A stretch of DNA of 34,721 nucleotides from Bacteroidia bacterium (GTDB lineage Bacteria; Bacteroidota; Bacteroidia; Cytophagales; Cyclobacteriaceae): NCBI GenBank assembly GCA_030425425.1, contig JAUIAO010000062.1, positions 1 to 34,721 on the forward strand, written 5' to 3'. How positions within the stretch are numbered: the first letter of the stretch is position 1; each line of letters opens with the position of its first letter. Position numbers and translations under genes: made by a program. This document shows positions 1-34,721 of this stretch, one piece after another. The notes under the pieces were generated by a model. That model did not search any database. It worked only from the letters and a program-made list of their open reading frames with translations, and had not been told where the DNA came from.

Positions 1-113
1 TGCAAAAAGAAGACCTTGGATGGATGGAATTTTTTCTCAGATTTCATCCTTAAGCCCTCCTTTTGATTATTCTAATGCATAATCCGGGTTTAAGAAATTC
101 ATGGATTAAAACA

Positions 114-141
114 AAAAAGGTAGCTGAGAGGCTACCTTTTT
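114..141 (-). terminator. Intrinsic terminator of the repeat lipoprotein gene
   Basis: An 11-bp perfect stem (114-124 with 131-141) encloses a 6-nt loop. The outer five pairs are A:T, so the structure carries a T-run on either strand. It lies 22 bp beyond the stop codon of the minus-strand lipoprotein gene and could also stop transcription entering from the left edge. Confidence 0.8.
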
Positions 142-163
142 GAATTGTTAATCAAATGATGTT

Positions 164-2119
164 TTAGATGTCGGACTGAAACTCGGCATCAGACTGTGTG
201 CCAGAGCATCGATCTTTTACTTCATTGGTGTCTTTTACAGTCACATAGGTAGTGTAGGTCAGAGTTCCGGTTGCTATAAACCTACTGGCAGTTGCGAAAT
301 ACTCCAAAGTGCCATTGAAGCTTACCTTCGTTTCTTCCCACACAGAGCCATCTCCTACATAATATTCACTTTCACGATAATGGTAGTCCAGGCTTAGCGA
401 GTTTCCACTTACCGTGTAAGAATTCGCCAGAATTTCTTCTCCATTGTTAACAGATCGGGAGACTGTGCCATCTTCATTCAAATAATAAACTAAGCTCGGG
501 TATCTGGTACGATCACCCCAAGGACAACTAACAACAATATTGTCTCCTGTAAAAACAAAAGGACTTTTATCAACGACCATGGCACTGATGTCGCATGGAT
601 CATCACCGGTGGAACCTCCTACACAGAACCCACAGTCATCCTCGTATGCATCTCCATTTGGCGTGCCATTGCAGTCTACCGGGCAAGGTTCCAGACCCGT
701 AGTGCCACCCACACAATTGTTACAAGCGTCAGTATATGCCTGCCCGTCTCTCACGCCAGCACAATCTATGTAGCAAGGTCCCAGACCAGTAGATCCACCT
801 ACACATTCTTCGCACTCATCCAGATACGCGGATCCACCGGCTTCTCCATTACAATCAAACTCCGGTATGGTGACCGTGTATGTTCTCTCTACCAAACTGT
901 CCGATAAAGTGAGCTGTACAGAAGCAACAGATCCATCTGTTGGGATATTCCCTAAAGTCACGAGAACGTTTTGGCCGTCAGGTTGCAGAGTCTCCACAGT
1001 CACTCCTGAATCGTCGATAATTTCTCCGGTCATAGACTCTCCAGCAGTTACAGTAGTAGAACTATCAGCATAAGAAAGTCCATAATCCGCCGCAGAACCA
1101 ATGTATTCATTCCAAAGAGATTCAAATTCACTAAGCGTATTGATGGCAACTGTGATCAATGAATCATCCAATGAGACATCACCTGATTGCAGGGTGCGCA
1201 GTTCGTACTCAAAATCCAGTGAGACTTCACCAGACCCGTTGATGACATAATCTTCCAAAGCCGCCACCCGGCCATTGCTCATTTCATAATCACCATTTGC
1301 TACATCTTTTACCAAAATCACCGTAGTGCTCAGCATTTGTTTGCCGATTTGCTTCACACGCAGAAATGCAGGTAAGGTGACGAACCCACCAATGACTCCT
1401 CCAATGAGTGCACCAACTCCCGTGGTGGAAGCTGTAACTGCCACCACACCGGATGTACCCACGATCAATACATTTCTGGTAAACGGGGTAATCAGACAGT
1501 ATAGTTTCTCTAGTCCCGATTCATCTGGACAGTATTCCTCAGATATTGAACTCACTCTAGCTCCTGATTCGGTCCCTAAACCGATCAACATATTGATCTC
1601 CTCCTCATTGGCTTTAAAATATTTTGCCACTACTTCTTTCTCCTCAGGAGAATAATTGTCAAACGTTTGCTGTGCTTCTTCTATCACTTGATTTAGTTCT
1701 TCTTCCTGAGAAGCATCCAACCCAAGTTCCTCCACAGGAATAGTAGCCACTACTGATTCTACCACCTCATCGGCAGTTTGGCTTCCAAGGCTCACTGTAT
1801 TGACAGTAATGGTCTCGCTATATTCGATTTCTGGGATTTCTAACAATGTTTCACCCTCTGCAGGAACAAAAACCATGAAGGTGTCTGCAGCAAATCGAAA
1901 TGCCGTTGATAGCTCAGAATTGAAGTATGTGTCTAATTGATTAGTAGTCACATTTTCGATGATCACTTTATTATTTGCAAAAGCTTTGATACTGGATTCT
2001 GCAAACGTCACCTTGAACTCCGTGACTTTCTCAGGGTCGCCATCTTTTTCATTATTCTTGCAGGATTCAAGCCCAATGAAAAAACCAACTCCCAATAATA
2101 GAAATAGTATTTTTTTCAT
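164..2119 (-). CDS. Secreted lipoprotein with three tandem Cys-rich repeats
   Basis: This 651-residue protein has no function I recognise. It begins MKKILFLLLG and has a lipobox ending at Cys20 (LESC), so it should be an envelope lipoprotein. An in-frame ATG seven codons upstream (2140) would spoil the signal peptide, so the start at 2119 is preferred. A Gly/Ala/Val-rich hydrophobic stretch at about residues 215-252 resembles a glycine zipper or membrane-inserting segment. Residues about 422-509 are three head-to-tail 28-30-residue repeats, each opening DCxG and closing CxxCVGGxTGxxPC, with four cysteines per unit. Such repeats occur in secreted Bacteroidota proteins and are probably disulfide-bonded. 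The C-terminal 140 residues look like beta-rich sandwich sequence. It is a single-gene unit with its own terminator. Confidence 0.8.
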   Translation of the reverse strand: MKKILFLLLGVGFFIGLESCKNNEKDGDPEKVTEFKVTFAESSIKAFANNKVIIENVTTNQLDTYFNSELSTAFRFAADTFMVFVPAEGETLLEIPEIEYSETITVNTVSLGSQTADEVVESVVATIPVEELGLDASQEEELNQVIEEAQQTFDNYSPEEKEVVAKYFKANEEEINMLIGLGTESGARVSSISEEYCPDESGLEKLYCLITPFTRNVLIVGTSGVVAVTASTTGVGALIGGVIGGFVTLPAFLRVKQIGKQMLSTTVILVKDVANGDYEMSNGRVAALEDYVINGSGEVSLDFEYELRTLQSGDVSLDDSLITVAINTLSEFESLWNEYIGSAADYGLSYADSSTTVTAGESMTGEIIDDSGVTVETLQPDGQNVLVTLGNIPTDGSVASVQLTLSDSLVERTYTVTIPEFDCNGEAGGSAYLDECEECVGGSTGLGPCYIDCAGVRDGQAYTDACNNCVGGTTGLEPCPVDCNGTPNGDAYEDDCGFCVGGSTGDDPCDISAMVVDKSPFVFTGDNIVVSCPWGDRTRYPSLVYYLNEDGTVSRSVNNGEEILANSYTVSGNSLSLDYHYRESEYYVGDGSVWEETKVSFNGTLEYFATASRFIATGTLTYTTYVTVKDTNEVKDRCSGTQSDAEFQSDI

Positions 2120-2593
2120 ATCGAATATGGTTATAGTCATATTACAAAATTATGTTCACTTGCTCCGAGGAGACAAAAAAAATCGAAAAATACCCTTTTT
2201 AGGGGATTGCTACAGTTATGTGTTTTGATTGCTTGATTTTTAAAAAATATGCCTTAATTATCATTTATCTAGATAAATGAATGAAATAAACAAGGTGTGA
2301 ATTGTGATCAAAGTGTTGAAACACACATAACCCCTCAGCTCCTCGGTATGAAACAAATAATTAAAAAAGGTACTTGTGCAATCTCATTTTTTTAACTAAT
2401 TACCTCGCAGCAAAGCCATTAAAATATTTGAGGAGGTTTGCTTGCAACTAAAATAGTATTTAAGCCAGAGGTGGTGGGCTTAGGTTCATAAGTGGGAATC
2501 AATGATCCTTCAGAAATGATTCATAATTCATAATTCTAGTTTCGGTATCATACCCAATTGAAATTCATCTATTTAGTTTTACCCAAAAAACGA
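2120..2593. other. 474-bp intergenic region with a 20-bp palindrome
   Basis: This is an AT-rich, non-coding stretch between the divergent lipoprotein and YHS genes. I see no gene, RNA or recognisable decayed coding sequence in it. The notable element is a perfect 20-bp palindrome at 2261-2280. A short direct repeat of ATTCATA occurs near 2519-2535. It should hold the promoters of both flanking genes, but no convincing -33/-7 pair stands out. Confidence 0.6.
2261..2280. promoter_or_regulatory. Perfect 20-bp palindrome, possible operator
   Basis: TCATTTATCTAGATAAATGA equals its own reverse complement over all 20 bases. It lies about 140 bp upstream of the lipoprotein start and about 310 bp upstream of the YHS gene. 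It has no loop and no T-run, which fits a protein-binding site better than a terminator. Its regulator is unknown. Confidence 0.45.
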
Positions 2594-3061
2594 ATGTCAT
2601 CAGATCAAGGGGAAATATACCAGTGTAATGGTGTGGCTTTAGATGGTGTAGATGTAGTTGCTTATTTTGAACAAAGAAATAAGATTGTGGGTAACCCTAA
2701 ATATGCCCTAAAATATAGTGGTCTGGAATGGCGATTTTCCACTAAGACTCATCAGGAAAGATTTAATGCCAGACCAAAAGAGTATATCCCACAGTACGGT
2801 GGTTTTTGCGCCTTTGGGGTAGGTAAAGGTTACAAAGCAAAACCCAAACTATCTACATTCACCATTTACAATCAGAAATTGTACCTTAACTTCTCAGACT
2901 ATGTGAAGGATCGATGGTTGGAATCAATGGAAGAAAATATCATCTCGGCAGATAATAATTGGGGAGAGATAAAAAATAGCATCCCCATCAAAGCAAACCG
3001 GTATTTAATATATATCAAATACCGATTACTCTTATTATTTGGTATAGATACTTTGAGCTAG
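2594..3061 (+). CDS. YHS-domain protein without signal peptide
   Basis: This 155-residue protein carries a YHS-type domain through most of its length. The opening ALDGVDVVAYFE, a central FSTKTHQERF and the block YIPQYGGFCAFGV match the family pattern around a strand-bound Cys, and the C-terminal part continues in YHS-protein style (LYLNFSDYVKDRW). YHS domains occur in metal-handling and uncharacterised envelope proteins; the ligand here cannot be inferred. Many homologues carry a signal peptide, but none is seen. A TTG 36 bp upstream (2558) would add MKFIYLVLPKKR, a poor signal sequence, so the ATG at 2594 is preferred. Its stop codon overlaps the stop of convergent glmM in the tetranucleotide CTAG. 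Confidence 0.75.
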   Translation: MSSDQGEIYQCNGVALDGVDVVAYFEQRNKIVGNPKYALKYSGLEWRFSTKTHQERFNARPKEYIPQYGGFCAFGVGKGYKAKPKLSTFTIYNQKLYLNFSDYVKDRWLESMEENIISADNNWGEIKNSIPIKANRYLIYIKYRLLLLFGIDTLS

Positions 3062-4443
3062 CCCTCAGCAATCAATTCTTTGATGTCCATGATGAGCTTT
3101 TGAGCCAAGTGATCCGCTGTATTCTGGCTTTCAGATTCAGCATAAATCCGGATGATCGGCTCAGTATTTGACTTTCGCAGATGTACCCACTCTTTGTCAA
3201 ATTCTATTTTTAAGCCATCAATAGTTGTGAACTTATTTTTGGAATACTTGAGTTTTAAATTGTCCAGTACAGTATCTAAATCCATTGAGGCATCCAATTC
3301 AATTTTGTTTTTGGAAATATGATAGCTAGGATATTTGGCTCTAAGCATCGAGGCACTCTTCCCAAATTTTGCCAAATGCGAAAGGAACAAAGCGATTCCT
3401 ACTAAAGCATCTCTACCATAATGTAGTTCTGGATAAATAACACCTCCATTTCCTTCGCCACCTATCACGGCTTCTACTTCTTTCATTTTAGTCACCACAT
3501 TCACTTCACCTACGGCAGAAGCTTCGTAGGTGCCACCATGTTTTTCGGTAACATCTCGAAGTGCTCTTGTGGATGATAGGTTAGAAACTGTATTACCGTT
3601 TTTCTGTCCAAGAATGTAATCAGCTACCGCTACAAGGGTATATTCTTCTCCAAACGAAACACCATCTTCACAAACCATCACCAATCGATCCACGTCTGGA
3701 TCCACTACAAAACCAATGTCATAATCTCCTCCTTCGATCACACTGGAAATATGTGTGATGTTTTCCGGAAGGGGTTCTGGGTTGTGCGGAAATACTCCAT
3801 TTGGTTCACAATAAAGCTCGGTTACTTCACAACCCAGCTTTTTGAGGAGCTTGGGTACAGCAATACCGCCGGTACTATTTACAGCATCCACGGCCACTTT
3901 GAATTTCTTTGCCTGTATAGCACGAGCGTCTACGAGCTCAAGGTTCAAGATTTGCTCAATATGCCAATCGATGTAATCATCTTTTGTGGTGATCGATCCG
4001 AATTTCTTTGGCTCAGAAAACTCAATATCTGCTGAATCAGCCCACTCTACTACTTTTTTGCCGTCTTCTGCCGAGATGAACTCCCCTTTTTCATTAAGCA
4101 GTTTAAGAGCATTCCACCCGGCAGGGTTGTGACTGGCCGTCAAGATAATGCCGCCATGAGCCTTTTCATTGACCACAGCCATTTCTACGGTAGGCGTAGT
4201 GGACAAACCAAGGTCTACAACGTCAATTCCTTGTGCTCTCAGCGTGTTTTCTACAATTACAGTAAAAAGATTTCCCGATGGTCTGGCATCACGGCCTATG
4301 ACCACTGTTGGGCTTTCGTGAGTTTCTTTGATCCACATGCCGAAACCGGCAGAGAATTTAGCCACATCGATAGGTGTGAGCGTTTCTCCCACATGGCCTC
4401 CTACGGTTCCCCGGAGACCAGAAATAGATTTAATTAGTGTCAA
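3058..4443 (-). CDS. glmM: Phosphoglucosamine mutase (GlmM-type phosphohexomutase)
   Basis: The protein interconverts glucosamine-6-phosphate and glucosamine-1-phosphate for UDP-GlcNAc, peptidoglycan and LPS synthesis; phosphomannomutase activity cannot be excluded. It shows all four alpha-D-phosphohexomutase signatures: TASHNPAGWNALK with phosphoserine near Ser104, the metal loop DPDVDR, the sugar-specificity loop GEGNGG and the phosphate-binding loop RKSNTEPIIR. Length, about 461 residues, suits the family. The start is uncertain. A GTG at 4464 gives seven extra residues, whereas the TTG at 4443 gives MTLIKSISGLRGT, which matches the usual Bacteroidota N-terminus, so TTG is chosen. It follows the small membrane protein gene on the same strand by 87 bp and converges on the YHS gene with a 4-bp stop overlap. 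Confidence 0.92.
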   Translation of the reverse strand: MTLIKSISGLRGTVGGHVGETLTPIDVAKFSAGFGMWIKETHESPTVVIGRDARPSGNLFTVIVENTLRAQGIDVVDLGLSTTPTVEMAVVNEKAHGGIILTASHNPAGWNALKLLNEKGEFISAEDGKKVVEWADSADIEFSEPKKFGSITTKDDYIDWHIEQILNLELVDARAIQAKKFKVAVDAVNSTGGIAVPKLLKKLGCEVTELYCEPNGVFPHNPEPLPENITHISSVIEGGDYDIGFVVDPDVDRLVMVCEDGVSFGEEYTLVAVADYILGQKNGNTVSNLSSTRALRDVTEKHGGTYEASAVGEVNVVTKMKEVEAVIGGEGNGGVIYPELHYGRDALVGIALFLSHLAKFGKSASMLRAKYPSYHISKNKIELDASMDLDTVLDNLKLKYSKNKFTTIDGLKIEFDKEWVHLRKSNTEPIIRIYAESESQNTADHLAQKLIMDIKELIAEG

Positions 4444-4530
4444 AGCGAATATTTTGGTGAACACAGCAAAGATACTCTGGCCCTTGCTGTGAGGTTAGTG
4501 AATGATTTAAAAAAGATTTTGGAACGTTGA

Positions 4531-4764
4531 TTAACGAAACTTATTGAGCACCTTGAGAACTTCGTTGTTTTCTGTTTTGCACTCTCCTGGCTGCCCGTCC
4601 ATGGTCCTACCACAAAATCCGCAAGGTTCTCCTTCCTTGTTTAAGTAAGGGTTTTGCGAAGCGCAGGTTCCTTTGAATTCTCCATCTTTCAAAAAGATCA
4701 GCCTTACAGACATCAAAATGAAAAATGCAGCAATAAATCCAATTCCAAGTAATACGGTAGTCAT
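4531..4764 (-). CDS. Small Cys-rich single-pass membrane protein
   Basis: This is a 77-residue protein of unknown function, of a type I recall only as conserved hypotheticals in Bacteroidota. It starts MTTVLLGIGF and has one N-terminal membrane helix (about residues 3-24) followed by basic residues, suggesting the C-terminus faces the cytoplasm. The soluble part has four cysteines spaced C-x13-C-x2-C-x10-C, including CGFCG, which could hold zinc, an iron-sulfur cluster or disulfides. A longer reading from 4830 would run into the mazG promoter and mask the membrane helix, so the ATG at 4764 is chosen. It is divergent from mazG and lies upstream of glmM. Confidence 0.7.
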   Translation of the reverse strand: MTTVLLGIGFIAAFFILMSVRLIFLKDGEFKGTCASQNPYLNKEGEPCGFCGRTMDGQPGECKTENNEVLKVLNKFR

Positions 4765-4836
4765 AGAATTAAAATTTGACGCGAAATTAAAGAATATTTG
4801 TGTTGTGTTCGTCCTTGTAACAGATAACAATTCAGA

Positions 4837-5667
4837 ATGATTTCATCTACATCCAATCAATTGTCCAAACCTGACAAAAATCGGGCAGAAAAACTCAAAG
4901 CGTTCGACAGACTCCTCACCATTATGGATGAATTACGGGAGAATTGTCCATGGGATAAAAAACAGACTATGGAAAGTCTTCGCCATCTGACTATTGAAGA
5001 AACTTACGAGCTCGGTGATGCCATCCTGGAAAATGACCTGGAAGAAGTGAAAAAGGAATTGGGAGACTTGATGCTTCACAATGTATTTTATGCCAGAATT
5101 GGTTCTGAAAAAGGATCCTTTGACATGGCAGATGTGCTGAATGGTGTCTGCGAAAAGTTGATTAGGCGACATCCGCATATTTATGGAGATGTGGAGGCAG
5201 AGGATGAGGAAGCCGTAAAGGAAAACTGGGAAAAGATAAAGCTGAAAGAAAAAGGCAATAAGTCTGTGTTGGGAGGTGTACCGGGCTCACTTCCAGCCAT
5301 GGTGAAGGCCATGCGCATTCAGGAAAAAGCGCGAGGAGCCGGTTTTGATTGGGAAAAGAAGCAACAAGTATGGGAAAAGGTAGAGGAAGAAATGAACGAG
5401 TTCAAAGCAGAATTTAATATTGCAGATGAAAAGCAGATCGACCGAGAAAAGGCCCAAAATGAATTTGGAGACTTGTTGTTTTCATTGATCAACTATTCTC
5501 GGTTCATAGATATCAACCCGGAAGAGGCCTTGGAGCGCACCAATAAAAAGTTCATCAAGAGGTTTACCTATTTAGAACAAGCCTCCAAAAAAGACGGTAA
5601 AGATTTGTCAAGCATGACACTGGCAGAGATGGATGAATACTGGGAAGCTGCGAAAAAGTTGAGTTGA
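4837..5667 (+). CDS. mazG: Nucleoside triphosphate pyrophosphohydrolase MazG
   Basis: MazG hydrolyses (d)NTPs to NMP and pyrophosphate and cleans aberrant nucleotides from the pool. The 276-residue sequence has two MazG domains. The N-terminal one carries the complete metal-binding pattern: EETYE at residues 54-58 and ExxD at 74-77, with CPWD upstream. The second has a related helix pair (EEEMNEFKAEF and NEFGDLLFSLINYSRF). Length is typical for the two-domain form (E. coli MazG is about 263). It starts with ATG 72 bp from the divergent Cys-rich membrane protein gene and is probably transcribed alone or with the DUF1761 gene 44 bp downstream. Confidence 0.93.
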   Translation: MISSTSNQLSKPDKNRAEKLKAFDRLLTIMDELRENCPWDKKQTMESLRHLTIEETYELGDAILENDLEEVKKELGDLMLHNVFYARIGSEKGSFDMADVLNGVCEKLIRRHPHIYGDVEAEDEEAVKENWEKIKLKEKGNKSVLGGVPGSLPAMVKAMRIQEKARGAGFDWEKKQQVWEKVEEEMNEFKAEFNIADEKQIDREKAQNEFGDLLFSLINYSRFIDINPEEALERTNKKFIKRFTYLEQASKKDGKDLSSMTLAEMDEYWEAAKKLS

Positions 5668-5711
5668 AATTGATTATATTCATCATTTCATCAACCTAAA
5701 CTTTTATAATC

Positions 5712-6122
5712 ATGAACAGATTAAAGATCAATCATCTGGCCGTTTGGATCATTGTAGTGCTCGGTCAGATCATTCCAGCTGTTTGGTACGGAATTTTTGC
5801 AGATTCATGGATGGCCTACAATAACCTCAAAATGGAGGATATTGATCCGAACAACTTTAAACCTTATGTGGTGAGTATCATTACATCCGTAGCGTTTAGC
5901 TACATGCTCGCATGGGTTTTTGTAAGAATGAACGTAACCACATGGCTTGATGGGTTAAAGACAGGAATTATTATGGGTTTCCCAATCGCCATTCTTGGAA
6001 CGATGACCACTAACATGTTTTCCTTGAGGCCTTATGGATTGGCATGGATCGATGGGGGAGCAAACCTGATCATTTGGGTGATTGCCGGAATGCTGCTCGG
6101 TGCCTGGACAAAAGAAAAATAA
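5712..6122 (+). CDS. DUF1761-family integral membrane protein
   Basis: The 136-residue protein has four predicted membrane helices. Its opening, HLAVWIIVVLGQIIPAVWY, followed by FADSWM and a polar loop, is the pattern I associate with DUF1761, whose function is unknown. Helices fall at about residues 9-27, 53-72, 83-101 and 115-131. The gene lies 44 bp after mazG and 29 bp before the SRPBCC-fold gene, so all three may share a transcript. Confidence 0.75.
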   Translation: MNRLKINHLAVWIIVVLGQIIPAVWYGIFADSWMAYNNLKMEDIDPNNFKPYVVSIITSVAFSYMLAWVFVRMNVTTWLDGLKTGIIMGFPIAILGTMTTNMFSLRPYGLAWIDGGANLIIWVIAGMLLGAWTKEK

Positions 6123-6151
6123 CCAATCGCTTCATGGCAGGTTATCCTGTC

Positions 6152-6592
6152 ATGCAAATTAAAATTACCACAAGAGTTCAATCCGGTCTTGAAACAGTAA
6201 AGGCGGGGTTCGATAGTTCTCTGTTTATGAGTTTGAACCCTCCTTTTCCACCAGTTAGACTTCTCAAATTTGATGGATGCAAAACAGGCGATGAGGTGGC
6301 ATTGGAACTTAATTTTTTGTTATTCAAACAGCGATGGATAAGTAAAATCACCGAGGATGATGAAGATGAAAAATCATGGGACTTTGTGGATGAGGGGTAT
6401 AAATTACCCTTTTTTCTAAAGCAATGGAAACATCATCATCAGGTAAAATCTATCGGTTCAGGTTCTTTAATTATTGATCATATTCATTTCTCAACCGGTT
6501 ATTTCTTATCAGATTTCATTCTTTGGCCAGCTTTGTTTTTCCAATTCCTCTACAGAAAGCCCGTTTACAAAAAAAGATTTAAGTCCATTTGA
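6152..6592 (+). CDS. SRPBCC-fold (ligand-binding START-like) protein
   Basis: This 146-residue protein resembles the SRPBCC (Bet v1/START-like) group that includes COG4276 proteins. It opens MQIKITTRVQSGLETVKAGF, the first strand and helix of the fold, followed by FPPVRLLKFDGCKTGDEV, a WISKIT strand and a C-terminal helix rich in aromatic and basic residues. Such proteins bind hydrophobic ligands; the ligand is unknown here. In-frame starts at 6044 and 6134 exist, but the first overlaps the DUF1761 gene and neither adds family-like sequence. The gene sits 29 bp after the DUF1761 gene. Confidence 0.7.
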   Translation: MQIKITTRVQSGLETVKAGFDSSLFMSLNPPFPPVRLLKFDGCKTGDEVALELNFLLFKQRWISKITEDDEDEKSWDFVDEGYKLPFFLKQWKHHHQVKSIGSGSLIIDHIHFSTGYFLSDFILWPALFFQFLYRKPVYKKRFKSI

Positions 6593-6688
6593 GTTATAAA
6601 ACGCACTGTTTTAGTCAATTACTACAAAATTGAAGTGATTTTGAACTATTTTGGAGGGAGTAAACGCCGACCTTTTCTTTTCACATTT

Positions 6689-9600
6689 ATGAAGGGGACA
6701 CCAAAACTCATTTTTATTCTATCAGCGATAATACTCAGCCTCTCTTCGCATGCTCAATATTATCAATCTACCGTGTATAAAAACCTCGAAGAGATTCCTT
6801 CAAATCGCATGGTAGAAATGGCCCAGTTGTCATCCGGCGAAATCTGGTTCGCAACAGAAAGTGGATTGGCTTCTTTCGATGGTTTGAAGTGGGGCCAGCC
6901 AGGAAAAGGAATTGATTTTATACCGTCATTGGGCGAAATCAAAATGTTACCAACTCCCAACAATGGCCTATACATTACCGGGAGAAACGAAAATCATTTT
7001 ACCATAGCTCACTATGATAATGGAGTTTGGGGTGAGATTGAGCCGCCCAAACCTATGGAGAGGGTAAATTATGGCTACAGTGCAGTTTTAAATAACGATA
7101 ATACATCCGAACTTTTTCTGGCATACCAACAGCAGATTTTTACCTATTCTGAAGGTCAGTGGACTTCAACTAATATTGATTTTCCCGATTCTTCTTTGGT
7201 CATAAGAGGACTTCTACTCGAAAATGATACTTCCTGGATTATTACTAATAGTGGACTTTATCGTTTTCTTGATAATGAATTGACTCTGGAGCTAAAGCTA
7301 CAGCGCTTCGTGAAAAACATCCTTAAGAGAGACAAATATCTGTATATGTTTGGTGATCACTGGTTGGGTCGATTTGATATTAATTCCAAAACTGTCGAAA
7401 CATTATTCGATGGAGAAGTGAGGGAATCTTGGAACCTTGAGCAACATAATTTGGCCTACCGAAGAGGCAAAATTTACTTCAGTTCTAATTCTCCACTCCA
7501 AGAACTTGACCTGAAGACAGGAAAGGTGAGTCAAATCATTACAGAAGGCTTTGATACCGATCACACTTGTATGAAGAGTATTTTTGACCAGGAAGGCAAC
7601 CTCTGGGTAGCAACTTTACGAGGGGCTTTCAAAATCAACAACTTGAATATCATTCATTATAATGGACAAAAACTTGTAGAGAATGAGGTTTCTGCTATCT
7701 GTGAAAGATCCAATGGAGAATTGATATTAGGAGGTAATGTCGGTTATAACAGAATGAAAGATAATGGCGATATAGAAACCATTTCTTTCCCGGATGAGTG
7801 GATGCGGATTAGGGTGATGGATGCCTTAGAGTTTGAAGGAACTGTTTTTTTTGCGGCTTCTTCCGGAGGTATTATAAAGTTAGAAAACAATCGACCTATC
7901 ATTGAATACAATCCGAAAGGTGAAAATTTTAACGATTTGCATGTATTCGAAGGAGTGCTCTATGCTGCGGGATCTAAATCACTTTACAAAAGAGTAAATA
8001 GTAAATGGGTTAATATATTTACAATTGAAGATTCAACACAGAATTACTTTCTCAGGAAAATAGCTTTTGACCCTGATAATCAGTACTTCCTTACTTCAAA
8101 TGGTATTTATGATTACAATCAGAGAGTTTGGTATAAATCTGAATCTGCCAGCGACAATAATATCTATTGCTACGCCAGGTACAATAATGAATTTCTTTTA
8201 GGGACATCCAAAGGAATAAAGGCATTTCGAGATGGCCAGATTGTAGATCCCATAGCGACTATCTTAGATCTCAAGCAGCCAATTTATGCACTAATGCCCG
8301 GTAAAAATCAATCGGGATTATGGGTTGGAACCGGATCTGGTTTGTTTTTTTCTCACTTTGATAGTCAGATTAGATTATGGAATAAAAATGGTCTGGAAGG
8401 AAATGAGGTAAATAGGAATGCCCTGAAGTTTCTAAGAAATGGTCGCTTAATAGTAGGAACAGATGAAGGTTTGTCATTAATAAATGCCACCCCGGATGTG
8501 GTAAAGCGACCTATTCCTACACCTGAAATAACCGGATATTCTTTGAGCAATGCCAATGTTTTAGATCTGCCTTCAGAGTTGTCAAATGACCAGAATGACA
8601 TCATTTTTCATTATCGGGCAATTACTTTTTACAACGAGTCGCAGCTAGAGTATCGGATTAAACTGGAAGGGGCTGATGATAATTGGCAAGTCATTCCCTA
8701 TGAGAGCCAGAGGTCAGTTCAGTATAACAATCTCCCTCCTGGTAATTATCGATTTATGGTAAAAGCAAGATCAGGAAATGGAGAATGGAGTGAATCAGCT
8801 ATGTCTCCCAGATTTCAAATCAAAGCAGCAATTTATCAGCGGCCAATTTTCAGAATCGGAGTGGGTTTAGTTGTTATACTAATCATCATAAGCATGACCA
8901 GAATAAGGAATCGACAGCTGAAAGTTCGCAATGAAAAGTTGGAGGATATGGTAAAAGAAAAAACAGCTGAAATCAATAAAAGAAATGAAGAGCTAGTAAA
9001 GACGATAAAAGACTTAAAATCTGCGCAGGGTCAGGTGATCCAATCAGAAAAACTTGCATCGATGGGTCACCTTACTGCGGGCATCGCGCATGAGTTGAAT
9101 AACCCACTCAACTACATCCGTGGAGGTGCTGAATGCGTCATCAGAAACCTGCAAGAAATGGATGAGTATATTAAAATGGGTAAACTCACTCTTCCTTCGG
9201 ATTTAAAACAAAGTGTTAGTTATTTATTGGAAGAAAGCGCCACTTTGGCTGAGTCAATTCTCACCGGTTCCAATAAGAGTACCGATATTATTAAAAGTTT
9301 GAATTCCTTTACTTCAGACTCACAGCAATATTTGTCATATAATGATTTGGAGAAGGAAGTGGAGACCGGGCTCACATTGTTGAGTAATCAGATCGGTTTT
9401 AGGATTACCATAAATCGGATGTTTGGGAGTCTACCTCCAGTTGAGTGTTATCCTGCCAAAATCAATCAACTCATTGTTAACCTGTTACTCAATTCAATTC
9501 AAGCCATTAAAGATGAAGGAGAAATAACCATCCGTATTTTTAGAAAAGACATGCAATATGCGATTTTAGAAATCAACGATAATGGAGTAGGAATTAAGCC

Positions 9601-9826
9601 TGAAGACTATGGAAAAATCTTTGAACCATTTTTCACCACCAAAGAATCTAATTCAGGTCTTGGCCTGACCATTAGTGAAGCAATCGTACAGGAGCATAAA
9701 GGCAAAATTAAAGTTCACTCCACTGTCAACGAAGGAACAAAGGTTACTGTATGGCTTCCGTTTAATCAGGAGGTAGATGCCTGGCGACCAGAAACAAGGG
9801 ATGAATTGGATTTCCTCAGTTATTAA
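6689..9826 (+). CDS. Propeller-type transmembrane sensor histidine kinase
   Basis: This is a 1045-residue hybrid-type sensor lacking the usual C-terminal receiver and HTH. The order is: signal peptide (about 1-23), periplasmic two-component-regulator beta-propeller repeats (about 25-600, e.g. GEIWFATESGLASFDG, NLWVATLRGAFKI), a Y_Y_Y domain (about 614-712), one membrane helix (about 718-736), a coiled coil, a HisKA domain with His801 in GIAHELNNPLNYI, and an ATPase domain with N, G1 and G2 boxes (NLLLNS at about 930, DNGVG at about 965, GLGL at about 989). It should phosphorylate a separate response regulator, which is not adjacent. A GTG at 6635 would extend the N-terminus, but the ATG at 6689 gives a clean signal peptide. 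Its ligand is unknown; the phytate locus is immediately downstream. Confidence 0.88.
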   Translation: MKGTPKLIFILSAIILSLSSHAQYYQSTVYKNLEEIPSNRMVEMAQLSSGEIWFATESGLASFDGLKWGQPGKGIDFIPSLGEIKMLPTPNNGLYITGRNENHFTIAHYDNGVWGEIEPPKPMERVNYGYSAVLNNDNTSELFLAYQQQIFTYSEGQWTSTNIDFPDSSLVIRGLLLENDTSWIITNSGLYRFLDNELTLELKLQRFVKNILKRDKYLYMFGDHWLGRFDINSKTVETLFDGEVRESWNLEQHNLAYRRGKIYFSSNSPLQELDLKTGKVSQIITEGFDTDHTCMKSIFDQEGNLWVATLRGAFKINNLNIIHYNGQKLVENEVSAICERSNGELILGGNVGYNRMKDNGDIETISFPDEWMRIRVMDALEFEGTVFFAASSGGIIKLENNRPIIEYNPKGENFNDLHVFEGVLYAAGSKSLYKRVNSKWVNIFTIEDSTQNYFLRKIAFDPDNQYFLTSNGIYDYNQRVWYKSESASDNNIYCYARYNNEFLLGTSKGIKAFRDGQIVDPIATILDLKQPIYALMPGKNQSGLWVGTGSGLFFSHFDSQIRLWNKNGLEGNEVNRNALKFLRNGRLIVGTDEGLSLINATPDVVKRPIPTPEITGYSLSNANVLDLPSELSNDQNDIIFHYRAITFYNESQLEYRIKLEGADDNWQVIPYESQRSVQYNNLPPGNYRFMVKARSGNGEWSESAMSPRFQIKAAIYQRPIFRIGVGLVVILIIISMTRIRNRQLKVRNEKLEDMVKEKTAEINKRNEELVKTIKDLKSAQGQVIQSEKLASMGHLTAGIAHELNNPLNYIRGGAECVIRNLQEMDEYIKMGKLTLPSDLKQSVSYLLEESATLAESILTGSNKSTDIIKSLNSFTSDSQQYLSYNDLEKEVETGLTLLSNQIGFRITINRMFGSLPPVECYPAKINQLIVNLLLNSIQAIKDEGEITIRIFRKDMQYAILEINDNGVGIKPEDYGKIFEPFFTTKESNSGLGLTISEAIVQEHKGKIKVHSTVNEGTKVTVWLPFNQEVDAWRPETRDELDFLSY

Positions 9827-9914
9827 CTTTATGTGAAGCTGATATTATGCTTACTTTCTAATTGTGGTGGGTAGCGAGTCAGGGATTAAATTTAGTGGTC
9901 TTTGACTATATTCC

Positions 9915-11582
9915 ATGAACCAAAGCATTCTTCCCGTTTTACTCATTCTTTTGCTTGTAAGGTGCACTTATCGTTCAGAAAGTGAGCCAAGACCGCAGAA
10001 GGCTATTTCTTTGATTCAGCTCAGCAATAGAATTTCACTGACCAATCCTGATACAGCCCTCGTCATCGCCAGACAAGCATTCTTACTTGGTCAGGACATG
10101 GAAGATGAACAACAAATGGCTGAAAGTGCCAAACTGATGGGTAAAATCTACTACCAGATGGGAGGGTTCAACCTCGCTATTCAGCAACTCAATTTGGCTA
10201 ACCAGCTTTTCCAAAACCTTCAAGAAAAAAAGCAGCAAGCTGAAGTCAATAATTTACTAGGGATGGTCTATGAGCGATCTGGAAATACCAGCCAATCTTT
10301 TGTATATCTGTTTCAGGCGCTCCACATGTACGAGCAATTAAACAATGTAGCCGGCAAAGCAAGGGTATATGGAAGTATAGGGCATGTCTATGAAAAATCT
10401 CAGATGTACGACAGTGCTCTGTGGTATCAGAAAAAAGCCCTTGATTTTTCTATTATCCAATCGGACACCAGCGACCTGGCAGAAATCCATGATAACTTAG
10501 GCAGTATATATGAGGATCTTGGAAAATACGATGATGCCCACAAACATTTTCAAATTGCGCTGTATCTCAATGAAGCTGTAGGCAACAGTGCTGCGGCAAT
10601 CATCAATATCAATAATGTAGGAGACATTTATCGAAAGAAAAGGCAATTTGAATCCGCACTGATCTACACCAGAAGGGCACTGAAAATGTCAGAATCCGCT
10701 GGTCTCAAATATCAGATTAAAAGTGCTTGCAGAGACCTCTCCAAAATATATGATGACCTTCACCTATACGATTCCGCTTTTTACTATCTTAGCAGGAGCT
10801 ACGAAATCACAGATGAGATTTTTACAGAAAGAATCGCCTCCGAGATTGCCCGTACTCAGGGGCTGTATGAGCTGGAACAAAAGCAGCAACGCATCACTTT
10901 GCTAGAAAAAGAAAGAAGATTCAATCGATCCTTGATGATACTATCAACCATCGCCGCGTCCTTTATTCTCGTTTTGGGTGGGTTAATCTTATACCAGCAA
11001 AGATCTAAAAACAATAAAACCAGAAAACTTTTAACCGCTGAAGCACAACTGGCCAAAACAGCCCTGGAAAACACGAAACTTAATGAACAAAAACTCAAAA
11101 CAGAGCTAGAAAACAAATATCTGAAGGAAGAACAGCTACAGCAAGAACTCGAACTGAAAAGCAAATCACTTACAAAAAGCGCCTTGCACATGATTCAGAA
11201 GAATGAATTTCTTCACGAATTGAGAACCAAGCTCAAGGACATCAAAAAAGGAGACGAAGAAACACAAAAAAAGAAAATCAAGCGGCTGATCAAGTCAATA
11301 GACTACAACTTCAACATCGACGATGACTGGCAGGAATTTGAACAGGTCTTCCAACAGGTGCACTCTGATTTTTTCGTCAAACTCAATCAGATGTATCCAG
11401 ACCTAAGTCCTTCTGAAGTACGGCTCTGCGCCATGATCCGCCTCAACCTTCACTCCAAAGACATGGCAGCTATCATGGGCATCTCCAATGACAGCTTGCG
11501 AATAGCCAGGTATCGTCTCAGAAAAAAGCTCGGTCTCAGCAAAGGAGCCAATCTCTATGCATTCATAGTAAATATCGGATAG
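9915..11582 (+). CDS. TPR transmembrane regulator with C-terminal LuxR-like HTH
   Basis: This 555-residue protein belongs to a Bacteroidota regulator type combining an exported TPR domain with a cytoplasmic DNA-binding domain. The N-terminus is a hydrophobic export segment ending LLVRC. TPR units run from about 60 to 310 (e.g. LGSIYEDLGKYDDAHKHFQIAL). A membrane helix follows at about 339-360, then a Glu/Lys/Leu coiled coil to about 430, and an HTH at about 496-545 (LSPSEVRLCAMIRLNLHSKD...ISNDSLRIARYRLRKKL). It lies 173 bp upstream of the TonB-dependent receptor on the same strand, so I infer it controls the receptor-phytase operon. No kinase or receiver domain is present; the sensed signal is unknown. 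Confidence 0.85.
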   Translation: MNQSILPVLLILLLVRCTYRSESEPRPQKAISLIQLSNRISLTNPDTALVIARQAFLLGQDMEDEQQMAESAKLMGKIYYQMGGFNLAIQQLNLANQLFQNLQEKKQQAEVNNLLGMVYERSGNTSQSFVYLFQALHMYEQLNNVAGKARVYGSIGHVYEKSQMYDSALWYQKKALDFSIIQSDTSDLAEIHDNLGSIYEDLGKYDDAHKHFQIALYLNEAVGNSAAAIININNVGDIYRKKRQFESALIYTRRALKMSESAGLKYQIKSACRDLSKIYDDLHLYDSAFYYLSRSYEITDEIFTERIASEIARTQGLYELEQKQQRITLLEKERRFNRSLMILSTIAASFILVLGGLILYQQRSKNNKTRKLLTAEAQLAKTALENTKLNEQKLKTELENKYLKEEQLQQELELKSKSLTKSALHMIQKNEFLHELRTKLKDIKKGDEETQKKKIKRLIKSIDYNFNIDDDWQEFEQVFQQVHSDFFVKLNQMYPDLSPSEVRLCAMIRLNLHSKDMAAIMGISNDSLRIARYRLRKKLGLSKGANLYAFIVNIG

Positions 11583-11701
11583 TCACAAAAAATTAACATG
11601 CATCCATCTCTATTTCAAATAGTTACAAATTGATGTTGCCTTTTTGCTGATAGGTCTTTTGCTGTTTGTAGCCCTTTTGTTGAGGGGTGTTTAACAGGTA
11701 G

Positions 11702-11713
11702 TTCACATGTGAA
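11702..11713. promoter_or_regulatory. 12-bp palindrome upstream of the TonB receptor gene
   Basis: TTCACATGTGAA is a perfect palindrome 42 bp before the receptor start codon. Position and symmetry suit an operator, perhaps for the adjacent HTH regulator. A second, weaker 13-bp inverted repeat (CTATTTCAAATAG) lies at 11610-11622 in the same gap. Confidence 0.4.
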
Positions 11714-11755
11714 ATTCAGATTTGAGGCATCAGTTTTTGCTAACCGAAAAATCAA

Positions 11756-14482
11756 ATGAAAAAACTATTAATGATTTCAGCCCTACTCCTTACTAATGTG
11801 CTTTATGCGCAGGAAGTAGCCATCAAGGGTAAGATTACAGATGAAAACACCAGCGAGCCATTGCCTGGTGCTACCGTACAATTAGAAAACGCTACTTTCG
11901 GTACGGTTACAGATGTCAATGGAGAGTTCAGCCTGAGACTTCAATCAGGAACGCACACCTTAGTGATCAAGTATTTAGGCTATGATGACATAAGCATAGT
12001 CATTACTGCTGAGGCAAACAGCTACATAGAAATCCCGCTAAAAGAACTAAAGTCTGAGCTACAGGCGGTGACTATACTTGGTTCTTTACAGGGACAGCAG
12101 AAAGCACTGAACCAGCAAAAAAATGCAGGGAACATCCAAAACATTGTAGCTGCTGACCAAATCAGTCGTTTCCCAGATCCAAACGTGGCGGAAGCTATCC
12201 AACGTATTCCTGGTACTACACTGCAGAGAGACCAGGGGGAGGGCAGATATGTCATCATCAGAGGTTTGGCTCCTCAGTTTACCAATATGAGTATCAACGG
12301 CGAGCAGATTCCTTCACCAGAGGCTGGTGTGAGATTCGTAGCACTGGATGCTGTGCCAGCAGATCAGCTTTCCTCTATACAGGTGAGTAAGTCGCTTACC
12401 CCAGATATGGACGGAGATGCCATAGGTGGATCTGTAAACCTGATCACCAGAAAAGCTAAAAACAGCAATTTGGAACTTCAGGGAACGCTTGTTGGTGGCT
12501 ATAACCAATTGATGGGTGAACCGAATGGTCAGGGTTCGTTGCTGATTGGAAAAAGATTCGGAGAGAATGAGAAATTCGGGGTATTGGTCAATGCCAGTCA
12601 TTTTTATTCGGATCGTGGCTCAGACAACTGGGAAAGAGACGATGAAGAATTGGAACTCAGAGACTATCAGCTAAGAAGAACCAGAACTGCCGTAAGCGGT
12701 ACGATGGATTATCGATTCAATCCTAACAATGAAATCTATTTCCGAGGGATCTACAACAGCTTCACCGATAGAGAGTGGAGAAGAAGATATGTGCTAAAAC
12801 CAAATGCAGACGAATCGCCATTTGAAGACAATGAAATCGAGCACATGACCAAAGACCGATTTGAGCAGCAAGATATAACCAGCCTCAACCTGGGTGGTAA
12901 ACACTATTTACCAAAATTCAACCTTGATTATGAGTTTGCTTATTCCAGAGCAATACAGGATACTCCATTCGATTTTGAAACAGTATTCATAGCTGAGCCG
13001 GATGAGTTGTCAACAGATTTCAGCAATTCAGATTTTCCAACGTTCTCAACTAATGCTGATTTTGACTATCTGGATAACAGCAATTACGAATTTGATGAAC
13101 TGGAAGCAGGAAACACTTTTGCAGAAGACGAAAACATCACTGGAAAAATCAATGTGGGAGTGCCTTACCAATTGGGTGGCAATGATGGTTTGCTCAAGTT
13201 TGGTGGAAAATACAGAGCGAAAACAAAAAGCTTGAAAGTAATCAATAACAAGTACGAGTGGGCAGGTGGAGATGTGACCATAGATGGTCAAACAGGAGAT
13301 TTCACTGGAGATCTGGTAGCTGGTGGCTTGGTAGATGACAATTTCCTTGATGGAAAATATGAAATCGCCGCAGCTCCAGACATGGGTAAGGTCGTTCGCT
13401 TTTTCAATCAGAACAAAGACGGTTTCGAACTTCAAACTGAGGACAAACTGGTAGATGAAGCCAATGAAAGCTACACCGCTACAGAAGATGTGCTGGCTGC
13501 TTATGTGATGACAGACATTACTTTTAATAAGCTACAGTTCATCGGAGGAGTGAGATTGGAGCAAACCAAAGTAGAATACAATTACAATACGGTTTACTTC
13601 GATGATGAGGGTGACCTGGACGAAATTGTGAATGAAGACGGAGCAACAGACTATACATTTATTCTTCCTCAGATGAATATCAGATATGCACTGAACAGTC
13701 TGACCAATGTTCGATTTGCCGCAGGAATGTCCTATGCCAGACCAAACTTCGAATCTATCGTTCCTACTCAGGAAATCAACATTCAGGATGCGGAAGGAAC
13801 TATTGGTAACCCTGATCTGGAGCCGGTTTCAGCTACTAATATTGACTTCATGGTGGATCACTATTTTGGTACTGTAGGGGTATTGTCTGGAGGTCTTTTC
13901 TACAAGAAACTTGACAATTTCATTTACAACAGGGTATTCGAAACCACGAGCTATGAAGGTGTGGATTTCGACCGTGATATGGAGCTGACCCAAAGTATCA
14001 ATGGAGAGACCGCAGATCTATTTGGCTTTGAAATCGCCTATCAGCAAAACCTCACATTCTTGCCGGGTGCTCTTGCTGGAATCGGTGTTTATGCCAACTA
14101 TACTTACACAGGATCTAACGCCACACTGAAACCAGAAGAAGGATCTGATGACAAGGTGGAAATCGACCTACCTGGCCAGGCAGCTCACGTAGGAAACCTA
14201 AGTCTTTCTTACAATTTCAAAGGAATAACTGCTCGTGTATCTGCGAACTATGCCGGAGCGTACATCGATGAATTAGATGGAGATGACAAGGTATACATCA
14301 AAGAAAGAATGCAGGTAGATGCTACCGCCAGCTATCAGATCAACAGTAAGTTCAATGTATTCGCTGAGTTCCTCAACATCACTAACGCACCTTACGAAAC
14401 TTATCTCAACTCAGAAGATGAGATCATCCAGAGAGAGTTTTACTCCTGGTGGTCAAGAATCGGTGTGAAATTCAACTTCTAA
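11756..14482 (+). CDS. TonB-dependent outer-membrane receptor of the phytase operon
   Basis: The 908-residue protein is an outer-membrane TonB-dependent transporter. It has a signal peptide (to about residue 19, VLYAQ), a carboxypeptidase-regulatory-like domain (about 22-105, with PLPGATVQLENATFGTVTD), a plug domain (about 125-235, with VAEAIQRIPGTTLQRDQGEG, YVIIRGLAPQF and GSVNLITRKA) and a beta-barrel ending in phenylalanine (RIGVKFNF). There is no SusD partner, so it is not a typical polysaccharide system. The following acidic lipoprotein, phytase and phosphatase suggest the substrate is phytate, a metal-phytate complex or an inositol phosphate product; this is inferred from context only. 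Confidence 0.92.
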   Translation: MKKLLMISALLLTNVLYAQEVAIKGKITDENTSEPLPGATVQLENATFGTVTDVNGEFSLRLQSGTHTLVIKYLGYDDISIVITAEANSYIEIPLKELKSELQAVTILGSLQGQQKALNQQKNAGNIQNIVAADQISRFPDPNVAEAIQRIPGTTLQRDQGEGRYVIIRGLAPQFTNMSINGEQIPSPEAGVRFVALDAVPADQLSSIQVSKSLTPDMDGDAIGGSVNLITRKAKNSNLELQGTLVGGYNQLMGEPNGQGSLLIGKRFGENEKFGVLVNASHFYSDRGSDNWERDDEELELRDYQLRRTRTAVSGTMDYRFNPNNEIYFRGIYNSFTDREWRRRYVLKPNADESPFEDNEIEHMTKDRFEQQDITSLNLGGKHYLPKFNLDYEFAYSRAIQDTPFDFETVFIAEPDELSTDFSNSDFPTFSTNADFDYLDNSNYEFDELEAGNTFAEDENITGKINVGVPYQLGGNDGLLKFGGKYRAKTKSLKVINNKYEWAGGDVTIDGQTGDFTGDLVAGGLVDDNFLDGKYEIAAAPDMGKVVRFFNQNKDGFELQTEDKLVDEANESYTATEDVLAAYVMTDITFNKLQFIGGVRLEQTKVEYNYNTVYFDDEGDLDEIVNEDGATDYTFILPQMNIRYALNSLTNVRFAAGMSYARPNFESIVPTQEINIQDAEGTIGNPDLEPVSATNIDFMVDHYFGTVGVLSGGLFYKKLDNFIYNRVFETTSYEGVDFDRDMELTQSINGETADLFGFEIAYQQNLTFLPGALAGIGVYANYTYTGSNATLKPEEGSDDKVEIDLPGQAAHVGNLSLSYNFKGITARVSANYAGAYIDELDGDDKVYIKERMQVDATASYQINSKFNVFAEFLNITNAPYETYLNSEDEIIQREFYSWWSRIGVKFNF

Positions 14483-14503
14483 TTATTCAAAAACTTAGAA
14501 ATA

Positions 14504-15481
14504 ATGAAACTTAAGAATATCAAAATATTGGTTTTGGCTGGGCTGGTTAGTGCTTGTGCCTTCAACGATCCTGAATTAGAAATTCAGGACACCAACTTCC
14601 CTCTCAGAATGGAAATTGACGAGGAAGGAGCTGACCTTGCAGATGCCGAGGATTTTAAAATCGGAATTGCTTTCGCTGATTATATTGGTGATTTACCGAC
14701 AAATGAAATCACGTTAACCTACACTCTAGAGGGAGAAGGAGATTTCACAGGTGTGGCAATTGATGAGGTAGTCTATGAGTATGAAAATGATGATGACTGT
14801 GTCTGGGAGCGCGAGATTGCTTTTACCAGCTCTACGATAACGATTCCGGTTGATGCGGATATGGGTACTGTGCCTGAGGAATTCGAAATAGTGGTAGCCT
14901 TCAATATCGGGGAAGATGCCCCTGATGGAGGGTTTGAATTACAAATAACTGGTATTCAATCCAGCGACAATGTGCTTTTTAGCGATGCAAACACATTTGA
15001 ATATGAAATCCTGGAAAATGATGCCGCCGGCAAATGGTTGATCGAATTGGATGAATCGACTTTCGAAAATTTCAAATCTGTATTCGGAATCCTCTCAGAA
15101 GATCTTGCAGAAACTGCCTTTGCTGATACAGAAGGTGAGATTGCCATTGAGTTTGAATTTGAAGAAATGAAATTCGAAATTGAATTAACGGAACAGGAAG
15201 AGGTTTCGGAATGTGAAGAAGGAGAAGTAGAGACTTCTATGGAAAACCTCGTCATAGAAATAGAAGCAGATTATGATGCAGAAGATGGCGAACTGGTGTT
15301 TGAAGGATCATATTTCGATGAAGATGGTGAAGAGCTTGATTTCGTATTGGAAGCAGAGTATGTGATCAATGAAGATGGTGATATGGAGATTGAGTTTACC
15401 TCCATTATTGGTGAGGATAATTATGAAGATGGGGATGAGCTCTATACAGGATCACAGTCATTCCTTCTGAAAAAAGACTAA
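14504..15481 (+). CDS. Hyper-acidic lipoprotein of the phytase operon
   Basis: The 325-residue protein has a lipobox ending at Cys18 (LVSAC) and is extremely acidic. By eye I count about 95 Asp/Glu against about 8 Lys/Arg after the signal peptide. The first half has alternating strands resembling a Calx-beta or similar beta-sandwich (ITLTYTLEGEGDF, STITIPVDADMG). The second half is a series of beta-hairpins with acidic turns such as DYDAEDGE, FDEDGEE and NEDGD, similar to calcium-coordinating loops but without a canonical EF-hand. It lies 21 bp after the receptor gene and 4 bp before the phytase gene, so it is co-transcribed. A role as surface accessory that binds calcium or presents metal-phytate is inferred; no family was recognised with confidence. 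Confidence 0.8.
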   Translation: MKLKNIKILVLAGLVSACAFNDPELEIQDTNFPLRMEIDEEGADLADAEDFKIGIAFADYIGDLPTNEITLTYTLEGEGDFTGVAIDEVVYEYENDDDCVWEREIAFTSSTITIPVDADMGTVPEEFEIVVAFNIGEDAPDGGFELQITGIQSSDNVLFSDANTFEYEILENDAAGKWLIELDESTFENFKSVFGILSEDLAETAFADTEGEIAIEFEFEEMKFEIELTEQEEVSECEEGEVETSMENLVIEIEADYDAEDGELVFEGSYFDEDGEELDFVLEAEYVINEDGDMEIEFTSIIGEDNYEDGDELYTGSQSFLLKKD

Positions 15482-15485
15482 TTCA

Positions 15486-16526
15486 ATGCGTTTTGTTTTA
15501 ATCATAATTGTTGGCCTGGCTGTATCATGCAGTCAGGTCAAAAATGAAAAAGTCATTCAGCCAAAATACATTACTGACCCTGTAAAGCATGATAGTGACG
15601 ACCCTGCTATCTGGATCAATTCTGAAAACCCACAGGAAAGCATGATCATAGGTACTGACAAGCATGAAATTGATGGAGGGCTTTATGCATTTTCGCTGGA
15701 CGGAAAAATGGACAGTACCAAAAAGGTATATCCTCTGGACAGGCCAAACAATGTGGATATTGCCTATGGGTTTCTTTATGCCGATGACACGGTAGATGTA
15801 GCAGTATGCTCCGAGAGAGGGAAAAGTGCTATCAGAGTGTTCCAGTTACCCGAGCTGAAGCCTATAGACAATGGTGGTTTGAGCGTTTTTGAAGATGACA
15901 CTTTGTACAACAAGGTCATGGGTGTTTCACTTTATACCAGGCCTTCTGATCTGGCACTTTTTGCCATTGTCAGTCGCAAGGAAGGTGAAAATCTTGACGG
16001 ATCCTATCTGTACCAATATCTGCTATCCGCCGACTCTACAGGCGTGAAAGCTGACCTGGTGAGAAAGTTTGGAAAATTCAGTGGAACTAAAGAGATAGAA
16101 GCCATTTGTGTAGATGATGAGCTGGGATATGTCTATTATTCTGATGAACACTTTGGAGTAAGAAAGTACTATGCAGACCCTGACATGGGAAATGAGGAAT
16201 TAGCCACATTCGGTCTTACAGGCTTTGCAGATGATCGTGAGGGCATATCTATTTATGATACAGGAGAAGGCACAGGATACATACTGGTTTCGGATCAGGG
16301 AGCCAATAAATTTCATGTGTTCCCGAGAGAAGGCTCACCAGAAAACCCTCATCAACATGAACTATTGATTGCTTTGGATATGAATACTCGTTCGAGTGAT
16401 GGGTCTGAATCCACTTCGGCTGCTTTGGGGGAAGAGTTTCCCTCGGGAGTATTCGTGGCTATGTCTGACAATAAAACTTTTGAGATCTACGATTGGAGAG
16501 ATCTTCTAGAAAAAATACCTCATTGA
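15486..16526 (+). CDS. Beta-propeller phytase (3-phytase) lipoprotein
   Basis: The 346-residue protein matches the six-bladed beta-propeller phytase family, calcium-dependent enzymes that remove phosphates from inositol hexakisphosphate. Signatures in order are DSDDPAIWIN, SMIIGTDKHEIDGGLYAFSL, an RPNNVDIAYGF blade, EAICVDDELGYVYYSDE, DDREGISIY, VSDQGANKFHVFPREG and a final FPSGVFVAMSD blade. The abundant acidic residues at these sites are the calcium and phosphate ligands in characterised homologues. A lipobox ends at Cys15 (LAVSC), so the enzyme is membrane anchored, probably on the outer membrane. It starts 4 bp after the acidic lipoprotein stop. A hairpin with a T-run follows, so expression of the downstream phosphatase may be attenuated. 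Confidence 0.9.
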   Translation: MRFVLIIIVGLAVSCSQVKNEKVIQPKYITDPVKHDSDDPAIWINSENPQESMIIGTDKHEIDGGLYAFSLDGKMDSTKKVYPLDRPNNVDIAYGFLYADDTVDVAVCSERGKSAIRVFQLPELKPIDNGGLSVFEDDTLYNKVMGVSLYTRPSDLALFAIVSRKEGENLDGSYLYQYLLSADSTGVKADLVRKFGKFSGTKEIEAICVDDELGYVYYSDEHFGVRKYYADPDMGNEELATFGLTGFADDREGISIYDTGEGTGYILVSDQGANKFHVFPREGSPENPHQHELLIALDMNTRSSDGSESTSAALGEEFPSGVFVAMSDNKTFEIYDWRDLLEKIPH

Positions 16527-16540
16527 TTTTTGTTAACCCG

Positions 16541-16568
16541 AAAGCCCTCTGCTCTGCAGGGGTCTTTT
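16541..16568 (+). terminator. Imperfect hairpin with T-run between phytase and phosphatase genes
   Basis: AAAGCCC-CTGC pairs with GCAG-GGG-CTTT across a TCT loop, with one bulged T on each side, and ends TCTTTTC. It lies 15-42 bp after the phytase stop. It is probably a partial or full intrinsic terminator before the phosphatase gene. Confidence 0.55.
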
Positions 16569-16583
16569 CGAAATATATCTGAT

Positions 16584-17525
16584 ATGAAAAAGATACTATA
16601 CTGCTTGCCCATCCTGATTTTTGTGGCTTGTCAGCCGACTCAAAAAGGCTCAGAAAAATCCTTAAAATTCGAAGAAATAGACGATGCATATTATGTCTAT
16701 ACCATTGGTGATTGGGGTAGAAAAGGAGAATTCAATCAAAAGGAATTAGCTACTACAATGGGTAAAGTAGCGGAAACCCTGGAGCCGGAATTTATCATCT
16801 CTACAGGTGACAATTTTTACCCAAATGGCCTGGCGAGCATTCATGATCCAAACTGGAAAATCTCCTATGAGGATGTATATTCTGCCTACTCGCTTAATTG
16901 TGATTGGTACGTAGTTTTAGGAAACCATGATTACAGAGGAAATGCCCAGGCACAAATAGATTACTCCGATATCAGCCAGCGATGGAATATGCCGAGCCGC
17001 TACTTCCACAAAGATATTAAGACAGATGATGGAGCAAGTGTGAGGTTCATTTTTCTGGACACCAATCCACTCGATGATGATTATTATGACTCCTCAAAAT
17101 ATGGCCCCAAGGTATCCGGCCAGGATACTACGGCTCAGCTGATGTGGATGGATAGTTTATTAGCCGAAGATTATGACTGGAAAGTGGTCATAGGTCATCA
17201 CCCACTTTACACCGGAGGAAAAAGGGCAGGTAGGAAAAATGCCGTCAGAAGTCATCTGGAGCCTCGGTTCGATAGACACGGTGTTGATTTGTATCTAGCA
17301 GGTCATGAGCATGATTTGCAATACATCAAACCAAAGAATCACAGTACTCATCATTTTGTATCTGGTGCAGGATCTGAGGTCAGACCAACAGGAAAAATGG
17401 AAGAAACGCTTTTCGCAGAATCAATCAATGGTTTTCTCATCACTGCTTTTTTGAAGGATCAGGTCAGTTGCCAGTTTATCGATTTGAATGGGAGTGAAAT
17501 CTACAAGAAGGTGATCAAAAAATAG
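16584..17525 (+). CDS. Purple acid phosphatase-like metallophosphoesterase lipoprotein
   Basis: The 314-residue lipoprotein (lipobox ending at Cys16, IFVAC) has the five calcineurin-like metallophosphoesterase motifs: TIGDWGRKG, GDNFY, GNHDY, VIGHHPLY and GHEHDLQ. The pattern and spacing resemble tartrate-resistant (purple) acid phosphatases, which use a binuclear metal centre to cleave phosphomonoesters. The neighbouring phytase suggests it finishes dephosphorylation of lower inositol phosphates or other organic phosphates outside the inner membrane. A TTG at 16530 is in frame, but the ATG at 16584 starts the signal peptide. It lies 57 bp after the phytase gene and ends 2 bp from the convergent membrane protein gene. 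Confidence 0.88.
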   Translation: MKKILYCLPILIFVACQPTQKGSEKSLKFEEIDDAYYVYTIGDWGRKGEFNQKELATTMGKVAETLEPEFIISTGDNFYPNGLASIHDPNWKISYEDVYSAYSLNCDWYVVLGNHDYRGNAQAQIDYSDISQRWNMPSRYFHKDIKTDDGASVRFIFLDTNPLDDDYYDSSKYGPKVSGQDTTAQLMWMDSLLAEDYDWKVVIGHHPLYTGGKRAGRKNAVRSHLEPRFDRHGVDLYLAGHEHDLQYIKPKNHSTHHFVSGAGSEVRPTGKMEETLFAESINGFLITAFLKDQVSCQFIDLNGSEIYKKVIKK

Positions 17526-17527
17526 AT

Positions 17528-17998
17528 TTACTCCTTTAAAGAATAGTATTTGCAAACCAGCACATAAATTTGCCAGGGCGTTTTATTGAGACCTGAGAGA
17601 GAAATTCGATGTGTTTGCCCCTCGATATCAACAATTACCAATTCATCACCGAAAGTACCTGAGATTAATTGACCTGATTTCACCTGTTGCCACCTGATTT
17701 GATTGGTATCAAATGCCAGGACATTTTTATTCAACTTGATAGCGGGTGCGTGAAATTTGAGCCGTTTACGAGCATTCAGAAATGGAAACATAAGTAAGGC
17801 TATCACCACTCCGAAAGCCACGATAGTAAAAGTATTTCTAAAAGGAATAATATAAACTAGATAAAGCGACAGCATTGCCGGAAGGAACATAACTTCTATC
17901 CATAGCCACGTTTTTTTAGGATAAATGGCAATTTCCTGAGAGGAAAGTTTAGCCTGTTGTTGTGGGCTTAGGGTAATGTGAATTAAGGGGCGAGTCAT
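17528..17998 (-). CDS. Two-helix membrane protein with PH-like C-terminal domain
   Basis: The 156-residue protein has two adjacent membrane helices (about residues 32-50 and 55-75) followed by a roughly 75-residue all-beta region (KLNKNVLAFDTNQIRWQQVKS, then ELVIVDIEGQTHRISLSGL and a final helix). That arrangement resembles bacterial membrane-anchored PH-like domains. No catalytic motif is visible and the function is unknown. It converges on the phosphatase gene with a 2-bp gap and may be the last gene of a minus-strand run including the thioredoxin-fold genes, 76 bp upstream. Confidence 0.65.
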   Translation of the reverse strand: MTRPLIHITLSPQQQAKLSSQEIAIYPKKTWLWIEVMFLPAMLSLYLVYIIPFRNTFTIVAFGVVIALLMFPFLNARKRLKFHAPAIKLNKNVLAFDTNQIRWQQVKSGQLISGTFGDELVIVDIEGQTHRISLSGLNKTPWQIYVLVCKYYSLKE

Positions 17999-18074
17999 TC
18001 GACAAAAAGATAGTCAAAATATCTCAATTCCTGGCCTCAGAACCTTTCCAGAAGTCTGTTATTTCATGAGTGGC

Positions 18075-18722
18075 TTATGACTCTTTCCATTTGATCGTGC
18101 AGCCGATAGCTCTTTTTTCAGTTACAGAAGGTGAATTACCAGAGAGTAGAGCTTCTATTGCATCTTCCACATACTTTTCTCGCACATCGGCAATTTCTCT
18201 AGGGCTATCGTCTATCGCTCCGATATACGCTACACGATAATCACTTTTACCTTCTTTATTCAGAACATAAACATGTGGAGTTTTAGTAGCTCCATAAGCC
18301 ATGGCAGTTTTCTGTGAGTCGTCCCTTAGGTAAGGAAAAGTATATCCTTTGTCTTTTGAACGTTTCACCATTTCTTCCATACTGTCCTCTGGTTTTTGTG
18401 AAATATCATTAGGGTTGATAGCTATTACAGGAAAACCCTGAGAAGCATATTTTTTGTCTAAATCCATGATTCTGCTTTCATACAACTTTGCGTAAGGGCA
18501 CGTATTGCAAGTGAAAACAACAATAAACCCTTTTGCTGTACCATAATCAGCTAAGGATACTTTATTTCCGTCTACATTGGGAAGAGAAAAATCAGCGGCC
18601 ATATCCCCAATAGCGTAGCCTGTTTGCTCTTCAAGAGTTTCTGTGGCGTGTACAAATAGCACCGCAACGGTCACTAATAGTCCGGTAATAATTATGATAT
18701 TTTTTTTCATGGAATCAATCAT
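18075..18722 (-). CDS. Thioredoxin-fold (AhpC/TSA-redoxin type) exported protein
   Basis: The 215-residue protein has a hydrophobic N-terminal export segment and a redoxin domain opening with IGDMAADFSLPNVDGNKVSL. The active-site region is FTCNTCPYAKLYE, giving a CxxC dithiol, and the cis-proline region is TKTPHVYVLN. The C-terminus AIGCTIKWK is shared by this Bacteroidota redoxin group. It probably reduces or oxidises thiols in the periplasm; the partner is unknown. The start ATG at 18722 overlaps the TGA of the upstream TlpA-like gene (ATGA), indicating translational coupling. An in-frame ATG at 18710 gives a shorter signal peptide and is the alternative. Confidence 0.83.
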   Translation of the reverse strand: MIDSMKKNIIIITGLLVTVAVLFVHATETLEEQTGYAIGDMAADFSLPNVDGNKVSLADYGTAKGFIVVFTCNTCPYAKLYESRIMDLDKKYASQGFPVIAINPNDISQKPEDSMEEMVKRSKDKGYTFPYLRDDSQKTAMAYGATKTPHVYVLNKEGKSDYRVAYIGAIDDSPREIADVREKYVEDAIEALLSGNSPSVTEKRAIGCTIKWKES

Positions 18723-19183
18723 TTTGAATGTTGTTCTATCAATTCTAACAACTCAGGTTCAGTAAAACTTTTTTCGTAGAAAAATCTTTTTTGATTATTG
18801 CTGATCACCAAAGTGGCGGGAATTGCCCCGGTCCAATCTTCCGAAATTGAAGGAATTAATTTATCGTAATTCGTTTCATCAAGCAAATAGCTTTCAAACC
18901 CAATTTCTCTTCTTTTCAAAGTACTCTTAGCTTTTTCTATTTCTTCTTTAAAATCGAGGCTCACCAATATGATTTCTGCATTCTTATATCCTTGTAGTTT
19001 TCCAAAGGCAGGGAGCTCTTTCACACATGGACCACACCAAGATGCCCAGAAGTTAACCACTTTTATATTTTCCGTAGGTTGATTGAGTATTTTATGAAGA
19101 TCGTCAAGTTGAATGGAAGAAATACCTTGAGAATGAACCGTCAGTCCAAACGTTATCGCACTAATCGCCAAAATGAATTTCAT
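18719..19183 (-). CDS. TlpA-like thioredoxin, exported
   Basis: The 154-residue protein has a signal peptide (MKFILAISAITFGLTVHSQ) and a TlpA/ResA-type thioredoxin domain with VVNFWASWCGPCVKELPAF and the cis-proline loop GAIPATLVIS. Such proteins keep periplasmic cysteines reduced, for instance during cytochrome c maturation. An in-frame start at 19228 would hide the signal peptide, so the ATG at 19183 is chosen. It is the first gene of a coupled pair with the redoxin gene (ATGA overlap), and the two may pass electrons to each other or to shared clients. Confidence 0.85.
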   Translation of the reverse strand: MKFILAISAITFGLTVHSQGISSIQLDDLHKILNQPTENIKVVNFWASWCGPCVKELPAFGKLQGYKNAEIILVSLDFKEEIEKAKSTLKRREIGFESYLLDETNYDKLIPSISEDWTGAIPATLVISNNQKRFFYEKSFTEPELLELIEQHSK

Positions 19184-19618
19184 ATGTTTGGGTACGTAAA
19201 TTGGGTGAAATTGTTGTGGAAATAACAATTATTGTACTATTCTAAGAACCTGTAACATTCTTTTATTTCTGTAGGTAAAAATCACTTAACATTAAGGAAA
19301 CCTAATAAATGTAATTTGATACACGTATTGGCTAAGAGTGGAAATCATTGATTTCGTGGGAGTTACAAAAGGTTATCACTTTTCTAATTTTGGACAAAAA
19401 AGAGAAGATTAAATTGAGAAATAATTATTGGAGTTTTTATTCACATTTTTCCCACTTTATCCACAGGGATGGCATTTTATGAAATAACACTCTGTATTTC
19501 AGCATCTTAAGGGAAGCTGATTAAATCTAATATCTGTGGATAAGTAAAATCAATTTTAAATTTCGAAAAAAGAAGCCGAAATATTCGAATATTTTCAACC
19601 AATAGCCCGGACGGCTGG
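19184..19618. other. AT-rich gene-free region with DnaA boxes (candidate origin)
   Basis: No gene is visible in these 435 bp. The stretch is markedly AT-rich and contains three TTATnCACA-type DnaA boxes within 107 bp (annotated separately), a 16-bp perfect palindrome AAATATTCGAATATTT at 19579-19594, and a bulged hairpin (19597-19620) overlapping the stop codon of the ClC gene. It must also hold the promoter of the TlpA-redoxin pair. Confidence 0.6.
19437..19543. other. Cluster of three DnaA-box motifs
   Basis: TTATTCACA at 19437-19445, TTATCCACA at 19457-19465 and TGTGGATAA (reverse complement of TTATCCACA) at 19535-19543 all match the consensus TTATnCACA exactly. The first two are in the same orientation with starts 20 bp apart; the third faces them. 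AT-rich sequence lies on both sides. This is the signature of a DnaA-binding region such as oriC or a DnaA-titration site. A one-mismatch search was not done exhaustively. Confidence 0.5.
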
Positions 19619-21412
19619 TTATTCCTTATTTTGACGTATGAGCTTCTTGCGATAGGCATTGAAAATGCGAGACTTTGACACAAATCCTAGATATTTTCCT
19701 TCATCAATGACTGGTAAATTCCATGCTTGGGTTAATTCAAATTTATTCATCACTGATTGCATTTTTTCCTGAGGGCTTACATACGCAGGAGGCTCTTGCA
19801 TGATTGTTTTTACGACAATATCAAGCTGCTTTTCTTCATCAAACATGATTTCGCGTATATCATCTAATGTCACAATCCCCTCCAATTCTCGATTCTCATT
19901 GATTACAGGGAATATGTTTCGATTGCTTCTTTTTACCAACTCCACCAACTCTCCGAGTTTTGCATCTGGGTGAATGGTCAGCAGATCTTTTTCAACAATC
20001 TTCTTCAGGTCGATCATTCTTAAAATTATCCGGTCATTATCATGCTGGATCAAATCACCTTTTTCGATCAGATGCTTGGTGTAAATACTGTGCTTTTCAA
20101 AATAAGAAATGGTAGTGAAACTTATTGCAGAAACGAGCATCAAGGGGACAAAAAGCATATATCCACCGGTGATTTCGGCGATCAAGAATATCGCCGTAAG
20201 TGGAGCATGAAGCACACCACTCATCACGCCACACATTCCTACTAATGTAAAATTGCTCGGGCTAATTGCCGCAGAAGGCATGATGATGTTGAATACTTTC
20301 GTAAATAAAAATCCAGTAAGGCCTCCCATAAACAAAGAAGGCGCAAAAACGCCACCACTACCACCAGATCCGATAGTTATTGCTGTGGCAAATGGCTTGA
20401 CTAGAATGATCAGGAATAGTACTCCGATAATTACAAAATCCTGCTCTGCGAAGGTGTAGAAGAAGCTTCCACTAAAAAATTTTAATTCATTACCGGTAAG
20501 AAGGGCTTTGATGGATTCGTAACCTTCTCCATATATAGGAGGAAATACGAAGATCATGAGTGCGAGAGCCAATCCACCGATCATTGCTTTGACATACGGA
20601 TTATTGACTTTGAAAATGTTGTCTTCTACCAGGTAAGTGATTTTTGTAAAATACAAAGAAGCCATCCCAGATGCTACACCTAATAGAATATAGTAAGGTG
20701 TATCTGCAGCGGTAAAGGCATCTACTAGTTTGAAGGAAAACATGATGTCTTCACCAATCAAAATGATCGAAACTAGCTGACCACTTACAGAAGCAATCAG
20801 AATAGGGATGAATTTGCTGATTTTTACTTCATTGAGTATGACCTCTATGGCAAATATCACACCGGCTATCGGGGAGTTGAAAATGGCCGAAATAGCCCCA
20901 GCAGCTCCACAGCCGATCAGCAGCGTTCGCTTTTTGTAGTCAAGGTGCATGAGCCCGCCGAAATTGGAGCCGATGGCAGATCCTGTCACCACAATAGGAG
21001 CCTCCAGCCCAACCGAACCTCCAAACCCAACCGTAATGGCACTTTTGAGCATGTTGGAAAACATATATCGTTTTCTGATTCGGCTGGAAGCCTTGTGTAT
21101 GGATCTTAGAATTCTCGTAATTCCATGACCAGGAGTGTCTTTGACAATAAACCTCCGGATCATCATTGTAATCATGATCCCGATGGCCGGATAGAAAACA
21201 TAAAGAAAATTGATTTTAGTAAGGTCAATATTTTGCTGCAATATGTGCTGCAAATAATGTACACTAGACTTGAGGGTAACTGCAGCAAGTCCGGCGATCA
21301 AGCCAATCGCACTTGCAACAATCAGGATGAAGGTGTTATCATTGATGTGTCTCAGTCTCCAAACCAAGAAACGCATCATTACACCATTGAAAAATTTACC
21401 AACCCGCTCCAC
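19619..21412 (-). CDS. ClC-family chloride channel/transporter with CBS domains
   Basis: The 597-residue protein has a ClC membrane domain (about residues 20-430) and two C-terminal CBS domains (about 450-590, e.g. MDLKKIVEKDLLTIHPDAKL and VVKTIMQEPPAYVS), which commonly bind adenine nucleotides. Selectivity-filter motifs are present: PGHGITRIL, GGSVGLEAP with the gating glutamate at Glu137, and GSGGSGGVFAPS. At the site of the internal proton glutamate the sequence is FAIEV, with Val191 where Cl-/H+ exchangers have Glu, so transport mode is uncertain. The start is GTG at 21412; tandem ATGs at 21379 and 21376 are plausible alternatives giving MMRFLVWRL. Confidence 0.9.
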   Translation of the reverse strand: MERVGKFFNGVMMRFLVWRLRHINDNTFILIVASAIGLIAGLAAVTLKSSVHYLQHILQQNIDLTKINFLYVFYPAIGIMITMMIRRFIVKDTPGHGITRILRSIHKASSRIRKRYMFSNMLKSAITVGFGGSVGLEAPIVVTGSAIGSNFGGLMHLDYKKRTLLIGCGAAGAISAIFNSPIAGVIFAIEVILNEVKISKFIPILIASVSGQLVSIILIGEDIMFSFKLVDAFTAADTPYYILLGVASGMASLYFTKITYLVEDNIFKVNNPYVKAMIGGLALALMIFVFPPIYGEGYESIKALLTGNELKFFSGSFFYTFAEQDFVIIGVLFLIILVKPFATAITIGSGGSGGVFAPSLFMGGLTGFLFTKVFNIIMPSAAISPSNFTLVGMCGVMSGVLHAPLTAIFLIAEITGGYMLFVPLMLVSAISFTTISYFEKHSIYTKHLIEKGDLIQHDNDRIILRMIDLKKIVEKDLLTIHPDAKLGELVELVKRSNRNIFPVINENRELEGIVTLDDIREIMFDEEKQLDIVVKTIMQEPPAYVSPQEKMQSVMNKFELTQAWNLPVIDEGKYLGFVSKSRIFNAYRKKLIRQNKE

Positions 21413-21573
21413 GCCCCAAAGGTAATCCTTATGGTTTCAGGTTCATTTTTCTGGCACTAAATTTTAGAAATTCGGCGCAAATAATCTGACTTTTAACAGC
21501 GAAGTTTCTCTGAGATGTGAATTGGAAAAAGGCGTTACCTTAATTTCATAACCAGTAAAAAACCAATTAAAAA

Positions 21574-22365
21574 TTAAGCGATGAAACCTCCTGTTTTTTC
21601 CAGTGCCTCTTCCACATACTTGAAAGAAGAAAGTATCTCAGGTTTGCCATTCACCACGGCCACATCGTGTTCAAAATGTGCAGATGGTTTGCGGTCTGCA
21701 GTTACTATCGTCCATCCATCAGATAGCTGAATCACTCTGCGGGTTCCCATATTGATCATTGGTTCGATAGCTATCACAAGTCCCTCCTTTATTTTTGGGC
21801 CACAACCCCGTTTTCCATAGTTGGGTACTTCAGGGGATTCATGCATTTTTTTTCCTAGTCCATGTCCGACCAATTCACGAACTACTCCGTATCCAAAACT
21901 TTCGGTAAATGATTGAATAGCAAAACCAATATCCCCAATTCTTTTTCCAGCTTCACATTTTTCAATCCCCAGATACAAACTTTCTTTGGTTCTTTTCAAA
22001 AGTTTTTTGATGTCTTCGTTTATTTCACCCACAGCAAAGGTGTAAGCATGGTCACCATAGTATCCATTCTTCAGAGCACCACAGTCTAATCCCACAATAT
22101 CTCCTTCTTCCAGAGGTCTATTTGTAGGAAGTCCATGTACTACCTGCTCATTCACAGAAGTAATGATGGTATTAGGGTAATCGTAAAGCCCTAAAAATCC
22201 TGGCTTGGCACCCTGATCTCTGATAAACTCTTCCGCTAATTTGTCGAGTTCCAGCGGTGTTACACCTGGTTTGATATGTTCAGCCATGAGTCCCAATGTT
22301 TTAGAAACAATCAGGGCACTCTCGCGCATCAACTCAATCTCTTCTTTTTTCTTGTAGTGAATCAT
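21574..22365 (-). CDS. map: Type I methionine aminopeptidase
   Basis: This cytosolic dinuclear-metal enzyme removes the initiator methionine from nascent proteins. The 263-residue sequence has the family's substrate His in VVHGLP (His77) and the five metal ligands: Asp94 in GLDCGA, Asp105 in GDHAYTF, His in LVGHGLGKKMHE, Glu in AIEPMI and Glu in FEHDVAV. Length matches bacterial type Ia enzymes. The ATG at 22365 gives MIHYKKKEEIELMRES, the normal N-terminus. A TTG at 22395 lies within the upstream terminator and is rejected. It follows the SPOR gene on the same strand but is separated from it by a strong terminator, so it needs its own promoter. Confidence 0.95.
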   Translation of the reverse strand: MIHYKKKEEIELMRESALIVSKTLGLMAEHIKPGVTPLELDKLAEEFIRDQGAKPGFLGLYDYPNTIITSVNEQVVHGLPTNRPLEEGDIVGLDCGALKNGYYGDHAYTFAVGEINEDIKKLLKRTKESLYLGIEKCEAGKRIGDIGFAIQSFTESFGYGVVRELVGHGLGKKMHESPEVPNYGKRGCGPKIKEGLVIAIEPMINMGTRRVIQLSDGWTIVTADRKPSAHFEHDVAVVNGKPEILSSFKYVEEALEKTGGFIA

Positions 22366-22403
22366 GATCCGAATTAGGAGCACAAAAGTATACAAAAAGA
22401 AAA

Positions 22404-22429
22404 ACCCCTTACCATTTGTGGTAAAGGGT
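22404..22429 (-). terminator. Intrinsic terminator of the SPOR-protein gene
   Basis: An 11-bp stem with one mismatch (22404-22414 with 22419-22429) and a TTTG loop is followed on the minus strand by a T-rich run (TTTTTTCTTTTTG). It lies 33 bp beyond the stop codon of the SPOR-domain gene and separates it from map. Confidence 0.85.
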
Positions 22430-22461
22430 CTTCATAGCTATATGAAAATCTTTTATGCTCT

Positions 22462-23079
22462 TTACTTGCTTACTCCCTCGAGAACTTCTTTAATATCTAC
22501 TCTCTGTCCGTCTTTATAAGAAACAATGAATGCGTCTTTCACACCCATTTCGCGTAAATACTTCTTGAAAGTATCAGCTTCCCAGTAATCACGGAAAGCA
22601 CCTAGTGTAAACTTGTTCAGGCCGTCTGCAGACTCCTGATTGAAATTCTTTGCGTCTTTATATTTGGTCAAATCCTTTTTGGCATATGCGCCAATCTGAA
22701 CTTTGAAAACTATTCCTACATTTTCATCTATGCCACCCTGATCTGCAGCAGGTCTGGAAGGCTGTGATGGTTGATTGTTTTGCTGAGTTTTAGCATCAGA
22801 CAATTGTTTTCTCAATGTAGCAATCTGATCTTGATAAGTAGAAATCTGCTCATCTTTATCTGCCAATTTATCATCTACACCAGCCAATTCATTTTTCAGA
22901 CTTGCAGTCTGACTTTTCAAGGATTTATTTTCCTCAATTAAATTTTTGTACTGCTGTGGTTGTAGTGATTTGATTCGCTTTTTCCATTGCTTCGCTTCTT
23001 TTTTGGACATCTGTGCTGAAGCTTCAAATCCTACAGCCAGAAAGCATAACATCATTGCTAGTGTGACAATTTTTTTCAT
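22462..23079 (-). CDS. Exported coiled-coil protein with SPOR-like domain
   Basis: The 205-residue protein has a signal peptide (MKKIVTLAMMLCFLAVGFEA), a Lys/Glu-rich coiled coil (about 26-110, with SLKSQTASLKNEL), a Gln/Ser/Pro linker, and a C-terminal SPOR-like domain beginning FKVQIGAYAKKD and containing FTLGAFRDYWEADTFKKYL. SPOR domains bind glycan strands lacking stem peptides at division sites; here the domain resembles the sporulation-related repeat of Bacteroidota envelope proteins. A longer reading from 23172 lacks a signal peptide, so the ATG at 23079 is used. It has its own terminator and stands alone between map and fumC. Confidence 0.82.
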   Translation of the reverse strand: MKKIVTLAMMLCFLAVGFEASAQMSKKEAKQWKKRIKSLQPQQYKNLIEENKSLKSQTASLKNELAGVDDKLADKDEQISTYQDQIATLRKQLSDAKTQQNNQPSQPSRPAADQGGIDENVGIVFKVQIGAYAKKDLTKYKDAKNFNQESADGLNKFTLGAFRDYWEADTFKKYLREMGVKDAFIVSYKDGQRVDIKEVLEGVSK

Positions 23080-23269
23080 TTCTATTGAGTTTGTTTTTGA
23101 CAGATCTCTGTTTTGATTTTGGTAATTTAATTCATCCTGCTTTAATAGGTGACAAGCTAACTTGTTACACACGTCTCGGCCACAAGTATAATAATATTTA
23201 ATGACCTGATTAATAACATTTTAACTATCACCTACTAAAGTAGTAAAATAAGTACAGAAAAAACAAATA

Positions 23270-24673
23270 TTAGTCTTTAAGACTACCAATCATGTCTTCT
23301 GGTTTTACCCATTCGTCGAATTGTTCGCTTGTTAGCAAGCCTAATTCTATTGCCGCGGCACGGAGCGTAGTTCCTTCTTTATGTGCTTTTTTCGCAATTT
23401 TGGCAGCATTTTCATACCCAATATGGGTGTTTAGGGCAGTTACCAACATCAATGAGTTCTCCAGTTTTTCTTTGATTACCGGATGGTTTGGTTCAATACC
23501 TATAGCACAATTGTCATTGAATGACTCACAGGCATCTCCTATCAGCCTGGCAGATGTTAGCAGGTTGTAAACCATCATTGGCTTAAATACATTGAGTTCA
23601 AAATGTCCATACATTCCTCCAGCACTTACAGCCACATCATTTCCGATCACTTGTGCACACACCATGGTGAGGGCTTCTGTCTGAGTTGGGTTTACTTTAC
23701 CCGGCATGATAGATGATCCCGGTTCGTTTTCCGGAATGATAATCTCGCCAATTCCACTTCTAGGACCAGAAGCCAGCATTCTGATGTCATTACCTATCTT
23801 CATGAGACTTACTGCGAGCTGTTTCAATGCTCCGTGGGTTTCCACTATAGCGTCATGAGCAGCAAGAGCTTCAAATTTGTTTGCTGCAGTAACGAATGGA
23901 AGGCCAGAGTTTTCAGCGATTTTCTGTGCTACTAATTCCGCATATCCTGCCGGTGTATTAAGTCCAGTTCCAACCGCAGTTCCACCAAGGGCTAGCTCAC
24001 TTAAATGTTCCAATGTGTTTTTCAATGCTTTGATGCCATGATCTAGCTGAGAAACATAACCTGAAAACTCCTGACCTAGTGAAAGAGGAGTCGCGTCCAT
24101 AAAGTGTGTACGGCCGATCTTCACTACGTCCTGAAAAGCCTCAGACTTGGCTTTCAAGGTATCTCTCAGTTTCAACACTTTAGGAATGGTGTTTTCAACC
24201 ACAATCTGATATGAAGCAATGTGCATGGCCGTAGGGAAAGTGTCATTAGACGACTGGCTTTTATTCACATCATCATTTGGGTGGATGATTTTTTTATCAT
24301 CTGTTAGACTTCCTCCATTGAGTACATGAGCTCGGTTCGCAACTACTTCATTACAGTTCATGTTAGATTGAGTTCCAGAACCTGTCTGCCAAATTACCAG
24401 AGGAAATTGATCATCTAGTTTTCCTTCTAATATTTCGTCACATACTGCTCCTATAAGGTCTGCCTTCTCCTTCGGTAACACACCCAACTCCTGATTGGTC
24501 TGCGCTGCTGATTTTTTCAAAATGGCAAAAGCCCGCACAATTTCCATTGGCATGTGCATGTTTTCCCCACCTATTTTGAAATTTTCTTTAGATCGTTGGG
24601 TTTGTGCTCCCCAGTATTTTTCTGCTGGCACTTTCACTTCACCCATAGTGTCGTGTTCGATACGATATTCCAT
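23270..24673 (-). CDS. fumC: Class II fumarate hydratase
   Basis: FumC converts fumarate to L-malate in the TCA cycle; the class II enzyme is iron-free and oxygen-stable. The 467-residue sequence carries the superfamily signature [11 protein letters not shown] with the flexible-loop catalytic serine, plus [21 protein letters not shown] and [11 protein letters not shown], as in E. coli FumC (467 residues). The start ATG gives [16 protein letters not shown], the usual N-terminus. It is monocistronic and divergent from the iron locus, with a 251-bp gap. Placing an iron-independent fumarase next to an iron locus may be chance. Confidence 0.96.
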
Positions 24674-24868
24674 ATGATATATCTAGTTATTTGATCAATA
24701 AGTATGCAAACAAAATTAAGTGTAAATGGCTACAAACCTATTTTTTTAGTTGAAATGAGTCTGATCATTTTATTCAAAATAATCACCGACTCACGGTGTA
24801 TTAATTGGTCTTGAGAATTCCCGAATGTCTATTAAAGGCTAACTCTTTACTGCTGAATTAGAACCTTA

Positions 24869-24899
24869 TTGTGAGTTTGGTGTTTTCATAGTAGGTTTG
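24869..24899 (+). promoter_or_regulatory. Predicted Bacteroidota-type promoter of the feo operon
   Basis: TAGGTTTG at 24892-24899 is a full match to the -7 element TAnnTTTG. ATTG at 24869-24872 is a three-of-four match to the -33 TTTG, with a 19-bp spacer. The predicted transcription start falls at about 24905, the first base of the inverted repeat. A small 5-bp hairpin (CACCG/CGGTG, 24784-24798) lies further upstream. Confidence 0.5.
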
Positions 24900-24904
24900 C
24901 GTAG

Positions 24905-24921
24905 TTTAGAATTATTCTAAA
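24905..24921. promoter_or_regulatory. Fur-family-like operator before the response regulator/feoAB operon
   Basis: TTTAGAATTATTCTAAA is a perfect 8-1-8 inverted repeat. Its core AATnATT and 7-1-7 geometry are those of Fur, Zur and PerR boxes. It ends 3 bp before the start codon at 24925 and overlaps the predicted transcription start, so binding should repress. The same element recurs at 28094-28110. Confidence 0.6.
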
Positions 24922-24924
24922 TAG

Positions 24925-25569
24925 ATGGATAAAATTAAGGTACTTCTTTTAGATCATCAATTTCTCACACGAGAAGGGTTAATTAATCTTATTAATCAGA
25001 GTGCTGATTATGAGTTAGTTGGTGTATTGGATCACCCGAATGAAGTGCTGGGTCAGGTGCTTACTAATCATCCGGATGTATTAGTAATGGATTATTCGGG
25101 AGATGATCCGGTATTAAGCTCTCTGGTCAAGCAAATAGTGGAGACTAATGCCACCAACGTCTTGATAGTGACGAACGAAGACCGAAAAAAGTACATCAAG
25201 GAGCTTCTTGCTTTGGGTATCAAGGGAGTGGTAACAAAAAATTGCAGCAAACAGGAGATCCTGAATGCGATTTCTGCCATATCGAATAGTAACCGGTTTT
25301 TTTGTAATAAAATTCTGGATGTAATTATGACTGAGCCACAGGAAGAACCACAACCGGCGAACTGTGATGCTACTACACTTTCTCCCAGAGAATATGAAGT
25401 GCTGAATTTGATTACAAAAGGGAACAGGACAATAGAGATTGCCGACATACTGAATGTGAGTGTTCATACGATCAACTCACATAGGAAGAATATTTTGAGA
25501 AAATTAAATTTGAAATCTCCAACAGAACTGGTCGTATATGCCATGGAAAGCGGTCTGGTGAAAGCCTGA
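24925..25569 (+). CDS. NarL/LuxR-type response regulator leading the feo operon
   Basis: The 214-residue protein has a receiver domain (about 1-120) and a LuxR-type HTH (about 148-210, with LSPREYEVLNLITKGN, IADILNVSVHTINSHRKNIL). The phosphoacceptor should be Asp56 in LVMDYSG, with the conserved Thr in IVTNED and Lys in VVTKNC. The acidic pair is incomplete: NarL has DDH where this protein has LDH (Asp10), so magnesium binding or phosphorylation may be altered. No kinase is adjacent; two HisKA_3-type kinases lie 3.8 and 6 kb downstream. It precedes feoA by 74 bp on the same strand and starts 3 bp after a Fur-like box, so it probably belongs to the iron response. Confidence 0.88.
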   Translation: MDKIKVLLLDHQFLTREGLINLINQSADYELVGVLDHPNEVLGQVLTNHPDVLVMDYSGDDPVLSSLVKQIVETNATNVLIVTNEDRKKYIKELLALGIKGVVTKNCSKQEILNAISAISNSNRFFCNKILDVIMTEPQEEPQPANCDATTLSPREYEVLNLITKGNRTIEIADILNVSVHTINSHRKNILRKLNLKSPTELVVYAMESGLVKA

Positions 25570-25643
25570 CGAAAATCATATTCTTTACCAAAGAATGGTT
25601 ATTGCGAAGCACTGAGGAGAAGGGTTATTTTGCAGATTATACT

Positions 25644-25862
25644 ATGCTGACACTAGACTCATTAAAACTAAATCAGGTCGTTAAAATCAAAGGCCTCACC
25701 CCAAATAGCCTGGCTTCCAAGTTGATGGATATGGGTATGTATCCTGGCAAATCGGTTCAAATTGTGTTCAAAGCACCTTTTGGAGACCCAATAGCGGTAG
25801 ATATGGACGGCTACACGCTTTCTTTAAGAAAAGACGAAGCTTCTCTGATAGAAGTAGAATAA
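25644..25862 (+). CDS. feoA: Ferrous iron transport protein FeoA
   Basis: The 72-residue SH3-like protein assists FeoB in ferrous iron uptake at the cytoplasmic face. Family features are an opening strand LKLNQVVKIKGL, the SLASKLMDMGMYPGKSV turn and helix, the central FGDPIAVDMDGYTLSLRKDEA, and a final LIEVE strand. A TTG at 25602 would add 14 residues with no family similarity, so ATG at 25644 is used. It lies between the response regulator gene and feoB (54 bp before feoB) in one operon. Confidence 0.92.
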   Translation: MLTLDSLKLNQVVKIKGLTPNSLASKLMDMGMYPGKSVQIVFKAPFGDPIAVDMDGYTLSLRKDEASLIEVE

Positions 25863-25916
25863 GTCTAATTTTGCAAAATCGAGAGTAAGAAAGGGAGAGG
25901 ATAAAACAACAGACCT

Positions 25917-27887
25917 ATGAAAATCGCATTGTTGGGAAACCCCAACTCAGGCAAAACATCTGTTTTCAACCAGCTGACAGGTCTGAATCAGAAAATCGGA
26001 AACTTTGCCGGTGTAACAGTCGATAAAAAATCAGGAATACTCAAGTCCTCGGAGGTTCCACATGAAATCATCGATCTTCCGGGAATTTACAGTTTGTATC
26101 CAAAAACTCAGGACGAACAGGTCGTTTATGACATTTTGAGTGATAAAGAGCATCCGGATTATCCTGATAGGATAGTAGTTGTTGTAGACGCTTCTAACCT
26201 GGAAAGAAACCTCCTGCTTTTTACACAGGTTCTCGATATGGGTTTGCCGATTACCATGGCGCTCAACATGACAGATATTGCTGACAAAAGAGGCTTTGTC
26301 ATTGATCTGGATAAAATGAGTGAAATGCTCGGAGGGATAAAGGTTGTCCCGATTGTAGCAAGATCCGGCAAAGGAATCAAAGAGCTCATAGAGGATATCA
26401 TTGAAAACAAACCCAGACCGGCAGCCGAACCATTTATGGGCGGAGAATTTGATGAAGGTCAGTTTTTGATCAAAGACGTAGAAGAGCAGAAAAGCAGAGT
26501 AGAAAACAGATATAAGAAAATCAACCAGTTGCTGCAGTTTGTGCTGAAGCGCAAAAAAGTAGAACAGTCCATTATCAATCGACACCATGCGGTAGATAAA
26601 GTGTTGACACACCCGGTTTTTGGCTATGCGATTTTCTTTGCCATAATAGTCATTATTTTTCAGGCCATCTATGCCTGGGCCGAGTGGCCAATGGATTTGA
26701 TAGACACTTTTTTTCTGGAAGCCAGTAAGTGGGTGAAAATGACCCTGCCGGAAGGTGTGCTCACCAACCTGATTGCAGAAGGTATAGTGCCGGGTCTTGG
26801 AGGAGTACTAATTTTTATTCCACAGATTACTTTACTTTTTGCATTCATTTTTGTGCTGGAAGAATCGGGCTATATGGCCAGGGTGGTTTTTATGATGGAT
26901 CGTATCATGCGTCCTTTTGGGTTGAATGGTAGAAGCGTGGTTCCGCTCATTTCTGGTGTGGCATGCGCTATTCCTGCTATCATGGCTACACGAACAATCG
27001 ACAACTGGAGAGATCGGTTGATCACCATTATGGTTACGCCGTTGATGAGTTGTTCTGCGCGTTTACCCGTTTTCACAGTACTCATCGCACTGGTCATTCC
27101 TGATAAATCCATTGGACCATTTAACCTCAAAGGACTTACCTTATTCGGGCTATATGCAATTGGCGTAATTGCTGCCCTGCTTGCCGCGATGGTCTTCAAG
27201 TGGATCGTTCGATCCAAAGAAAAGAGCTTTCTGGTTATGGAATTACCATTATACAAAATGCCTCGGTGGACCAATATGGGCATTATTTTATGGGAAAAAG
27301 TACGCCTGTTTGTATTTGATGCCGGTAAGGTGATTTTTAGTATTTCCATCATTCTATGGGTATTGGCGTCCTTTGGGCCATCGGAGCGCATAGAGGAAGC
27401 AGTAAATGAATTGTCTAAACCAGCTAATCCGACAGAAGAGCAACTGGTGGAGTACAACCAAGAAGTAGCTTCTACAAAACTGGCGAATTCTTACATTGGT
27501 ATTCTCGGTCACTATATCGAGCCAGCTATTCGCCCTTTGGGCTACAACTGGCAGATCGGAATCGCATTGATCACTTCATTTGCTGCCAGGGAGGTTTTCG
27601 TAGGCTCAATGGCTACTATTTACAGCGTCGGTGAAAATTTCGATGATGAAAATACCCTATTAGAAAGAATGCGCTCAGAAAAAAACAGACTCACAGGTAA
27701 GCCGGTCTACACTTTGGCATCCGGGCTTTCATTGATGATCTTTTATGCATTTGCAATGCAGTGTATGAGTACCCTCGCCGTGGTACTGAGAGAAACGAAA
27801 AGCTGGAAATACCCGGTTATCCAGTTGGTATATATGACCGCACTGGCATATTTGGCCGCATTGATCACTTATCAGCTTTTATCATGA
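25917..27887 (+). CDS. feoB: Ferrous iron permease FeoB
   Basis: FeoB is the GTP-dependent inner-membrane ferrous iron importer. The 656-residue protein has an N-terminal G domain with G1 GNPNSGKTS (residues 7-15), G3 DLPG and G4 NMTD, then a guanine-dissociation-inhibitor-like helical region (about 170-220) and a polytopic membrane domain. Two Gate-type regions are visible (e.g. ESGYMARVVFMMDRIMRPFGLNG region and the related YIEPAIRPLGYNWQIGI region), each with the conserved Cys-containing segment SGVACAIPA or similar. It is shorter than the 773-residue E. coli protein but typical for Bacteroidota. Its stop overlaps the start of the FeoB-associated gene (ATGA). Confidence 0.95.
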   Translation: MKIALLGNPNSGKTSVFNQLTGLNQKIGNFAGVTVDKKSGILKSSEVPHEIIDLPGIYSLYPKTQDEQVVYDILSDKEHPDYPDRIVVVVDASNLERNLLLFTQVLDMGLPITMALNMTDIADKRGFVIDLDKMSEMLGGIKVVPIVARSGKGIKELIEDIIENKPRPAAEPFMGGEFDEGQFLIKDVEEQKSRVENRYKKINQLLQFVLKRKKVEQSIINRHHAVDKVLTHPVFGYAIFFAIIVIIFQAIYAWAEWPMDLIDTFFLEASKWVKMTLPEGVLTNLIAEGIVPGLGGVLIFIPQITLLFAFIFVLEESGYMARVVFMMDRIMRPFGLNGRSVVPLISGVACAIPAIMATRTIDNWRDRLITIMVTPLMSCSARLPVFTVLIALVIPDKSIGPFNLKGLTLFGLYAIGVIAALLAAMVFKWIVRSKEKSFLVMELPLYKMPRWTNMGIILWEKVRLFVFDAGKVIFSISIILWVLASFGPSERIEEAVNELSKPANPTEEQLVEYNQEVASTKLANSYIGILGHYIEPAIRPLGYNWQIGIALITSFAAREVFVGSMATIYSVGENFDDENTLLERMRSEKNRLTGKPVYTLASGLSLMIFYAFAMQCMSTLAVVLRETKSWKYPVIQLVYMTALAYLAALITYQLLS

Positions 27888-28027
27888 TTCAATACATACT
27901 TTTAGGTATTTTAGTTTTAGGAGCAACGTTCCACCTTGGTAGAAAAATCTATCTAAATGCAACGGGAAAAGACACCCCGGGCTGTGAAAAATGTGCGGTA
28001 AATCAGATTAGCAAAAACACTCACTAG
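27884..28027 (+). CDS. FeoB-associated Cys-rich small membrane protein
   Basis: The 47-residue protein starts at an ATG overlapping the feoB stop (ATGA), indicating translational coupling. It has one membrane helix (about 3-18) and a short tail with a CxxC pair (PGCEKC). This matches the FeoB_associated family of small proteins found downstream of feoB, thought to fill a FeoC-like role in uptake complexes, perhaps by binding iron. Readings starting further upstream (27761) are inside feoB and are not supported. Confidence 0.85.
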   Translation: MIQYILLGILVLGATFHLGRKIYLNATGKDTPGCEKCAVNQISKNTH

Positions 28028-28036
28028 TTATAGTGA
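28021..28036 (+). terminator. Short hairpin at the end of the feo operon
   Basis: TCACTA pairs with TAGTGA around a 4-nt loop, overlapping the stop codon of the FeoB-associated gene and followed by TAAAATTT. The stem is weak and AT-rich, so termination may be only partial. Confidence 0.35.
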
Positions 28037-28058
28037 TAAAATTTCACCAATGCTGGCG

Positions 28059-28110
28059 ATTGTTGGGTAGCAAATTTTATATGAATTTTGTTATCTAGAA
28101 TGATTCTAAA
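28059..28110 (+). promoter_or_regulatory. Predicted promoter and second Fur-like operator
   Basis: ATTG at 28059-28062 and GAATTTTG at 28083-28090 (seven of eight to TAnnTTTG in the defined positions, 20-bp spacer) form a plausible promoter. The inverted repeat TCTAGAATGATTCTAAA at 28094-28110 differs from the feo operator at only one arm position and the neutral centre. It also ends exactly 3 bp before a start codon (28114). The matching layout suggests one regulator controls both. Confidence 0.55.
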
Positions 28111-28113
28111 TAA

Positions 28114-28266
28114 ATGATTGTTACCCCCAACATAGAACAAGAAGATCAATGCGGTTTTAACCCGTTCAGCAAAGACCTTTTTTCCCAGGAGGAATGTGTC
28201 TTCAAGAAGTGTTGTAAAAAATTCAAAAAGAAAGGAAAGCATTGCAAAAAGTGCCCCAAAATATAG
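28114..28266 (+). CDS. 50-residue Cys/Lys-rich mini-protein of the iron locus
   Basis: This short reading frame encodes 50 residues with six cysteines. The acidic, non-cationic first half (MIVTPNIEQEDQCGFNPF) is followed by ECVFKKCC, a lysine-rich stretch and HCKKCP near the C-terminus, giving C-x4-CC-x9-C-x2-C with an adjacent His. There is no signal peptide or membrane helix. The spacing suggests a metal (iron or zinc) or iron-sulfur site, or a redox role. Support for a real gene comes from its own promoter and Fur-like box 3 bp upstream, its place between feo genes and ferritin, and a composition too structured for chance. I recall similar CCKK...CKKCP proteins in Bacteroidota but know of no assigned function. 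Confidence 0.68.
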   Translation: MIVTPNIEQEDQCGFNPFSKDLFSQEECVFKKCCKKFKKKGKHCKKCPKI

Positions 28267-28283
28267 CCTCTGAATACAACCAA

Positions 28284-28616
28284 ATGTCTCTGGTTTATGA
28301 AACCACGCATTGTGGATTGTTTCAGTGTGACCAATCAGAAACCTTCTTTTTACAGTTTCAGGAGAGTACATACACATTTCGAGTATGTGAGCTCATTTCA
28401 TTCAAGCGTAAGATTCAAAACTGGGATGTCTTGCCTATGCTTTCTCCAAATGCACCAGATGTAGAGATTTTGCACTTGAGGCATTGTGATCGAATGATGG
28501 TTTTTACCCTTCATGAAATATTGGAGCTGAAAGAGCTTTTCTCAGGCGCTTTCACTATGCTGGAGCTCAATAGTCTGATCCATAAACAGCTCATCCGAAA
28601 GCCGGTTTTTGGATAA
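28284..28616 (+). CDS. Small Bacteroidota protein of unknown function in the iron locus
   Basis: The 110-residue protein begins MSLVYETTHCGLFQC, 17 bp after the mini-protein stop, so the two are probably co-transcribed. It has cysteines in an HCxxxxC arrangement near the N-terminus and further cysteines at about 35 and 69, and alternates strands (ETFFLQFQESTYTFRV) with a C-terminal helical part (HEILELKELFSGAF). I do not recognise it securely; it resembles small Bacteroidota DUF proteins (possibly DUF6686-like). A TTG start at 28242 overlaps the mini-protein and is not favoured. Confidence 0.65.
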   Translation: MSLVYETTHCGLFQCDQSETFFLQFQESTYTFRVCELISFKRKIQNWDVLPMLSPNAPDVEILHLRHCDRMMVFTLHEILELKELFSGAFTMLELNSLIHKQLIRKPVFG

Positions 28617-28664
28617 GTGATAAACTCAGGTTATCTTAATTCTATCTCATTCAATTAGATTTTT

Positions 28665-28687
28665 TTACTTTGCTTATTACAAAGTAA
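28665..28687. promoter_or_regulatory. Inverted repeat upstream of ferritin
   Basis: TTACTTTG and CAAAGTAA form a perfect 8-bp inverted repeat with a 7-nt spacer, ending 23 bp before the ferritin start. The left arm is close to a -7 element (TAnnTTTG), so a bound regulator would cover the promoter. It does not match the Fur-like boxes of the feo genes. Confidence 0.4.
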
Positions 28688-28710
28688 GAAAATCAAGAAA
28701 ATAGACTGTT

Positions 28711-29247
28711 ATGAAAGACATATTGAGAAGGCACGCAGTATTAAAAGATGAAGTTGTTGATATCATCAACAAACAAATCAAAATGGAAGCACAATCTTCT
28801 GCCGGCTATCTGGCCATGGCAGCATGGTGTGATGTGAGGGGTTATGACAACTGTGCACAGTTCTTCTTCAACCAATCTGACCAGGAGCGGTCACACCAGT
28901 TGAAGTTTTTCCATTATCTGGTGGATATGGAATGTGATGCTGTATCTCCATCTGTAGGTGAGTCTCAGCATGATTTTGAAACGCTGAGAAGTGTATTTGA
29001 AAAAACGTTGGAATTGGAAATATCTGTTACCGATTCTATTCACGAAATGGTAAGAGTTTGCCGTCAGGTTGGCGATATAGCTACAGAGGAATTTTTGAGG
29101 TGGTTTGTGCAGGAGCAAATAGAAGAAGAATACGTAGCGAGGAGATGTTTGGAGTTATTTGATGTACTGGGTGAAGATAAAATTGCTCTGGGTATGATCG
29201 AAGAACGAATCCTGGATGTAAAGTATGAAGATTTTCAAGCGCAATGA
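28711..29247 (+). CDS. ftnA: Non-heme ferritin
   Basis: The 178-residue four-helix-bundle protein oxidises ferrous iron and stores it as a mineral within a 24-mer shell. Helix A has KMEAQSSAGYLAMAAWCDVRGY; the ferroxidase ligands Glu and His appear in SDQERSHQLKFF; further ligands occur in LELEISVTDSIHEM and WFVQEQIEEEYVAR. Length and pattern match bacterial FtnA. The gene has its own upstream inverted repeat and downstream terminator. With feoAB just upstream it makes an uptake-plus-storage locus. Confidence 0.93.
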   Translation: MKDILRRHAVLKDEVVDIINKQIKMEAQSSAGYLAMAAWCDVRGYDNCAQFFFNQSDQERSHQLKFFHYLVDMECDAVSPSVGESQHDFETLRSVFEKTLELEISVTDSIHEMVRVCRQVGDIATEEFLRWFVQEQIEEEYVARRCLELFDVLGEDKIALGMIEERILDVKYEDFQAQ

Positions 29248-29273
29248 TTCAACAGGTCATAAGTGAAGAACTC

Positions 29274-29303
29274 AAAGGGAACTGGAAACGGTTCCCTTTT
29301 TTT
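29274..29303 (+). terminator. Intrinsic terminator of the ferritin gene
   Basis: A 9-bp perfect stem, AAAGGGAAC with GTTCCCTTT, encloses an 8-nt loop and is followed by a T-run (29300-29303). It lies 26 bp after the ferritin stop. Confidence 0.85.
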
Positions 29304-29396
29304 ATGAATTATCAAGTCAAAATCACTTTACAACGCTGAGACGGTTGCGGTTGAGGTCTATACTATCTAAATTCGATTACACATCTCTTAGCCAAT

Positions 29397-31352
29397 ATGT
29401 TTCGCTATCTATTAATTTTTCTTTCTTTAACAACATGGGCTCAGAGTCCATTTGTGAAAAAATCTGTTCAGATTGATACTGCATCAGACTCCTTAAAAGT
29501 GCACTTACTTTCGGATTTGTGTTATGAATATCGATTCGTCTCTCAGGATTCGGCCATCCTATTTGGACAACAGGCATTAGAGCTTGCAGAAGAACTGGAT
29601 TATCAGGGAGGTGTAGCACAGGCCTGCAATGATTTGGGCATTATATATGCAGATCAGGCAGAAAGTGACGAAGCACTTTCGCTTTATAATAGGGCCCTAT
29701 CTATCAGAAAGCTGCAAAATGATACAATGAGAATGGCAGCTATTTATAACAAAATAGGAATTGTTTACCAGGTTTTGGGGAAGCTGGATAGTGCTATTAC
29801 CTATCAATTCAGATCTTTGGACCTTTATGAGGCAAAACAATATGATTTTGGCATTTCATATGCTCTCAATAACATCGCCATTATTTTTTCCAATCGGGGA
29901 GATTTCGAAAACTCGGTGAATTACCATCTGCGCGCGCTTAGCATCAGAAAGCAGCTCAATGATACCCGGGGAATGGCGGCCTCCACAGTGAACCTGGGAA
30001 ATAACCTAAAGTCTCTCGGCAAACTGGACAGTGCGATTATCATGTACGAATCTGCAATTCCATTATTAGAAGACTTACAGGCTCAAAACCATCTTGCAGC
30101 TACATATAACAATCTTGCTTCACTTTATCTGGATCAGAACAATCTGGCAGAAGCCGAGGAAAACCTAGTCAAGTCGCTCGATATCAGAAAACAGATCAAC
30201 GATGTAAAGGGAATGATTAGCAGCCTTCAGATATTGGCAAACCTGCAGTTGGAGAATAAACAGTTTACTGCAGCGAAGAAAACCCTTGACGAAGGATATC
30301 AACTGGCTACTGCAAATCACCTATACTCCAGCATCGCCAATATCACATTGGCATACATTGATTGGGCTCGTGCCACAGGGCAGTTTGAAAAAGGGTTTGA
30401 AATGGCTTTGAGTCATATACAATACAAAGATTCTGTGACCAATGAGAACACTCAAAAGACAATAAGCGAGCTTCAGACCAAGTATGAAACAGAGAAAAAG
30501 GAGCAGCAAATTGCACTTCAGCAGGCAGAAATCGCAGAGCAAAAGGCAGTTAACACTCAAAACATTGTAATCATCATCGCACTGCTGTTAGCAGTCATTG
30601 CCTTGACGGTAATATTACTCCTTGCAAGAAGTAGGTCACGCAAAAAACAAGCATTGATCCGACAAGAGCTGGAAATTGCGCTGAAAGAAGCGCAAATAGA
30701 AGCTGCAATCAGCTCACAGGAAAAGGAGCGTTCTCGTTTTGCCAAAGACCTGCACGATGGGTTTGGCCAGATGATTTCCATTCTCAACCTCAATCTTAAA
30801 TCGTTAAAAGAAGATTATTCTAATCGGGATGAGGTGTATGAGCAATCGGCCTCTGTTCTCGATGAGATGTACGCCGAACTAAAAGGAATTTGTTTCAATC
30901 TAATGCCACAATCACTGATCCAAAATGGGGTAGTCTCAGCTGTGAATGAGTTTGCAGCACGGGTGAACCTCACCGGAAAAATAGCAGTGGAAACAGATTT
31001 TTTTGGTCTTGAAAAGAGACTCTCAGATGTTCAGGAAATATCTTTTTATCGTATTACACAAGAGTGGGTCAACAATATTTTGAAATATTCTGATGCCGAC
31101 AAAGTCACCATACAAATTACAAGGGATGAAAATGAAATCACATTGATGATAGAAGACAATGGAGCAGGGTTTGATCTGGACTCGCTAAAATCTGGTAAGG
31201 GAAATGGCTGGCGTAATATGAACTCTCGTGCAAACCTGATCAAAGGTGAACTGGAAGTAGATACGCACCTGGGTATGAGAGGAAGTACATTGATTGTAAA
31301 TGCTCCTGTTGTTAAAGAAAAATTGAAAGCCGAGGAACCTGCTTATTCGTGA
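29397..31352 (+). CDS. TPR-sensor histidine kinase, HisKA_3 (NarX/DesK) type, copy 1
   Basis: The 651-residue protein has a signal peptide (to TTWAQ), TPR repeats (about 25-340), a coiled linker with TKYETEKKEQQIALQQ, one membrane helix (about 390-411), and a cytoplasmic HisKA_3 domain with His453 in DLHDGFGQMIS. An HATPase domain follows (RITQEWVNNILKYSDADKV, IEDNGAGFDL, GKGNGWRNM). Such kinases phosphorylate NarL/LuxR-type response regulators. No regulator gene is adjacent; the nearest is the feo-leading one at 24925. The gene stands 45 bp upstream of nothing else on its strand except its own paralogue, from which it is separated by 191 bp. Confidence 0.9.
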   Translation: MFRYLLIFLSLTTWAQSPFVKKSVQIDTASDSLKVHLLSDLCYEYRFVSQDSAILFGQQALELAEELDYQGGVAQACNDLGIIYADQAESDEALSLYNRALSIRKLQNDTMRMAAIYNKIGIVYQVLGKLDSAITYQFRSLDLYEAKQYDFGISYALNNIAIIFSNRGDFENSVNYHLRALSIRKQLNDTRGMAASTVNLGNNLKSLGKLDSAIIMYESAIPLLEDLQAQNHLAATYNNLASLYLDQNNLAEAEENLVKSLDIRKQINDVKGMISSLQILANLQLENKQFTAAKKTLDEGYQLATANHLYSSIANITLAYIDWARATGQFEKGFEMALSHIQYKDSVTNENTQKTISELQTKYETEKKEQQIALQQAEIAEQKAVNTQNIVIIIALLLAVIALTVILLLARSRSRKKQALIRQELEIALKEAQIEAAISSQEKERSRFAKDLHDGFGQMISILNLNLKSLKEDYSNRDEVYEQSASVLDEMYAELKGICFNLMPQSLIQNGVVSAVNEFAARVNLTGKIAVETDFFGLEKRLSDVQEISFYRITQEWVNNILKYSDADKVTIQITRDENEITLMIEDNGAGFDLDSLKSGKGNGWRNMNSRANLIKGELEVDTHLGMRGSTLIVNAPVVKEKLKAEEPAYS

Positions 31353-31366
31353 AAATAGAATTTTTG

Positions 31367-31384
31367 AACCCTAATGGTGGGGTT
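31367..31384 (+). terminator. Weak hairpin between the paralogous kinase genes
   Basis: AACCC pairs with GGGTT across an 8-nt loop, 15 bp after the stop codon of the first kinase. It is followed by only TAATCC, so it is at best a weak terminator. No other element stands out in the 191-bp gap. Confidence 0.3.
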
Positions 31385-31543
31385 TAATCCTCAGCCATCA
31401 ATGTCAAGAGGCATTATGTTGTCAACCCATAATCCTTCCATATACCTTGGTGAAATTGCATTGAGGTAGTTTATTTCAGAGGTAAACCACAGTTTTAAAC
31501 CGAATGGATGAAAAGCGATAATTTTATGGTGAAATTCTTCACT

Positions 31544-33520
31544 ATGAAACATTTTGCTGCATTAAGTCTTTTCATTTTCTCCTTTGTCTGTTGGTCTCAA
31601 TCAACCTCCAGCACGGATAGTCTTCGGTCACTAATTGCTGCTGAGAAAACTGATACCTCCAAAGTTTTACTTTACAATCAGCTTCATGATGAGCTAAGAT
31701 TATCAGACTTTAACCAGGCAGCCGAGGTAGCAAGAAAATCTTTCTTGCTTTCGAAGGAAATTGGCTGGCAAAAAGGACTTTCCGTAGCGGCAAGAAATTA
31801 TGGTATTGCCAAGAATCTATTAGGGGAATATGATAGCGCAGAGCTGCTCATTAAAATAGCAATGGAGGCATCGGAAGCTACTGGCGATCAGCAAAACATT
31901 GGTTATTGTCTGATGACCCTAGGAAATATTCAATATGATCAGACCAATTATGATGAAGCGTTAGGCTATTATTTTGATTGCATGGCGGCTTACGATTCTA
32001 TCGACAATTACGCGGGAATGTCTTCTGCTTTGATTTGGATCGGGATTATTTATCAATATGCTAAGTCAGACTATGATGCGGCCCGAGCTACCTACAAGGA
32101 CGCTCTGCATTATTGCGATCTGGGTAAAGCAAACCTCAACAAAGGATATGTTTATGCCAATCTCGCCACCATCCACAATGAGCTTTACCAACTAGACTCA
32201 GCCATCTACTTCAATAAACTGGCGAATGAAATAAAAAAGGAATACGACGATCTGCGAGGTATTGGGAATGGATATAACAACATCGGCAATGTGTTTTACG
32301 ACATGCAGTCTTATGATAGTGCACTTTATTATTATAATCTGGCCGAGGAAATCAGGGTAGAAATGAATGACCAAACGGGCATGGCCTCTGTGTGGTCTAA
32401 TTTGGCGCGCGTTTACCATGATTTGGGAGAATATGAAAAAGCTGAAACACTTTACAAAAGGGCGATTGAGCTATCGAGAGACATTAACTACAAAGAAGCC
32501 TGGCAACAGGCAACATTGCTTTTGAGTCAGTTATATGAAGAGCAAAAAATGTTTAAAGAGTCATTGGCTTATTTCAAAGAATACAAATCGGCAAGTGACT
32601 CCATTTTTAATGTAGCAAGTGATAGAAACATTTCTGAGTTACAAACCAAATATGAGACCGAAAAGAAAGAACAGCAAATAGCCTTGCAGCAATCGGAAAT
32701 TTCTGAACAACAGGCACAGAACAAAATCAACCTGATGTTTATTGTTGGACTTTTGATGGCTGTGGTTGCCTTGATTGTCATCCTTGTTTTGGCCAGAAGC
32801 CGAGCCAGAAAAAAGCAAGAATTGATCGTACGGGAGCTGGAACTTAGGTTGCGTGAAGCGCAGATCGAAGCAGCAATTTCGTCACAAGAGCAGGAACGTA
32901 CTCGTGTAGCTCAAGACTTGCATGATGGTTTTGGGCAGATGATTTCGATCCTTAACCTGAACATTAAATCACTGGAAAAAGACTATTCTAATAAAGAGGA
33001 AGTCTTCGAACAATCTTCGGCAGTTTTGGAGGATATGTACAGAGAGCTAAAAGGCATATGTTTCAACCTCATGCCACAGACTTTAATTAAAAATGGTATA
33101 GTATCGGCGGTAAATGAATTTGCGTCAAGGGTAAATCATACAGGTAAAATCAACATTGAAACAGACTTTTTTGGTTTGGAAGATCGATTGACTGAAGTTC
33201 AGGAAATTTCACTTTACAGAATTACACAAGAGTGGATCAATAATATGCTGAAATATTCTGATGCTGATCGTGTCAATATTCAGATCACCAAAGATGAGCA
33301 GGAAATCACCTTGATGATAGAAGATAATGGGACTGGTTTTGATTTGGAATCCCTGAAATCTGGTAAAGGAAATGGTTGGAGAAATATGAATTCCCGTGCC
33401 AATCTGATGAAAGGAGAGTTGGAAGTAGATACTCAACTGGGAATGAGAGGAAGCACCTTGATCGTGAATGCGCCAGTAAAGGCTATGACTCCTTCAGCAA
33501 TGGAGTTAGAAAATGCATAG
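31544..33520 (+). CDS. TPR-sensor histidine kinase, HisKA_3 type, copy 2 (tandem paralogue)
   Basis: The 658-residue protein has the same architecture as the preceding kinase: signal peptide (MKHFAALSLFIFSFVCW), TPRs (about 25-365), a TKYETEKKEQQIALQQ linker, a membrane helix, HisKA_3 with His460 in DLHDGFGQMIS, and HATPase. From the linker to the C-terminus the two proteins are nearly identical, while their TPR halves differ considerably. That points to a tandem duplication with divergence of the sensory part. An ATG at 31508 is in frame, but the ATG at 31544 gives a clean signal peptide. Both copies retain the catalytic histidine and nucleotide-binding boxes, so neither looks broken. Confidence 0.9.
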   Translation: MKHFAALSLFIFSFVCWSQSTSSTDSLRSLIAAEKTDTSKVLLYNQLHDELRLSDFNQAAEVARKSFLLSKEIGWQKGLSVAARNYGIAKNLLGEYDSAELLIKIAMEASEATGDQQNIGYCLMTLGNIQYDQTNYDEALGYYFDCMAAYDSIDNYAGMSSALIWIGIIYQYAKSDYDAARATYKDALHYCDLGKANLNKGYVYANLATIHNELYQLDSAIYFNKLANEIKKEYDDLRGIGNGYNNIGNVFYDMQSYDSALYYYNLAEEIRVEMNDQTGMASVWSNLARVYHDLGEYEKAETLYKRAIELSRDINYKEAWQQATLLLSQLYEEQKMFKESLAYFKEYKSASDSIFNVASDRNISELQTKYETEKKEQQIALQQSEISEQQAQNKINLMFIVGLLMAVVALIVILVLARSRARKKQELIVRELELRLREAQIEAAISSQEQERTRVAQDLHDGFGQMISILNLNIKSLEKDYSNKEEVFEQSSAVLEDMYRELKGICFNLMPQTLIKNGIVSAVNEFASRVNHTGKINIETDFFGLEDRLTEVQEISLYRITQEWINNMLKYSDADRVNIQITKDEQEITLMIEDNGTGFDLESLKSGKGNGWRNMNSRANLMKGELEVDTQLGMRGSTLIVNAPVKAMTPSAMELENA

Positions 33521-33596
33521 AAATAAATCATCATGCGAAAGGGCAGTCGCTGACGATTAGCCAAATTTGAGTTTGAATCAATAATCAGAAGAAATA

Positions 33597-34331
33597 GTGA
33601 AGGAAAAAGTAGGAGTAATTGGAGCCGGTAGATTCGGACAAGTTTTAATGGAAATCTTGTCAGAAGATTTTGAGGTTCACTATTATGACCAGCAGACAAT
33701 TGAACTTAATCTCGAAAATGTTCATCAGGTTGCTATACAAGAAGCCACTTCTCTGGAAACAATTTTTCTTTGTGTTCCAATTGTTCATTTTGAAAGTGCG
33801 CTAAGAGAAATTGCCCCGATTATCAATCCGAATGCCACTGTTTTGGATGTGCTTTCGGTAAAAGTGTTTGCCAATCAAACCTTGGAAAAGCTTCTTCCGG
33901 CCACCAACACGATCATCCCTACTCATCCGATGTTCGGTCCATTCTCTATCAAAGAAGGCAGAGAGGACCTCCCGTTCGTCTTTTGTCCTACAGAAAGGTC
34001 TGGTGACAAGCTGAAGGTTTGGACTCAGTACTTTGCTTCCAAGTCTTTCAACATCGTAGAAATGACCTGTGATGAGCACGATCAAATGACCGCTCACACA
34101 CTTTGTGTCAGTCAGATGATTGGTCGTTTGTTGGAGCCTTTAGACTTGAAGTTTACTTCTATTGACACACCACATCATTTCAATTTGGTGAGGCTCGCAG
34201 ATATTGCACGAAGTGACTCCTGGGAATTATTTGAAGCAATTCAGACATACAATCCATACGCTAAGGATATGCACAATCAGTTAAGAAGTCGATTAAATGG
34301 GCTTGTTGAGGGGTTTGAGTATAAGTTGTGA
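33597..34331 (+). CDS. Prephenate/arogenate dehydrogenase family protein (short TyrA-like)
   Basis: The 244-residue protein starts at GTG (MKEKVGVIGAGRFG) with a Rossmann NAD(P)-binding loop GxGxxG. It has the TyrA-family hallmark THPMFGPFSIKEG in mid-protein and a C-terminal helical dimerisation part. The family makes tyrosine precursors. It is shorter than most bacterial TyrA proteins (roughly 280-370 residues) and looks more like plant arogenate dehydrogenases, so the substrate could be arogenate or a related compound. No ACT or chorismate mutase domain and no aromatic-pathway neighbours are present. The gene is 76 bp after the second kinase. Confidence 0.78.
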   Translation: MKEKVGVIGAGRFGQVLMEILSEDFEVHYYDQQTIELNLENVHQVAIQEATSLETIFLCVPIVHFESALREIAPIINPNATVLDVLSVKVFANQTLEKLLPATNTIIPTHPMFGPFSIKEGREDLPFVFCPTERSGDKLKVWTQYFASKSFNIVEMTCDEHDQMTAHTLCVSQMIGRLLEPLDLKFTSIDTPHHFNLVRLADIARSDSWELFEAIQTYNPYAKDMHNQLRSRLNGLVEGFEYKL

Positions 34332-34352
34332 AAATCGGATCATTTCCTTCAA

Positions 34353-34405
34353 ATATTGACAATATATGAAGCGTTTTGTATATTGGCTGAGAAGCTTATA
34401 ATTTC
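34353..34405 (+). promoter_or_regulatory. Promoter and operator-like palindrome before the ParDE genes
   Basis: A 13-bp inverted repeat ATATTGACAATAT (34353-34365) is followed by TTTG (34375-34378), a 20-bp spacer, and TAATTTCA (34399-34406), a partial -7 element, just upstream of the antitoxin. Toxin-antitoxin operons are commonly autoregulated by the antitoxin at such repeats. Confidence 0.4.
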
Positions 34406-34411
34406 AATTAC

Positions 34412-34675
34412 ATGTCCAAAACAGAATCACTTAATATCTCTTTGACAGATGAAATGAAAAAATTCATTACAAGTCAATCAGGGAATGGCACTCTATATGC
34501 AACTCCGAGTGAATATGTAAGAGACTTAATCAGGCACGACTATGAGCGTATAGAAGCAGCCCAATTGCGAGATAAAATTATTGATGGATATCACGATGCC
34601 ATCTTCGAAAGAACAACGGAATTTTCAGGAAACCTCAAAAATGATTTAGCTAGCTTCAAAATGAAGAAAAAGTAA
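34412..34675 (+). CDS. ParD-like ribbon-helix-helix antitoxin
   Basis: The 87-residue protein begins SLNISLTDEMKKFI, the beta-strand and first helix of a CopG/ParD-type ribbon-helix-helix domain, followed by YATPSEYVRDLIRHDYERIE, a hallmark of ParD antitoxins. The Lys/Asn-rich C-terminal tail would wrap the toxin. Its stop codon overlaps the toxin start by one base (TAATG), which couples translation. The protein should neutralise the toxin and repress its own operon. Confidence 0.88.
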   Translation: MSKTESLNISLTDEMKKFITSQSGNGTLYATPSEYVRDLIRHDYERIEAAQLRDKIIDGYHDAIFERTTEFSGNLKNDLASFKMKKK

Positions 34676-34721
34676 TGGCCAACATCAAATTAGCAGATAC
34701 GGCCATGTCTGACCTTCAGGA
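34675..34721 (+). CDS. ParE/RelE-type toxin, N-terminal fragment cut by window end
   Basis: Only the first 15 full codons are in the window, reading MANIKLADTAMSDLQ, which resembles the start of ParE/RelE toxins (strand plus helix with xxAxxDL). The ATG shares one base with the antitoxin stop. Identification rests mainly on this arrangement; the rest of the gene lies beyond the right edge. Confidence 0.65.
   Translation, partial: MANIKLADTAMSDLQ

Follow-up and report, generated by a model that had tools for sequence, protein, structure and literature searches.

The interval between a thioredoxin/TlpA-like gene and a ClC channel gene carries a DnaA-box element, and the sequence comparisons presented here favour reading it as a DnaA-control locus that is non-coding, conserved and distinct from oriC. 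On the same footing, it appears fairly probable that the element controls the DnaA cycle, and it is likely not the oriC of its own genome. The window, i.e., the whole stretch of DNA analysed, is an entire contig of 34,721 bp from a 5.85-Mb draft genome in 121 contigs. By comparison of the ClC protein, the nearest named relatives are Marinoscillum species.

The left neighbour of the interval, the TlpA-like gene (18719–19183, minus strand), exceeds the Pfam cut-offs for AhpC-TSA and Thioredoxin, and the right neighbour, a ClC channel gene with CBS domains (19619–21412, minus strand), exceeds those for Voltage_CLC and CBS. With both genes on the minus strand, the gap is located upstream of the TlpA-like gene and downstream of the ClC-CBS gene. 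The initial annotation described 19184–19618 as gene-free, which holds if the TlpA-like gene starts at ATG 19183 and does not hold with a TTG start, from which the gene reaches 19228. An inverted repeat seen by eye at the 3′ end of the ClC gene (AACCA...TGGTT, 19597–19620) is perhaps the terminator of this gene. A search of the window against Rfam returned no matches.

The whole conserved element is matched by the sequence model R1 at 19436–19545 on the plus strand (65 bits, E-value 3.9e-17 in the window's own genome, which itself contributed to the 20 sequences behind the model). It consists of two tandem boxes, a central dyad and then an inverted box. The three exact boxes were recovered where the initial annotation had placed them: box 1, TTATTCACA, at 19437–19445 (plus strand), with its register kept in alignment A1; box 2, TTATCCACA, at 19457–19465 (plus strand), present in all 20 rows of A1; and box 3, TTATCCACA in inverted orientation, at 19535–19543 (minus strand), its start lying 78 bp from that of box 2. 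Between the tandem boxes lies a degenerate middle-box place, TTTTCCCAC (19447–19455, plus strand), which in loci L021 and L022 is occupied by an exact TTATCCACA at the 10-bp register. The single further exact TTATNCACA in the window is the copy inside fumC (24261–24269), as had been noticed before, and one-mismatch boxes are not enriched in the window (36 matches versus 41.9 expected). The 16-bp palindrome pointed out earlier at 19579–19594 is present in the sequence, outside the element; it was left out of the element because no counterpart was seen at the same place in the relatives L009 and L010.

Counted across the whole genome, TTATCCACA is not enriched, with 91 occurrences versus 86 for the reversed word. 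Direct pairs of TTATCCACA with a spacer of up to 30 bp number three, versus none for the reversed pattern, and one convergent pair was found. The search covered direct and convergent pairs with spacers of up to 30 bp, and it is these that we refer to as the four clusters of the genome. The other clusters sit upstream of nrdB/nrdA on contig C10, a cytochrome c-like gene on C119 and nrdJ on C86. Upstream of nrdB, two TTATCCACA boxes stand 20 bp apart (L005:9644-9672); the pair is kept in four relatives (L236–L239), is single or missing in five others, and is represented by four boxes in G027. These boxes recall the nrdAB genes of Escherichia coli, which are under DnaA control. On C86, nrdJ and an AraC-type regulator gene are separated by a stretch in which three TTATCCACA boxes fall within 126 bp (L004:9879-10004). 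The C119 cluster, between an ornithine-racemase-like gene and the cytochrome c-like gene, has a near-match to the dyad directly abutting two TTATCCACA boxes (L006:9965-10010) and recurs in two further genomes of the same genus (L055, L056); it is possibly a second DnaA/bend site.

Conservation was assessed in a draw of 29 relatives, 19 of which belong to the window's family, the own genome included. The 78-bp pair is found beside the ClC gene, with at most one mismatch, in 14 of the 19 family genomes, and the spaced pair is missing from this place in the remaining five (G006, G010, G012, G014 and G016). In G012 the contig ends within the ClC gene; G006 lacks a close ClC gene, and there a triple box adjoins a TlpA-like gene. 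A sequence-only model was built from the 20 aligned cores of A1, which kept 20 of 21 rows, L077 being dropped because its second box looked spurious. This model matches 112 of 291 genomes of the order, including all 42 of the window's family, with G262 giving a weak match (2.6e-5). Second matches in family genomes fall mostly at the same place on the other strand, and at a different place in G270 and G303. A draw across the phylum yielded matches in 39 of 296 genomes, with eight family genomes at 1.3e-10 or better and none of the remaining 31 better than 2.4e-7. Weak matches in the family f42 (L249, L250, L252 and L253) adjoin an NrdJ-like stretch (31% over 111 aa).

At the 32 loci that were fetched, 30 of them from the window's family, the best-fitting spacing between boxes 2 and 3 is 78 bp in 17 and 77 bp in 15. 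The ClC gene adjoins 22 of these loci, nine together with the TlpA-like gene and 13 without it, while the TlpA-like gene alone stands beside eight and neither neighbour beside two. Either neighbour may thus be lost with the element staying, which argues that the element is kept for its own sake. Conservation of the boxes had been named by the initial annotation as a check on its proposal, and the cluster is indeed kept in relatives with near-constant spacing (42/42 family genomes; 77 or 78 bp at 32/32 loci). As far as sequence conservation can tell, the DnaA-box element is with high confidence under selection, and the box cluster is more than a product of chance, given the rarity of direct pairs and the conservation of a fixed spacing.

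The dyad TAA-N4-CTG-N5-CAG-N4-TTA occupies 25 bp at 19485–19509, and each half of it resembles the IHF consensus WATCARNNNNTTR. By eye, the two halves agree with this consensus at 8/9 and 7/9 specified positions. Across relatives, with the better of two registers taken, both halves score a mean of 7.9–8.1 of 9, compared with 3.6 at other starts. The IHF kink falls in the CAR step, and the arrangement of two IHF-like halves in mirror image places the CAR steps 9 bp apart. This equals the distance between the two IHF bends stated in the available text of PMC8421141, from which the consensus WATCARNNNNTTR is also taken; the available text of PMC10380432 gives it as TAAnnnnTTGATW. At loci outside model building, the right dyad core is in place in 20 of 27 and the left in 18 of 27, against a mean of 0.03–0.07 per other place. 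These 27 are the 32 fetched loci minus L146–L150, whose genomes belong to the training set, and they are not wholly independent, having been picked by the model; the dyad profile left out L018 and L077. A hairpin in the dyad was rejected, as opposite positions pair no more than in shuffles, except at offset 12, which makes a protein site likelier than a hairpin. From its likeness to IHF sites, the dyad is rather probably bound by a DNABII protein.

The dyad pattern is also found elsewhere: across 29 genomes it has 99 matches, compared with 13 when the pattern is reversed, and G021 alone accounts for 27 of the 99. The dyad may therefore serve ordinary gene regulation. Its places elsewhere are outside longer open frames in 20 of 21 instances. 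A single dyad regulon was considered and set aside, as the genes flanking these other places have no common theme. For G021, a genome of another family, the count for the reversed pattern is zero. In G016, whose ClC gene is without the DnaA-box pair, the dyad pattern occurs about 250 bp upstream of dnaA (L228:2001-2025).

The interval combines a DnaA-box cluster with an AT-rich, gene-free stretch, as an oriC would, and an origin at this site was the reading first preferred. A first coarse test of GC skew used 20 stretches from each of four relatives and compared the right with the left of the site, giving p = 0.0001 in G270, 0.005 in G027, 0.016 in G291 and 0.76 in G017. The first three of these contrasts favoured the site as origin; the skew of G017 is uninformative and supports neither reading. 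Denser sampling of G270 (41 pieces) found the skew mostly negative for about 220 kb rightward of the site. That reading was dropped once this sampling moved the skew switch and exposed a region at 838 kb; an earlier strand-corrected fit of G027, with its best position at 1.67 Mb, had already disagreed with oriC at the site. In fits with gene strand as covariate, the switch of the complete genome G270 falls at 875–910 kb and the site at 650 kb, about 225–260 kb apart, and that of the complete genome G291 falls at 795–810 kb and the site at 559 kb, about 236–251 kb apart. The best switch in G027 is at 1.50–1.84 Mb with the site at 1.93 Mb, a distance of 95–430 kb to the other side. Residuals at the site relative to the best fit are 1.50 in G270, 2.17 in G291 and 1.50 in G027. 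The skew profile recommended by the initial annotation, as followed in relatives, hence speaks against the origin it had suggested: the site is off the switch in G270 and G291 and unfavoured in G027, with G017 uninformative.

Other candidate origins were examined as well. The neighbourhood of dnaA in the own genome was rejected, since the 20 kb inspected there (L007) contain just two exact boxes, each isolated. The nrdB-side cluster was rejected on residuals of 2.0–2.1 times the best in G270 and G291; its residual in G027 is 1.03, a better fit than that of the site (1.50), so that G027 does not exclude the nrdB-side cluster as origin.

The region exposed in G270 is a gap at 838.2–838.6 kb, near the skew switch. 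It contains five exact boxes and a 50-bp stretch whose AT content is 0.94, and a TAATAGATAATAATAG run adjoins two further boxes with one mismatch each. Its skew residual ratio is 1.11, versus 1.50 for the site; the skew of G027 agrees well with neither of the two places. The gap is flanked by genes for a TPR protein and a DUF2141 protein, followed by a methyltransferase gene and then mnmG, the latter seen in G270 only. Counting this region (L269:18190-18565, i.e., G270:C1:838190-838565), origin-like TPR-side regions were collected from six genomes of four families, the others being L040, L043, L098, L254 and L059. In G013, G016, G086, G028 and G026, box clusters are bordered by a homologue of the TPR gene, and the second flanking gene is also present in these five, except in G086, where the contig ends. 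Boxes or model matches were the reason for fetching the five loci, so that the boxes beside their TPR genes are no independent finding. Of the six TPR-side regions, two contain the full dyad and five have a WATCARN4TTR half on one strand or the other. The ClC-side site and the TPR-side region coexist in G270 (L155 and L269), where they are 188 kb apart within 6.52 Mb, and in G013 (L017 and L040).

Strict trios were counted as WAR, a stringency of our own; the available text of PMC8287927 gives a looser rule of three NAN trios. The longest strict run is 2 at the own site, while the 32 loci have runs of 3 (two loci), 2 (thirteen) and 1 (seventeen), and the six TPR-side regions have runs of 4, 4, 3, 3, 2 and 2, a range overlapping with that of the ClC-side loci. 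The richest 50-bp stretch has an AT content of 0.72–0.88 at the 32 loci versus 0.86–0.96 at the six TPR-side regions, again with overlapping ranges. No least-stable position is common to the 32 loci, the positions being scattered. By these tests, the TPR-side region of G270 fits as origin better than the site does, and a TPR-side region is probably the oriC of these bacteria. With an origin-like region nearer the switch of G270, and with both loci present in G270 and G013, the element looks like a second DnaA-control locus. In the own genome, a TPR-side region or oriC was not found at 62 of the 82 TTATCCACA places outside the four clusters, which were checked for the TPR gene or its neighbour, and the candidate G003:C54 did not match. 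The own genome is presumed to share the layout of G270.

Could the element nevertheless be the chromosomal oriC of its own genome, with the TPR-side region serving as origin in some relatives only? The boxes in both orientations, the IHF-like site between them, the AT-rich gap and the strongest model match in the family would suit an origin, as would the coarse skew contrasts in G270, G027 and G291 and the absence of a TPR-side region from the places checked in the own genome. We nevertheless regard this reading as unlikely, given the strand-corrected switches elsewhere in G270 and G291, the lack of preference for the site in G027, the flat contrast in G017, the short trio run of the own site (1–3 at the 32 loci versus 2–4 in TPR-side regions, overlapping) and the separate origin-like region coexisting with the element in G270 and G013. 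The initial annotation had proposed an oriC or a DnaA-titration site; its oriC half is made less likely by the skew switch lying elsewhere and by the second region in relatives, whereas titration or control of DnaA appears to fit better.

A promoter-regulatory site, through which the TlpA-like or a nearby gene would be controlled by DnaA together with another, dimeric regulator, is less likely still. It would agree with the position of the gap upstream of the TlpA-like gene, with the placement of the other clusters upstream of nrdB/nrdA, nrdJ and the cytochrome gene, and with the dyad places elsewhere avoiding longer open frames. However, the element stays where no TlpA-like gene adjoins it, at the 13 loci with ClC only and the two with neither neighbour, and the genes flanking the other dyad places share no theme. 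A chance cluster without function is hardly credible: TTATCCACA is not enriched in the genome and the window holds no excess of one-mismatch boxes, but the near-constant spacing and the positioned dyad recur over many genera. A DnaA-control locus apart from oriC remains the reading we prefer.

Such a locus can be compared with known systems. In the available text of PMC5742627 and PMC5835720, the E. coli locus datA is described as carrying, between essential DnaA boxes whose spacing matters, a site for IHF; it stimulates the hydrolysis of DnaA-ATP and lies in the part of the chromosome towards oriC. The former source adds that the essential boxes all point in the same direction. The element resembles datA as a non-coding DnaA-box cluster with a predicted IHF-type site between boxes, perhaps also in lying apart from oriC and yet on its near side, and it differs in that box 3 is inverted and the predicted bend site is double and symmetric. 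Lacking the common box direction, it is not classed as datA, although by analogy it may work like datA. The cores of DARS1 and DARS2 of E. coli have one box opposed to two at constant spacing (PMC5742627, available text), which recalls the one opposed and two tandem boxes of the element with their spacing of 77/78 bp, a comparison made at the level of box arrangement. According to the same text, the IHF site of DARS2 belongs, together with a Fis site, to a regulatory region that adjoins the core of three boxes, whereas the IHF-like site of the element lies between the opposed boxes. It also describes box clusters outside oriC in Bacillus subtilis and Streptomyces coelicolor that repress untimely initiation and are said to be analogous to datA; the element is likened to these chromosomal clusters at the level of description. 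Finally, an E. coli-type oriC is described there as having boxes in both orientations with an IHF site among them. The element shares both traits at the level of sequence, and the full dyad is also found in two of the six TPR-side regions; unlike an oriC, the own site is without a trio run of 3, and in G270 and G291 the skew switch is elsewhere. By analogy, the element looks like a combination of a datA-type bend site between boxes with DARS-type opposed boxes, in a layout of its own. A literature search, covering mostly papers outside subscription, returned no paper whose title concerns an oriC or a datA-like site in Cyclobacteriaceae; oriC-bearing plasmids are named for Cytophaga hutchinsonii in the available text of PMC5288383.

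We propose that DnaA would bind at both ends of the element, to the tandem boxes at one and to the inverted box at the other, and that a dimeric bending protein of the IHF/HU (DNABII) type on the central dyad would fold the DNA, so that the two DnaA groups could meet at a set distance. The resulting complex would change the amount of active DnaA reaching oriC by sequestration, ATP hydrolysis or ADP exchange, the sequence being compatible with either a lowering or a raising effect. As a tentative generalization, on which we place somewhat less than even confidence, Cytophagales may own a DnaA-cycle control locus: a 110-bp device near but apart from oriC, with a palindromic double site on which a homodimeric DNABII protein folds opposed DnaA groups together at 77/78 bp. 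Such a device would unite a bend site between boxes, as in datA, with opposed boxes, as in DARS, and would have its bend site in common with oriC.

The comparison carries a warning that a DnaA-box cluster and coarse GC skew alone are insufficient for naming an origin, and it points to a likely oriC beside the TPR gene in these bacteria. The resetting of DnaA activity has been worked out mainly in E. coli; a rigid 110-bp element that can be deleted or moved would make the control of initiation in Bacteroidota directly testable.
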